From Nitzschia sp. pyKryTriq1 (taxonomy: Eukaryota; Bacillariophyta; Bacillariophyceae; Bacillariales; Bacillariaceae): 64,000 bases of DNA. Location: contig OY101121.1 in assembly GCA_956465555.1 (NCBI GenBank), positions 1,698,722 through 1,762,721 on the forward strand. The letters run 5' to 3'. Both the position numbers and the translations under genes were made by a program. The notes beneath the pieces were generated by a model. The model searched no databases and was not told where the DNA came from. It saw only the letters and a program-made list of their open reading frames with translations. Position 1 is the first letter of the stretch, and the number at the start of each line of letters is the position of its first letter. Below are positions 1-64,000 of this stretch, one piece after another.

Positions 1-785
1 TCAGCGGTTTCCTTGTCGTAAAAAGGATGTGGGCGGTGAGCGGCAGAGTTTGGCCACTGTTGAGATCGCCAATGGGAAATAGGTCTGCTCTCGCTTGCAC
101 AGAAGTGATAGGTTCGAGTCTTCAACGAAGCGCCTGTGCCTACTAAGAGCTAACGGTCTGTCTTCAAACCACAAGGCCGAGCACATGATGAAACGATCGC
201 ACTACCGGTACGGCGTATGGTAATGTAAGTTTCCAGCCCCTTGGTCGCGATGCTTAATATTTCTTGTGTCTTTGAAATGGTTTGTAGGATCGCATTCGAA
301 GAAGTGAATTGGAGCGTACCATCGGCTTCGGTTGATATAATGACCAGCTTTCTCCCTTCTTTTGTCTCGCTCGTTGTTCCCTTCGCTCTTTCCAAATTTC
401 AACCCGAGTTCTGACAATTGTAAATGGATTCCAACTAAAGTCGTCCTCATAATCTTGAAGAACGAACGACCAGCATGGATCCAAGCAGCCAGGATCGTCC
501 AGCTCAAGTTCATCCAACATGAATGCTCAAACGTCTAATTTGTCGATACAGAAGAATAAAAGCAAGATGGCATGGAAGGGATCGACCGTCGCAGATCAAC
601 AGTTGTCTCCTTTTGACTTCTTGAAAAATTAAAAAATGGACATGCTCGCGAAGACAGATGATGTCTTGAAAAAAGTTTGATGCACAATCCTGGAGCTGCG
701 CGAAGTCACATCTGCCCAATAGTTCTACTGGCAGCATTGTTTGAGTCGTATGGGTAACGCTACAACATCATGTTGGCCGGTGAGA
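1..785 (-). other. Unassigned region with overlapping short minus-strand frames
   Basis: No gene could be established here. Three minus-strand frames look weakly protein-like: an ATG-started one at 254-520 (acidic start MLDELELDDPG), another at 150-395 and another at 510-737. They overlap, and none reaches the window edge as one clean frame. The run could be the decayed or multi-intron 3' part of a gene, or chance. I recognise no family and assign no function. Confidence 0.2.
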
Positions 786-1392
786 GTTGTTACTTTGGGC
801 CGTTGCGAGGTGCGCGGTGTTTCGATTTTCGCCTGAGTCGATATTCGATATTATGTTGTACTGTATCTCCAAAACTCTAAACGAGGCGCTGGTGTACTCG
901 TACGTGTACGAGTACATTCGTACGAGTATGTACTACTGTACAGTGATGGGAAGAGCACGACCGCCGGATTTTGTACGAAGTGGCTCTCTTTAGTCAGTTT
1001 TGGTACCGTACCCCTTATCATCCTTTTGCACAACGACTAAATTGACTCAATATTTTTCGTGCAGATTCCATGTTCCATGCATGATTTTACTAAGGGGTAA
1101 TTATTTTAGTACCACAGATGCGTACTGTACCAGGTACTTTCTACGACATGTCGGATCAGGATGACCGCACCTCCTCCTCTTCCTCTCCCTCCTCCTCCAC
1201 AACAGCTCCTCCCGCGCTACCGGTACAGTACGGTACGAGATCTGAGACTGAGACCTGAGAAACGACAGTACTCGCACAAGTACTGAGCAACGAGCCGCCA
1301 GCCATTGATTTCATGGTTTGAAAAGGGATACAACATTGTGTGCCACATATCGGGAAGGCAGAACTTCGTACTATAAGTATCCAATCGACAAG
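786..1392. other. Spacer upstream of the GST gene with a GTAC-rich island
   Basis: No coding region is supported. About 890-945 is a dense island of overlapping self-complementary words (gtac, tcgtacga, tgtaca), and a weaker one lies near 1100-1240 with CTCCTC runs. The region is the likely promoter and 5' UTR of the GST gene that follows. I see no recognisable binding site beyond the palindromes. Confidence 0.4.
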
Positions 1393-2052
1393 ATGAAGCC
1401 ACAAGGGGAGAAACCTTCCTTGAAGTTGTACTATTTTGACATCAAAGGCAAGGGCGAGCCGATTCGACTATTTTGTGCTTATGCCGGCCTCGAACTCGAA
1501 GACCATCGCTTTGGTTCTTTCGACGAATTCGTTGCCATGAAGGAAAACGGAAAACTTGCTTTTGGGCAAGTGCCGATGTTGGAGGTCGATGGAAAACATC
1601 AGTTGGTGCAGTCCTCCTCAATCCTCCGATACCTATCAAAAGTCGTGGGTCTCTACCCGGACGACCCGATTGTTGCTGCCAAGGTTGATGCAGCCCTGGA
1701 TCAAGAGGCCGACGCCTTTACAGGTACAACGGTAGCGACCTACCCCGCGAGATTTGGGTTCGACATGACTTCCGACGAGACAGCTAAGGTCTACGAGACC
1801 ATTTCGAACGAAGTGTTGCCCCGGCATCTGACAAACTTGGAAACGCTCCTAAAAGCTAGTCCTACTGGATGGATTGCGGGAACAGCCGAGCCATCCGCTG
1901 CGGACTTTGCGTGGTTCGGGAAACTCACCTCTATTCCGGAGAAAAGCGAATTCTCAGACAAGCTGAAGTCTTTGGACGATTTCCCAGTGCTCAAGGCATT
2001 CGTCGAAAAATTCCAGTCACTCGAGGCAATCAATGAATATTACAAAAAGTAA
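1393..2052 (+). CDS. Glutathione S-transferase, sigma/HPGDS-like
   Basis: This single-exon gene encodes about 219 residues, the usual length of a soluble GST. The N-terminal thioredoxin-like half has the start typical of sigma-class enzymes (KLYYFDIKGKGEPIRL), where the early Tyr is the expected glutathione-activating residue. A QVPMLEVDG segment with the conserved cis-Pro and an SSSILRYL segment (glutathione gamma-glutamyl contact) follow. The all-helical C-terminal half includes the GWIAGTAEPSAADFAWF stretch, with the Asp that caps helix 6. The frame is open upstream to 1318, but the first ATG is at 1393 and gives a normal start. The expected role is cytosolic glutathione conjugation or isomerase activity; the substrate cannot be read from sequence. 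It converges on the CobW-type gene with about 97 bp between stop codons. Confidence 0.9.
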   Translation: MKPQGEKPSLKLYYFDIKGKGEPIRLFCAYAGLELEDHRFGSFDEFVAMKENGKLAFGQVPMLEVDGKHQLVQSSSILRYLSKVVGLYPDDPIVAAKVDAALDQEADAFTGTTVATYPARFGFDMTSDETAKVYETISNEVLPRHLTNLETLLKASPTGWIAGTAEPSAADFAWFGKLTSIPEKSEFSDKLKSLDDFPVLKAFVEKFQSLEAINEYYKK

Positions 2053-2149
2053 ATTCTAGAAGTCAACAATTACACAAACACACAAAGCCGTGCGAGTACA
2101 GACAGTAGAACGGCATGGTTCATTTGCTAGCTAGAGCACTGTATATTAT

Positions 2150-3817
2150 TTATTCTAGATCCATATGGTCAACGCTACCAACGTCGAACAGGCCTGCGCC
2201 ACCAGCAGGGGAAGTGTATATAGTATTCATGTAGTTTTGAAGCTCCTGCCGATACCTTTCCATTCCCTTTTCCGTTACTAGACATTGATCAAGGGCGAAA
2301 GTGATATCTTCTTCCTTCAATCCAACACCAATAAAGACTATTTCCTGTCGTCGATCACCAAATTCTTCACTGACAAAATCTTCCCTCAGAATGCGCTCGT
2401 ATTCTTTCATATCATTTTGGAAAAACGTGGCCATTTGCTCTTTGCTGATTGTTCCCCACCATTTCCCAGCAGAGTTGATTCCAAAGTGCTTGCCAGCGTG
2501 GCTCCAGTACATGACGGTGTCGTGGCGGTAAACATCTTCATATGAACCACTCCATTTCATCGGTGCAAACCAGCTAAATCCCTTCGAGCGAAGAACCCCA
2601 ATGAAAGGGCTTGGTTCTTCGTTTTGACCTTCGATCTCGTATCCCCCCTCCTGTGCCTCTTTCAATAGATCCAAGTCAAGCTGATCCTTGATCGGGACAG
2701 GCCACTTGTTTAACAATTCCATGAGCTTGCGTGGATTAAACGGGCGGTTTCTCTTGTACACGAAACTGGAAATCCCAAGATCGGCGGTGGATGTTGAGGC
2801 GGCACGAGCCTTCTTGGGTTTGCGGTCGTGGCTTGAGTCGGGGTCTTGGCACGATTCAGCCTTGGGAAGATCCTCCAATATCAGTTTCGGCGAAACTTTC
2901 CCATATTTCACTTCTTTCATAATTGCTTTATCGTTCAATGTTCTGGCCAGAGCCGACGCTACAGCGACATTGTCTCCCGCCAAGTCAACCTTGTTGATTA
3001 GAATAAGATCGGCAGCTTCGACTTGTTCTGCCAGTAGCTCTGGAACTTTACGTTGACCAGCACAGTCATCCGCAGGATCTACCCATCCATCTCGTTCAGC
3101 TGCTAGATCCCATGTCATCCAATCGGTTCCGAACGTACAAGCATCAACGAGTGTGACGATCTTGGACACGTCGGCCTTGGCTGTAATTGGGTGACCTTGC
3201 ATTTTCGCTTGATTCCAGTTGGATTTAATCGCAACTGGATCGGCGACTCCACTCAACTCGACTACCAGTGCATCAAATGAGCGTTCATTACTAAGGAGCG
3301 TGTTGACACTGCCCAGCAATTCGTCTGCCAGACTGCAGCATGCACATCCATTTTGCAACTCGACAACACCATCCTGCGAGCCGGCGACCAACTTGGCATC
3401 GATGTTGACCGAAGCGACATCGTTCACAATAACTCCAATCTTGGCTCCTTCTGAATTTTCAAGCAAATTTTGCAGGGTGCTCGTCTTTCCTGCGCCCAAG
3501 AATCCAGCCAACAAGATTATGGGAACTTTTTTGATCGGCTTGGGAGGCATTTTGATTCGAGGAGTGGCCGCCATGTGCAAGCGGCTGCTTCCGCACAAGC
3601 TCGCTGCAGTATATCTCACGTTTCTCAGACCGCCGCTAGTTAATCGAAATGATTCGGAGGAAGACTGCCGTAATAAATCATTGGAAGATCGTGACACCAA
3701 CGAGGAAAATTGCAGAGGCGAACCACCAAACTGGGGGGCTGTGAACGCAAAGGTGCTTCGTATGGACGTCGAAATAGTGGCGGCAGCTGCCAATCGCCAC
3801 AACGACGTTTTCACCAT
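2150..3817 (-). CDS. CobW/ZNG1-type G3E GTPase with probable plastid leader
   Basis: The protein (about 555 residues from the ATG at 3817) is a G3E-family P-loop GTPase of the CobW/ZNG1 group, metal chaperone-like proteins that use GTP to load a metal into a client. It has a Walker A motif (GFLGAGKTS), the metal-binding CxCC motif (NGCACCSL), an ELSGVADP switch region and a guanine-specificity NKVDL. A long C-terminal CobW_C-like region rich in Trp follows. The N-terminus (MVKTSLWRLAAAATISTSIRSTFAFTAPQF) is a hydrophobic signal peptide followed by Phe at the predicted cleavage site and an S/R-rich stretch, which fits import into a secondary plastid. The frame is open upstream to 3907 but lacks an earlier ATG. 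The metal and client are unknown; zinc or cobalt is inferred from the family. Confidence 0.88.
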   Translation of the reverse strand: MVKTSLWRLAAAATISTSIRSTFAFTAPQFGGSPLQFSSLVSRSSNDLLRQSSSESFRLTSGGLRNVRYTAASLCGSSRLHMAATPRIKMPPKPIKKVPIILLAGFLGAGKTSTLQNLLENSEGAKIGVIVNDVASVNIDAKLVAGSQDGVVELQNGCACCSLADELLGSVNTLLSNERSFDALVVELSGVADPVAIKSNWNQAKMQGHPITAKADVSKIVTLVDACTFGTDWMTWDLAAERDGWVDPADDCAGQRKVPELLAEQVEAADLILINKVDLAGDNVAVASALARTLNDKAIMKEVKYGKVSPKLILEDLPKAESCQDPDSSHDRKPKKARAASTSTADLGISSFVYKRNRPFNPRKLMELLNKWPVPIKDQLDLDLLKEAQEGGYEIEGQNEEPSPFIGVLRSKGFSWFAPMKWSGSYEDVYRHDTVMYWSHAGKHFGINSAGKWWGTISKEQMATFFQNDMKEYERILREDFVSEEFGDRRQEIVFIGVGLKEEDITFALDQCLVTEKGMERYRQELQNYMNTIYTSPAGGAGLFDVGSVDHMDLE

Positions 3818-4585
3818 CTTGCAAGTGGTACAGCAGTATATAGTTGCAGCTGTGGGGGGGATTTCAGAAGCGGTGGGATCGTAATCGGTCGATTGATAAA
3901 TGGGCAAACAAGGCGTAAGGCGTCGTCATGGTCGATATCTCATCCGCCGTAACCTGTTGCCTCCACTCGCCACTAAAAAACGATACCGGTAGTGCATACC
4001 GATACGGTACCGATAGTGCTTCTCGCTTCTCATACCGGTATCATCTTCTTCCTGCTTCTTTTTGATGGCTCTCGCAAAGATCTGCTTGGTGGATGGACGG
4101 ACAGACTAGCGAATTCGGAGCGTCAGTTTCGATGTAGTCCTGTTGGTCAGCCACGATTTAATTGACTCGTCTGACCACTCAGCGGTACCGTTTTCAGTCT
4201 TGGTCTTGGTCCAAAAAGGGACTAACTAAGGCCTTCATCGAAAAAATCAAAAATTGAAGTCTCGCCGGTTTTCACTTCACGCACAAAAACCAACAAGCGG
4301 CGAGATAGACGACAAACAACGGACACCAAAGAATATCGCACGATAGACCACGATGGGGATTGCGCGACGACAGGTAGGTCATCTCTACGTAGATTTGTAC
4401 TGGTGTGTGTTGGTGACCGTTTTCTACGAAAACATCCGTTCGCATGGAGTTTGGAGTTGTAAAAAGAGGTCGTCGACAATGATGAACTCTATCTCTATTG
4501 AATAGCAAAACGGTACTCGTACTCACTACACGCGGTATCTTGCCCCATTTTTCTGATTACACAGGGAAGTAAATCACCGTTGACA
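3818..4585. other. Divergent spacer with possible upstream exon of the DUF6824 gene
   Basis: This spacer separates two divergent genes. It has TACCGGTA-type palindromes around 3983-4040. An ATG at 4353 opens seven codons (MGIARRQ) ending in CAG at 4373, followed by GTAGGT. A pyrimidine-rich ACACAG acceptor ends at 4564, and joining them keeps the reading frame of the downstream gene. So 4353-4373 may be a true first coding exon with an intron at 4374-4564; otherwise this is a 5' UTR intron. Confidence 0.4.
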
Positions 4586-6794
4586 ATGACCATGTCTGAT
4601 GATGCGGAAACATCCTCAAATTCCAGTCCCATCCCGGAGGCTAAGGTGAAGCAAGAAACGGAATCTCCGTCGTCTGTAACTCCCGAACTCTCCGAGATGA
4701 AGGTAGACGACAAGAAAGATAGTGGCGATGACGTCAAGAAAGAAGAATCGACGGAGGGAGAAGAAAAGCTCACTGAGGAAGAGGAGGAAGCAAAAAAGCA
4801 GCGTGAAGCAGAACTCAAGGAAAAGTATAAGGACTGGCCTGTGAAAAACATCAAGGAGCCACACGATAATGATGTCATGTATGGCCGCGGCGGAGGCACA
4901 AATCATCACCCTGGAAACAAGAAGTATCGAAAGATGGTGGAAGATCGGAAGCTCGAATACGTGAACAGCAAGCGCCTGGACAAGCCCCTTGTCGCCCTTG
5001 AAATCATTCGTTACTGGCGCTCGCAACTTCCACCAGGTCGATTCCTCAAACTGGACGAGAAGACTGGGCTATGGCACGATGTTGGCGACAAGAAGGCTCG
5101 AGAAAAGACCAGTCAAGCGTTGCGGGAAAAGGCGCCGATGATTCGAAAGCTGCAGGAAGACGAACATGATGATGATCCAGATGTAAGTTGGGGAAGAATC
5201 GTTTCGAGTTCCTAGTTTGCAGCTGGAGGCCCTCTCTGACACATAGATATTCATTCCCATTTACTTACAGGCAAGAGGAGACGAAACCAAAACCACACGT
5301 TTTGCCGAGGGGACAAAGACGGAAGACGCGAACCAAGTTAAAAAGGCTATTCTGGCTCGTGATCACAGCTTGGGAAGGGAATACATTGAAGCAGGTGAGG
5401 CAGTAACATTGGATGGCTTTTCCTGGCAGGATCCTTTCCAAGCGAAGCCGCGAGAGACGTCTTATGGGCGACCATCTCCTCCTCCCAGCGCCTACCCTGC
5501 TGGTCGTAATAGTAGCCATGGAAGCCTGGGAATGGCTCCTCCGCATCATGTCAGTGTTGGTGGACCACCGCCACCGCCAGACTATTGGGGTCGGGTTCAC
5601 AGTAATGAGAGGCAACGAGAATTTTCCAATGGGCGTTATGAAAGTTGGGGGTCTGCATCCTATGGAGGATACCTTGCGCCACCACCACCGCCAGGGAATG
5701 TTATGCATCAGCGATCAGGAAGCTGGACACACGGGCCTCCTCCTCCTCCAGGACGGCAGGTGCACCAGCGATCGGGCAGTTGGGGGAGCGGACGAGAGCA
5801 TTCTCTTGGGATGTTCCCTTTAATTGGAGCATCAGTACTAGGCCCGGCGGACCGAGAGACGTTCGATTCAGGAAGGGCATCTTCTGGCTATTGGCCAGAT
5901 CCAGCAAGCTCACCAGGACGAGCGGTTGTTCCACCACCTCCTCCTCCTCTTCCTCACCCAGGCTACGACGGTCCAATGCGCAGTAGTGGGTCACTTGGGC
6001 CTTATCGTCAGCCCACCTCCCCTGCCAACTCTACACCAAGTCCTAAGCCGTACAGCGTTGACCTACAGATTGCGAAGACGTGGTCAGGTTGTGAAGTACA
6101 ACGTACATGGTCTGGTGAGCACCAACCCCACATTCAACAAGCTCAAACCTTTGACGGATATCCTACACACGGAGGAAGTCCGATTCGTGGTTCTGAAGGA
6201 GGCTTTGTGCCCAGGCCTGAGATAGTGAAGCGTGATACGTCGCATCAGAATGAAAACTATGAAACCAAGCCGTCGGTCAAACGTTGTGCTTTGAACCGAG
6301 ACAACAGTTTGGCTTCGAATAGGCTGAAAGAAGAATATATGCCGGAGTATTTCAGTCGAAAGTTTGACGCCGAACAGGAAATGCGGACATTAAGCACCAA
6401 CCTGGAGCATTCGACGCTGGATACTGAAAGACCAAAACCCCAGCCACTGGGTGCCGGTGAACGCGTCAGCACTGTTGACGCCATCGCGATGGACTTAATG
6501 GCGAGGCCGTCTCCCATGTTGAATGGTGATCGAATGACCACGATTGATGCTTTGGATTTAGACCTGGAAACGGATGATTCTCTCCTCAGGATGGACCATG
6601 GGGAAGCCGACCTGGAAGCCCTGCCCAAGCCAAAGTCATTAGAACCGCTTGACAGGCTGACCACGAAGGATTTTATGGACCTCGTCAATAGTCCGATTGC
6701 CCAAGTTGATGACAGCGCTCCGCGGACAGATTCTGATGACCCACTTCCACTAAACGAAGAAAAACTCACCGGTGAATGGTTGACGCAAGTATAG
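4586..6794 (+). CDS. DUF6824-domain protein with Pro-rich tail
   Basis: Two coding exons, 4586-5182 and 5271-6794, join in phase 0 across a GTAAGT...TTACAG intron and give about 706 residues. An acidic, Glu/Lys-rich N-terminus precedes the conserved domain (about residues 90-185), which starts with DNDVMYGRGGGTNHHPGNKKYR and contains KPLVALEIIRYWRSQ and DEKTGLWHDVGDKKAREKTSQALRE. This is the DUF6824 type, expanded in diatoms, of unknown function and thought to be regulatory. The second exon encodes a disordered Pro/Gly/Ser-rich region with repeated HQRSGSW motifs and a C-terminal part with three related 'DRxTTxDxxxLD' segments. An alternative start in an upstream mini-exon at 4353 would add 14 residues. 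Nuclear localisation is a guess. Confidence 0.85.
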
Positions 6795-6950
6795 CAATAT
6801 AGTTTCATGTTTTCCCGGGGAATCATCATCTCCTAGCTTTTTTGTTCCAAATGCATTTTCCTGAAATCGAAATTCGCGAACTGATCATGACAGTCTACGT
6901 ACATACGCTGGCATGGTTGAGACAATCTAAAAATCCATTTTCTAAAAGGA

Positions 6951-9281
6951 CTATTGAATAACACAAGTCTCCTTTGCCCGCGTATCCTTTCGCCGTTTCT
7001 TTGTGCCTTTGGTTAAGGCTCCTTTCGAGGGTGCTCTCTCTGGTGACAGAGCTGAAGCCTTTTCAGGTACTGTGTGTCTGTCCTCGCTCATTTCGACATC
7101 CATGGCGACACCAGTTGTGTCTGCTGTCGGCAATGTAGCCTTTTCATCTTGAGTCCGGTCTTCCTCCATAAAATCATCCTCTTCGCTTGGAATAACCTGC
7201 AAGTCGTCACTGCTGCTTCCAAAAGACGAGATCCCCGAAGTACCGGATGACAACCTGTTCTTTCTCAACGTCACGGTGTTCCCTTCTAGCTCTGGCTTTC
7301 TCTTCTCGATTGCCTCAGACAAAGCTCGTTTAATCTCGTCTTTCGAATCGACATCTTCCCGAGAACCGCGTCTGGTAAAAAAATTGACTCGGTGATGATG
7401 ACCCGAATCGTTGGGGGACGAATGATCGGAAGACATGAAGGCACGAAAGAAGCCGTCGCGATTCTCACTGGCATTAGCAGAGCCAGCGGTCGACGAGTGC
7501 CCCGAGGGTGTCGGTAGACCCATAGACAGTCTCTCGCATGCCTCTGAGAAACTCTCTTGTAGTATCCGGGCACCGGAGTGAATTGTCTTGGTCGCCGATT
7601 TCATGATCTTCGTAGGAACTGTCGTGACCATACGGAAGGCCGTCTTGATATCCTGCTCGCTGAGGACAATCTTTCTCTTGCGCGACATTTCGAATTCCAC
7701 ACATAATTGCTTGACTCTTTTCTCGCGTGCCACTTGTAACGCAGGATGTTGCAGGCAATCTCCCACGCCGGCCCTTTTTGTTGGGTCTTTGTCAAGACAT
7801 CGCTTGAGTAGATCAACGAGTGCGTTGCTGAGACCAAATCCGTCGTAGCTAATTTCCGCCTTGCTGATTTTTTCGAATAGTTCCGTCGGGATTTCGGAAT
7901 AAAAGGGCAAAATACCAGTTACAAAAATATATAGGCAGACACCACCAGCCCACATATCAGCTGCATAGCCAGAGAATGCGCGGGAACCCTCACACATTTC
8001 GGGGGACCAAAAGCACCACGTTCCCTCTGTTCGCGACAACATACCGTGGTGTGACATTCCTTTCATCGCCAAAGCAGCATCAGTGTCTTTTCTCAAGAGC
8101 ACCTTGCGTGGATGAGGTGGCGATTCAGGCGGAGAAGATTCTGTCATCAAATCTATACTGGAATCATCCTCCGACATTTCCTCATTGGAATCATCAATAC
8201 TCGCCTGCCGGTGGACCCCAATGTTATGTTCCTTATCGAAGACATGCGATACCCCAAAGTCGCCCAACTTCGCGATTCCACGAGCATCGAGAAGGATATT
8301 TTCAGGTTTGAGATCGCGGTGACAGATGTGATGTTGGTGGAGATACGCGAGGCCGTGCAAAATGTCCACAAAATAGAGTGCAGCTTGTTCTTCATTGAAG
8401 TGGCCATTGACAATGCCCTCGACTTGAAATTTGGTACATCCTCGATGGGGATCCTTCCTTCGAAATGTACCATCGTTTTGATAAGTAAGGATTTCACCCA
8501 ATGGCATGTATTCCAAAACCATGTAGAGCATGTCTGATTCTGGAGAATCGATAACTTCATATAAATTGACAAGGTTCGGATGGGAAAGTTTCTTCATTAA
8601 GGCAATCTCGCGCTCGACCTGCTGTAAGGCGGTTTTTACTCGAACCCTTCGACTTTTCTTGTCGCGCTCCATCGTCCTCCGTCGTTTCAGAATACTCTTA
8701 TTGAATAGCTTGACTGCTACTAGCTCCTCTTCATCATCGTCGTCATTGTCGAAGGATACTCGCGACTGAATGAAAAGTCCCAGCTTGCTGACAACTGACG
8801 GCGTTTTATGAGAAGGAGTCACAAATCTCACCGGTAGAGGAGAACTGGGTAGGACCCACGGCGACGCACTTGCATTTGTTCCTGAAGAATCTTCGTTCTT
8901 AAAGAAGTCACTGTCATCGGGTGCCGATTTGGATTTACTCATATCATAGCGGCGAGGACGACGAGCTCTTAACGGAGGTGTCATCACTGGTGCTGGTGGT
9001 CTAAAGAAGGGATCGTGGGCGCCTTTACCGAGAGGGGTGCTCATTGCGTGCCGTAGGTGTTGCTTTTCAGATGAATTATCTTTGGCTGCTTCTGGTACTA
9101 ATTTTCTTCGTGCGAGTCGAACAGTTCCAAAGGCTCCTTGTCCTAAGATTCCGTCGATAAAGGGTAGGTTTCCCACTCTGGTCACGTTGCCATCGTCATC
9201 GAATTCTTCAGCGGTGGGGGACTTTGCTGGTAGATCTTCATCTCCGCTCATGAACTCGTCCTCGCTTTCACTTTCATCCAT
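6951..9281 (-). CDS. Serine/threonine protein kinase, CaMKK-like
   Basis: This single-exon gene encodes about 776 residues from the first ATG at 9281 (MDESESEDEFM); the frame is open to 9353 but only by a TTG. The kinase core has a Gly-rich loop (LGQGAFGTV), a long insert of about 110 residues before the VAIK-like lysine (VAVKLF), and the catalytic loop HRDLKPEN. It also has DFGVSHVF, an SPE in place of APE (WCFWSPEM) and DMWAGGVCLYIFVTG. The CaMKK-like RP insert position (FRRKDPHRGCTKF) and the DFGVS motif place it near CaMKK/SnAK-type upstream kinases. A second insert sits between DFG and the activation segment. The C-terminus is Ser/Asp-rich and probably disordered. No clear calmodulin-binding helix was identified. 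Confidence 0.88.
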   Translation of the reverse strand: MDESESEDEFMSGDEDLPAKSPTAEEFDDDGNVTRVGNLPFIDGILGQGAFGTVRLARRKLVPEAAKDNSSEKQHLRHAMSTPLGKGAHDPFFRPPAPVMTPPLRARRPRRYDMSKSKSAPDDSDFFKNEDSSGTNASASPWVLPSSPLPVRFVTPSHKTPSVVSKLGLFIQSRVSFDNDDDDEEELVAVKLFNKSILKRRRTMERDKKSRRVRVKTALQQVEREIALMKKLSHPNLVNLYEVIDSPESDMLYMVLEYMPLGEILTYQNDGTFRRKDPHRGCTKFQVEGIVNGHFNEEQAALYFVDILHGLAYLHQHHICHRDLKPENILLDARGIAKLGDFGVSHVFDKEHNIGVHRQASIDDSNEEMSEDDSSIDLMTESSPPESPPHPRKVLLRKDTDAALAMKGMSHHGMLSRTEGTWCFWSPEMCEGSRAFSGYAADMWAGGVCLYIFVTGILPFYSEIPTELFEKISKAEISYDGFGLSNALVDLLKRCLDKDPTKRAGVGDCLQHPALQVAREKRVKQLCVEFEMSRKRKIVLSEQDIKTAFRMVTTVPTKIMKSATKTIHSGARILQESFSEACERLSMGLPTPSGHSSTAGSANASENRDGFFRAFMSSDHSSPNDSGHHHRVNFFTRRGSREDVDSKDEIKRALSEAIEKRKPELEGNTVTLRKNRLSSGTSGISSFGSSSDDLQVIPSEEDDFMEEDRTQDEKATLPTADTTGVAMDVEMSEDRHTVPEKASALSPERAPSKGALTKGTKKRRKDTRAKETCVIQ

Positions 9282-10382
9282 TTTGCCTCCAACGAACGGT
9301 AATTTCTGTGCTGTCAGGAGCTGGAATGAAGAAGAATCGCCTCTTCTGTCCAAGAACTACCGCGACGAAATTGGCTCTTTTATGATGAATTGTCGATCAA
9401 AGTTATTAATTGAGATATCAGGAGACCAAAATTCCATACAGCGCTATGAAGAATGAATTATTGTTTATCAATGGACGTCGATCGATCGATGTTCGATACC
9501 GGTACTTGTAGGTGTTGATGCTTGATGCTCAAATCTGATGTGAGTTTTCGCTTTTCGATCGACGACAGGTGCGGTAGGTATTTACCGGTAGCTGTCGGTG
9601 GCTGGCGTGGACTTCGACCTTTCTGTTCCATTTCTTGTTCCCGAAGTCCGGGAAAGCCCATGTCTTCATCTACCGGTAAATCTTCGCGACAAATGATGAG
9701 ATCAGTTAGCGCAGCGAGAGAGCGCGCGGAGATGACAAGGAAACAAGAGAACCATACGGTACAAGTAGGTACTGTACTGTATGTGCCGGTAGATACTCGT
9801 ACCGGTAGAAGAGCGCGGTCGGCTCGGTCTGTACCTTGTACAAGTACATACCGTACAGTACCGGCGGTACGGTAGGCGTATTTTCACCAGTGCAGGCTCG
9901 CACTCACGCGGCGCACGCGCGCGTTCGCGTTCGCATATTCTTTCAATTTCGCAATAATTATTACTGTACAGTATTTTCGGATTGATGTTTTGACTCAGTC
10001 GACTGACGACTCCTCCTCCCCCGCTCCTCCTCCTCCTCCATCCTCCATAGCTCGAGACCTCGCAATTTTTGGTTGAGTTTTGGCGGGGCAAAAACCAGAT
10101 ACGAGCCAGCTGGCCACAATGACGGGCTATTTAGGCGAGATTTCGATCTTGTGAAGCACGCTAGGAGCCTCTAATTATCTTTGCAAGACTTCATTTTTGT
10201 CACAGGGTTCCCATGTCACTGTGTAAGTCGATCTTGTGAACTTTAGGTTCCGGGAAGAATACACTTTCATCTCCAAAACTCTTGTTTTGTCTTGCAGAGA
10301 GCATTATTCGAAGCAACATTATAACAAACGATAAGGTTCAAAAGAAAACATTGAACATCGCTAAACCCGAGAAGCAAACACC
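9282..10382. other. 1.1-kb divergent spacer with ACCGGT/GTAC palindrome islands
   Basis: No coding region is supported. Palindromic words are dense at about 9490-9680 and 9770-9880 (taccggta, gtaccttgtacaagtac, cgtacagtaccgg). A GC-rich alternating stretch (cgcgcgcgttcgcgttcg) lies near 9910-9935, and CTCCTC runs near 10010-10045. The segment just before 10383 should be the 5' UTR of the secreted repeat protein. Confidence 0.4.
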
Positions 10383-11885
10383 ATGAGAATCCAATTATCT
10401 GCCGTTGCAATGGCATCTGCCTTTGCGCTGTCAGAGGCTACGCACGAACTCGTCAAGGACATCTACCCAGGAGAAACTTCCTCCAGTCCCATCGGTCTGA
10501 CCTTGTTTGATGGCAAGGCGTATTTTGCCGCCACCGGTGAGGATACTGGTGTAGAGATCTACGTTTCTGATGGTCAAACTGAAGGCACCAAGATGCTCAA
10601 GGATATCAACCCTGGTTCGGGAGGTTCGAACCCGAGCGCTTTTGCTGAGTTCGATGACAAGCTCTTCTTCCGCGCAGACGACGGAACCAATGGAGCAGAA
10701 TTGTGGGTCACAGACGGCACAGAGGCTGGGACCCAACTCTTCCTCGACATCAATGACGGTGCCGAATCCTCTAACCCGCATGATTTCGTCGTGATTGGGA
10801 ACAAAATGGTCTTTGTGGCCACTACCCCTGACGAAGGTGAGGAACTTTGGGTCACTGATGGAACTGTGTCAGGCACCAAGCTGCTTGAGGACATTCAAGA
10901 AGGACCCAACGGTTCGAGCTTGCATCTCCGACCCGAGTACTTGATTGGCGATGATACATTGGTCTTCCCCGCCGACGATGGTCAAAACGGTCAATCGCTT
11001 TTCAGTACCGACGGTACCCGTACCACCTTCCTTAAGGATGTCAGCATTGGGGATACCCTAGAGACCCTCTCCATCGCTCGCCCTAAGGATAGCGTGGTCG
11101 ATGAAGTCTTTTTCGCGGTTGGTAGTGAGTTGTGGGTTACTGATGGAACCACATCGGGCACTACGCTTGTACAAGACGGGGTGGAGGTTGGCGGCCCCTC
11201 CCGTATCTCGTCTTATACTCTTGGGGGCAATACGCTTTTCTTTGGCAGGAAAACTGGTGAAAGTGGTGATAACTTGTGGGAGACACGAGGAACTTCATCA
11301 AGCACGAGAATCATCGCTTCTGGGTTGGAATCCCCGGAGACAGAGGTCAGCCGTGGCGCTTCTTCTGTGTACGGTCTCGGATTCGGTCCTGAAATCAACG
11401 GTAAAATGGCGTTGATTACAGATAACGGTATTGGTACGAACCTTTGGGTTACCGATGGCAGTGACATTGAACCGCTTGTGGAGTCCACTTTTGACTGGGT
11501 GCTTGACGTGAAGCTCTCAGAAAATGGAGACCAGGCTCTGTTTTATATCAAGAACGGCACCGCACTGGAATTGTGGGCATCGGACTATACGTCAAAGAAT
11601 ACTCAGTTGCTGACATCTTTCCCCGATGGCGTTACAAGCAGCGCGGGATATTCGCTAACGCTGGATGACAAGATCGCCCTGTTTACCGTCGCTACCGCTG
11701 AGTATGGAGTCGAGCTATGGAAAATTGAGTATCCTGAGATAGACTCGGCCCCATCTAGGTCACCCACAAGACGTCCAACACGAAGTCCAACAAGGGCACC
11801 AACGATTGACACTGCAGCTGCGCCTATGGCGTCACTTGGTTTGGTGGCTATGTTGGTGTCTGCCGCGAGTGCGCTCCTCTTGTAA
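10383..11885 (+). CDS. Secreted ELWVTDGT-repeat protein, possibly GPI-anchored
   Basis: This 500-residue single-exon protein starts with a signal peptide (IQLSAVAMASAFALSEA). The body is a tandem array of about eight to nine repeats centred on ELWVTDGT (variants EIYVSDGQ, NLWETRGT, NLWVTDGS, ELWASDYT), each followed by a GTxLLxDI-like strand and spaced roughly 45-55 residues. Such repeats are known from bacterial and algal surface proteins and are expected to fold as a beta-propeller-like structure. A linker with PTRxPT repeats (SRSPTRRPTRSPTRAPT), common in diatom extracellular proteins and probably glycosylated, precedes a C-terminal hydrophobic segment ending ALLL. That end suits either a GPI attachment signal or a membrane anchor. 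It is probably a cell-surface or frustule-associated protein; function unknown. Confidence 0.85.
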   Translation: MRIQLSAVAMASAFALSEATHELVKDIYPGETSSSPIGLTLFDGKAYFAATGEDTGVEIYVSDGQTEGTKMLKDINPGSGGSNPSAFAEFDDKLFFRADDGTNGAELWVTDGTEAGTQLFLDINDGAESSNPHDFVVIGNKMVFVATTPDEGEELWVTDGTVSGTKLLEDIQEGPNGSSLHLRPEYLIGDDTLVFPADDGQNGQSLFSTDGTRTTFLKDVSIGDTLETLSIARPKDSVVDEVFFAVGSELWVTDGTTSGTTLVQDGVEVGGPSRISSYTLGGNTLFFGRKTGESGDNLWETRGTSSSTRIIASGLESPETEVSRGASSVYGLGFGPEINGKMALITDNGIGTNLWVTDGSDIEPLVESTFDWVLDVKLSENGDQALFYIKNGTALELWASDYTSKNTQLLTSFPDGVTSSAGYSLTLDDKIALFTVATAEYGVELWKIEYPEIDSAPSRSPTRRPTRSPTRAPTIDTAAAPMASLGLVAMLVSAASALLL

Positions 11886-12065
11886 ATGTGTATCTGATAT
11901 CATCGTGTTAGGGGAAGCAACCCAAATCTATATTCTGTAATTCCATTCGTGAAAATTAAAAGCAAAGCATAAACGCATATACATATACTATAAACAAAAA
12001 AATACTGTATCGCAGTGGCTAGCTATATGCGCTAAAATGGGATGACGAGAAAGAACTTGAAACTA

Positions 12066-14494
12066 CTAATTCTTAACTTTGCCGGCGAACACCTCTTCCA
12101 ATGCTGTTGACGTCTTTTCCGCATAAAATCGTACATCTCTGTCGGGATCGTCGAGAAGTAACGACAGAATTGGGTGGATTTGTTGTTCAAATACAGAGGG
12201 GCCGCAAACTTTTGCAATGTCCTCCAATTCCTTTGCCACGTTAAATCGAATATTAGGAACCTTTACGAAAAAAATCGGAAGAGTGAGGTACAGAATGGGA
12301 TGAAAAAACTACAAATTGCTGCGACCTGAAAATGTACTCACACTGTCGGTTGCCATGTCTAGAACCATTGGCAGCACTTCAGTCGTGGCGATTGCTGGTT
12401 CCATTTCGACAGCCATTCTTGAACATGCTTGGACTGCCGTCAGCCGCCGTAAATAGGATGGATGGAGCCGGATTTCTTCAATGGAAGGCATTAAATACCG
12501 GCAGGCCCATTCGCTACCAAACAGCGCCGTGAGATCTTTCAAAACTTGAGCAGCCGCTGCTCGAATCGTGGAGATGTCGTCCCCCAGCCATCCAACACAT
12601 ACTGCTGCTAGCCTCTCCGTAAAGAAATCAATCCCCAACTGTCTGGCAAGCAAAGGTATATGTTGGATGATGGCAAGCCGAATTCGCCATTTTCCGTCTT
12701 GCGCCAAATCCAAAATCGCAGGTAAAAGTGACTGAGACAGCAAATCCACTCCGATCACTTCATTCAAGGCCTCGAGGGAAGAAATCAGATTCAGACGGAC
12801 TTCAGAAGCAGCATCACGTAACAGCAACAGGACAGGCGGTACCAAATGATTGATAGTAGCATCCCTACCGAGAATAGGCGCCAACTCTGTTGCCACCATC
12901 GCCAGCGCTGCCCGTACATGTTCGCTGTCATCTTCCGTTAGTGACGTGACTCGTTTGACTAGACGCTCAGCAGCAGTGACTCGAGGACCGTTGTAGTTTG
13001 TCATTTCTGCTTCAGTTGGTTGCCGTCCCCCTACCGGTGGTGCGGGCACTTTTGCTGGGCACCCATTCGCCACCAGCGCCAAATTGAAAGTTGCCGCCGT
13101 TCTTACTTCGGCCTCAGGATCCTGCAGCAACTTTTCGTAGGCTGGTATAAGTGAATCCATGACATTAGGAAGCGAATTGTACGCAGTGATGACATCTGCG
13201 AATTTTGCTGCCGCCGTCCACCTCACTCTCCAAGAACGATCATCAATAGTGGCCACGATCAGTGGCAATAGCCGTTGCACCAATACCAACTCTGATTCTG
13301 TCAAGCTCCCTTGACTTGCCAGATTTCCCATCACGCGACCAAATGCGACACAGTTCTCGGTGGTTTGCAACCGTACGGAATCCTTTGGGGAGAAAGTCAA
13401 AGTTAGTGAGTTATCCTAAAATAACTTCAAGCAAGCAAGAGCGGGAGCGAACTTACCGGTTGCTCGTTCGAAGCGAGTTCCTCATAAAGGGGAATAAGGA
13501 GAGATGTAACGATACCGCCTTCCTCCAAGGACTGTCTTCCGACCGCCGTCACAGCATTTTCAACCATCTTTCCAAGATATTGCGCTGCCACCCGTCGCAC
13601 CATTGGAGTATCGTCCTGACATAGATGAGCAAACAGCTGCAAAAGTTCCTCCTGTTGTTCCTTTTTTAATTTCGGGTAGGCTAACGAAATCAACGCTGCC
13701 GAGGACATTCTAGCAGTAAACCATTCTTTTGTCGCTAAACGTGATAGCATGTTGGCGTACTGGTTCTGAAATGACTCTTGCGGTAACCTCTCTGATATAC
13801 TTTGAGCGCTGGCGGATGCGGCGTCTCGTACCGTATTCTCCTCTATTTCATTTTCAAACAACGTAGGTAAGGTGGTCAGTCAGCTATTTATTGGTATCGT
13901 TGTCTTTGACTTGCCCAGAATATGGACGCGTTGCATGCATGCATAAAGTTCTGGTAGGTACGTACCGACTGTCAGTAATAACTCGAGCGGTGGCAGCAAA
14001 TGATGGGCATGAGCTTCCCCACCGACGTGATCATACATTTTTCCAAGAGAACTCGCCATGGCTAGCAAAACTTCATCTTCATCGTCAATTCCTTCAGCTA
14101 AAAATGGTAGCAACTCCTGTCATCGATTGATTGGGTGAGATAGGTAAATTAACAGATAAACAGATATGGCCACCATCCGGCAGGCCTTGTAGGCCTAGAC
14201 TACAGCACCTACTGTCTGTAGATACACACTCACATCTCGGGTACGCTCTTCTCCCAACACGGAAGCCACTGATTCTAGTCGATTCGCAGCTGCCACTCGT
14301 AGTGCGACATCGTCTCCCCGAAGCATATCAATGGCTTGTCGGGCCTCTTCTTCCTTGGAAATCTCGCTGCCTGGAACCGCTGAAGTGAAGCCACCGGTGG
14401 ACCCCGTCGCGCCAGTCATTGGAACGATGCCTCTGGTAGACTCTCTCGGTCCATCGTCGATGGGGTCAATATCCATAGGTCCTGAACTATCCAT
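12066..14494 (-). CDS. PP2A scaffold subunit A (PR65), HEAT repeats
   Basis: Five exons on the minus strand (14494-14234, 14116-13966, 13842-13457, 13382-12342, 12260-12066) join in frame and give about 677 residues. The protein follows the PR65 family closely from '[28 protein letters not shown]' through the HEAT repeats. Family landmarks include [43 protein letters not shown] and [22 protein letters not shown]65 is the scaffold that binds the catalytic C subunit and a variable B subunit of the cytosolic and nuclear phosphatase. The N-terminus is extended by about 45 mostly Asp/Gly/Thr-rich residues relative to animal homologues. All introns have GT-AG borders and are 74-123 nt. The frame is open upstream to 14530 but the first ATG is at 14494. 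Confidence 0.93.
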
Positions 14495-15419
14495 TGTCCT
14501 TGTATGTACCAGTACTGGTACTTGTCTCACGTATACAGTATCGGCTATGAGTTAGGGCGAAAGTCCGTCTTCTCAATGACACCGATATTATACGAATGCT
14601 GCTCTTTGTTGTTGCGATCAGGGGGTTCATGGTTCATGGTTGTTTGTTGCTTGTTCCTTTGCGTCTTGCTTATTTGCGGCAACGCACGCGCGGGCACGCC
14701 GATGAATTTCGTTGTGCGCCAAGCGCGCGGGAAGCATTTCGAAATTTTGTTGGTGACAATGGAGTGACGGACAGGCGATGTTATTGAATCCAATCAATCC
14801 TCTCTCCACTGCAAGCACAGCAAGCTACTGCTACTACCGGTAGTAGTCTACTCTCTCTCTACTAGTAGTAGTAGAGAGAGTGAGTACTACTACTAGGTAG
14901 AGAGCACTCGTAGAGAGTACACGTAGGAGAGAGAAGCCAAAAGCAAGGAAGAAATTTCAATCGAATGAAGTATTCGTATGTACTGTATGATAGCTATGGT
15001 AGACTATGGTACGAATGCATTACGTTACGTTACTACAACTCCTCATCTACTACTGTACTACGAGTACAGTACCGTGCTGTACCTGCATATGTTTGCCATC
15101 TGGTTTTTAGTAGCAGAGTGAAAGAAGTTTCGTCTGAAAAATAGTGATGCTAGTCGCGTTGGTAGGAAGAGCGGCTGGTGCTTTGTTTCAAATCGAGTAG
15201 TGGGCAGAGAGATTCAAAGGATGATGATGATGATGATGATGATGGAGCCTTGCTTGAAGCACGTTGTCAGCTGCTCGGAAGAAGAAAGAGTGCAAGACCA
15301 CAGATGGAAAAGGCGTCGGGCAGCATTATTTGTGGTGATGTGGGATTTCGTGGAACAAGACTGAGCCTGACCACGATGGGTGAATATGCGGTGGTATACC
15401 GATAGGCGGATTTACAATC
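14495..15419. other. Spacer with TAG/CTCT and GTAC repeats and a (GAT)n tract
   Basis: This stretch has no supported gene. About 14825-14930 is an inverted arrangement of (tag)n/(cta)n and (ct)n/(ag)n runs around accggt. About 14970-15085 is rich in gtac words. A (GAT)8-type microsatellite lies at about 15219-15244. The short plus-strand frame at 15178-15405 runs through that microsatellite and is not convincing. Confidence 0.4.
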
Positions 15420-16706
15420 TCATTGAAATGCATCTTCAATGTCGTCGAAAGGATCATCATCCATATCTTCCTTTCCACCAATCCCGATCCCATCCTCTTC
15501 TTCATCCTCGTCATCCGCTTCTTCAACGTCGATCTCTTGGAGCGTAAACGTGCCCATCGAGTTTACCTTGTTGGCCTGCCTCCAATCTGAACCATGGTAA
15601 AACTCTCCTTCCACGAAAAGAGTAGTTTGATTATTTTTGTTCTCATATGCTTGAATACGTCCAATGTAGCCTCTTCTATCGTCGTGTGAAAGCAGACGCC
15701 CTTCCGAATAAACAGACCCGGGAGCAGATCGGCCGGTGCCAAACAAGGAAACCCGAAGCCAAAGGCGATCTCCTTCTTCTCCAGTGATACCATAACGGCC
15801 TCTCAGGATCTTTTCTGTGCATATTGCCGAAAACGTATTGTTGGGATGGAAAGAAAACTGTTGGACCCTTATATCCACCATCGCTTTTTCTTCGTCGTAG
15901 CGAGTATCTAGTTTGGCAAATGTTGGATTCACGGGATGTGTTGCTGCAGTTAGATAAAAGGTGCGGTTGTGAAAGTCGTTTTGGTGGAACTTTGGTTCGG
16001 GCTTTGGTGGGGCTTCACGTTCTTGCTTTAAACGAGCGTTGAGGTTGCCGAGGACCTGATTCATGTAGAAGGTGCCGATATTGGACTGCTTGAATAGCAT
16101 TGGCTCGTCAAAGAAGGCCTTGTGCTTCTTGGGATACATAAATTTGCCAATCGACACTTGACCTTCCGGAATGGACAAGTGCACGTCGACGTTATTATTT
16201 TCTTCTTGAAGAGTTGGAGTGGAGGGTGAACTATTCTTTTCCGGAATTTGTTGCTCATCGTCATTGCCCATAGCTGAGGATGCATCATCATCTGTCGCAA
16301 GACATGCACTCACTTGAATATCAAGCTTTCCCATCAAAAGTGTATCGTGAACCTTGGAAGAATTTGTATTTTCAGGTCGATCGGCAGCCAAAATGAGAGT
16401 TTTATCTCGATACTCCCAGCAACCTCCTCGACCCAAGATGCCATGCAAGTCGTCCAGTGGTGCATTCTCCGTGGGAACCGTGGTGTATGGATCAAAGGTT
16501 CCGTCGTCATTTAATCTAAGGATGACTTCTTCATCGTCATTTTTTGTCTTCGATTCAGACGACGATGGAAGGTTCAAGTTCGGCTTTGAAAGTTTCCATA
16601 TCCCACACATATCTTGTCGTTTCAGAATTGGCGTGTACCCCACGACGGTGCAGAGAACCAAGAAGACCTGTGCAAGCCTTATGATGATTCCCAAGGCTGT
16701 CATCAT
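15420..16706 (-). CDS. Secreted or plastid protein of unknown family
   Basis: About 428 residues from the ATG-ATG at 16706; the frame is open to 16763 but without an earlier ATG. The N-terminus (MMTALGIIIRLAQVFLVLCTVVGY) is a strong signal peptide. A region with CGIWKLSKPN follows, then an acidic linker, then segments that look like beta-strands (DIRVQQFSFHPNNTFSAICTEKILRGRYGI, QTTLFVEGEFYHGSDW). The C-terminus is extremely acidic (EEADDEDEEEDG). The pattern of a leading WKL and repeated short strands could suit a lipocalin- or beta-barrel-like fold, but that is speculation. I do not recognise the family. Confidence 0.75.
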   Translation of the reverse strand: MMTALGIIIRLAQVFLVLCTVVGYTPILKRQDMCGIWKLSKPNLNLPSSSESKTKNDDEEVILRLNDDGTFDPYTTVPTENAPLDDLHGILGRGGCWEYRDKTLILAADRPENTNSSKVHDTLLMGKLDIQVSACLATDDDASSAMGNDDEQQIPEKNSSPSTPTLQEENNNVDVHLSIPEGQVSIGKFMYPKKHKAFFDEPMLFKQSNIGTFYMNQVLGNLNARLKQEREAPPKPEPKFHQNDFHNRTFYLTAATHPVNPTFAKLDTRYDEEKAMVDIRVQQFSFHPNNTFSAICTEKILRGRYGITGEEGDRLWLRVSLFGTGRSAPGSVYSEGRLLSHDDRRGYIGRIQAYENKNNQTTLFVEGEFYHGSDWRQANKVNSMGTFTLQEIDVEEADDEDEEEDGIGIGGKEDMDDDPFDDIEDAFQ

Positions 16707-17159
16707 CGATCTGAAATAATGCGATTGACACAACAAGAAAGACGGGTGTGTATGTGATGTCAATCCTTGCCCTCATCTACCATATTCTGTCATTTTCGAA
16801 CAGCCGGCCTTCTTCGGAAGAAGGAAGAGGATTTTGGATCTTTCATCTTTGTGCTTTCATTGGTCATCGTGTTCGTGTCATCGTTGCGCTGTTTCGCACC
16901 TGTGGTCGCCTTTGAAAATTCGAAATTCGACTCGATTGACTCGATCATTTCCGGAAGTTCGAATGTACTGTAGCTCCACCTCTTCTCTACCGGTACTCAT
17001 ACTGTATATTCTCTAGTTTCATAGTCTAGTTCGGATGTACTTTGTGCTCGTAAGTGAATGAATCATCATCGGTTATGCTCCCGAGATGTACTGACTATCT
17101 GTTTGCATGCAGCATGCAGCACGTACGAACTTTAGAGTAGACTTTAGCCGCCCCACTTT
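16707..17159. other. Spacer between the unknown secreted gene and TIM21
   Basis: No coding sequence is supported. It holds a short TACCGGTA island near 16985-17010 and a gcatgcagcatgcagcac repeat near 17105-17120. The first 100 bases should contain the promoter of the minus-strand gene that starts at 16706. Confidence 0.4.
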
Positions 17160-17975
17160 CTAACTACTCTTGCCACTACCTCCCAGCAGTTGCTGCATAG
17201 CATTTGCCGTTTCCGTATTTCCTCCCGCCAAACGCTTTGCCGTCAAAGCAGCACGGTTATCCACTACCGTCATCACCCGACCGGTACGCTTGTCCTGGAC
17301 CAAAAGATAGACAAACTCTCCCGATGGCATCTCACTCGATACCTCAGCAAAGCAAAAGGCATTATTAAATTGGCCTTCCATGTTAAAACGAACCCGGGTT
17401 CGTTTCGATCCATCCTCTTCGTTCGTGTACTGGGTGTGTTCAATAAAATTCCGTCGACCTTCTCGATGCCCGCCGTGGTCTTTTCCATAAAACTTGAGCG
17501 AATCGCCGTACTGGCGCTTGACCATGGAGTCGTTGCGAATGCCGTCGCTCGCTTTACTAAACACCGTATTGGGACTCATTTTGGTAGGGATCAGTTCCTT
17601 GGCGATGTAATAGCCACAAACGAGCGCGAATCCAAGGATGCCTGCCCACATACCCAGACGCGACGCCGCCACCACTTTCTGACCGGGTGTCAAGACAATT
17701 TCCTTGGTAGCATCATCATCACCAACATCGCCACCAGCGCCTTTTTTCGAAGATGATGATGATGATGATGACTCTTCCTTGCCACTACTCCCGCCTGGAC
17801 TACTGCTCAAGGCACGGCTCCAGTGTGCGTTGGGTCCAAAGCGAAGCTCTTGCGGTTGTTGCAGCCAAGATTTGCCAGCGGCGCTTGGAGCGAGCCGAAA
17901 TACCGAACGCCCGGTCGCGGCGACTGTGACTCGCGATCCTTGTCGAAGACTCAAATTGGCGGCAGAACGAAGCAT
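17160..17975 (-). CDS. TIM21: Mitochondrial inner-membrane translocase subunit Tim21
   Basis: About 271 residues from the ATG at 17975. That start gives an Arg/Ser-rich amphipathic presequence (MLRSAANLSLRQGSRVTV). A second ATG at 18056 is in frame but its extension is less presequence-like. After a low-complexity Ser/Lys linker come one transmembrane segment (WAGILGFALVCGYYIAKEL) and the Tim21 core domain. Family landmarks are SPNTVFSKASDGI, YGDSLKFYG, HREGRRNFIEHTQYTNEEDGSKRTRVRFNMEG and EVSSEMPSGEFVYLLVQDKRTGRV. Tim21 links the TIM23 presequence translocase to the TOM complex and the respiratory chain, with its domain in the intermembrane space. The tail after the core is Ala/Gly/Asn-rich. 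Confidence 0.9.
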   Translation of the reverse strand: MLRSAANLSLRQGSRVTVAATGRSVFRLAPSAAGKSWLQQPQELRFGPNAHWSRALSSSPGGSSGKEESSSSSSSSKKGAGGDVGDDDATKEIVLTPGQKVVAASRLGMWAGILGFALVCGYYIAKELIPTKMSPNTVFSKASDGIRNDSMVKRQYGDSLKFYGKDHGGHREGRRNFIEHTQYTNEEDGSKRTRVRFNMEGQFNNAFCFAEVSSEMPSGEFVYLLVQDKRTGRVMTVVDNRAALTAKRLAGGNTETANAMQQLLGGSGKSS

Positions 17976-18467
17976 GATTATGTTGTTGTTGGTTGCAATG
18001 CAAATTATTGGTAGATATGGTCGACAGTGGAAACAGTGGGTAGAATAGGTCGCCATCTGCTGTGCTTTCACGGTTCGCGGTTATTAATTTGGAACGGTCG
18101 ATCGCTGCCGCGGTGTGGTGGCGCGTCTTTGTCTCTACTGGCTATCATCGTCGGGCGGGCGGGTGGGTCTCGTGTCGCGTGCTCAATGGATGCCGGACAG
18201 GCTAAAATAGCTCGAGGCATCGTCTTCATCGAAGATCCAAATAGAAGGACGACGTGAATTCGCTACTGTGACGTCAGAGAATGGACCTCGCACAAAATAA
18301 AATATCATAGATCTCTATCTTCATGCGCGCGAGATATTCTTTTGTTATTGTGATGATGATGATGATGATGATGAGCATGTGGAATAATGTTGTGACGATG
18401 AATATTGATTGACTGTTCCCAACTAAAGAAACTCATGCTTCTCTCATACTTGCTCTATTAAGGTTGT
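17976..18467. other. Divergent spacer between TIM21 and the NAXE-like gene
   Basis: There is no supported coding region. It contains a (GAT)n tract at about 18350-18375 and a GGGCGGGCGGGTGGG G-rich run near 18150-18165, and it should hold the promoters of both flanking genes. Confidence 0.4.
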
Positions 18468-19817
18468 ATGATGGTGTCCTTGGGAAAGTCTGGTGCCTTG
18501 ATATTCTCCTTTTATCATTCCTCTACTCGTGCACTCCTGGCAGCTTCTTCTTCTTCGTCGAGAGGTTCGAATCTTTCTCAACAACGACGAGCGTTCTTGG
18601 CAGCTACCACTGGCTTGGTCACGGCAGCCTCCTTTTCGTTTCCGTACATTGTCTATGCACAAGCAGGACGTTGTGAAAATTCTCCTCCAGGATCCTCTAC
18701 GAGTACTTGTCGAAGCATGTCGTCCACTCAAGCATCATCACCATCACCATCGTCATCGTCATCATTCACAGGATACTTGAACGCAGCCGATGCAGCAGCG
18801 TTGGATGCCGAACTCATGTCCACTCCAGGATTTTCTCTTGAACAGCTCATGGAGCTGGCGGGCCTTAGTGTAGCCGAAGCTGTGTATCAAGTCTTGCCAC
18901 CACCACAACCATCACCATCAGCAGCCGAATCGGGAAACGGGGTACAGCCAAAGATTCTTTTGGTGTGTGGACCCGGAAATAATGGAGGTGATGGGCTCGT
19001 GGCAGCACGTCATTTAAAGTTTTTTGGGTACGACTGTGTCGTGGTCTATCCGAAGCAATCGAGCAAGCAGCATTTTGTGAATCTGGTCCAGCAGTGCAAA
19101 GATGTCGATGTGAGTGTCCTGGAGGAAATGCCGGCAGACTTGAATGAGTACGATGGAATCGTGGACGCTATTTTCGGATTTTCATTCAAGGGAGCACCCC
19201 GTGAGCCCTTTGCGACTGCCTTACAACAAATGATTGAGGCCCAACAAAAAGGAAAAGTAGCCGTTATTTCTGTAGATGTTCCTTCGGGATGGAATGTGGA
19301 TGAGGGGGATGTGGCCAATACTGGATTTGTTCCTGATGTGTTGGTGAGTCTAACGACCCCCAAAGAGTCGGCGCGAAGATTCCAAGGACGACACTTTGTA
19401 GGAGGAAGGTTCTTGCCACCCAAACTCGCAGAGAAATATCAAGTACAAATGCCTCCTTATCCAGGCGTCAGCCAGGTCATGGAAGTATCAAAAGCTAATG
19501 ATACAGGTGAGTCGTCGTCGTCTTCTGCTGAGCCAGGAAGGAGAGAAGTGCAACCAGCGGGCGGTCCCAGCGAGGCGATGGGCTGGGAGGCCGAGTACGC
19601 TGCTTATTTGCAGAATAAAGACCGCCAGCAACTAGAAAATGATACCGATACTGATCACGCCGTCTCTTCGCTTTCGGCCGTCCCTCAGCATGAAAATATT
19701 GAAGAGAATGAAACCTGGGAGCGACAGTATGCAGAGTATTGCGCGGAAAAGCAAATTCGACTCGCAAGAGAAGATGAAAAGCAAATTGAAGAAATGAAAA
19801 AAAACTATCATAGCTAG
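18468..19817 (+). CDS. NAXE: NAD(P)H-hydrate epimerase (YjeF_N) with extended ends
   Basis: The 449-residue protein contains a YjeF_N domain (about residues 100-340) that repairs damaged NAD(P)HX by epimerisation. Landmarks are LLVCGPGNNGGDGLVAARHL (nucleotide-binding loop), VDAIFGFSFKG and ISVDVPSGWNVDEGD. The N-terminus is long: a Ser-rich presequence, then QQRRAFLAATTGLVTAASF followed by a hydrophobic run and a Gln-Ala site. This resembles a twin-arginine thylakoid signal or an inner-membrane sorting signal. The C-terminus carries about 110 extra residues with two related blocks, WEAEYAAYLQNKDRQ and WERQYAEYCAEKQIR. In plants the C-terminal partner domain is a PNPO oxidase; it is absent here. 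The gene converges on the LRR gene with 30 bp between stop codons. Confidence 0.87.
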   Translation: MMVSLGKSGALIFSFYHSSTRALLAASSSSSRGSNLSQQRRAFLAATTGLVTAASFSFPYIVYAQAGRCENSPPGSSTSTCRSMSSTQASSPSPSSSSSFTGYLNAADAAALDAELMSTPGFSLEQLMELAGLSVAEAVYQVLPPPQPSPSAAESGNGVQPKILLVCGPGNNGGDGLVAARHLKFFGYDCVVVYPKQSSKQHFVNLVQQCKDVDVSVLEEMPADLNEYDGIVDAIFGFSFKGAPREPFATALQQMIEAQQKGKVAVISVDVPSGWNVDEGDVANTGFVPDVLVSLTTPKESARRFQGRHFVGGRFLPPKLAEKYQVQMPPYPGVSQVMEVSKANDTGESSSSSAEPGRREVQPAGGPSEAMGWEAEYAAYLQNKDRQQLENDTDTDHAVSSLSAVPQHENIEENETWERQYAEYCAEKQIRLAREDEKQIEEMKKNYHS

Positions 19818-19847
19818 CAAATTTTAATACTCCTAGAGTAGCGACGG

Positions 19848-21905
19848 TTAGTACTCGACAATGGCAGCATCGGAGAGGAATGTTTTGATTGTTGTGCCGC
19901 CTCGCTGGGTGAGATGGTTTTGTCGCAAACTCAACCAACCCAAACGACAGTCGTCTACCAAAAAGCGACAAAGCTCCAGGGCACCCCGATCAGTAATTTT
20001 ATTTCCATCCATATGTAGCTCTTGTAGATCTTTGGCGTATTCAAAATTCATCGATTGGTCTGTCAAAGAGTTTCTGGATACTGAAAGAGATTGAAGGGAC
20101 GTTTTTGGAATCACCTGCCCCAGGGCCGCCATACCAACATCACCGATATCGTTGCGGTCCAAGTTGAGACGCCGGAGAGTAGAGTTTTCCGAGAGTCCGT
20201 CTGCAACCGCTGAAGCTCCAATTGTAGACAACGACGAATCTGTGAGAGAAAGGACTTCCATGGTAGTATTCTCCTTGAGTACTGACGAGAGAGCCCGGGC
20301 CATATCATCTGCACAGTTGCAGTTTTTCATATAGAGCCGCACGATCTTAGCGCCTGAGCCCAGAGCCCTTTCACAAAATGGAATCAGACTGCGCGGCGAA
20401 AGACCTCTGCCGGAGAGCCAAAGGCACCTGATCAAGGGACTTGTCGATTCAAGGACGTCAGTCAACAGCAGAAGTTCCTCATCCCCAATGTTCCTCTCCG
20501 CAAGATGTATACTGGAAATCGCACCCTTGGACAAGTCACGCAAGGTTTGCCCAAACCAGTACTTCTGATTTCTCCTCAGTTGGGGTGCTCGTTCTATTGA
20601 GGCTTCCCCTTCGCTTGAAATGGGATTTTCCTGCCATGCCAGTGCCTCTAGGCTACATGTAGGCTTCCCCATCGCCATGGCAAGAGCAAACGCACCCGTA
20701 TCGTCAATCCGATTCCCTGTTAGAATCAGCTCCTCTAGGGACAAGTTGTAAGAAAGGGAATCCGCCAGTGCCTCCGCACCAGAGGAACAGATGTTGTTGC
20801 CAGTAAGGTCGATGTGGCGGAGTTTATTGTTTTCTTTCAAGGCATTCGCGAGACTGACTGCACCTTCGAGCCCAATATCATTCCAGCCCAGAACGATCTT
20901 TTCTATTGCACTACTTCGATGCTCATTTTCAGCCAAGCTGTCTGCTAACATCCACGCCCCCAAATCCCCAATGTCGTTATTATCCAAGCGGAGCTCCTTG
21001 AGCGTGTAATTGACTTTCAGCGCATTCCGCAGAATACTGGCACCCTCTGCTCCCACGAGATTCCTGCCAGCATAAAAGCCTTCGATTTTCCGATCGACCG
21101 CCAAGAGTTTGGCAAAAGCTTGCAACCCTGCAGGACCGAGGTTGTTGCAGGAGATATCTATCACTCTAAGGTTGGATTCCGTCGAATTCTTGAGTGACTC
21201 GGCAAGAATGGAAGCCCCGCTTTTCTTTATGTTGTTGTAGCTTACATCAAGTACCCTAAGGGTCGAATTCGTTCCAAGTTCAGCTGCAATCGTCTTCATT
21301 CCCTTAGTGCCCATATTGTTGTGTCCGAGGTAGAGTTCCTGCAGACTTTTACTGTAGCGAAGAATGGATGCAATTGTCGTGGCTCCCTTGCTTCCCAGTT
21401 GTGTGTCACTGAGATTGAGATGTATTAATCTTGACGGAGACGATTCTGATATTAATGGATCGAGAAGAGGGGATAAGCCTGCCAATGTCAGCGGATTCCT
21501 GGATAAATCTAATTTGGACAGTGTTTGTTGCTGGCTCCGTACTAGATTTGACAGATCTTCGCCAGCATCCGAGCTCAGCTCATTTTTGGGGAGTTCCAAG
21601 GAATGTAGATGTATGGATGAGTGGTAGTTAACCAACAGACGATGCAAGGGCTCTAGATGCTCCGCACCAAAAAAATCTTCGCAGCGGAGTTCCTGAATTT
21701 CCGGGTTGTCCTCTAGAAAGGACAAAATATAGTCTCCATCGACGGCGTCACTCCGTTGAAAGGATGCTTTTCTCGACGCATCATTTGCAAACGAGCTAGG
21801 CTGTCGACGAATTGTACCGACTGTACTACCAGAGCTCGATTGCCGACGATCCTTTGGCTTTGTTACAAGGACGCCCTCTGCAACACTATTGGTCGCAGAA
21901 AACAT
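19848..21905 (-). CDS. RNase-inhibitor-type leucine-rich repeat protein
   Basis: This single-exon gene encodes 685 residues from the ATG at 21905. Nearly the whole protein is a run of about 17-19 LRRs of the RI type, with the pattern LxxLxLxxNxIGxxGAxxLAxxL (for example LQELYLGHNNMGTKGMKTIAAEL). A less regular stretch at about residues 425-510 (WFGQTLRDLSKGAI) interrupts two LRR blocks. The N-terminal 60 residues are Ser/Arg-rich with no signal peptide. No NACHT, kinase or F-box domain is attached. Such proteins act as protein-binding horseshoes, for instance RanGAP-like or NLRC3-like in shape, but no partner can be inferred. Confidence 0.88.
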   Translation of the reverse strand: MFSATNSVAEGVLVTKPKDRRQSSSGSTVGTIRRQPSSFANDASRKASFQRSDAVDGDYILSFLEDNPEIQELRCEDFFGAEHLEPLHRLLVNYHSSIHLHSLELPKNELSSDAGEDLSNLVRSQQQTLSKLDLSRNPLTLAGLSPLLDPLISESSPSRLIHLNLSDTQLGSKGATTIASILRYSKSLQELYLGHNNMGTKGMKTIAAELGTNSTLRVLDVSYNNIKKSGASILAESLKNSTESNLRVIDISCNNLGPAGLQAFAKLLAVDRKIEGFYAGRNLVGAEGASILRNALKVNYTLKELRLDNNDIGDLGAWMLADSLAENEHRSSAIEKIVLGWNDIGLEGAVSLANALKENNKLRHIDLTGNNICSSGAEALADSLSYNLSLEELILTGNRIDDTGAFALAMAMGKPTCSLEALAWQENPISSEGEASIERAPQLRRNQKYWFGQTLRDLSKGAISSIHLAERNIGDEELLLLTDVLESTSPLIRCLWLSGRGLSPRSLIPFCERALGSGAKIVRLYMKNCNCADDMARALSSVLKENTTMEVLSLTDSSLSTIGASAVADGLSENSTLRRLNLDRNDIGDVGMAALGQVIPKTSLQSLSVSRNSLTDQSMNFEYAKDLQELHMDGNKITDRGALELCRFLVDDCRLGWLSLRQNHLTQRGGTTIKTFLSDAAIVEY

Positions 21906-22469
21906 AACTTGTTCACAAAGGGGATGAGGAGTGCTGTCGTTCGAAATTTTCTTTCGGGTTGCAATGTTTGTTTATGCGACCCTCGACATCAAAATCGTGT
22001 GTGTGATACTCCTTGCTTTCGCAAGATCAGAACAAAGTAAGTGGTGGAACGCAACACAAGCACGCAGACAAACAACGCTCGCTGATGATGATGTGACAAA
22101 ATATTCTGTTGTAAAACACCATCACCACCGAGCATACGAGTACCGAGACCCGCAAAAATCAAAATGAAAAACGATCGAGAGAAAAAAATATTGAATATCG
22201 CGGGTATGCGGAAATGAGAACGCCTCAAGCGTCCGTCCGTCGATTCGCTTCACGGACGTCGTCCAGACTGGCGGGACCCGGGCGAAAAAGATCGTCGAAG
22301 AGCGGATCCGCGATAATAATCCGCCACCCGCATAGCGGCATTCTTTGGCCTGCTTGCTTTTTGCTTTGCTTGTCCGACAACCATACAATCCAAAGCAACT
22401 CGTTCGAGTCTAGTTGGAAAGAGAAGAAAGCAATTTTTGCCCAAGCAAACGAACAATAACATAGAAAAG
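21906..22469. other. Divergent promoter region between the LRR and p23 genes
   Basis: The spacer between two divergently transcribed genes contains no supported coding region. Short plus-strand frames at 21931-22167 and 22214-22459 have no recognisable protein features. Confidence 0.4.
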
Positions 22470-23530
22470 ATGTCTATCAACACTGCCCCCATCAAGTGGG
22501 CCCAACGAAAGGATTCGTTATATTTGACAATCGCTCTTCCAGGTAGGTTCTTGAGAAACCGTGAAGTTGCCCATAAAATGCTGCCGATATTATCGTCGGG
22601 GGATTTTCTTATCTAAATCATGAACACCGGACGGCACTCATATTGAAATTTCTTGTTTTTCTATCTCACAAACACTGCCATTACAGATGTCAAGGACGAG
22701 ACAATTACCTTGACGGATACGGGGTTGGACTTTAAGGGGAAGAGTCAAGACAAGGAGTATTCCGTCAGCATTGAATTCCTGAAATCAGTCGATGCAGAAG
22801 GTTCAACTTACAAGGTGTTGCCGCGATCTGTCCAAATGCTCATTTCGAAGAAGGAGAAGGACGAGGAGGAGTTCTGGCCTCAGTTGCTCAAAGACAAGGC
22901 TCTAGAAAAGAACCAGGTGATGATTGACTGGGATCGATATGTTGATGAGGACGAGGAAGAAGAGGGTTTCGACATGAGCAACCTTGAAGGCGGTAGTGGA
23001 ATGGGGTGAGTTCCGATGCAAGAGTTATGTGCATCTTTCACGTTGAGTCTGCTGACCCGTCGCACTATTTGTATTTTCTTGGGGCGTAATGTAGAGGTAT
23101 GCCCGGTATGGGTGGAATGGGCGGAATGGGGTGAGTCATGACGTGCTAGCTATGGATATTTTGGCATGCAGGGAACTTTGCTATCGTCAACCAGCTGCTA
23201 ACTCGTCGCATTTTTGGTATTTTCTCGGCCCGTAATGTAGCGGTATGGAAGGCATGATGGGTGGAATGGGTGGAATGGGGTGAGTTCCAATGCGTCACAG
23301 CGCCGAGTTTCTATATCTATTGTTGCTAACTCATTGCATCATTTCTTCGGTTTTACTGTAGAGGTATGCCCGGCATGGAAGGCATGGATATGGCCAAATT
23401 GATGGAGCAAATGGGCCAGATGGGAGGTATGGATGGTATAGACGGCAATCCTGGAATCGACGATGGCGATGATGACGACGACGATGATGACGACCTTGAT
23501 GACTTGCCGGATTTGGAAGAGACGAATTAA
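22470..23530 (+). CDS. p23/Sba1-type Hsp90 co-chaperone, five exons
   Basis: Exons 22470-22542, 22687-23005, 23095-23130, 23241-23279 and 23362-23530 join to about 211 residues. The CS (p23/HSP20-like) domain spans residues 5-115, with IKWAQRKDSLYLTIALPD and the p23 signature region FWPQLLKDKALEKNQVMIDWDRYVDEDE. A Gly/Met-rich linker (GGMPGMGGMGGM) follows, then a strongly acidic tail ending DLPDLEETN. p23 stabilises the ATP-bound closed Hsp90 dimer in the cytosol. Two of the exons are only 36 and 39 nt and encode near-identical GGM repeats. Exons 3 to 5 all begin with the same GGTATG context and their introns resemble each other, so the linker grew by duplication of an exon-intron unit. Confidence 0.88.
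23095..23400 (+). repeat. Tandemly duplicated mini-exon/intron units in the p23 gene
   Basis: Exons 3 (23095-23130), 4 (23241-23279) and the start of exon 5 (23362) share [A/C]GGTATG...GGTGGAATGGG. Their donors are all GGGTGAGT, and the preceding introns share 'ctcgtcgca...tattttct..g..cgtaatgtag'-like ends. The repeat period is about 130 bp, and all borders split a Gly codon in the same phase. Confidence 0.8.
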
Positions 23531-23760
23531 ACGAGTGTTGTGTTATCAATGGTTTGGGCTCATATATGGTCACAGCATACCGCTTTGCTCCACGAGTATT
23601 GGCTTTCGTCATATTCTCCTTTGGTGCTTTACCTCAAACTATTAGCCTGGGCACTATGTCACAGCGCAATCAACTACTTAAAAAATCCTAGTAGAGCTCT
23701 CTGATAGAGTGACAATTTTCCTGCCGATATTCATTGGCTTTGAATATCTCTAGCTTTCCT

Positions 23761-24522
23761 CTATCGCGACAGATACTCTGGAATCCAAACCGAATGTGAT
23801 CCTTCGGCGATGACTTCGTTGTCTTGTGTCCGAACGACTTGAGTTACGAGCTGAATCTCATCCCCGTCTTGACGACTGCCAAAGTCTTTCTCTTTGATGG
23901 AAACCTCCTCTCCGTCTCTAGTGTAATGCTTGACTGAAATCACTTGAACTGTCGCACATACTTCTTGACCTACGATCAATGGCCGTGCTTGATGCATGGA
24001 TGCTGTCACTGGAACTGACTGCGGGAAGGCCGCTTCCACTAAAGCACCCACCAGACCGGAAATTAGGACAGGGCTCAAAACAGCAGGTCCAACCGCTCTA
24101 TTCTGAATCCACCCTCGCGCTCGACTGTAATTGGGATCAAAGGAAGCGTGGCGGGCTAATTCCTCGCCCCCGCAAGTCAAGAGCCCATGCGCGTTGGCGC
24201 TGGAGCCAAACACTCGACGAATACTTGCTGTTTTGCCAACCAAGCTCTCGTTGATACCGTCTCCCCGCTTTAAGTCGAACAATTCTCCCATTGGACCAAA
24301 GTGATCATCATCGAGATCAACGGCAAGAGTTGAGAATTTACCGTGCTGGCTCTTCCTATGACTCCCCAAGCCGCTAGTAGAAGCGCTGCTGACTAATCGA
24401 ACATTTTTCGCCAGGACCGATCGAGAATTCAAGGATAGCAAAGTGACCGCATTCCTCTTCGCCCCAATTTCAGCAACGATCTTGGCCAGCCTGTTAGCGG
24501 GCGATCTCAGTGTCGAAAACAT
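23761..24522 (-). CDS. MaoC/hotdog-fold protein, probably mitochondrial
   Basis: 253 residues from the ATG at 24522. The N-terminus is rich in Arg, Ser and Ala with few acids (STLRSPANRLAKIVAEIGAKR), consistent with a mitochondrial presequence. From about residue 75 the sequence follows the MaoC-like hotdog pattern: GELFDLKRGD at the start, a FDPNYSRARG region where hydratases have GDxNPxH, then VLSPVLISGLVGALVEAAFP (the long hotdog helix). MHQARPLIVGQEVCATVQVI and a final beta-sheet follow. Related proteins are 3-hydroxyacyl-thioester dehydratases or thioesterases. The usual catalytic His of the hydratase motif appears as Tyr, so dehydratase activity is uncertain. Confidence 0.72.
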   Translation of the reverse strand: MFSTLRSPANRLAKIVAEIGAKRNAVTLLSLNSRSVLAKNVRLVSSASTSGLGSHRKSQHGKFSTLAVDLDDDHFGPMGELFDLKRGDGINESLVGKTASIRRVFGSSANAHGLLTCGGEELARHASFDPNYSRARGWIQNRAVGPAVLSPVLISGLVGALVEAAFPQSVPVTASMHQARPLIVGQEVCATVQVISVKHYTRDGEEVSIKEKDFGSRQDGDEIQLVTQVVRTQDNEVIAEGSHSVWIPEYLSR

Positions 24523-26132
24523 AATGGACTGCTGTTTCTATTGTTGGTAGGAGGAGTATGGTTTCAGAGAAGGAGTACCAGGTAGACTTTGAGAAAGAAG
24601 TCAGTGATGCGTGGATTATTGATCTGCTTTTTGACAGAGCTGTTCCACCGAACTCGCCCCAAGCGCGACGCCCACGACGTTTGCGGCGTCAGCAAAAAAT
24701 AATTGGCGACAAGCAGGAAGCGCGTCGGCGAGTATGGCATACCTCGTACCGGTAGTAGACTACTTGTACCGGTACAGTACGAGTACAGTACCGGTACTCG
24801 CACAGTACTGTACAAGGCACCCCATATCTACACACCCGCTAAGAAAGGGTCATTCACCCTCTAAAATACTTAATGCAATCTATCTACTACGTCAGCACAA
24901 CCACGTCATAAACGACCGATCCGTGATTCGGACTCGATCCATTAATCCCACCACCCTTGCGCATGTCCCAAACCATCGATCCTGCCCTTTTGCGCCCACG
25001 AAAATGCATCTCAGCCTTCGGCGACAAGTCGTCAACGTTGGGGCGAAGGAGTAGGTCGTCGGCGACAAGTCGTCAACAATGGGGCGAAGGAGTAGTAAAG
25101 CGAAAGAGTAGTTGGCAGATTTTGTGGTGCGTGATTTATCTTTTTTCTCCTATTTTGCGACCAACACAACAAAAAATGGCGAGAAAACTCGATCAGCGAG
25201 ATCTCATGTTGTATATATAATATACAATCACCAACTACAATCGGAACACAAACACGTCATACAAGAACACGACACTTCGCAATACATACCGATACAACAC
25301 AACGCAATACAATATCACGAAACACCCGTCACAAAAACGACGATGGCAATGCAGCCATCCCGCTGCAAAAGACAAAACAACACAGAAGATCAGCATCATT
25401 GTTTTTGCAAATGCTGAATCCTCGACAATGGCGGGCCAGATGCCCACCATCTTGTCATTAGGACTTTGTATTCTTTTTCTCCCCCCTCTCCCACCCGGCT
25501 GAGCAAAACTAATGAAGTTTCGTGGAAGTCTAATGAGTTCCCCGATCCCAAATCATTGCGCCTCAGATGCATATGTAGTACTTGACCTTGCGGATGCTGT
25601 TTCTTCTGGGTTCGAATCCGGAGCGGGGATACCACTTAGCGGCTCTAGTGCCGTATCCCTAGCTAAACTGTCTGGATAGTCGTCGTCCATTGTCGATGGC
25701 GGATTGTTGTGTTGGGTTAGTCACAGGTACTGCTCGACGGTCCATCCATCTCTGATGTCTGATGGCTGGATGTCAAAAGATCCAAGGTGACCCTACTGTC
25801 AATGTCTATTGACTACTTGGATTCAGTACAACGGGCAGACGCCAATCCGTACACGTTACGCTACCGGTACAGGACTACTTTCAACTTCGGCCTGAACTAG
25901 ACGCTACCGTAGGGAAAATGTACAACAGTCTCTCGGTGTGTGTCTGTCTACTAGCTGCAAGAGAGAATGGTGCAAGTGTTGGTAAAAATCACGTGGGTTG
26001 TAGATAACTGACGAGTAGAGGGTTAGGTTGTTTTCATGTCAAAAATCAACTTGTTCAAAGATTTCGCACTACTAGCTTCAAGGCCCTTCAAGCTAGGCAA
26101 GCGGCTTTCCCACCACCAGACTCGTGAGCCCT
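24523..26132. other. 1.6-kb gene-free spacer with small repeats
   Basis: No gene is supported. It holds a TACCGGTA/GTAC island at about 24745-24815 and a 41-bp tandem repeat at 25020-25095. A stretch rich in CAACAC/ATACAA words follows at about 25160-25330. A stem-loop (gggatac...gtatccc) near 25625-25655 directly follows a GGTTCGAATCC word. The tandem unit and the AT-rich words suggest fast-evolving filler. Confidence 0.4.
25020..25095. repeat. Two-copy 41-bp tandem repeat
   Basis: The unit ggcgacaagtcgtcaac(gt/aa)tggggcgaaggagtag starts at 25020 and again at 25061; the second copy is truncated after about 35 bp. Two bases differ between copies. Confidence 0.8.
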
Positions 26133-28070
26133 CTAAACTCCCTTGGGAGGTTCCGACCCCATACCCTTTAACATGTTTGGAACGGGACCCGCTTCACCTG
26201 CACTAGCTTCGAGTGATTGCAGCAAATTGTTCAAAACATGAGCATTTTCTGCAACCTCTCCACTCGTCCCCGAACCATCCAAACCGTCACTATCTCCCAT
26301 GGTGTCCATATCCCGCGACCTCGTTTTCGCCTCGAGCTCCATATCCATGGCATCCTGTTCAACACAAGAGAAAATACTGTATGAGAAGGGAGACCCTTGT
26401 AATCCGACTATGATAAGAAAATAATTTGTGGATTTAATTTGACTCACCATTAAGCCTCGCATCTCCGAAGACGCCTCGATATCCTCTGATTCTTCCATGA
26501 GGTCGTAGTCTTCCTTGTAAAAGAAAGGGTCTTCAGATTGTGGAAACGAGAGTTGATCTCCTTTGAGAACGGAATGCAGTATATTCATAAAGACTCGAGG
26601 CCGAATGTCTCGCCTAGACTTTGGAATAGGCGCCGCCGTAGCCGCAACTCCCTCGACTTCGGAAGGCTGCACCATGAAATTCTGAAAGCGCGACAAGATT
26701 GTGTCCAAATCATTTGTTCCATCAACACCATCACCATCGCCATCACCATTATTTATCGTCAACCAAGATTCATCATCCACCTGGTCGGCCAACGGCATGG
26801 GGAAATCTTCGTCCGCGTCCTCGATTTTCTGCGCATTCAGTAATTGTTGTTTGATGGATGCTTCGGGGTGGGAGCGGAGAGTCAGATTGGCAGCCTCTTC
26901 TGGAAATACTGGACATTTTAGAATGTCTGTCAAATCGTGTTGCGCATGATTAGGACCTTGCTGGTAGCTTTGAAGGATCCACGAAGGCCCCTGACTTTTA
27001 CTTCCATCCACCTGGCACTGTTCCCCTATCCTTGACCAGTAGGCGATGCGCTTGTCCGTGGACATGGTGTCCCATTTCGTCTTGGAAAGAAACTCCAGAC
27101 CAGCTACAATTCTGACTCCCAATTGTACAGCATGTTGAACGTGCGGTGTGGCATCCGTCGTGCATTGTCGTTTGTATCTCTTTACTTCCACTCCAGTCGG
27201 TGGTACGAACTCTGCTGTCTTCCATTCGGAGGAGACCATGGTTCGAAGCATGGCATAATTCGTCCGGGAAAGCGATGCCATTGTCCAAACCCAATCACTG
27301 TAATCGATAAGGTCGGGTGGTAAATCTTCAATATGGTCGCAAAAGGCTTGAATAGCGGCGTGGACCAAGTCGGGTCGATTTCGGAAAACACTCGCCACCT
27401 GACGGGGGACAACCAAGGGAGTTCGTTGCTTTGCGAGTGCATGTTCCTGATTTCGCGAGAGAGACAGTTGTAGAAGGTCTTGTACTTTAGGATGAGAAGA
27501 TTTAGTGTTTGGATCTTGAGTTCGTAAGAACTCCAAAGCCGCCGATAGAGATGCGTGCGATTGTCGCAAGAGTTGAACTTTCCCCTTTCGAATCCAGCAG
27601 GCGTAGTGATGCGTATCGGTTGGATCTTGATCAAGCCAGTCAGGCAAGACTTCTGCTGTCTGAATGAGAATGACTTGACCATCCTCTGCGTCCCAGCATG
27701 AAATCGCAACATCTTCGTCTAATTCTTGGCTCAAGGTGAGCATATGTTCAATCGCCATCCATTCGTCGGCAACGCTGGGACCGTAACGACAGTAGGCTCG
27801 TAAATGAGGAATGCCCTCTTCTCCAACGTGCACACCGAAGACAGGTCCATCACCCCCATAGTGCCAGTGAAAATCGTTTTTGGATTGAAGAAAAGTATTG
27901 CAGGTGTTTGCAAGCTTTGCAAGACGAAGAAGTCGCTGAATGCGATCGTGCTCGCTTCGCAAGGGGTACAGATCCAAAATGAGCACATTCTTGGTACTCT
28001 CTGTTTCCAATCCAAGAGGAGCCTGCGGACTACTTTTCAAGGCCTGCTCTAACAGAGACCCCTCCTCCAT
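26133..28070 (-). CDS. Ecdysoneless/SGT1-family protein
   Basis: Two exons, 28070-26448 and 26354-26133, give about 614 residues. The intron at 26447-26355 (93 nt, GTGAGT...ACAG) is a multiple of three without stops, so an unspliced reading frame also stays open. The N-terminal half matches the Ecd (human ECD, yeast-complementing hSGT1) family: VADEWMAIEHMLTLSQ, AISCWDAEDGQVILIQTAEVLPDWL and HHYACWIRKGKVQLL. The C-terminal half is acidic and probably disordered. Ecd proteins are known to bind R2TP/PIH1D1 and Prp8 and to act in spliceosome assembly and p53 or transcription control in animals. In this organism a role in U5 snRNP assembly is inferred. Confidence 0.85.
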   Translation of the reverse strand: MEEGSLLEQALKSSPQAPLGLETESTKNVLILDLYPLRSEHDRIQRLLRLAKLANTCNTFLQSKNDFHWHYGGDGPVFGVHVGEEGIPHLRAYCRYGPSVADEWMAIEHMLTLSQELDEDVAISCWDAEDGQVILIQTAEVLPDWLDQDPTDTHHYACWIRKGKVQLLRQSHASLSAALEFLRTQDPNTKSSHPKVQDLLQLSLSRNQEHALAKQRTPLVVPRQVASVFRNRPDLVHAAIQAFCDHIEDLPPDLIDYSDWVWTMASLSRTNYAMLRTMVSSEWKTAEFVPPTGVEVKRYKRQCTTDATPHVQHAVQLGVRIVAGLEFLSKTKWDTMSTDKRIAYWSRIGEQCQVDGSKSQGPSWILQSYQQGPNHAQHDLTDILKCPVFPEEAANLTLRSHPEASIKQQLLNAQKIEDADEDFPMPLADQVDDESWLTINNGDGDGDGVDGTNDLDTILSRFQNFMVQPSEVEGVAATAAPIPKSRRDIRPRVFMNILHSVLKGDQLSFPQSEDPFFYKEDYDLMEESEDIEASSEMRGLMVSQIKSTNYFLIIVGLQGSPFSYSIFSCVEQDAMDMELEAKTRSRDMDTMGDSDGLDGSGTSGEVAENAHVLNNLLQSLEASAGEAGPVPNMLKGMGSEPPKGV

Positions 28071-28828
28071 TGCTGATGGTTGGTTTAGCGGTCAACCAAA
28101 TCAGGTTCTGGAAAGTATGTGTGGCCACCTGTGCGAATCAATCAAGGAAACCAATCAGCTTGGTCGAAAGAGAACTGCGAATCTTGCGCTCTCTCAAACA
28201 GGAATTTCACTAGCATTCATTCCACTCTCGCGCCATCTATGTCTTCTTCTGTACCGGTACTCGTATATGGTATGAATGGTCTCTTCCTGCTACATGAATA
28301 CAGTTAGCGAGGCAAGCCTACAGTAATATTGATGGCTGCAGCATCCGCCATCCGCCGCATCCGCCATCCGCCATCCGCCATCGTCATGTTGCAGTACTTG
28401 GTTTTTCGCGGTGCGTCGAGACGGGGATGATTATTCTTTGAATGCGACGACTAGTACGATCAGACCAATCTTGGCCGCCAAACATCATCTGTTTTATGAT
28501 GATGAATGATGATGATGATTGATTCTTCTTCTTCGGTAGACTGACTCCTCCTCAAATCACTATTGTTGTTACAGTACTGGTACTGGTACTGGTACTGGTA
28601 CTGGTACTGGTACTGGTACTGGTACTGGTACTGGTACTGGTACTGGTACTTGTACTTGTACAGGTGGGGGAAGAGGTTGTGTTCATACTGCCAGGTACAG
28701 ATGTACTCTTCGCTTCTCTCTCTCTCTCTCTCTAGTAGTAGTAGTAGTAGAGCGTTCTACCGGTAGAGTAGTACTGTCCAGGGCTCCTCTAGCTAAAGCA
28801 GTACTACAGGTACAGTATGTTGTTTGGG
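28071..28828. repeat. Spacer with CATCCGC repeats, (GGTACT)n and CT/TAG microsatellites
   Basis: About 28341-28383 is a run of catccgc units. About 28574-28650 is a hexanucleotide tract of roughly twelve (ctggta) copies that drifts to (cttgta) at its end. About 28712-28733 is (tc)n, followed by (tag)n to 28750. The region 28750-28825 has TACCGGTAG and GTACTGTAC words. The 67-residue plus-strand frame made of Tyr-Trp pairs is only the hexamer read in frame. Confidence 0.75.
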
Positions 28829-30394
28829 CTATTCAGGGGCTTTGCTATGATCCAAAAAGTGCAACCATGCCTCCCATACTAGAAGACCGTCAGGGACAAA
28901 GTCCCACTCTTTCCACGACTCGTCTTCGTATTCCACACCCGATGGCAACGAACCTTGATTACTGGACTGGATGGGTGGGTAGGCGCCCGGCCATTTTCGG
29001 TCGTTGACAAACCGTTGTATGGAGCGATCTGCTGCTGCCAAAATCACAGGGTAGGGTACAAAGCTCCCCCAATCAACTTCTTCTTCCTGCCAGGCTATCA
29101 TCTCGTCCTGGCTGTTCATGACATAAGAGAATAATGTAACGACGCAGCGATTGTAGGCAGTGCAAACAGTGCAAGTCAAAATGGGAGCCGCCCAGGCTTC
29201 GTTCTCGTCCAGCGCTCGAACTAATCCCAATTCTTCTGCCACTTCTCGCCGAGCCGTCAACTCCGGAGGTTCCCCTGCCAAGGACACTCCACCCACAAAC
29301 ATGTCGTACAAGGAAGGAAAGATACGTTTTGTGGTAGATCGGCGGTGAACGTAGAGGCTAGGAAAATCTCTCTTACTTTCGGAACTACTGATGGGTCGAT
29401 CCTTGGTGACAAATAAGCCGATTCCCCGATGTAGAATATTGAATGTGTGAACCAGACGCCTCGGCACCTTTCCCAGAATTTTACCTGTTCCTGTAACCAT
29501 TTCGACACATTCAATGCTGGTACTGGAGGAATCTACCATACCAGCAAATAATGTGTCTACTAGATCCGCCGAATTGGAAGAAAAATCGACAATCGTGTCC
29601 TCGTGGTCTTGCTGAAAGAAAGAAATTGTACAAGGATTTTTTCTCGACGCATCGGAGTCATCATACCTTGACGCCCACGACCATTGCACAAATATTCGTT
29701 GAAGCAAATCTAACAAATCCACGTCTACCACCATGGGCGACGATGTATCTGTTGATGATGATAATGATTCTTGGTCGTTGGTGGACAATGAAATGCTTGC
29801 GGTGTTCGGTGTGCTCCAGGTACAGGAAAGTGTAGCCACCGGCTTCACAGCAGTAGTGGTCGACTGTGATGATGCCAGGGCCTTCATGGACTGAGCCCCA
29901 TTTGCAATTATTTCCTCCCCTGCCACGATCTGGTCGATTGGGAAAAGCGACCAGCATGATGGTGATTTTGCGTGCTCTTGTTTTTGTTCTGAACTCTGCG
30001 AAATGACGATGGAATAATCTCCCGCCAGACTTGTCCGAGCTCCGGGAGGTGACATGTCGATTTCCGTTTTTGCCATTTTTATGGAAGCGATCTTGGTGGC
30101 CTGGAGCGATGATGGATTATATGTGTGATGCTTTTTAGAAAGGTGATGTTGTGCGATCCACCCGAAAACCTCCTCTTGAAAGATGAAGAATGACCAAACG
30201 AGGGCGAGAACCTTAGAGTTGAAATTGACTCTCATTGCTGTACCGTCCATACCTTCAAACTGGCAGTGGATGGCGTCAACGACGGTCAAAGTGGTTAAAG
30301 ATTGGGGGGCGGGATGCGGGAGGAGCTTGGATGAGAGAGTTGGTGCTCGGTGGACATGGACAAATAGAAGACACAGACTGCCGCGCGATGACAT
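28829..30394 (-). CDS. Nudix hydrolase domain protein
   Basis: About 521 residues from the ATG at 30394; the frame is open to 30430 without an earlier ATG. The Nudix domain occupies roughly residues 330-480. The Nudix box is complete: G-x5-E-x7-REVAEELGL, reading GVSLAGEPPELTARREVAEELGL across residues about 390-412. Before it lies IPR-like VPRRLVHTFNILHRGIGLFVT and LYVHRRSTTKRIFPSLYDMFVGG, typical of the broad MutT/IPP-isomerase-like and thiamine-pyrophosphokinase-associated Nudix groups. The first 320 residues are Ser/Thr-rich with no recognised domain. Hydrolysis of a nucleoside-diphosphate derivative is expected; the substrate is unknown. The C-terminus ends in a hydrophobic WEAWLHFLDH helix. 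Confidence 0.85.
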   Translation of the reverse strand: MSSRGSLCLLFVHVHRAPTLSSKLLPHPAPQSLTTLTVVDAIHCQFEGMDGTAMRVNFNSKVLALVWSFFIFQEEVFGWIAQHHLSKKHHTYNPSSLQATKIASIKMAKTEIDMSPPGARTSLAGDYSIVISQSSEQKQEHAKSPSCWSLFPIDQIVAGEEIIANGAQSMKALASSQSTTTAVKPVATLSCTWSTPNTASISLSTNDQESLSSSTDTSSPMVVDVDLLDLLQRIFVQWSWASRYDDSDASRKNPCTISFFQQDHEDTIVDFSSNSADLVDTLFAGMVDSSSTSIECVEMVTGTGKILGKVPRRLVHTFNILHRGIGLFVTKDRPISSSESKRDFPSLYVHRRSTTKRIFPSLYDMFVGGVSLAGEPPELTARREVAEELGLVRALDENEAWAAPILTCTVCTAYNRCVVTLFSYVMNSQDEMIAWQEEEVDWGSFVPYPVILAAADRSIQRFVNDRKWPGAYPPIQSSNQGSLPSGVEYEDESWKEWDFVPDGLLVWEAWLHFLDHSKAPE

Positions 30395-31216
30395 CCGTCC
30401 GTCTAGATGAGAAGAAGACGATATGTTCAAGATGAAGCGAAAACGTCACACGACAACAAAAATGAGGGGCGGAGGCGGAGTATGCATCGTCAGTCACGAG
30501 TTCAGTCAGTATTCTCCAAATTCCTGTTCATATCGTGTCATAAGTCATAATAATCGGAGTTTCGCACTTCGCTTCTGCGAATTCTTTGTCTGTGTTTTCG
30601 ATAGATGCAGTAGTGCGTGTAGTCTAGTACAAAGTCTACAGTACTCAGCTGTCATGTGCTCGCGTAAACGCCGAATGTGGCGACGCCCAATGAAGGTCCG
30701 AGTTAACGGGCTTTGGTTCTATCAATAGTCTGGTTTATCACGCACATCCACCCTTCCTAGCCGGTTGCCGACAGGGCTCAAATTGAAATTATGGATACTC
30801 AGTCACCTCTGCGAAGCGGAAACATGAGCAAGACTTGAGACACAGACAGAGCTCTGAGAACGGAAACTCAAAGCGAGGAATGGATGACATCCCTTGCGCA
30901 CGCTCGTACAATTTGTACGAAAGTCTACGTTGTATGGTCTCCAGTGGAGTGGGAAGATGCAGAGCATTCCTCTTGTAGCCGGAACAGGGCGATATGATAC
31001 GTGGTACAGTACCTGGTACTGTACTGTGCAAGTACGAGTACGAGCAGCTCTCCTCTCCAGCAACAACTTTCAGCACAAAGACAAGCAAACAACGGGCCGT
31101 TTTCGCGATGCTTGCCTCCTTGTCTTTATTCCTCGCGGTCCGAAACAACATAACATCCATCCGCCAAATATCCCGATTATTCCCAATCCTACAAATTCAA
31201 AATACCCGTCCCCACA
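30395..31216. other. Divergent spacer upstream of the HA-repeat gene
   Basis: No coding region is supported. A GTAC island lies near 30998-31045 (gtggtacagtacctggtactgtactgtgcaagtacgagtacg). The last 60 bases before 31217 are C/A-rich, as in a 5' UTR. Confidence 0.4.
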
Positions 31217-34200
31217 ATGGGAGACAACAGTGGTTTGATGATGGAAGACATTTCGAAAGCCCCAGCAGATTCACAACACTACATACAAGAGCATCACGTA
31301 GAAAGCCTGCATGACGCTCACCCGTTCCATGATCATGATGCCCATCATGTGATGGTCGGCAGCAGTGTTGGAGAAATACAAATGATGGCGACACATCATG
31401 ATGTTCCCAATTCCGTGATGGAAGTTGCCATGGATGTCGTGGGCGAAGAGCCGCTTCCCAGTGGTGAGGCGGCTGTCGAAGGAGAAGCCAGCGCTCCACA
31501 CGAACACCCGGCGCACGCGTTTGTTCCTGAAGAGTTGGCTGCTACTGCTGCTGCTGAACCCGAAGAGGGCCCTGCTACCAAGCGCCAACGCCTCGACGAG
31601 GCTGGAGCGGCATCGGTGGCTGCCACGGCGAGCGAGAGTGCACAGAGCAAAAAGATTCATAATGAGCAGTGGAACGAAATGTTGGAGCGCCTCATGGCTT
31701 ACAAGGCAAAGTATGGAAATTGCCTGGTGCCCAAGCGATTTTCGGAAGATGGGAAGCTGGGCACCTGGGTGGAGACCCAGCGAGTGCAGTACAAACGATT
31801 GCCTCGGGTATTTGACGAGACTCTGGGAATCGAGGTTGCTCAGCCCAACAAGCGACTTACGGGGGATCGCCTGCAGAAACTCAATGATCTCGGATTCTGC
31901 TGGTCTGCCAAGAACGTTCGGAAGGCGGGAAGCAGCGGCAGCATCTCATCTACATCCAATACTCCGAACGCCACCAAGACGGATTTGAATCCGACAGCCA
32001 AGATGACGGTGACTGCAGCTCCCAGCGTACCCGCAAGCGTATCCTTCATGCCCAATGATGCTGGAACCACTGAAAGTCCTGGTACTGCAGTTGTACAACC
32101 AGCGACGAATGGTCCACCACTGGCTTCCACCACACTGATGGCTTCAGTTCCAGCGAAACGACCTTCTTCCGACTCGCCATTGCAGAATTACGCTCCCCGT
32201 GCTAGCAATAAAAGCACATCACCCGTAAATACGGATGCACAGTGGGAAGACTTTTATGCCCGAATGGTCAAATTCAAGGAATGGCACGGGCATTGTCTCG
32301 TTCCGAGAAAGTATGAAGCCGACCCAAAGCTTGCGGCTTGGGTCGAATCTCAGCGGGTCTTGTGGAACCGCGATTACAACGCAAATAAGGATAAAGCTCA
32401 GGCTGGGGGGGCTTGGCCCACGGACCCTGCTTCCGCCGCGCAGGCGGTCACCCCTGCCTTTGGCACAACCAAGCGACTCACTCCAGAACGAAAGCAAAGG
32501 CTAGATGATCTGGGTTTCGTTTGGAGTCTTCGGAGCAAGAGAATCGAGGATCACTGGGACGAAATGTTCAAACAGCTTGTGGAGTACAAGAATTTGCATG
32601 GCGACTGTTTGGTCCCTTCGCGATACGAGGCTAATCTCAAACTGGGAAAGGTAGGAAGCTGCAGGGTGTTTTGATATGCATAGATATAACATTATTTTAT
32701 TATTTGTTCATGGGATGGCATGGCTAACATTTATGTTTTGTTCAACAGTGGGTCGAAACGCAACGATACGAGTGGACCAAACTTAAGCGGACCGCTGCGT
32801 CGGACAATGACGAACCGGTTGTCGTCGTCCCTCAAGAAAACAATGCAGGTGGGCGGCCCACCAACCCTCGACTAACACCTGAACGTTTGAGACGTCTCGA
32901 ATCGATTGGGTTTGAATGGAAGGTCAAGAATAAAATGAAGCGGTACTATGACAAACAGTGGGATGGCATGTTCCTCAAGTTGTTGGAGTTCAAGCAAGCC
33001 CATGGACATTGCAATGTGGTACGTTTTCTTAAATGTTTCAAACGATGTATCTTTCTTCTGCAACATTGCTGACTTGTTTGTTCTCTTTATCTATCTTTAA
33101 TTAGCCCAAACGATACCCTGATAATGTGAAGCTTGGCACATGGGTCCATACCCAGCGCATTCAATATCGCAAGCTTATATCAGGAAACACCAAAGGAACT
33201 GGCAAGGAAAAGGGAATTGCAAATGGGGAGTTGTCTCCCGGGGGCGCCATTGATCCATCGTTGCAGTACACCGAGGAAAACGCATCAGAGATTGCCGCTT
33301 GGTCCGTGGAACAGGCTCAGAGCTACCGATTGACCGATGCACGTCGAATACGACTCGAAGAGGTGGGCTTTTGCTGGTCGGCACGGGAAGGCAACGAAAA
33401 AACGACTCTTGAAACGTCCGGTCGCATCACCCGTAACTCCTACGATGACCAATGGGACGCCATGTTTGACTTGCTTGTCCAGTATAAGGAGCAGTACAGA
33501 GATTGTTTGGTGGTAAGTGGTCTCGTCCGTCTTGGGGGTTTTCTGTTGTTTTTGGTCAAACATACACGTACTCATTGGCTTTTTCTTCTATTTATCGATA
33601 TTCCAGCCAAAGCGATATCAGGCAAACCCCAAGCTCGGGACATGGGTGGATACACAGCGGGTACAATACAAGGTAAGCATTCCCCTCGCAAATGATTTTG
33701 GGGGGCGAATGCTAACGGTGACGTTTCTAATCTTTTTATGTTCTTTCTTTCAGAAAATGCTCAAGAAAATTGCCGACATCCAGCATAAGAAGCAACACGG
33801 GGAAACAATGGACGACAATGCCAGCGAGGGGTCAGGGGGTAAGGAACCACCGGGAACACCTTTGGTGGGACGTCTAACTCAAGAACGAATTCAGCGGCTT
33901 CAAAATCTTGGTTTTGTATGGAGTCTACGAGACGATTGGGCCAAACATTACGAGGAACTGAAAGGTAAGCGAGCAACACCAAATAAGTCTCGATATCGTT
34001 CTACTCCTGTCGCTCAAACTAAACACCCGTTTCTCTTCTCTTTAGCTTACAAGCAAATCCATGGTCATTGTAATGTTCCAGCGAGATTCGCAGACAACCG
34101 GCGACTTGGTATCTGGGTTAGCGCCCAGCGTCAACAATACAAAATTTTGCAGCAGCAAAAGCATCTTCAGCCCGGCCAAGTGCTCGTGCCAGCTGCAATC

Positions 34201-34854
34201 GAAGGCGAGGAAGGTGCAATCCCGGCTGCGGAAGGTGCAGCTCAGGCCGGAGACAGTGCCACCAACTCCAAGGCCCGGCGATCGGCTCCCCTCACTCAGG
34301 AACGAATTGACTTGTTGAACAGTTTGGGGTTCGTGTGGACCATCCGATCAAGGGACTCTTTGGGCGAATCCTGGAACCAGCGACTTCACGAGCTGCGTCA
34401 ATTCAAGCAACAATACGGCCATTGTCTCGTTCCATCCCGGTACGACGCTAACCCCGAGCTCGGTATCTGGGTCGGGACGCAGCGGACTCAGTATCGCCTC
34501 TTCATGCGCTCAAAAGAAACTGGGGTGCCTGTTACCACTAGTATGAACGAGGATCGCATCCGAGAACTTGAAGAGCTTGGATTTGTCTGGGCCTTGAGAG
34601 GCAGCATTCCGGATGAGGCTGTGGCAGCAGCTGAAGCAGCCGCAACGGCGGTAGAGATCGCCGACCAAGTAGCTGTAGGGGTCGCAGCTGCGGTCGCCGG
34701 GCATGGTCCCAATGCCTATCATGCTCACCACATGGGACACCATGCGGGACATCATCCTTATGCCGTACACATGACGAATCGTCAATCGGACGTCAATGCC
34801 GCGTCCACTTCCGATAGTCCATCTTCCCACAGTGATTTCATTACGGCGATTTAA
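31217..34854 (+). CDS. Seven-repeat helicase-associated (HA) domain protein
   Basis: Six exons (31217-32650, 32749-33018, 33105-33512, 33607-33672, 33754-33964, 34046-34854) join in frame to about 1065 residues. Seven helicase-associated (HA) domains are recognisable by W..M...L..YK..[HY]G.C.VP.R[YF]...KLG.WV.TQR and a closing RL..LGF.W segment. They begin near genomic 31664, 32240, 32552, 32950, 33440, 33950 and 34360. No helicase or other catalytic domain is present. HA domains are three-helix bundles thought to bind nucleic acid and are common in diatom and bacterial proteins. The N-terminus and C-terminus are His/Ala-rich (HPFHDHDAHHVM; HHMGHHAGHH), and the linkers are Ser/Thr/Pro-rich. 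A DNA- or RNA-binding regulator is inferred. Introns 2 and 3 fall at the same place in two repeats. Confidence 0.88.
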
Positions 34855-34982
34855 AGTACGAATAGGCCATCTGACAGCCATGTTACGATATATTTCTATA
34901 GCACATGTTGTTTTCAAATGCCAAACATGAATAAAAGTAAACTCTATTTTTTTTTTACAAAGTGTTGGTTGTACACTCTGGT

Positions 34983-36217
34983 CTACGCAAAGAATACGAT
35001 GAACATAATGATAAATGATACCAGAATGCCAAAAACTTTGAAGAAGAGCGCTCGGTTCGTTTGAAGACTGGTCAGGGTATCCGCCAGCGTGTTCAAACTC
35101 AAATTGATCGTCGCATTAGCATCGTCCACATTGTCTTCTACTCTTGTGACCATATCCCTATGCTCATTCACCATTACCGCCAGTTTATTGAAAATTGTTC
35201 CCAGCTCGACAATGTGCGACTCCACCTGTTCCATAGCATCTGCTCGTTCCGCCAAGTAGTCCTGATCAGGAATCAATTGCATCATTAGGTCTTGACCCGA
35301 CTCTTGCTCCATTCGTTGAATATCCCACGGCGTCAATGGTGTGGAATCTTGACGGCCGTAATACGAAGAGGCTCCCCCCATGCTAGACATTGGATCACTC
35401 GTGGTCTTCCGTAGACGCATGCCATCGTAGCCCGCCCCATCTGTAAGAGAAGAAGCCACAGTGAAACAAATACGTGAGAAGCTGCTGCAAGTTCGAGCGC
35501 ATGGAACTACATTCGAATTGAAGCGATATACTCACGAGGACGCGGTAATTGTGAGCCACTAGATGTTGATTCCCCAGCCGTCATTCCACTGGTAAGATCA
35601 AGTGTCGGAAAGCCACTCATACCCATGGATGAATCACCGTAGACGGGTGGCTTATTTTCCAAGTTGAGAACAGGAATTGCCATATCGTCGTCTGCTGTTT
35701 GCCCATAAATTTGTCGCTTTCTATCGTCCGTCTCCTTAAGGACATCGGTGCGCTGCTGCAGCACCTTTTTGAATCCCGCCGCGGCCTCGCCAAACTCTTC
35801 CTTCAGCTGTCCTACTACATTGCTCGCTTCTTGTCCGGCTTGAGAGTTCTTCCCTAGTGATCGCTTCTGTTGAGCAATTTGTCTTCCAGCGTCGTCCAGT
35901 CTTCCATTTAGGTTTTCAATCGAGCCTTTGATTCGTACCACCAGATCATTCACCTTTCGTGTATCGTCTTGAAACAACGATTTTTGACGCACCATCTGCG
36001 TCAATTCCGCCAAGAGTGTTGACGTGGAAGCGATATCTCGTGATATCCCTCCTGCTGTCGAGTGAAAGTCTTTCAATTGAGAATACGAGGCACTATCGCG
36101 ACCGTGTCGACCGCCCGCACTTCCAGAAAGCGTCGAGCCAGCAGTATCCGGCGATTTGGGAACCGCCGGCATACTGCGGGCCAAGGAAAGAAATTCGGAG
36201 GTTCTATCTTCTGCCAT
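34983..36217 (-). CDS. Syntaxin-5/Sed5-type Qa-SNARE
   Basis: Two exons, 36217-35536 and 35440-34983, join across a GTGAGT...TTACAG intron and give about 379 residues. The N-terminus (MAEDRTSEFLSLARS) and the following helices resemble the Habc domain of syntaxin 5 (KSLFQDDTRKVNDLVVRIKGSIENLNGRL). The SNARE motif (about residues 285-350) is followed by one C-terminal anchor (FFKVFGILVSFIIMFIVFFA). Sed5/Stx5 drives ER-Golgi and intra-Golgi fusion. At the central ionic zero layer, where nearly all Qa-SNAREs have Gln, the frame reads His (VMVNEHRDMV, about residue 321, codon at 35160-35162). The start at 36217 sits in a good family context; the upstream open frame lacks similarity. Confidence 0.88.
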
Positions 36218-37352
36218 GGTGCTGATATTTTCTGGGGAGGCTTTGGGACAAGACAATGGTTGGCAAGTGATAATACAAAACGTAGATGGATGGCGGGAAG
36301 TGATTCGGTTTGAGGTGTGAGAGGCCTGTGAGAGGTTATGGCTTTTGGCTCTTGGCTGTGTTATATTTTTTTGTCGTTCGTACACGTACTGTAGTACAGC
36401 GTACCAGTACCGGTATCTAAATAGCGCTGGCCTGGGTCGGTCGCAGTGCATGCGTGAAATAATGACCTGCCTGTCGCCTCCGAAAAACATACTACTGTAC
36501 CGGTACATGTACAGTAGGTACTGTACCGGTGGGTACAGGTAATAGTCGGTAACGCGTGCTACCTGGTACCTGTACAGTCTACCGGTACCTGCCGTGCCCG
36601 ACCCGACCGGACGGACCGGACGGACCCGAACCAGATAGTGACGTCATATCTTTGGACATACGGACCGACGGATAGATACAACACAACATGCATGCATTGT
36701 CATGTTGTATCAAAATCAGAGAATTATTTCTAAACCGAAAGGGCCTATTTTTAAATATGCCTACCTAATCTACAAAGACTTCCGATAATTGCCCTTACCG
36801 ATTTTGGAACACGGCGAAAATGTCTTTGTCAGATTCTTCCCAAATTCCTTCCGGAAGTTCTTCTCGGTATCTCGAACCTTTTCGTACCATTTCTTGTGTT
36901 TTATCGTATAAATTGGTTTCATTCAATTTATTCGGTAAACTATATTTCGGTCTGAAATTATCATTTCTTATTATTGGTAAATCGATTTGGCTGCCTTTTG
37001 TGAGTTTAAAATCAGGCTCTTGTTTTTATTCATCATTTGTTCGTTTTCTCCTACCTTTCGATGATAATGACTGCTTCCGGCGGCTTCTGACCCTTCTCTA
37101 TTTTGTTTGGCTCGCGGGTATGATGCATGCATGCATCCGACCGATAGCCCTCCGCCATTGTAGTGCGTGATCACTTTTTCTTCTTTTTCTACTCTCGCAT
37201 CTCTGATTGTCTTCCCCTCCCACGCACCTGCATTAATTTTTTGTTTCTCTGTTAGTTGCGAATACTCATACCGATTCTAGCTTGAGAGTAGTTGATAGAG
37301 AAGAGAAAAGCGTAATTTTGATTCAACTTGATCTCTATCAAATAATACAAGC
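36218..37352. other. Divergent spacer with palindromes and an AT-rich block
   Basis: A dense ACCGGT/GTAC island spans about 36380-36600, followed by a ccggacggaccggacggaccc repeat near 36604-36626. An imperfect palindrome (gatacaacacaacatgcat and its complement) lies at 36675-36711. The sequence from about 36700 to 37060 is distinctly AT-rich and holds the orphan minus-strand frame listed separately. Confidence 0.45.
36795..37025 (-). other. Orphan AT-rich open frame without start codon
   Basis: A minus-strand frame of 76 codons is open between two TAA codons. Its amino acid content is ordinary and hydrophilic (for example NKLNETNLYDKTQEM, then YREELPEGIWEESDKDIF), with AT-ending codons unlike the neighbouring genes. 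It ends at AATCG/GTAAGG, a plausible splice donor. It might be an internal exon, a decayed gene piece or organelle-derived DNA. The family is not recognised, and no start or acceptor could be fixed. Confidence 0.25.
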
Positions 37353-40300
37353 ATGGCCGGACCACAATCGTGTGCTTCGTCCTCGCAGGCTTCTCAGAAT
37401 TCCTACCTGGAGGATGATGCATCGTTGCATGTCGACTTGGATGGCGACTCCACAAAAGGAGGGGGCGGGTTCAATGACATGGACGCCGAGAACTTGGATC
37501 TCAAGAATGAAACGCGAAAGACTTCAGTTGTCCGTTGTCTGGTTATTACTACGCTTTTAACTTCAGCTGCCATCGTGGCCAACGTTGCTCTCATTATGGC
37601 GTTGAACGAAGAAGAAGTCGAATTCAAGGCAGAATACACTCGCCTCTCGAATCGTCTGATCGACGGCTTCCTCGAAACTGTGGGAGAAAAGATATCGGCG
37701 GCGGACTCCATGGCTTCTCAGCTGTACTTCAAGGATGAACCTCAGCCGCATCTTGTCAGCATCCCTGAATTCGAAATCCAGGCCGAAGGTATTCGGCAAC
37801 TGTCTACATCCATGACGGTTTCCTACTCGCCTATCTTGAAGGGGCAACAAGAACGTCTGGAGTTCGAGGCGTATGCGAATTTGGCGTATGACGAGGGAGC
37901 TCGGAGCAAGTTTGAAAGTACCTACCTTCCCCATGATGGCAAGTATAATTTTGACGATGAGCCTTTGGTGTCTTATGTCGAAACCGGAAACAGGAAGATC
38001 CAAGATGGAATCTATCGCGTCGAAGGCGGATCGGTCCTGACGGATGAATCGTCGGTCTTTTTTGCGCCAGTCTGGCAGGTACGTTATCTTTTGTCCCTCT
38101 TTTCCGCTGTCGCTTGTCAAAAAATCTCATTATTTCTTCTTCCTTGTCAGGTGGCACCGTTCAATAGCGTCACAAGGCCCAGCGTCATGTTCAACCAGAT
38201 GTCAGAGAAACAACGAAGCAAACCACTGCAGCACCTGGTCGATCGAAGTGGTTATGTGATCTCGGACATTCACTACAAGAATAACACTTTAGATTCGCTC
38301 CACAGCGCGTATGCAGCACCTGTGATGGTACTGTACTATCCCGTATCGAGGGATATCGTGGAGGACAAAACCAGCGTGGTCGGTGCTATCACCTTGGAGA
38401 TTGCCGTGGAGGCTTTGTTGGAAGGTTTTTTGTTGGGCTTTGAGGATGAACCGATGACGGCCGTTGTTGAGACGAGTTGTGGAAGTCAGTATTCGTTTTC
38501 GGTACAGGGCGCCGAAGTCACTTTTCTAGGAAGCGGCGATTTGCACGAAAAAATCCCCGATGTGGGAACGATGGAATATGTGTCGTCAAGCTACGAACAA
38601 TTCGACGATGTCATCAAGGCCGTGGCTGCACTTTATCCGACGGTGGACGAGGTACTCTGTAGCTACAAAGTGTCCACATACCCAACTGTGGACTCGCACC
38701 AGGTTTTTCTGACCAATCGTCCGGTCATTATCGAGGCTCTCGTGGGCGTGGTGTTTTTGTTCACAGTCGCTGTCTTTCTTGGGTACGATTGCATGGTCGA
38801 GCGTCGTCAGCGTAGAGTACTAGCAGCTGCCCAAAGGACGAATGCCTTGGTAGGCTCCCTCTTTCCCCAGGCCGTCCGTGATCGATTGGTAAGCATATTT
38901 GGCGTCACCTTCTTCTAGTCACGTTCCCTTTCTGACATCATCCCCCAACCCTCCAACACAGTACAACCAAGCTAAAAACCAAGGACAGCTTGAAGCGGCT
39001 CCTAAACTTCGTTTGAAGAAGTTCATGGCGACAGATAACATTGCAGAGATTGCAACCGGCAATACTACTGCCGAACCGATTGCAGACCTCTTCCCGGTGG
39101 CAACAATTATGTTTGCCGATATTAGCGGATTCTCGGCTTGGGCTTCTGAGCGCGAGCCGAGCCAAGTCTTCACTCTTCTTGAAACCTTGTTTTCATCATT
39201 CGATACAATTGCTCGAAGACTTGGCGTTTTCAAGGTGGAAACAGTAGGGGATTGCTACGTAGCCGCAACTGGTGTTCCGGAGGCTCGAGATGATCACGCA
39301 GTGGCCATGGTTCGTTTCGCGAATGCGATGCTCCTGAGAGCGACATCCCTGAGTAAAGCACTGGAGAGTACATTGGGCCCTGGTACTGGCGATCTTACTA
39401 TGCGTGTTGGTAAGTAGCAGATCAAGAAGCTATTTGATCAAATGATCTCTTTCTGCGTCTCACATTGATAGGGGCTTGTAGGTATTCACAGTGGCCCTGT
39501 GACTGCAGGTGTCTTGCGAGGCGAAAAGTCACGCTTTCAATTGTTTGGAGATACTATGAATTCAGCTTCTCGGATGGAGAGTACCTCCGATAGAGGTATG
39601 ATCCAGCTTTCGACAGAAACTGCGAATTATCTGATCGACGCAGGAAAAGCGCACTGGATTGAACCGCGAGAAGATTTGGTTGAAGTGCGTAATTGTCGGA
39701 AAGGTGAACATGAAAAGCAGATCCAGCGCGTTCCTAATACTCTTTTTCCTCTCTCTCTCTCTCTCAGGCGAAGGGCAAGGGCACACTGCAAACGTACTGG
39801 CTTAAGCTTGAAACCAAGGGAGCAGATGGTGTTTTTGGTACCGACTTCACATTGGACGAAAGTATTAGGGAAACACAGGAATCGAAGGAGCGTTTAATCG
39901 ACTGGAATACGAAAACGATGATGTCCCTGGTTGAACGCATTGTCGCAAGTCGAGGGAAAAGGCGAAACTCACGCACCGACAGAGACCCAAATATGACGCT
40001 TCGACCCAAAAACTGGAACGTCATGGAGGAAGTCCAAGAAATTGTTCCGCTCGGACGCTTTGATTCTCAAGCAGTGTTGAGAGGGGAGAACAAGGCTGAC
40101 ATTTCTCCAGTCGTGCACAGTGAATTGCGGGACTATGTGACTACGATAGCATCCATGTATCTTGAGAACCCCTTCCACAATTTTGCCCACGCGGTATGTC
40201 TCCAGCTGCTTGCCTTATGCTCTTGAAGAAACTTGCGATTCCAACATCATCTTACATTTTTCTTTTCCTTCACAGAGTCATGTGACCATGAGTTGTCATA

Positions 40301-41298
40301 AGTACGTGTCGAGCGATATGTTAATACGATGCCCTTTGTTTTGTACGCACTATCAATACTAACCGTCTTGCTTCACCAACAGATTGTTCAAACGCATCAA
40401 CAGACCCGACGAGGTAGACTACTCGAATGCCAACATGGAAAAAGTAGCAGCAGAACTCCATGAGGCGACTTACGGAATTTCGTCGGATCCTTTGACGCAA
40501 TTGGCCATTGTTATTGCGGCCTTGATTCATGATGCTGGCCATAGTGGAGTTCCCAACGGACAGCTTGCCAAGGAACACCCAACATTGGTTGCCAAATATG
40601 GAAAACAGAGTCTTGCGGAACAACGCAGTCTCGATATCAGTCTGGAATTGTTGGAAGCTCCCTGCTACTCCAATCTTCGCGCTTGTATAATTCCGACCAA
40701 GGAAGAACAGGAGCGGTTCAGTCAGTTGATCATCAACACGGTCTTGGCAACTGATATTTTCGACAAGGATTTGGGTGCACTTCGAAAGGCCCGATGGGCC
40801 AAGGCCTTTGGAAGGGACCCCAGCGCAGGTGCCGACGACGGTGTTAGTGCTATGGATCGCAAAGCAACGATTGTGCTTGAACATGTGATTCAAGCATCCG
40901 ATGTCGCACACACAATGCAGCATTGGAAGATTTACCAAAAGTGGAATCAAAATCTCTACGAGGAAATGTATAAGGCATACAAAGAAGGAAGAAGCGAGAA
41001 CGATCCAACTTTGGGGTGGTACAAGGGTGAATTATGGTTCTTTGACAACTATGTCATTCCTTTAGCGAAGAAATTGAAGGATTGTGGAGTTTTTGGAATC
41101 TCCTCAGATGAGTATTTGCATTATGCGATGGAGAATCGCACTGAATGGGAACAAAAGGGCGAAGCGATGGTTGCCCGTATGGAAAAGAAGGTGAAAGAGC
41201 TCTATATTCCGAACGAAGACGACAGCGGAAAGGGAACGGGAAAGTCTCTTCCCACTATGCGTAAATCCTTGTCGTCTCGGTCTTTGGGCAAGAATTAA
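37353..41298 (+). CDS. Membrane nucleotide cyclase fused to cyclic-nucleotide phosphodiesterase
   Basis: Seven exons (37353-38078, 38151-38888, 38962-39409, 39482-39684, 39768-40193, 40276-40301, 40383-41298) give about 1160 residues. Order: cytosolic N-tail, TM helix (59-84), a lumenal or extracellular region of about 350 residues with no named domain, a second TM (433-454), a class III cyclase domain (531-710), and a PDEase_I domain (835-1110). The cyclase keeps both metal Asp residues (FADISGF, VGDCYVA) and the transition-state-type NSASRM motif. Its purine-specifying position is Glu (KVETVGD), as in guanylate cyclases, but the partner position is Gln (FQLFGD). The PDE has HNFAHA, HDAGHSG and SDVAH metal ligands. 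One protein can thus make and destroy cGMP or cAMP. Exon 6 is only 26 nt. Confidence 0.92.
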
Positions 41299-41442
41299 TT
41301 TTTACACGCTTAGGTTTTGGGGGATTGAGTGAATGAATGAATAAATGAATGAATGGATGGGCGAACGACTGTGTCGGTATTCTTATATCGGTATTCTTAT
41401 CCAGGAATACCAATTTTATAATTTTGGCAGTTTACAATGTGA

Positions 41443-43028
41443 TTATCTCTTGTTTCTTCCCCCGGCCGTCTTGGCCTTCTTGTTGCCCTTGGCAGCAGTT
41501 TTTTGCTCGTCAACCTTTTTCTTACGCTTTTCTGCCGCCAGTGGATTCGGCTTGCTTGAAAAGAAGGAATCCATTCTCGACTGTGGCTTTTGGTTTGCCT
41601 TGAACGCCTTCTGCAATTTTTCAATACTAGCACTCACGCGTTCTGCGCTGAAGCCATTCTGCTCTACCAAAAATTTGGTGAGCTCTTCTACTTGAGGCTC
41701 CTTCCACTTGAGTTGGTCAGCTATTTCAGATCCTTTGAGCACTTCATGCTGGTGAAACAGTTTTCGAGCTTGGACATACGCCGGTTCCGGTTTGGGGTCC
41801 TGATTGTTCTCAGTATTTTCGTCATCTTCTTTGTCCGTGTCTTCCTCGTCCTGGTCTCCCGGGATCCACTCCTTCGGAATTTGATACTTCTTACGGTCGA
41901 TCGTCTTGAGGATTTCCTCAATGGAACCGTGCTTTGCAATGAACAAGACAGAAAAAATGAGTACGTAAGAAGAACGAATTTCAAATGAAAAGAGCAGCAG
42001 CATGCAGGGCCGAGAGCTAGCAGAATAGGCACACTCACATCTTTGATGAGCTTGAGGGCAGTCTTCGGGCCGACCCCCTTGATGGTGTCCGTGTAATCGC
42101 ATCCCAAGAGGATACACAGGTCCACAAACTGATCGTACGTCAACCCCAAACCTTCAATCGCCTTTTGATAGTTCATGGTTTGCACCATTGACTTGCTCGC
42201 GTTCGCAAATGTCATTTTCCGCACTAGAACGGGTGTCTGAAAGGTCAGAGCATCCATATCTTCCGTCGCCGTGGCATAGAACAAGCCTTCCTTGCAGAGA
42301 GCACTGGCTTGCGCCTCTGCCTCGCACGGCGCTACAATGACGGGAACGCCCATCAGCCGGAGCAACGTCTGACAGTCCTGATTTTCCTTGTGCCCCGCCC
42401 GCACCAATCGTTTCGACTGCTTGTCTTGCTCTTCCACGTTCCCTTCTTCCGTCGCCTTTTGGAGCTCGGCTTGCGCCTTTTCTCTCTTTTGTCGACGTTT
42501 CAAGAGTTCCCCCGATTTGAACTGCGGAGGTTTCCCGTCAAAAATGTAGGCAGGTTTGATGCCTTCCGTCAAGAACCGGATTGTCCGATTGAACATGCCT
42601 TGTATGTGAGACGTGGTTTCGCCGTCCGCGTTGGTCAACATGGTGGCGGACTGATTGGGCCCGCCACTCCGGACCGCAATCATGAATTGATAAATTTGCA
42701 TCGACGCATCGACGGCCAGCTTTCGACCCTGCAGAGATTTTAGTTCGACTTCGCGAATGCACTGCGACAACAGGAACAGGAACACCAAGCACGAAAGGGA
42801 CAAGCAAGTGGCGCGAATGAGTGAGACGGACTCAAAATGTGAAAATCAACGCGCTCTTAGGGAAGAGAGGGATTGATTGATTCCGTTGTGACGGTACTCT
42901 TGTCGCACAAGAAGTACTGTGTGCAGCAGTCGCGAACACACACTTCCTGGTACTGTACTACTCGCTCGTAAACAACTTACGTCGGGTGCTTCGTCCGAGA
43001 GCAATTTGGCAAGACCTTTGATTCCCAT
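41443..43028 (-). CDS. FEN1: Flap endonuclease 1
   Basis: Three exons (43028-42981, 42761-42039, 41931-41443) join in frame to about 419 residues. The first exon encodes MGIKGLAKLLSDEAPD, the conserved FEN1 N-terminus whose free end packs into the active site. The metal-binding acids are all visible: VDAS (D34 equivalent), FDGKPP (D86), CEAEAQ (E158/E160), TEDMD (D179/D181) and LGCDYTDTIKG (D233). The C-terminal QSRMDSFFS is a PCNA-interacting PIP box, followed by a Lys-rich tail. FEN1 removes 5' flaps in Okazaki-fragment maturation and long-patch repair. An acidic insert (DEEDTDKEDDENTENN) lies after the helix-hairpin-helix region and accounts for part of the extra length over animal FEN1. 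Confidence 0.95.
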
Positions 43029-43559
43029 GGTACTTGTAATACGTGGATGTATCGAGAGCAACTGAAAACGGATCAAAGGTACCTGGTATACTATTCGAAT
43101 ATGTTGTAGTCTCAATGATGATCAATGATCTCTGAAAAATCTGATGCCAGAACCATGGCGGCGGTCGGTCGCTCTCGCTCGGTGTTGTCGTTGTTTCTGT
43201 TGTTGGATGCGGAGCAATGCGGCGATGTTGTTTGCGCGCGCGACGAACTCCCGTAGAAATATTACCAGCGTGTACGTAAGGAATGGAGGAGAGAGATTGC
43301 GTCAAGGGTCGGCGGCAAGTTTGGTTGGGAATATCTGGCCGTCGGCCGCATTCGCTGGCAAATAAGAATAATTGTTCGAGCGAGGACCAAGAAAGATAGG
43401 CCAAGCAAGACTGCCTCCTCTAGTAGAGGTCCCTACTGTACGAGTACAATTTGCACCAGTAGATAGTAAGTTAGAGAACAAGAGAAGCAATAGCAAAATC
43501 TAGTTTTTTAACGTGGTCCGACGAATTCGTCAGAGAGTACTTGTAGAGTAAAGAAGGAG
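43029..43559. other. Spacer between the SulP gene end and FEN1
   Basis: No gene is supported. Short GTAC-rich words lie at about 43435-43450. The region includes the promoter and 5' UTR of FEN1. Confidence 0.4.
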
Positions 43560-46500
43560 CTACCCCCTCGTAGATTGGAGCTTGTCGTTCGACGAGATCT
43601 TGCGGAGTGCTTTGTGGCTAGCTGGTGGGGATGTCATGATGGAATGAAGTGTGGCTAACTGACCAATGGTGGCCTCTTGGCGCCGCGCCATCATGTAGGA
43701 GAGGAGTTTGTAGAGGCTCAGTACCAATGCTGGATTGGTTGTTTCCACTTCGACCATCTTGGCAAACGGTAAGTGATGCAGTCTACAATGAGTGACGGCA
43801 ACATGACGTCCAGGCCGCCGTCGACCAGATACTGCTTCCATGCTGCCCGCGATCCACCCAGGACCGATTCTCGCAAGGCGGAATGTAGCTTCTTCGTTTT
43901 GGCTTGCCCTGAGAATATTCGAATACTCCATTGCTTGAATTTTGGTAAGAGAATCTGTTCTCGACGGCATGCTAGGGTGTGAATCTTTCATTGTGGCCAA
44001 TCGATATGTATTTGCCCGAGTAAGTGTCGCGCCTGTTTCATGTTCAATTTTCTAAACGAAACGTCCAAAAGACGCAAAGTTAGTCTGTATCAAATAATCC
44101 AACACCCGGAATCAGCGAGAACGGCCCATGATACTTACCAATACTCCAGCTTCAATGAAAAAGAGACCTCGCTCCAAATGTTCGGTTGCTTGTCCTTCAT
44201 AGAGCCGATCGCCAGGATTCAACTCGACAAGTTGGGTGTGAGTCTGCCAGCCAAGCAGTTCGTGAGAGAAATTATCCCCATGTTCCTCATCGATGTGACG
44301 CAGTGCTGTGCGGAACCCAAAGTCGCCTTCGCTCAAGAGTCTCACGCGGTTGTCTGTAGGCGGTATCTCCTTGTCATCACACTCGGCATCCAAAAGTAGA
44401 TCTTCCGCCTTCCCCAGTGCGGCATCCAGGCTACCAAAGAATCTTAGCTTTCGCTTCGATCGCTCAGTTGTTTCAGGTTTAAAGCCACCAAGATTGAGAA
44501 TGGCTCGAAGGTTGGATGACAGGCCAGTTGCAAATAGCTTGCAGTGGTTGCTGATGCAGAGGTTTCGAATCTCATTGAAAATGTCAACCGTGGATGTGTC
44601 CATGCCAGTGACCAACGTCAGATCCAGGATTAAGAATTTTGGCTTTCGAGTTTCAAGCTGCTCACTTGCTCCGTCGTCCTCGTTTCGCTGAAACATTGAA
44701 TCAATGTAGCCATAAACCGCTGAAGCGTTTCCGAAAAACAGGTAGTTTTGTAAAACAAGAATCTGAATAAAATCGCCATTGTCAATGAGCCAATCACATT
44801 TCTTGAAGGGTCTCTCAATAGTGGAGTGAATGACAGTACCGTTGGCAACGTATTTGACAACACCTGTGAACATGGAAATGTGAGGCTCTTCGACGTGAAA
44901 TCAACGGTATGATCAACATTGATAGTACTTTGTACGTACCGCTTCGGAAGAAAGATCCGACGAAAATAAAGGTCGAAAAGGCTATCCCGAGAAAGACAGC
45001 AGAAAGCAAATCGAACGCGAAGGCACAAAATACAATAGCAGGCACCACCATCCACTCGGACTTGTCTTTCGTTTTGAAGTATGACTTGTAGAACCACGTA
45101 TATATCATATCAATGAAGGCAAGCACCAACATGGAAGAGAAGGCAGGTTTTGGAATGTATCCGACGAGCTGAAAATCGGTCAGGTAAAATGCAAGAAGCA
45201 GTAGAACGGATCCAATCTGAGGGGCAACGCTGTCTGCACCAAGCTAAGAAGAACAAAAGATTATTCGCGAATCATCACGTGAGCGCATACAATCGATGAA
45301 TTTCGTGTCACTACATGCAACACGACGGATGGTTTGTGCACTTACTGAAAACATGGTCGAGGATGCGGCAACCGAGGGCGTACAAGCGAAACCACCGAAG
45401 AGTGCAGCGACAAACTGGCTCATACCATAAGGAGTGAGGATCGCCTTGAGCGTAATATTTGAGGGTTTTGCGTGTATCACATGGACCTCCTTTTTCGGTT
45501 CGGATGATACCGCAGTCTTTGGTGCCGGCAGCATGACAGCCTCGATATCCACCGCTTCGGAGAATTGACGTGTACGGATACCAACTGGCTTGGCTAATTT
45601 GGGCGACACTGGCAATAATTCTTCCTTGTCCTCGACCTCGTGATCTTTGACGGTTCGAGATAAATTTGGCAAATTCTTTTTGAGAGCTGCTCCGTGGACG
45701 GAACACCGAATGACGTAGAGAAATCCCAACGCAATAGCCGTCGACATGCCATCCGCTACTGCTTGCCAATGTACCATTCCCCTGAAGAGTTGATTCAGCA
45801 CACCAAATGGAGCGGGAGGCGATCCTGGATGTAAGGCTGCCGAGCCGCTTCGAGTGTACACAAGTTCTTCCCGAGACCAAAACCTGTCCAGACAGGTGGT
45901 GAGTGTGCAGAACGAGACAACATGTTTGATTTTGATGAGATTTGCGGACGTACCAACCCATTTTGATGGCTTCCTCCAACGAAACTCCTTTGACAAACAT
46001 GACACCGTAAAAGATCCCGATCGTGGCAAAGACTACCATTACCACATAAAATGGGTTCTTGGGTCCCAGGTATTTCATAATGGAAGCGACTAGCACTGTG
46101 GGTGCATGGTGAACGATTGTAAAAAATACCAGCTGAGGGTCACCACTTTTTATGATAAAACCAACGGTTTTCCCTCCAGTGTCAACCGTGATCGCAAGGG
46201 TCCATGTGAGAATTCCGACCGCCGAGAAGAACCCACAAATCACAGGAAAGGGGAGAAACGATCCCAAATTTGCGAGTTTGAAGACACCGGACAGCGCCAA
46301 TAATGTTCCACTAAAGCATATTCCAATAGAAGCCAATAGTCCGAAAGTTGCCAAAAAGACCTGGTCGTTGTCTTCTGGTTTGATACTGGTATCGCGAGAA
46401 AGGGCTTCGTCCACCACGACGGCCAAGTTGGCAAGAAAGGGAGCAAGAAAGAGATCCTTTTTGATAACGAGCAAACTACGAGTGAGAAAGGATGCAGCCA

Positions 46501-47358
46501 CCACAGAAGATTCCAAGACACCAAAGTACGTACAGCGGTTGGATATAGAGCAGGAATTTCCGAGCTAAGGAACCACCAGTATACCGCTGAGGATCCGATT
46601 GTACCAAGAGCTGCAGTCTTTGTCATTAAACCCAGTAGTGAAGTTGAACTATGCGGTCGATTGATTGCCGATCCGAGGGCCAGACAGAAAACGACGTGGT
46701 AGAGCAGGTACATGAAGGCCCCAATGAGGGTGGTAGGCTTGACCGCTTCCTTGGTGCATTTCTTGGCAAGATCCACCGCATACTGCGTGTATCCAGACGA
46801 CCGAGGCAACTGAACTCGGCTAGGTGGAGCTTCATCAATCACTGGCATGGCGAGAGATGGCAATCGAATGTGACGAGCTGATACCCTCTGCCCATTCTCA
46901 CCACTGGCATACATCTTTCGATTTCGGACGTTGCTTTTTGGCGTCTTGTCGAGATGATTGCTGTCTTTCCACGACGCCAACGGCGAACCTAGCAACGGCG
47001 TTGTCTCCTTTTGTTCCGAGCCACCCATAAGAGATGGAAGAACCGGCGCCGTAGCCGTAGCCGACGACTCCTGTCTACCCGCGGCACTTGGAGCAGCAAA
47101 CAATCCCATCATGTAGCTGATCGAACCAGGCGGTGCCTCCATGTCGGCGCTCGCAGCAGTGACATCATCGTAAGTTGAAAGTGTGTCAAAGCTCTGGTAT
47201 TGCCCTTGTGGTGTCACTACTGCCTCTTCTTCGGGGATCGAGGCGCCTGCACCCAAAGATCCTTCACGTTGATGCAGTCTCCTCGAGGTTGGATTGTTGC
47301 CAGGTGGTGTCGGCGGGGCAAACAGCCCCATCAAATTCGACCCTTGCTCGTCTGCCAT
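43560..47358 (-). CDS. SulP/SLC26-family transporter with STAS and cNMP-binding-like tail
   Basis: Six exons (47358-46534, 46456-45954, 45883-45346, 45243-44940, 44863-44139, 44051-43560) join in frame to about 1128 residues. A cytosolic N-tail of about 195 residues repeats a MGLFAxP motif (LMGLFAPPTPP and MMGLFAAPSAA). The SulP membrane domain follows (DLFLAPFLANLAVVVDEAL, GFFSAVGILTWTLAI, MLVLAFIDMIYTWFY, FLGIAFSTFIFVGSFFRSG). A STAS domain covers residues about 725-900 (FLILDLTLVTGMDTSTVDIF), then a CAP_ED-like block (VELNPGDRLYEGQATEHLERGLFFIEAG). The order SulP-STAS-cNMP resembles the fungal YGR125W/Vsb1 group rather than classical sulfate transporters, so the substrate is open (sulfate or amino acid). 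The C-terminal tail ends in a helical segment with HSIMTSPP. Confidence 0.88.
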
Positions 47359-48325
47359 GTTGCCAGTGAGTGAGTGAGTCAGTCAGTCAGACAGTCAGTC
47401 AGCGAGTCAATTTTGGCTCTCGCTCTCTATCTGTCTGGGATTCTACTAAGATCTTGCAATGTGTGGAGAGTCTCTCTCTCTCTCTCTCTCTCTAGTAGCT
47501 AGTTGAATGACTGTATCGGCTATCTGGTGTCTCTGGAATCCATAAGGGATCTCAATCAAACTCTGGCATCAAATGAAAAAAAGATTGTGTGAGAAGAGGA
47601 AACGGGAGAACCTTTCGATCGGTGCTGTGTCATTTTGTGCGTGCGAGATGCGCGACAGTTTCCGTTGTTGATATTGATGAGTAATAAAGGAGCGACTACC
47701 TGCCTGGGAGCTGGGGAATTCACTACTTTTGGGCTTAATTCGGGATACAACTCGGGGAAAGCCCCCGATTTGTACGACCATTTTGACCATTCCATTTTGA
47801 CCAATACGAACACTCAGACCCGGGTGCCGAGTGATATCCGACAACGTACGGACGATTATGATTCCATCCGATGGTCCGGTCCGCCTAGTGGATGATGATA
47901 CTAGTAGTTTAACAATTGTCAAAATTCAACATCTTGGCAGAGCCATACATTATGCATCTATAAGAAACACATAATCTAATCTACTATTATTAATGTTTTT
48001 TCACTGGGAGTATTTTGTACAAAAGACAAACTGCATCTCTATAAACACAAGAGGCTTTGTTCGTGAGTCGATCAGTCACTGTCTATAGTCTGCCTGTCTG
48101 CCCCCCACTGCGGCTTGAGGGTTGGTCCAACATTGCCGGAGGCACCCACTCGTCCGCTACAGATCGATCCCAACCGTTATGCATGCTCCAGCGCACCTTC
48201 GGTGCCACTTGTAGTGTACGAACGTATCAAAAAACAAACATTGCTATTAAGCTGATCCACTCAAACCTTCCACCTCGAAGAATCCCGTCTACTGTGCTCA
48301 TACATTCATTATTCGTTAAGAAGAA
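47359..48325. other. Spacer with (CT)n tract and CAGT repeats
   Basis: No coding region is supported. At 47375-47405 gtcagtcagtcag and gagtgagtgag repeats occur, and a (CT)n tract lies at about 47467-47493. The remainder is unremarkable and should hold the divergent promoters. Confidence 0.45.
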
Positions 48326-49441
48326 ATGGCTCGCATAGTTTCGAAACGAGGCGGGTCGATGCTTTTTTGCGCTTCTTCCGTTCTTTTCACATCATCAAAA
48401 TCCTCTTGTGGCCTGGCGGCTTCTTTCGTTGGTCAAACATTCAAGCGCTCCCGCTTTTCCATGACCACTACCAGAAGAATGGCAGCCACTGCTGATAGCA
48501 TCCGTGGCCAGACGATGATTCCAGTGGCCGACGCCATCGCCTTACACAGCAGTTCCAACGATGATAATAGTAATGTCAAGTTTGTGGACGGATCTTGGTT
48601 CTTGGCAGATCGAAATGGCCGTGAAGAATTTCTAGAAGGACCCCGAGTGGCAGACGCACACTTTTTTGATATTGATGACATCGCTGAAAAGTCGTCTCCG
48701 TACCTTCACATGATGCCCACTCCACAACTCTTCGGGGCAGCCATGGATGCCATGGGGATTTCCAATCAAGATCATATCATTGTCTATGGGAGCGCGGGTT
48801 GCCCCTTTGTGCACCGAGCCTGGTTTCAAATTCGCAACATGGGACATGGCAACGACTTGACACATATGCTGGATGGATCCTTGGAGGACTGGAAGGCCCA
48901 GGGTGGACCCATCGAAGAAGGTAGCCCCTCAAATCCAGTGGTTTCCTCGAAAGATTTGATCGAACAACAATTAGGTAAACCTGCCAAGTATCAAGCCACT
49001 GAACCACAGAATGTGGTCGACAAGGAGGAAATGAAGAGACTGATCGCTCAAGGCCCCGAGGCGGATGCTATACTGGTCGATGTTCGAGCCCCCGAACGAT
49101 TTCGGGGCGTGGTCGAGGAGCCTCGACCCGGCATGCGATTAGGGCACATGCCTGGCGCCAAGAATATTTTCTTCAAGGACTTGTTGAATCCTTACAACGT
49201 CCTACAATTCAAACCAAAGTCGGAATTGCTACAAATTATCCGCAACGGGGGTGTCGATATTGACACGGACAAGCGAATCATCGTCCATTGTGGGAGCGGA
49301 GCTACGGCGTGTGCCCTGGTGGCTGCATTGGAATTGTGCGGACGGGACCCAAGTCGAAATTACGTCTATGATGCCAGCTGGTCCGAATGGGGCGGAGTTT
49401 CAGATACTCCAATTGAAAAGGATGGAAAGCCAGTTCCGTGA
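48326..49441 (+). CDS. 3-mercaptopyruvate/thiosulfate sulfurtransferase, two rhodanese domains
   Basis: 371 residues from the ATG at 48326. The N-terminus (MARIVSKRGGSMLFCASSVL, then Arg/Ser/Thr-rich) suits mitochondrial or plastid import; an internal Met at MTTTRRMAAT could give a shorter form. The first rhodanese domain lacks the catalytic loop Cys in standard position (VYGSAGCPFVHRAWF). The second has the active loop HCGSGATACAL, matching the CGSGVTA type of mercaptopyruvate sulfurtransferases, with VDVRAPERFRG and LGHMPGAKNIFF as further landmarks. The enzyme transfers sulfur from 3-mercaptopyruvate to an acceptor such as cyanide, thioredoxin or tRNA-thiolation proteins. Ala replaces the usual Val in the loop, a mild change. 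Confidence 0.9.
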   Translation: MARIVSKRGGSMLFCASSVLFTSSKSSCGLAASFVGQTFKRSRFSMTTTRRMAATADSIRGQTMIPVADAIALHSSSNDDNSNVKFVDGSWFLADRNGREEFLEGPRVADAHFFDIDDIAEKSSPYLHMMPTPQLFGAAMDAMGISNQDHIIVYGSAGCPFVHRAWFQIRNMGHGNDLTHMLDGSLEDWKAQGGPIEEGSPSNPVVSSKDLIEQQLGKPAKYQATEPQNVVDKEEMKRLIAQGPEADAILVDVRAPERFRGVVEEPRPGMRLGHMPGAKNIFFKDLLNPYNVLQFKPKSELLQIIRNGGVDIDTDKRIIVHCGSGATACALVAALELCGRDPSRNYVYDASWSEWGGVSDTPIEKDGKPVP

Positions 49442-50618
49442 GGAACGACATATAGTTCTTTCACTAGAAGAAGGACTGTGGTTGTTCTTCTGTTCGAACA
49501 AAGGCTGCTGCCTGAGGCTGTGGCAATGATCTAAAGCCTATCCGTCCACTTTTTTGGATCGCCATGGCAACAAGCAGTGTTTTTCTAGTTCTCCTCCTAC
49601 TTGCGACGACTTCTGACTTGGTGGCGCTCCTCCCTGCCCTGCTCTCTATTCTAATGTACCAAGAACTCAAGAGATTATATCTAGACTAGCGACTAGAGTA
49701 GAAGATAGTTGGGAGAAAGAGCATTTGCAATAGCATCATATTCTTGTCTACAAGTACACGAGTGGATGAACCACAAAGTGCAGTAGCCTACATGTAGCAG
49801 CTATTAGTGTGAATGGAAATAACAATGTACTCCTACTGGTACATATCGATAGAGGTCAAGCTGAACCTCACAAAGTAGTAGACGACTCCTCGATCTATTA
49901 GAGCTATTGAAATGGAAAGAGCTATATTGTTGTGAATAGGACATGGGGGGGGCGGCACCTCAGCATTGTTCCCACCTCCAAGTCGTTTTGTTTTGCCGTT
50001 CATGCCGTTGATGCTTTTTAGCCGCGTGAACGTCGAGGATGGCGATCTTGCGGCCGGTCTTGTAGGCGTTTTGGCATCAAGGCGCACCTTCCACTCTACA
50101 GCCAATGGACTTATTTGGGGCATTCGTAAATAATGGGGGATTTGTGGGTAATTATCTGATATATCACAAAGAAACGTCACCACCCAACCAAGACCCAACC
50201 CCTAATTTATTTTGCGATCAACCAATAGCTATAGAGTGGTGAACCTCCATCCAAGCTCTTCCCGTTCAATGTTTACATTTATACGGCCTCGAATACAATT
50301 TTAACCGTAGGATCGGTTGAACATTGTGTAATTAGGGAAATCGCGCGCATGCATCGAGGGACTGAGTTCGTGATTGAGTGATTTTCAAGCCCCAACGGTC
50401 GGGGAATTTCCGTTCACCCAACAAGATTGCCACCCGCCACATTTCGTCTAGATGATTCTTGATTCTTGATGCAACAAACGCAGGAATGGCAACCTCCGAA
50501 GGAAAGTCAACAATAGGTGCTCTCAACCTCCCATAGTATTTTATTGCGCAGGAGTATCACGGCTCCTTTTATTGCTATTATTATTTCCTGTTGAGTTGTT
50601 ATTATTATTACTACTACA
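49442..50618. other. 1.2-kb gene-free spacer
   Basis: No supported gene. Contents include short CTAG/TAGT words (49680-49700), a poly-G tract near 49943-49955 and (att)n before 50610. Short minus-strand frames across 49833-50526 show no family features. Confidence 0.4.
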
Positions 50619-52483
50619 ATGCCACACCGACCGGAAAGAAGTGGAACTGCTTCCACTGCCATGTTCTCCAGATTGAACGGGTTGAGCGAAGAAGCTGCCT
50701 CCCACATCATGAGACCTAGCTCTGTCGGAATGTACCCCCACGCTGCAGGTGTTGTAACTCCGCTTATGAATGCCAAACCTTGGCTCACGGCGCAGCATCC
50801 TGGTTCTCGTGGAATGCTTCCTGTGTTGGAAAACCTCAAGAGTGCCGACAGCACCGACCGATCAACAGCGACCAAGCACGACGAAGACTGCACTGTGGCC
50901 ACTCTGACAACGGAACCGAGCGCTGACGAGCGGGAGGCCACCGCCAACGCTCTCTTGTTGGTTTCGACTGCTGCTGTTCGACACGACAGTTCGATTGGTG
51001 AATCCGATAAGGACACATCCTACGAGGCTGTTTCCACTAAGGTCCCTCTGAAGAAGCGAAAGAAGCACTTGGACTTTTTGAGACGGAATAGCGATGAAGA
51101 TAAGGGCGCGGATGGAAAACTATCACCCTGTCATGTGAGCCCTGTCTCGCACTCGTCAGTCGAGGGGCGGACCGTGAGCCACGAAGAGACGACTCCTGGG
51201 CGCCCAGGCAGGATCGGAGCGGATGCCGTAAGGTCGAATTCCTATGACTCCAAGGACTCTCCGTACCAGAATAAGGAAGCCACTCAGGAGCTCTTAGACT
51301 CGTCCAAAATCCACAACGCCAATGATATTTCTTTGCCCACCCCGGTAGTCCTTTCCCACTTTCCAAGCGTTCTGCACAGAGTTCTCGCGGATCCAGAGTT
51401 CGCTGGGTCGGTACTCACTTGGCTGCCGGATGGAGAGTCCTGGAAAGTGCTTCGATGGGATGCTCTTCGTCGCCAAGTACTTCCTCGATATTTCTCCAGT
51501 CTGAGAGACGAGGATGGTACAGGATGTGGCACCATTGATGCGTTTTTGTGGCATTTGACTGCATGGGGATTTGAGGAGGTCAAGGATGGCTCGGATGTTG
51601 GCGCATACAAACACGAGGTAAGAATTATTACTCGCTCCGTGCTGGATATGTTCGCCAAAAGGATTTACACTCACCTTATTCTCGCCCGTTTTTCCTACTT
51701 TCAGCTTTTCATCCGTGGTGCTCAAAAGCTAAGCAACAAGATGCGGTTTACAGCTACGGTGAGCAGCCCGGGGCCAAAAACTGTTTCACCCCCGAGACCT
51801 CACCACGGCAATGATAGATTCATGCTTCAGGTACCAACGCTATCCGCGGTCGGAAGGGCTAACTCTGGAGTCGATCCGAATGCACCAAACAAGAGGGCAC
51901 GCTACGATGAACAATCTTCTTCTGTCCCTCATGGAGCTATTCACCGACCAAGCCCAGGGCCTCAGAACTGGCCAGGTTTTCGATCAGAAGATGCATGGGG
52001 ACACTACTATCCTGATCCGGCACGAATGTATCCGGGTGCCATGTACAATGATCCTCGGTACAACAACCTACATCGGCCGATGCCAACGGAGCACATGGGA
52101 GCACAATCACAGGTTACGCCCCACCTCAGGTCCGCTCGGGACGAGGTGCCATGCGAGTGACGGGGTCAACGCGCCCACCCGCATCATCGTCACCTGTCAC
52201 CACTCCCCCTGCGCCGAGTCGCTCGTCATTCCCAGTGTCTAACCGAGGAAAGGGACGCAAGACCCCAGTGTGCCGGGCGCCATCTCAATCTGCCGATATC
52301 GCCGCCACGAAGTCTTCTGGTAGCTCGTCTCCTGTGACGGTACCACTAGCACTGGAGGAGGCTCAACGCATTGGAAACTCCGTGAAGGGTGTAGCCATTG
52401 CTGTCTCGCGAAAAACCAAGAGAAAGCTTCCTTTGGCGCGAAATGCAGAGAAGGCTGTGGAATCGGGGGCTTCCACTGCATAG
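50619..52483 (+). CDS. HSF-type DNA-binding domain protein (frame change near 3' end)
   Basis: Exon 1 is 50619-51617; a GTAAGA...TTTCAG intron at 51618-51704 (87 nt, no stops, multiple of three) precedes exon 2. The N-terminal 240 residues are disordered, with a KKRKK nuclear-signal candidate. The HSF-like domain (about residues 245-350) reads FPSVLHRVLADPEFAGSVLTWLPDG, then W(K)VLRWDALRRQVLPRYF and FLWHLTAWGFEEV, closing with the YKHELFIRG (H.LF.R) motif after splicing. Divergent HSFs like this are the largest transcription-factor family in diatoms. The initial frame stops at 52160. A second frame, from about 52110 to 52483, continues a plausible Ser/Pro- and Lys-rich tail (GYAPPQVRSGRGAMRV to KTKRK). 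I infer an indel, sequencing error or unrecognised splice near 52105-52130. Confidence 0.78.
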
Positions 52484-52683
52484 AAAGGTTTATACGTCCG
52501 AATAATTTTACATATGGATTACGTATTTTGTTCAATCTAGTAGAGTATCATTATTACTTCACTACTACTGACATCTATGGCATCTTGAATTAATTATCCA
52601 TGAACTTGCATCTACTAGCAATGCTTTAAAAAAAGCAATTTAACGTTTCCACGCGCACTCAACACTGAGGAGAAATCAAGTTC

Positions 52684-54477
52684 TCATTTTAGCAGGTACT
52701 CCTGTCCCCCCGACCTCACAACATTACCCGGTCTGCAAGCTGCTCTTTGCAGGGGTGATGTCGTCAGCTTCGTTCCATCGTTGAAATTTTTGGAGTTGTA
52801 GATGTATCCAGTCATACTGCCATCAGAATTTTGCCACCAACGTCTCACTTCAGGAAGGTTTGCGGTGTTGGGGAAGTCCACCGCGTTCTTGTCGATCACC
52901 AAGGATGGACGAGCCTTCGGCGCAGCAGTCACTGGTTTGGGAGCTGCCTCGGTTTCCTCCACGACGTCTTCATCGGCTTTCTTGGACAATCCAAAGAAGG
53001 AGAAGATTGAGGGGATAATCTGCTGCAGATCAGACTTCTCAACAAGAACAGTCTCTGGACGTCCACCAGTATTAGCATTCGGTTCGGCTTTCTCGCGACC
53101 CTCAACTGAAACTGTTCCCCGTACTGACGGAGAGGGCTCTTCCGCCACCTTCGGCCCGCCAAACAAAGAGAATACTGAATTTGCTTGCTCGCCAGCTTGT
53201 CGAAATCCACCTTCAATGGACGCAGTCACTTGCTCACTAGCTTGTCGAAGTACTTGTGTCCCACTACTGCCCTTGGCATCGAGGAAAAAGTCACCTATGG
53301 GGTTACCGAAACTGCCGAAATCGGGAGTTGGGCTTTCAATCATTCTGGTCGGTCGATCACTTGTTTGTTGTCCAGTGGGTCGCGGAATAACGATTGTTCC
53401 CCTTGGTCCTTCTCCGTTCGAGGTGGCGCTTGGTCGTATGACTTGCGTTCCTCTGACGGACGGCTGCTCTGGAGCTTGCCTCACAACCTGGGTTCCTCTT
53501 ACAGATGGCTGTTCTGGAGCTTGCCTTACAACCTGGGTTCCTCTTACAATCGGTTGTTCTGGAGCTTTGGAGATCATCCGAGTACCTCTGACGACGGGCT
53601 GTTCAGGAGCTTGTTTGATCACCTGAGTACCTCTGACAGGAGGTTGCTCTGGGGCTTTGGAGATCGTCTGAGTTGCTCGGATGGGGGGTTGTTCAGGAGC
53701 TTGTTTGATCACCTGAGTACCTCTGACAGGAGGCTGCTGTGGGGCTTTGGAGATCACTTGGGTCCCCCTAACAGGAGGTTCATTTGGATCTCGAGACACG
53801 CTTTGTGTCCCCCAGGACCCACTTGCATTCTCATATGTTTCGCTTGGCGAGCTTCTTGCAATCACTTGGGTACCTCGTGGCGGTGGCTCACTCTTTCTTA
53901 CTACCTGGGTGCCCCATGTCGGCTTTGGTGTGCCAGTCGTGCCGCTAGCAGAGCCGGTAGGTATCATTTGAGTACTGCGTGGTGGTTCGGTTGAAGTGGG
54001 ACTTTGACTACCGCCAGTTTGGGGAGAGGGTATCACCTGAGTCCGACGGACGGGATCGTCGGTGCTTGTACGTACGGGCTCACCTCGCTTCATCGCCGCA
54101 TATTCCTCCCGAGAATAATCTCCAAATTCATTCAAGTCCAACCACTGAGGTGGTGCCTTACCTTCCGCCAGGGAGCGATCTCTGGCTTTGATGTTTGCAT
54201 TCGTCAATATTTTATAGTTCTGTAGGAAATTTTGAAAGCGGACAGGATCAAATTCTCCCTTCCCAAATTTATTTCTCCACTCGTTATAGGCAGTCAATAT
54301 CGCATCATTGTTGAGCAAAGCGTTTGCATCCACGCTAGAGGAAAATAGAGGATGCGCGGATTCAATGGAGCGTGTGCCAATAGACGGAGGAGCTCGGCTC
54401 CAGCTGTGGGGGACGAAGCACGAGCTGCTGTCGACAGCCAAGACAGTTAGCAACACCTTCAGGGGGAGACGCTTCAT
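52684..54477 (-). CDS. Plastid-targeted I29-domain protein with 15-residue GTQVI repeats
   Basis: This single-exon protein of 597 residues starts MKRLPLKVLLTVLAVDSSSC and then FVPHSW: a signal peptide with Phe after the cleavage site, as in diatom plastid preproteins. Residues 62-128 match the I29 cathepsin-propeptide domain (AYNEWRNKFGKG, RFQNFLQNYKI, LDLNEFGDYSREEYAAM), but no cysteine protease follows. Residues 232-350 hold eight units with an exact 15-residue period built on APEQPxVRGTQVIxx (GTQVI cores at 238, 253, 268, 283, 298, 313, 328 and 343), with looser copies upstream. Two aromatic motifs (SVFSLFGGPK about 434-443, SIFSFFGLSKK about 490-500) follow. The C-terminus (543-597) is a compact domain (WWQNSDGSMTGYIYNSKNF, LTTSPL) shared with the protein at 59491-62237. 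Function unknown; a plastid scaffold is inferred. Confidence 0.82.
   Translation of the reverse strand: MKRLPLKVLLTVLAVDSSSCFVPHSWSRAPPSIGTRSIESAHPLFSSSVDANALLNNDAILTAYNEWRNKFGKGEFDPVRFQNFLQNYKILTNANIKARDRSLAEGKAPPQWLDLNEFGDYSREEYAAMKRGEPVRTSTDDPVRRTQVIPSPQTGGSQSPTSTEPPRSTQMIPTGSASGTTGTPKPTWGTQVVRKSEPPPRGTQVIARSSPSETYENASGSWGTQSVSRDPNEPPVRGTQVISKAPQQPPVRGTQVIKQAPEQPPIRATQTISKAPEQPPVRGTQVIKQAPEQPVVRGTRMISKAPEQPIVRGTQVVRQAPEQPSVRGTQVVRQAPEQPSVRGTQVIRPSATSNGEGPRGTIVIPRPTGQQTSDRPTRMIESPTPDFGSFGNPIGDFFLDAKGSSGTQVLRQASEQVTASIEGGFRQAGEQANSVFSLFGGPKVAEEPSPSVRGTVSVEGREKAEPNANTGGRPETVLVEKSDLQQIIPSIFSFFGLSKKADEDVVEETEAAPKPVTAAPKARPSLVIDKNAVDFPNTANLPEVRRWWQNSDGSMTGYIYNSKNFNDGTKLTTSPLQRAACRPGNVVRSGGQEYLLK
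53432..53790 (-). repeat. 45-bp tandem repeat coding for the GTQVI array
   Basis: The coding sequence consists of about eight 45-bp units (ggagcttg...acctgagtacctctgac on the plus strand). Some adjacent units are almost identical in DNA, for example the pair with ttgttcaggagcttgtttgatc. Recent unit duplication or conversion is likely. The array is coding and has no spacer structure, so it is not a CRISPR. Confidence 0.85.
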
Positions 54478-55130
54478 TTTCTTCTCTGTTTTAAGGTTAT
54501 TGAAACCTGAAACTGATTCAATCCTTCCTTTGGCTAATGTAGACTAGAGAGAGGTTGTCGGTGAAGAATCGAAACTTCCACTGGCTTGAAGCTTGAATGG
54601 CATCTGATGACGGCAACAGGAACACAGAAGATCGGCAATCGGCAATCGGCAAGAGAAAACATCATCCATCATCCATCCCCCGTCATCCATCGTGCATAAT
54701 GCCCGCATACGCTCGTACAGTACCATAGTATCGCCGCATCGCCAACACTCTTGGAAGCGCGCGCGGCACCCATCACCGCGTGTGCATGTGAACCAATCAG
54801 AGATGACGCATGCGTTATGCCGTTGGGTTCGTTATTGTCCGTATGCGCGTGCATGACCGCGAGCTTTTTATGCCTGGGTCGTCCCTTTCTACGAGTACTG
54901 TACGAGACATATTCAATGAGAACCACGTATATGAAAACCACGATAAAAACCACGCGATAACGCTAGTAGTAAAAAAGCAAAAGACTCAACTGGCGGGAAT
55001 TGAACCCCAACCTCCTAAGTAATAACAAACACAGGACCGTGTCTTCGTGAGCTATCAGCAGTTCTCCGCGATGGGTCATCGGTCATCGGTCATCATCGTC
55101 CCCTGCTCGATTTGGATCGATTGGAGGTGG
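54478..55130. other. Spacer with tRNA-like element
   Basis: Apart from the tRNA-like stretch listed separately, the region holds catccatcatccatc-type words near 54660-54695 and short gaaccacgtatatgaaaaccacgataaaaacc repeats near 54920-54950. No gene is supported. Confidence 0.4.
54985..55062 (-). tRNA. Degenerate tRNA-like sequence, possibly tRNA-derived
   Basis: On the minus strand there is an exact B-box word (GGTTCAATTCC) about 50 nt after an A-box-like TAGCTCA, and the element is followed by TTTT. An AACTG/CAGTT acceptor-like pairing and a TCCT...AGGA anticodon-stem-like pairing can be drawn. The D stem, T stem and loop sizes do not fit a normal tRNA. It may be a tRNA pseudogene or a SINE-like head. 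Weak evidence. Confidence 0.2.
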
Positions 55131-55436
55131 AATGGCGCCCCAAATGTCTCGGCAAAATAAAAATCACGCTGTCCAGCACATTTCGGTGCTCGTTGTTGTA
55201 GTTTATTTCCATCTGCAAGAGAGGCATACGAGTGAAGAGGAGGAGGGGTCCCAACGGCGCTATGGGTTTGGCCTATGGCGACACGTTGGGACCCACCTTT
55301 TCCTCCCAGCTGCTGCATTACCTCTCCAGCCGCCGAAGGTTGTTGAGTCAAATCCACCCCACTCCGACGGAGGCGCTCCTGGTGTGACCTGGTGCGACCG
55401 TGCCCGTCGGCGATCAATCTTGGATCTGAGGGTTTC

Positions 55437-55514
55437 ATTGTTGTTGTTGTTGTTGTTGCTGCTTTTGCTGTTGCTGTTGCTGTTGCTGTGGCTGTGGCTG
55501 TGGCTGTGGCTGTG

Positions 55515-55546
<32 letters not shown>

Positions 55547-55623
55547 GTCCATTGTGAGGCAACGAAAAATGAAAATGTTGCTGTTGCTGTTGCTGTTGCG
55601 TCCATTGTGAGGCAACGAAAAAT
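55437..55623. repeat. GTTGCT/GCTGTG hexamer tract with duplicated 30-bp end
   Basis: The tract runs from (ttg)n through (ctgttg)n and (ctgtgg)n to about 55555. The 30-bp segment gttgcgtccattgtgaggcaacgaaaaatg then occurs twice, separated by another short (gttgct)n run. Both strands give long low-complexity frames (Leu-Trp or Ser-His/Ser-Asn), which I consider artefacts. Confidence 0.85.
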
Positions 55624-55910
55624 GGGGCATCTGACCGGCGAAGATGGCGCACTTGCTTATGTTATATACAAACATGTATAGGAATGTACGAGAGCGAGCG
55701 CGCATTTGTTTGAATTTGAATCGATTGAATCATGGTTTTCATCGTGGTTTTCACATAGGTGGTTCTCATTGAATACACCACCTGTACTGTACTTACAGTG
55801 TACAGTACTACCAGGAACATCCAAGGATCGAGCGATCACGCGCGCTCCACCTTCCTCCACTGAACTCAAAAGCGCGTTAAATCGAAACCGCGGTGTCTGC
55901 TTCTCAGCGT

Positions 55911-56060
55911 GGCCCACGGTTCTTGGCCTGGCCCACGGTTCTTGGCCTGGGCCAAGAATTCTTGGCCCAGGCCAAGATATCTTGGCCTGGGCCAAGAATA
56001 GGCCAAGAATTCTTGGCCCAGGCCAAAAATTCTTGGCCTGGGCCAAGAATTCTTGGCCTA
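55911..56060. repeat. Array of GGCCAAGAATTCTTGGCC palindromes (copy 1)
   Basis: The array is made of alternating self-complementary blocks: ttggcctgggccaag and aagaattcttggcc, with variants such as gatatc for gaattc. Every block is near-palindromic, so single strands could fold in many registers. The same block family forms a second array at 58237-58392. Confidence 0.9.
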
Positions 56061-56104
56061 GAGCCCCCCTTCTCTGTGCTTCCCCCCCCATTTTTTAAAA
56101 AAAT

Positions 56105-56157
56105 CTGTTGGTCATTCGGACCAGAGAACCATATGGTTCTCTGATTCGGACCAACAG
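56105..56157. repeat. Large imperfect palindrome centred on CATATG
   Basis: A 22-bp perfect palindrome (cagagaaccatatggttctctg at 56122-56143) is flanked by ctgttggtc on the left and gaccaacag on the right. In between, attcgga occurs on both sides in the same orientation. Confidence 0.85.
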
Positions 56158-56177
56158 AGCATACGTGCATATCTAAT

Positions 56178-56888
56178 TTGTTACAAGCCCCATCGATATC
56201 GGCGGTGTCGGCCAAGGCGACGGTCGAAGAAATCAAAGCATCGCTTGGACCAAACAAATTCAAACAGCTCAAACGACTCACCAAAGACTTTGCTGAAAGT
56301 AGTCTCTCCCCTGAGGGCTATGTCGATCAATCCGCAGCCCTGTTCGATCGGGGCTATGCTGATCCAGACTTTTGGTCCTTCTTACCGTCGCTGTTGGAAT
56401 CCTGCCCGAATTCCCAAGCTTCTGAACATGCCCTGCAATACATGAACAGCGTCCGGCGACAACAATTTGCGGAAAAGAAACCGGCGGCCACGCGACCCAA
56501 TCTTGCCGTCGCTGGCACTTCATCATGGGGTGGAAGTGGCCCTGCTATCAGCAGGGTCGCGCAACCCCCCACTGTGAGGTCGTCGCCAGCAACTAGGACC
56601 AACAACTTCCCTGCCATGCCTGCCCGCCTAGCTCCTGCTGTAATGGGTTCCAAGAAGAAGATGGGGTGGTACCGGAGCCGCTACTGTGGTCCGAGCCAAG
56701 GCCTCACCAGGGTCCGTGGCAGTGGCAGCCGCCAATCAAGGCCCACAGGGAGGGAGTGCGACGAAATTCATGGCCAAGCAAAGCAAGCAACAGGCGGCGG
56801 CCAATCAGAACAACCCAACGGAGGCAACAGTCAAAAGAAAAAGAAACAAAAGGATGAGCTTCGCGCTGTTGCGTTTGGAGGGAAGTAG
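56178..56888 (+). pseudogene. Truncated, frame-shifted Hel2/ZNF598-like C-terminal fragment
   Basis: The open frame has no ATG before its domain and begins abruptly next to the palindromic repeats. Residues 14-95 (TVEEIKASLGPNKFKQLKRLT, then FWSFLPSLLESCPNS) resemble, from memory, the helical region near the C-terminus of ZNF598/Hel2-type ribosome-quality-control E3 ligases. A Pro/Ser/Ala-rich stretch follows. Around 56690 the sensible frame seems to switch (+1 frame reads AATVVRAKASPGSVAVAAANQG) and around 56820 it returns to the first frame for a KKKKQKDELRAVAFGGK tail. No RING or zinc fingers are present. It is best read as a broken copy of the 3' end of such a gene; the family call is tentative. 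Confidence 0.5.
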
Positions 56889-57154
56889 GTGATCGACTGC
56901 TAGTGGCGAGAGTCGTGTCTGAGATGTCCGCGTTCTTGTAGTAGACTACTACGGAGTAGATTACTATTCAAAATACGACCCTTCGTTGTTGTTTTTCCTT
57001 ACTAACAACCACTAATGTGTACGATGTTCGTCGGGACTTTATACTACCGGGTACGCATACGTACTGAGAAGAAAGAGATCGTAGCGACTAAAAACCTCTA
57101 ATGGAGACATTTTTACGGCTTCAAAAACTGAGCATATCTCTACGAACCAATCAT

Positions 57155-57867
57155 TTAAAAGACGGCTTCGTCTCCGTCGCCTCCATCACTCTCATCATCA
57201 CTGGCGTAATAGTTTGTCGTGTAATCGGCGACCTCTTCTTCATCTTCCTCCTCGATTTCTGCTGTGTCACTGAGTTCCCCCTCCTCTCCTTCCTCCCCAG
57301 TTGCTTTCTTTCGTTGCTCCTCCGCTGCCAGTTCTTCCAGCGTCAACGCTCGCTTCGGAGTCCCATCCTCGCCTAATTCACCAACTTTGTGAGAAGAAGC
57401 CAAGGGCAAAGCAACAAGCTTGTCAGGCAAAAGTTCTTCGGGAAGGTACCGCGGATCGGCAGTCTTGCCGATGCTCTCCGCTACATGGACATCTGGTTCC
57501 AAAGGGCGCGGACGTTTGTTGTATCGGACCACGTCAACTTCTTGCGACGGTCGGACATAGAAAGGAGAATCCTGGAAGCGATGATGCATTTCGCGGCTCT
57601 TGTTGATCAGATAAATGTTGGGAGCCGTGGCTCGTTTGGATGAGGGACTGAGCTGGTTGCAACGACGAAGGCGTTGGATCATGACCCTTCTGGCCGCTCG
57701 AATGCCATTCAAAATCCGGGAATAGTAGAGGCTTGGTAATGTCTTGCAAGCTGCGCAGATTCCCGGCATCTAGACCAGCTTCTTGAGCTGATCGCTGCAA
57801 CAAGAGCCGTGCTCCCGAGGGCGGAGCTCGCCCCCCCACGGCCGCGGCCTCTACCTCTGCCTGACAT
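57155..57867 (-). pseudogene. RPC31/POLR3G-like gene with two frame changes
   Basis: The start MSGRGRGRGRGG (ATG at 57867) and the acidic end (EEEDEEEVADYTTNYYASDDES) are typical of RNA polymerase III subunit RPC31/POLR3G. The middle is split over three frames. Frame one covers the Gly/Arg start, a second covers PPSGARLLLQRSAQEAGL to TKPLLFPDFEWHSSG, and the third covers NIYLINKSREMHHRFQDSPF to the stop. The first change lies at a run of seven C (57831-57837 on the plus strand); six would keep the frame. The second lies between about 57640 and 57720. No intron of sensible size repairs either. It may be a recent pseudogene or a gene with sequence errors. Confidence 0.6.
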
Positions 57868-58236
57868 GATAATTTCAGTGAGCAACGATTGGGCTATGTT
57901 TCCATAATTGAAGCTGAACGCGGGCTCTTGCGAATGGTTACGATTTCTGGTGTCTCCTATTGACGTCTGCCAACACAGTAAAGCCGTTCGGCCGACATCC
58001 CATTGCCAAGATGAGATGATGATGAGATGTCGCCACAAAACAAGCGACACCTCGAGTGAGAGATGCCATGGTAGGTGGGAAGAAAAGAGAAAATTGAAGA
58101 ATGAATCGATGCGAGAGATCTTGGATTTGTTCAATGAGCGATGATGAAATGGGATGATGAGCGCTGATGCGCTGATGCGATGTTTGAAATTCGACGACTA
58201 GTCTGTTTACTCTTTTGGGGGTACAGAAAGGGGGTA
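57868..58236. other. Spacer with (GATGAT) words before the second palindrome array
   Basis: No gene is supported. It has repeats of gatgatgagatg around 58010-58030 and gatgatgagcgctgatgcgctgatgcg near 58150-58178. Confidence 0.4.
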
Positions 58237-58392
58237 GGCCTTGGGCCAAGACTAGGCCAAGAAATCTTGGCCCAGGCCAAGAATTCTTGGCCTGGGCCAA
58301 GAGTAGGCCAAGAAGTCTTGGCCCAGGCCAAGAATTCTTTGCTCAGGCCAAGAATTCTTGGCCTAGGCCAAGAATCTTGGCCCAGGCCAAGC
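58237..58392. repeat. Array of GGCCAAGAATTCTTGGCC palindromes (copy 2)
   Basis: The same block family as at 55911-56060: aagaattcttggcc, cttggcccaggccaag and aggccaagaatcttggcc with small variants. The two arrays lie 2.2 kb apart and enclose the Hel2-like fragment and the RPC31-like gene. Confidence 0.9.
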
Positions 58393-58829
58393 GGGCTTTG
58401 CCACGGAGCGTGGCTAGCGCGAAAGAGCATTGTCCAAGCGTGCCCGTAAAGCGAGTTCCACGTTAGTGCGCGGTGACCCGCACCCTTGGATGTTCCAGTA
58501 CCGTACCGGTGTACTCGTACAGTAGTCTCCTCTACTACTGTACTACCGGTACTGTACTACTACTACTAGTAGCAATCAGTTGTATGAAATCGTTTGGTAC
58601 TCTGCGCTGCCAACTATGCATGGAAGAGAAGCTTGCTATTCTACGTGCTAGTTCGCAGCAGCCTACTCTGATGTTGAATCGCGCAAGCGAAATCGACGAA
58701 GGATGCAAGCACAGAACTACCGGTAGGTTCCATCGTCGTTTTTGTACATCTGCAGACTACTAGTAGCGCTTATGATCCCCCGTCAGGGACTCTTATTTAC
58801 CCCTGGATCCGTACGGGTGAAAAGAGTCC
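58393..58829. other. Spacer with GTAC/TACCGGTA island
   Basis: A dense palindromic island (58490-58575: ccgtaccggtgtactcgtacagtag, ctactaccggtactgtactactacta) lies in otherwise gene-free sequence. Confidence 0.4.
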
Positions 58830-59115
58830 ACTGAGTCAATCAGAGGATTGTCTGGTGTGGCTACTACTTGTATCGTTCCGGCGGAAGAGAGATTCATTGC
58901 TCTCGACCGTCAAGGTAGTAACTACTATTAAGTAGTAGTATATCGTAAAGCAGCAAAAAAGTGCACTGTCTAATTTAGTTGTAGTAGTATATATCGTATA
59001 GCAGCGAAAAAGTGCACTGTCTAATTTAGTTACTACCTTGAATGTCGAGAGCAATGAATCTCTCTTCCGCCGGTACGATAGTAGCCACGCCAGACATTCC
59101 TCTGATTGACTCAGT
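58830..59115. mobile_element. MITE-like fold-back element with about 90-bp inverted repeats
   Basis: The left arm (58830-58922) and right arm (59029-59115) are inverted copies beginning actgagtcaatcagagg and ending ggtagtaac, with roughly ten small differences. Between them are two direct copies of about 50 bp (agtagtatatcgtaaagcagc... and agtatatatcgtatagcagc...), each ending agtgcactgtctaatttagtt. No coding capacity and no clear target-site duplication were seen. It resembles a non-autonomous fold-back DNA transposon; the superfamily cannot be assigned. Confidence 0.75.
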
Positions 59116-59490
59116 AGTAGTAGTCTTTAGTTGTCACTATACTCTAGTTTTGTGGTCCTGTGTCTTGTCCTCCCTCGATGCGATCTCGGCTAGCTAGCTG
59201 CTCCGGTACAGTAGATTACTCCGAGTCAAACGTGGTTTAAAATATTAGTATCTCATTTTCCGCGCCCAACCAGTGATTTGCAAGGTAGAGAAAACTTCCA
59301 CCTAGTAGAACTCCCTTCTTCATCAGACGGGTAAGAATCATCATTTAAAAGGTACGGGTAAAGATGGTGTTGATATATCATTCCATACTGCTACTCGTTA
59401 ATTTGCATATCAATTTGTAATTCCTTAGCAGATCATGTGAATACCCATTCACAATATGTATGGTCTTAGGTTTTTGCGCAGCGCGAAACT
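59116..59490. other. Spacer downstream of the FSLF-repeat gene
   Basis: No gene or repeat was recognised beyond short tagtag and tagctagc words; it includes the presumed 3' UTR of the minus-strand gene ending at 59491. Confidence 0.35.
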
Positions 59491-62237
59491 CTAGGACAAC
59501 CTATACTGACTTCCAGACCCAGTTCGGACAACAGACCCTGCCTTGGCTCCCTTTCGAACCGGTGATGTGGTAATCTCGGTTCCGTTTCGGAAGTTAGGAG
59601 AGTTGCTAACCCGGCCGGTGATGGAACCATCAGCATTCTGCGTCCATCGCGCCAACACGGGAATACTGTCCTTGGGTGATGCCTTTGAAGCAGGTGCGGC
59701 CGCACCCTTGGGTGAACCGAACAAAGAGAGAGTTGGCCGAGCTGGAGCAGCTTTTTTAGCGGGAGCAACCTTTGCCGAAGCTTTGGGGGTGGCTGGCTTC
59801 GATCCGCCAAAGAAAGAAAACGCTGGTTTGGGAGCCGGTGCTGGGGCTGGTGCGGGTTCCGGTTTAGCGGCTGGTTTAGGACTGAAGAAGGAAAAAGCTG
59901 GGGCGGCCTTTGGCGCAGGGGCGGGAGTAGGAGCGGGCTCAACCTTCTTTGGTGCTGGCTTTGGACTGAAGAACGAGAAGGACGGAGCGGCCTTCGCAGC
60001 AGGGGGAGGAGTAGGAGCAGGGGCGGCCTTCTTTGGTGCTGGTTTCTTGTTGTCAAACAACGAGAATGAAGGGGCCGGTGCCCTAGGAGCCGGTTTTGGA
60101 GCTGGTGCAATAGTTGCTTTTGGTGCTGGTTTGGGCGCGGCATCCTTCTTTCCTCCGAACAAGGACGAGAAGGCCTCTGTCACAGGATCACTGGTATCAA
60201 TCTTCGGCGCAGGCTTCGCATCCACCTTGGTCTCTGAAGCAGGTGTAGAAGAAGGTGCGCTGAAAAGGTTTTCCAAGCTCAGAGAGGGTCGTGGGGCAGC
60301 GGGTGCCTTTACCTTTGCAGCAGGCGCGGCCTTCTTCGGAACCGCTTTTGGAGCTGGTGCAGGTGAAGAAAAGAGGCTCAAAGTTGGTCGTGGGGCGGGT
60401 GCAGGCGCGGGTCCCTTTGGCTTGGAGGAGTCAAAGAGTGCGCCGAGGCTGAGTGTCGCCCTTGGTGCCGCTTCCTTGGGACTCGCTTTTGCCTTGGGGG
60501 CTGCCTTCTTTGCGGGCGCCTTTGTTTTATCATCGGAAGAACCAAAGATAGATCCAAGTGAAAGTGCAGGCTTCTTTTGTGGTACTGGCGGAGGTGGCGT
60601 CTTGGATTTGGGTGCGAGTCGGGCTTGCTTCTCATCCCATTCCCGTGCTTGAGCCCGAAGTATTTCGGCCGCCTCTTCGGCAATAGCACGTTGTTTCGCC
60701 ATTCGTGCCGCTTCTTTCTCTGCAGCTTCCTTGGCCTGTCACAAATAAAAGAAATAGGGAGTTATTAGCGTACGTATTCGGGTACGACATATGATGTGTG
60801 CATACGTCCCCCAGTGAGAACCGGGTACTTACTGCGGCGATGGCAGCCGATGCCGCTGCCAGTTGTTCCTTTTCGGCCTCCTTCGCCTGTGCGGTTTGAC
60901 GCTCACTCTTTTCCTTTTCGATTTCCTTTCGACGCTCTTCCTCCGACATGTTGGCGAGACGGGCTAGAGATTACAGGACGTGCAATGTGAGTTCAGTTGC
61001 GTGATATCTTGAAAGAAAGCTTATCTTCGGCGGAACGCACCTTTTTCGGCAATGGCTTTCTGCTTGGCTTCCGCCTCAGCCTTTTTCTTGTCCGCCTCGG
61101 CCTTCTTCATGGCTTCAATGTCAGCTTTCTTCTTTGCTTCCTCTTCGGCCTTCTTTGCAGCAATTTCCGCGGCAGCCTTCTTCGCCTCCTCCTCTTTGGC
61201 CTTCTTCGCTGCTGCCTCCTCTTGTGCCTTGGCAGCAGCTGAAGGTTCAGCTTCAGGCTTGCTACTCAATTCCTCCTCAGCAGCCTTAATTGCCGACTCT
61301 GCTTCTTTGACTGCTGATTCAGCTTCTTTGACAGCATCGTCGCCTTCCATCATAGCAGCATACTCCTCTTCGGTGCAGTCGGCGTATTCGTTGAGAGCCA
61401 TTTCTTTTCCCGACTCCTTTGCGAATTCCTCCATTTCCAGGTAATTTGAGGAAAATTGTTGGAAGCGAGCCTCGTTCGACTCTTTTCCATACTCTTTGCA
61501 CCACTCCAGGTAAGCAGACCGAACTCGGGCCTCCCGAGCCAAATTATCACCCTCCAGTAGTCCACCATCGGATGCGATGCCTTCCATCGAGTCAATGGCA
61601 TCCTCCAACTCTTCCACGCTTTCGAGTCCAAGAGCAGCAGCCAATTTCTACCAGTACAAGTAACGAGCTAAGAAACCAGAAAAAATGTACAACATCACAC
61701 GGCACGACACACGACAAATGCACATACCTCTTCTTCTTCAGCCAAGGCATCGGCAGCTTCTTGCAAGGCATTCGAGGCAGCCGATTGTGATTCGGCAGCT
61801 TCGACGACTTGTCCAAGAATATCTCCCGTCGACGCTGGAGGCTTCTCTCCGTTCATTGCTGACTCGTATTCCTCGGCAGTGTAATCTGCGTACTCGTTGA
61901 GAGCTAGAAGGGATGGGCTTTCTTCGCCAGATTCACGAGCAGCCTTCTTGGTCGAAACATTCATGATAGTGATGGCTTCGTAGTTCTCCTTGAAGATTTG
62001 GTACCTACCAGCATCAAAGGTCTTCCCGTACGTTTTGCACCAATCGTCGTAGGCCAATCGAGCCGCCGCATCGTAGGGGACAGAAATATCGGATTCCGTT
62101 GCCATCTCTACCGATGTGGCTGCTCGAACGGTAGCATGTTTGTGGTGTCGGAGCAGACTGGGAGGCACAAATGCAGAGACTTGCTCCGAAGCCTCCAACG
62201 CCACCAAGGCTAAAACTGCGAGGCTGAAACCCTTCAT
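59491..62237 (-). CDS. Plastid-targeted double-I29, coiled-coil, FSLF/PAPK-repeat protein
   Basis: Four exons (62237-61728, 61647-61041, 60963-60833, 60735-59491) join in frame to 830 residues. The leader MKGFSLAVLALVALEASEQVSAFVPP is a textbook diatom plastid presequence (signal peptide, then AFVPP). Two I29-like domains follow: residues 61-130 (AYDDWCKTYGK, LALNEYADYTAEEY) and 214-272 (AYLEWCKEYGK, MALNEYADCTEEEY). Residues 275-460 are a Lys/Glu/Ala coiled coil. Residues 470-760 form a Pro/Ala/Lys-rich disordered tract with ten hydrophobic motifs (LSLGSIF, LSLGALF, LSLF, LSLENLF, FSSLF, FSLF, FSFF three times, LSLF) every 23-38 residues. The C-terminal domain (775-830: RWTQNADGSITGRVSNSPNF, ITTSPV, SGSQYRLS) is shared with the protein at 52684-54477. 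No protease domain exists. A multivalent plastid scaffold or linker is inferred. Confidence 0.85.
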
Positions 62238-63110
62238 GGTGAAATGAACCGTGACAAAGTATGTACCAGAAGTTCAATTTCAATACGAATGATGAAGGAT
62301 GAATGATGCACCACCTTTCGGAGGCTGTGGTTCCCAGACTACAAGTACAGTACAATTGTCTAGCTGCTAGCTAGTAGTTATCGATACGAACTCTTTTCGC
62401 ATCCTGCGTATGTGCAAGTGGAAGTTGCCATTTTGACGTATCCTGTACCGGTATTCTCAAACCGCGACACGTGTACTCTAAGAAAGAATATCAATCTCCT
62501 GATGAGAAATCTGATTCCATATTCCACATATTTCTATAGAGACAACGTAGAGGTGAAGGAATCTTTCCAGGTGGCAAATGGAAAATAAATTGAAAATTCA
62601 CAATAACGCACTACGGGCCACCGACATCGGCGCTGACGTTTTTCGGATAATTATTTTTTTGGCGACTGATGAGATTGGCTCCTCCTCCTCCTCGCGAGAC
62701 TGACGACGACGACGACCTCACTCACTCTGACTCTTCGAGACTCGAGATCCAAGTCGTCCGTCCGTGGCTCCGTGTTATCTCTTCGACTTGTTCGAACACC
62801 AAATGGCTTGGTCCGTCCGTGACACGGAATCTAAAAATCAGGGTGGGGGGGACGGAAAAGGGGGTGAGAAATCATCGTCAGGCCGACCCTCACGTCCGCG
62901 CCGGACGATCATCGCCGCATGCATCGCAACGCAAGAACCAACAACCAACAACAACCAACAACAACCACCATCCGACATCATCTATCGACATCGACATCAT
63001 CCCCGACCTCCGACCATGATGGAGCTTGTGTTTGGCTCTTGGCTACCACTATTATACAGATTAACAGTCTACGAGCATTCTCTAGTCGCTTGAGTAGGAG
63101 TGCAAGAACT
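62238..63110. other. Divergent spacer
   Basis: No supported gene. A CTCCTCCTCC/GACGACGACGAC stretch lies near 62680-62720, a poly-G run near 62845 and (aaccaac)n words near 62937-62965. The last part is the probable promoter and 5' UTR of the SF3A3-like gene. Confidence 0.4.
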
Positions 63111-64000
63111 ATGTCACACCCACCACCACCTCCTCCTCCTCCTCCACCCCCACCCCCTCCGCCGCCGCCGCCGCCGCAGCAGCAGCAAAATCATCAATAT
63201 CCACAGCAACAACTTCCCCCGCCTCCTCCGCCAGTGGTAAGTTTGATGGGCTCTACTGCCTTGGACCCTCTTGATCTTTGATCTCACTTGATCATTCTTT
63301 TTCTTTTCTCCCATTCAGTCGGTGTCGCCAGAAACAGAAGCTCTGTTGCGAGACGCTCTGAGAACAGGATGTAGTGTCCTTGAATCGGCGCGTTGCCTAG
63401 AGTCCGAGCGGGAGGCCAACCTGTTGATGGCGTCTTCCATACTTGGCCACGGTGGCGAACCCGAAGTAGATGTCACGAATTTCCCCGGGGGAGTCCAAGA
63501 CGCTTGGATGGTTATGTCCGAATCGTCAGCTGCTCCATCCGCCGCAAACAAAGCAGCAACTATGCCTGACGCTTCCAAAGATGAACTTTCATTTCCCATG
63601 GGACAAGGTCAGCTGGGAAAGGCTGTGCAAATGGCAAGTTTGTCAGGGTGCTTGAAACGTGTCACAGATTTGCAAGAGACATTAGTGGAGCGCAAAACGA
63701 CGGATGGGGCTACCCTGAAAAAAGTTCTTCGGACGGCCAAGAGTGTTGTTCCTCCCACGCAAAACGGTAGTGCTGGTATCTGGCTCAAGTTATTCGATGA
63801 GAGACTCCGGGAGATCCGAGCGTACCATGCCCGACATGAGGATCCAACCAACAAGCGTCCTCGGTTGGGGAATCCAGTGGCAGATGGGTATGATTTAGCG
63901 TCGCAACTCTTCCAAACTGTCCAACCGGTCATCGAGGGAACATTGTATCCGTTGGAAGAAGTCATGGGGAAATACCTCGATTTGCAGCCTGTTTACGAGA
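63111..64000 (+). CDS. SF3A3/Prp9-like splicing factor, 5' part (cut by window end)
   Basis: Exon 1 (63111-63236) and exon 2 (63319 to beyond the window) join in phase 0 across a GTAAGT...TTCAG intron; 269 residues are visible. The first 42 residues are almost only Pro and Gln (about 19 consecutive Pro). The visible part of exon 2 includes WLKLFDERLREIRAYHARHED and EEVMGKYLDLQPVYE. These match the SF3A3 pattern (FYNRLKQIKEFHRKHP and GRYLDLHDCYLKY) at the right spacing. SF3A3 is a subunit of the U2 snRNP SF3a complex that helps branch-site recognition. The diagnostic zinc finger lies outside the window, so the call rests on these two motifs. The poly-Pro start is unusual for this family. Confidence 0.7.

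Follow-up and report, generated by a model that had tools for sequence, protein, structure and literature searches.

Two neighbouring diatom genes with I29 heads, repetitive arms and a phage-type tail domain: candidate scaffold proteins of the plastid stroma

What use could a diatom have for proteins that join cathepsin-propeptide (I29) domains, a long repetitive arm and a common final domain? The question is raised by two genes, here called A and B, in a stretch of 64,000 nucleotides from Nitzschia sp. pyKryTriq1 (contig OY101121.1; hereafter the window). The original prediction had placed both genes on one strand, and the open frame of gene A and the splicing of gene B bore out their coordinates and their common orientation (Table 1). 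The four exons of gene B (62237-61728, 61647-61041, 60963-60833 and 60735-59491) are joined into one 830-aa frame; the three introns between them measure 80, 77 and 97 nt, each with GT-AG borders. A BLASTP comparison of the two proteins aligned their first ~160 residues across 166 columns, of which 32% are identical (E 6.5e-16, filter off); over their final 58 residues the identity is 50% (E 1e-13, filter on), which upholds the claim of a shared final domain. A tblastn search of the 64 kb placed the tail at genes A and B only and I29 at three places only, the remaining matches having E values of at least 0.17. Judged by these alignments, the two genes are paralogues that have diverged yet keep a common architecture. 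Further open reading frames lie between them on either strand, among them a ZNF598 PAH-like frame (56178-56888, plus) and a frame of 204 aa without a Pfam match (57155-57769, minus). Elsewhere in the window we observed helicase-associated (HA) repeats and a sub-threshold HSF-like match; proteins of both kinds are common in diatoms.

Table 1. Features of genes A and B, in positions of the window
Feature	Residues	Position	Strand	Remarks
Gene A		52684..54477	minus	single exon, 597 aa, open frame from ATG to TGA
Gene A, signal-peptide-like start and plastid-type leader from FVP	1-20 and 21-48	54334..54477	minus	hydropathy, by eye
Gene A, I29-like domain	49-135	54073..54333	minus	PF08246, 25.0 bits in isolation
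Gene A, in-register 15-residue GTQVI array	221-355	53413..53817	minus	looser copies across residues 144-457
Gene A, SVFSLFGGPK motif	434-443	53149..53178	minus	
Gene A, SIFSFFGLSK motif	490-499	52981..53010	minus	
Gene A, C-terminal phage-type domain	540-597	52687..52860	minus	phrog_8840, E 0.0015; phage HMM, 19.5 bits
Gene B		59491..62237	minus	four exons joined into one frame of 830 aa; GT-AG introns
Gene B, signal-peptide-like start and plastid-type leader from FVP	1-22 and 23-47	62097..62237	minus	hydropathy, by eye
Gene B, I29 copy 1 (exon 1)		61836..62081	minus	PF08246, 36.3 bits; model; procathepsin-type fold matches
Gene B, I29 copy 2 (exon 2)		61339..61533	minus	PF08246, 27.5 bits; tblastn
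Gene B, charged single-helix-like segment	286-456	60616..61302	minus	interrupted by introns 2 and 3
Gene B, Pro/Ala/Lys linker with ten FSFF/LSLF-type motifs	456-772	59668..60618	minus	
Gene B, C-terminal phage-type domain	773-830	59494..59667	minus	AlphaFold2, BFVD; phage HMM, 20.6 bits

Proteins bound for the secondary red plastid of diatoms begin with a signal peptide, carry a phenylalanine at its cleavage site and continue with a transit-like stretch. Inspection by eye together with hydropathy found this order in both proteins, as had been claimed for them: a hydrophobic start is followed by FVP. In an 11-residue window the hydropathy peaks at 2.13 at residue 5 of protein A, where the Phe of FVP is residue 21, and at 2.82 at residue 4 of protein B, where it is residue 23. 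After residue 30 neither protein contains a stretch resembling a membrane span (19-residue maxima of 0.84 and 0.48). The leaders thus suggest that A and B are imported into the plastid.

Next to the leaders stand the I29 domains. Against the Pfam family Inhibitor_I29 (PF08246; curated cut-off 24.4 bits) the whole gene B protein scored 49.6 bits with two copies, both above the cut-off in isolation (36.3 and 27.5 bits), and the gene A protein scored 20.1 bits as a whole and 25.0 bits as an isolated domain, which makes its assignment borderline. Wheat triticain alpha matched a profile of the three copies in its propeptide part (4e-5). The predicted structure of the first gene B copy (pLDDT 89.5; three aligned sequences as input) found papain-type cysteine protease entries or crammer in all of its best 13 PDB matches, mostly proforms or propeptides by their titles, with Foldseek probabilities of 0.57-0.98 and E values of 0.09-2.0, so without significance by E. 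Three patterns of the C1 active-site motif (CGSCW-like) were absent from the six frames of the 64 kb, in a scan that is blind to intron-split or diverged motifs, and Pfam searches of the two proteins with a threshold of E 1 returned I29 alone, without a C1 catalytic domain. The claim of I29 domains without a protease therefore stands for the two copies of gene B and for the lack of a C1 motif in the window, whereas the gene A copy stays at the margin.

Such heads could still do what propeptides do. If they inhibited a papain-type protease like crammer or CTLA-2, the repeats and the tail would merely anchor them, in the plastid or in another compartment. Congruently with this, all three copies keep the core Trp, the Arg, Phe and Asn of ERFNIN type, NxFxD, EE[YF] with its Glu, and a Gly six residues past that aromatic. 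The crammer mutations G73A, R28A and E67A impair inhibition, and the Gly and an Arg-Glu salt bridge are described as important, in excerpts of two crammer studies (PMC4089206, PMC3551606); the crammer Gly sits five residues after the aromatic rather than six, according to one of these excerpts (PMC4089206). Moreover, the second-core Trp, whose position we placed with a crammer sequence, is missing from both gene B copies and is shifted by one residue in gene A, no C1 motif accompanies the domains in the window, and the conserved core residues may serve folding only. Because the inhibitory landmarks are largely intact this explanation stays alive, and we consider it unlikely.

The arm of gene A is built from a short motif repeated with a regular period. 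Between residues 136 and 540 we counted 17 motifs of the form [GRSEPA]T-x-[VMSTI]-[IVL], when compared with a mean of 1.09 and a maximum of 6 in 5000 shuffles. Their successive spacings are 23, 21, 13 and 21 residues, then eight times exactly 15, then 17, 16, 30 and 48, and what had been described as a strict 15-residue GTQVI array is strict for the nine motifs that keep this register but not for the remainder of the 17, spaced 13-48. Across the eight in-register units pN/pS was 0.36, and it was 0.17 over the six-codon core VRGTQV; the array is therefore constrained as protein, by purifying selection. The pI of the repeat region is 10.9. Tracts of F-S-[LF]-F motifs had been claimed for both genes, and this held for gene B; gene A has two FSxF motifs only, and its long tract is the GTQVI array.

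A row of identical sites may also dock one folded partner. Phospho-threonine sites of the TxxI type bind FHA domains, and TQV sites bind the dynein light chain LC8, a cytosolic protein. The 15-residue register of nine motifs and the fit of 9 motifs to R.TQ[VT] are what a docking row would look like, and all 17 fit T-x-x-[IVL], a fit that the search pattern itself forces. However, the strict LC8 pattern matches none of the motifs, and the cytosolic location of LC8 is at odds with a leader that points to the plastid. We therefore regard docking of a single FHA- or LC8-like partner as highly improbable.

In gene B the heads are followed by a charged segment and by a linker. Residues 286-456 had been read as a coiled coil. 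The segment, which has two prolines near its start, contains 36 E-K pairs at i,i+4 against a mean of 17.1 and a maximum of 28 in 2000 shuffles, and its hydrophobic heptad was matched or bettered by 798 of the 2000 shuffles. With no heptad above the shuffles and with E-K pairing that favours a single charged helix, we set the coiled coil aside; a single helix fits the segment better. The Pro/Ala/Lys linker behind it holds 9 strict [LF]S[LF] motifs (shuffle mean 0.36, maximum 4, 5000 shuffles) and ten with FSSLF, so that the ten motifs predicted there were recovered at a count above all 5000 shuffles. Four of the ten have a longer or changed core (LSLGSIF, LSLGALF, LSLENLF and FSSLF), and the motifs follow one another at 24-37 residues. 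The linker has a net charge of +36, a pI of 10.5 and 46 Lys in 317 residues; since residues 48-290 have a net charge of -38, the protein is strongly polarised. The composition of the arms of A and B suggests disorder, but a charge-hydropathy test failed to separate folded from unfolded parts: it classed the I29 domains as disordered and residues 425-540 of gene A as folded.

We then turn to the tail that closes both proteins. Its AlphaFold2 model, made from two sequences, has five strands and a pLDDT of 83.6. The best PDB match of the model was the SANTA domain of M18BP1 (E 0.57, TM 0.47), and none was significant. We set SANTA (PF09133, M18BP1/KNL2) aside as an identity for the tail: there was no Pfam match, HHalign gave a probability of 0.36%, under the best of 100 shuffles, and in 12 pairwise tests the score was reached 6 times in 1000 shuffles for one test and 52-256 times in 1000 for the others. 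Among the predicted viral proteins of BFVD, 19 of the best 50 of 564 matches had a probability of at least 0.99. The best match, with an E value of 7e-4, is the sole one below 0.001 among the matches listed; among these, 15 reach a probability of 1.00, and the 7 that are named are all phage proteins, annotated as uncharacterised or as DUF. One of these 7 names DUF7390, in a portion outside the part aligned to the tail. LIMElight is also among the matches, and a motif scan of its genome gave no relative. Against PHROGs, the gene A tail matched phrog_8840 (E 0.0015), phrog_11960 (0.0097) and phrog_30202 (0.042), and the gene B tail matched phrog_11960 at 0.23.

To compare the tails with phage proteins we collected a set of 14: LIMEzero ORF21 came from the BFVD match, two came from tblastn with the gene A tail (E 0.3 and 3, chosen among ten records with E 0.3 to 10), and the rest were reached through phage sequences. 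An HMM of 16 of their 17 domain rows, one 15-residue fragment being left out, scored 20.6 bits with gene B and 19.5 bits with gene A, the next of the 929 stop-to-stop frames of the window reaching 3.6. When the two phages reached from gene A were omitted, the scores were 18.6 bits (B) and 15.5 bits (A) against 3.8 for the best decoy; upon further omission of LIMEzero, megetsur and RcXuper they fell to 6.3 (E 0.48) for B and 12.1 (E 0.007) for A, against a decoy at 5.1. The bridge between tail and phages thus depends in good part on the five nearest phages, because the scores fall when these are omitted. HHalign of the two tails with the 16 phage domains gave a probability of 97.2% (E 3.5e-11; 27% identity across 55 columns); the value was 96.6% once the two phages reached from gene A were omitted, and the maximum of 200 column shuffles was 7.9%. 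With these HMM scores and this margin over shuffles, the homology of the A/B tail to a small phage domain, DUF6957-like and of the PHROG 8840/11960 kind, is well supported, and it is newly found here. As a side remark, the phage type of the domain had escaped the original prediction, which saw only that A and B share it.

Pfam DUF6957 itself gave no match to the tails of A or B. It was present in 3 of 6 phage proteins checked, one of them above the cut-off (28.3 against 27 bits); in 14 control genomes it was absent, and in 2 of 3 phage records it stayed below the cut-off. The gene B tail searched against phage records gave two Listeria phage records with E values of 5 and 7. An alignment of the phage domains only, searched against contig collections, returned two loci, apparently phages already collected; plasmids gave no match to one phage query up to E 0.01, nor to the gene A tail up to E 1, and with the tail PDB sequence searches gave nothing credible and NCBIfam nothing. 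All other relatives of the tail domain that we found, in viral and prokaryote collections and plasmids, are phage. In viral and prokaryote contig collections, no relative of the two proteins was found with the I29 alignment, the tail alignment, one DNA pattern or an alignment of the tails with LIMEzero. Literature searches found nothing joining diatom, pyrenoid and I29, nothing on diatom cathepsin propeptide inhibitors and the chloroplast, and nothing on the SANTA domain in diatoms; the family may already be known elsewhere.

The surroundings of the phage copies bear on a further explanation, that A and B organise plastid nucleoids or other nucleic acids, with the Ala/Pro/Lys linker acting as a histone H1-type tail, which we take it to resemble, and the C-terminal domain retaining a function from phage DNA metabolism. 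Some phage copies do have replication or nuclease genes close by (in LIMEzero a helicase and a DNA polymerase; in others an exonuclease, ThyX or a nuclease), and the charge and lysine content of the gene B linker would suit DNA. Other copies, however, stand among hypothetical or unrelated genes, and a tail that coats DNA is not expected to carry regular aromatic motifs. We judge this explanation quite improbable.

Taken together, the anatomy of A and B is best explained if they work in the plastid stroma as multivalent scaffolds or tethers, an explanation to which we give a probability of roughly one half. Once imported, as their leaders suggest, such a protein would present one or two I29 domains, with no protease, as its folded head, then a long low-complexity arm in which evenly spaced hydrophobic or aromatic motifs (GTQVI in A, FSFF/LSLF-type in B) would act as stickers, and at the end a small predicted-beta domain with homology to a domain of phage proteins. 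In B the charged helix, ~150 residues without Pro or Gly and presumably some 22 nm long if continuous, would space the heads from the sticky arm. Heads and tail would bind particular stromal partners while the arms would self-associate or bind a repetitive partner, and the partners would be gathered in a condensate or on a surface. We counted in favour of a scaffold the architecture kept across paralogues, the excess of motifs over shuffles, the selection on the gene A repeats, the gene B spacing, the basic arms, the FVP leaders and the absence of a membrane span. Against it we counted the charge-hydropathy test that did not discriminate, the inhibitory residues of I29, largely kept and not needed by a purely structural role, and the K/A/P-rich linker of gene B, which would equally suit DNA binding. 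Of the predicted pair of plastid scaffolds, the scaffold architecture remains the best fit, and the pyrenoid or Rubisco link found no direct support.

That link is nevertheless worth weighing as a special case of the scaffold, in which A and B would be Rubisco linkers, or tethers of the pyrenoid matrix to shell or thylakoid, like EPYC1, CsLinker and PYCO1. Two Cell papers of 2024 reportedly treat diatom pyrenoid proteins. The plastid-type leaders, the basic arms and the ten aromatic motifs of gene B at linker spacing speak for it. The FLIPPer pipeline seeks Rubisco linkers by repeated elements 20-120 residues apart (PMC11570498); by this spacing filter, the only part of the pipeline applied here, gene B (24-37) falls within the range and the gene A array (15) below it. 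Known linkers are described as having no sequence homology to one another in an excerpt of PMC13159521, and the authors of PYCO1 found no homologue of it in other sequenced algae (PMC10288592), which makes the Rubisco condenser of other diatoms an open question. On the other side, it is binding to Rubisco that defines the class, and the gene A spacing of 15 falls below the linker range. The exact strings KWSP, GTGYNP, EWGSMN and EWASMN of PYCO1 are absent from both proteins, as is an EPYC1-type motif, in agreement with the earlier remark that the motifs differ. We hold a role as Rubisco linker or pyrenoid tether to be unlikely. An equally low probability goes to the broader conjecture of a diatom family, made up of A and B with their relatives, of pyrenoid or pyrenoid-adjacent scaffolds; a captured cathepsin propeptide as head and a phage-derived beta tail would be fused to sticker arms, and the proteins would link Rubisco or tether the matrix where a diatom has no PYCO1.

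Even so, genes A and B are concrete candidates for Rubisco condensation in other diatoms, with clearly bounded parts that can be deleted. Moreover, a domain otherwise found only in phages here ends two eukaryotic, apparently plastid-bound proteins. If this is a true transfer, it would be an unexpected path of a phage module into organelle biology, and also a way to approach a phage domain that has no assigned function.

With the stand-alone I29 inhibitors crammer, CTLA-2 and BCPI, A and B share a propeptide-type domain without a protease and the Arg, Glu and Gly landmarks; those inhibitors, as far as the excerpted source describes them (PMC4089206), are small single-domain proteins, whereas the I29 domains of A and B are fused to repeats and a tail and have lost or shifted the second-core Trp. 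The SANTA domain of M18BP1/KNL2 is the top fold match of the tail model, yet without sequence support. In the small phage proteins of PHROG 8840/11960 and DUF6957 the domain stands alone, in tandem or fused otherwise in the 14 examined, under annotation that names no function. The green-lineage linkers EPYC1 and CsLinker resemble gene B in its basic arm and its motif spacing of 24-37, as far as an excerpt goes (PMC11570498); unlike them, A and B carry no EPYC1-type motif, gene A has a spacing of 15, and both proteins have extra folded ends, CsLinker being compared by its description. The Phaeodactylum Rubisco linker PYCO1, of pI 10.03, is likewise a basic repeat protein with a plastid leader and with aromatics in repeating motifs, of which KWSP is the small-subunit sticker and EWxSMN a large-subunit helix, in the excerpted account (PMC10288592). 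Because KWSP, GTGYNP and EW[GA]SMN are absent from both A and B, we refuse an identity with PYCO1, from which they also differ in their I29 heads, their tail domain and their other repeats.

Downstream of gene B, one of the two paralogues with I29-like heads, motif arms and a shared tail, we observed a ~286-bp fold-back (58830-59115) whose arms are 94-95% complementary and which occurs as a single copy in the window. Folded as single-strand DNA, the region 58825-59120 gave an energy of -101.9 kcal/mol (z -22.9). In form, this fold-back resembles a MITE or a fold-back element. The ZNF598-like ORF, located between genes A and B, is flanked by two arrays of a palindromic unit, which are 84-90% alike in the two orientations.

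The 500-aa ORF begins with a signal-peptide-like stretch, as judged by eye, and had no match in a Pfam search. Among the ORFs bearing helicase-associated (HA) repeats, the first matched PF03457 (E 5e-45, three stretches passing), and the repeats of the second were called by eye.

Features of the window and phage occurrences of the tail-type domain
Feature	Detail	Location
ORF, 500 aa	recurring ELWVTDGT-type motifs	10383-11885
ORFs	HA repeats	31217-34854
TGTTGC hexanucleotide array	18 copies	55439-55546
Perfect duplication	period 53 bp	55523-55624
Palindromic-unit array	~20 bp, AGGCCAAGAATTCTTGGCC type	55920-56059
Palindromic-unit array	~20 bp, AGGCCAAGAATTCTTGGCC type	58237-58391
Tail-type domain	Rhizobium phage	L003:1246-1665
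Tail-type domain	Rhizobium phage	L015:598-1005
Tail-type domain	Morganella phage, 220-aa protein with the domain at its C-terminus	L004:476-1138

The tail-type domain, of the type of the C-terminal domain common to genes A and B, is present in both Rhizobium phage records as a tandem pair within one protein, and in the Morganella phage it forms the C-terminus of a 220-aa protein.
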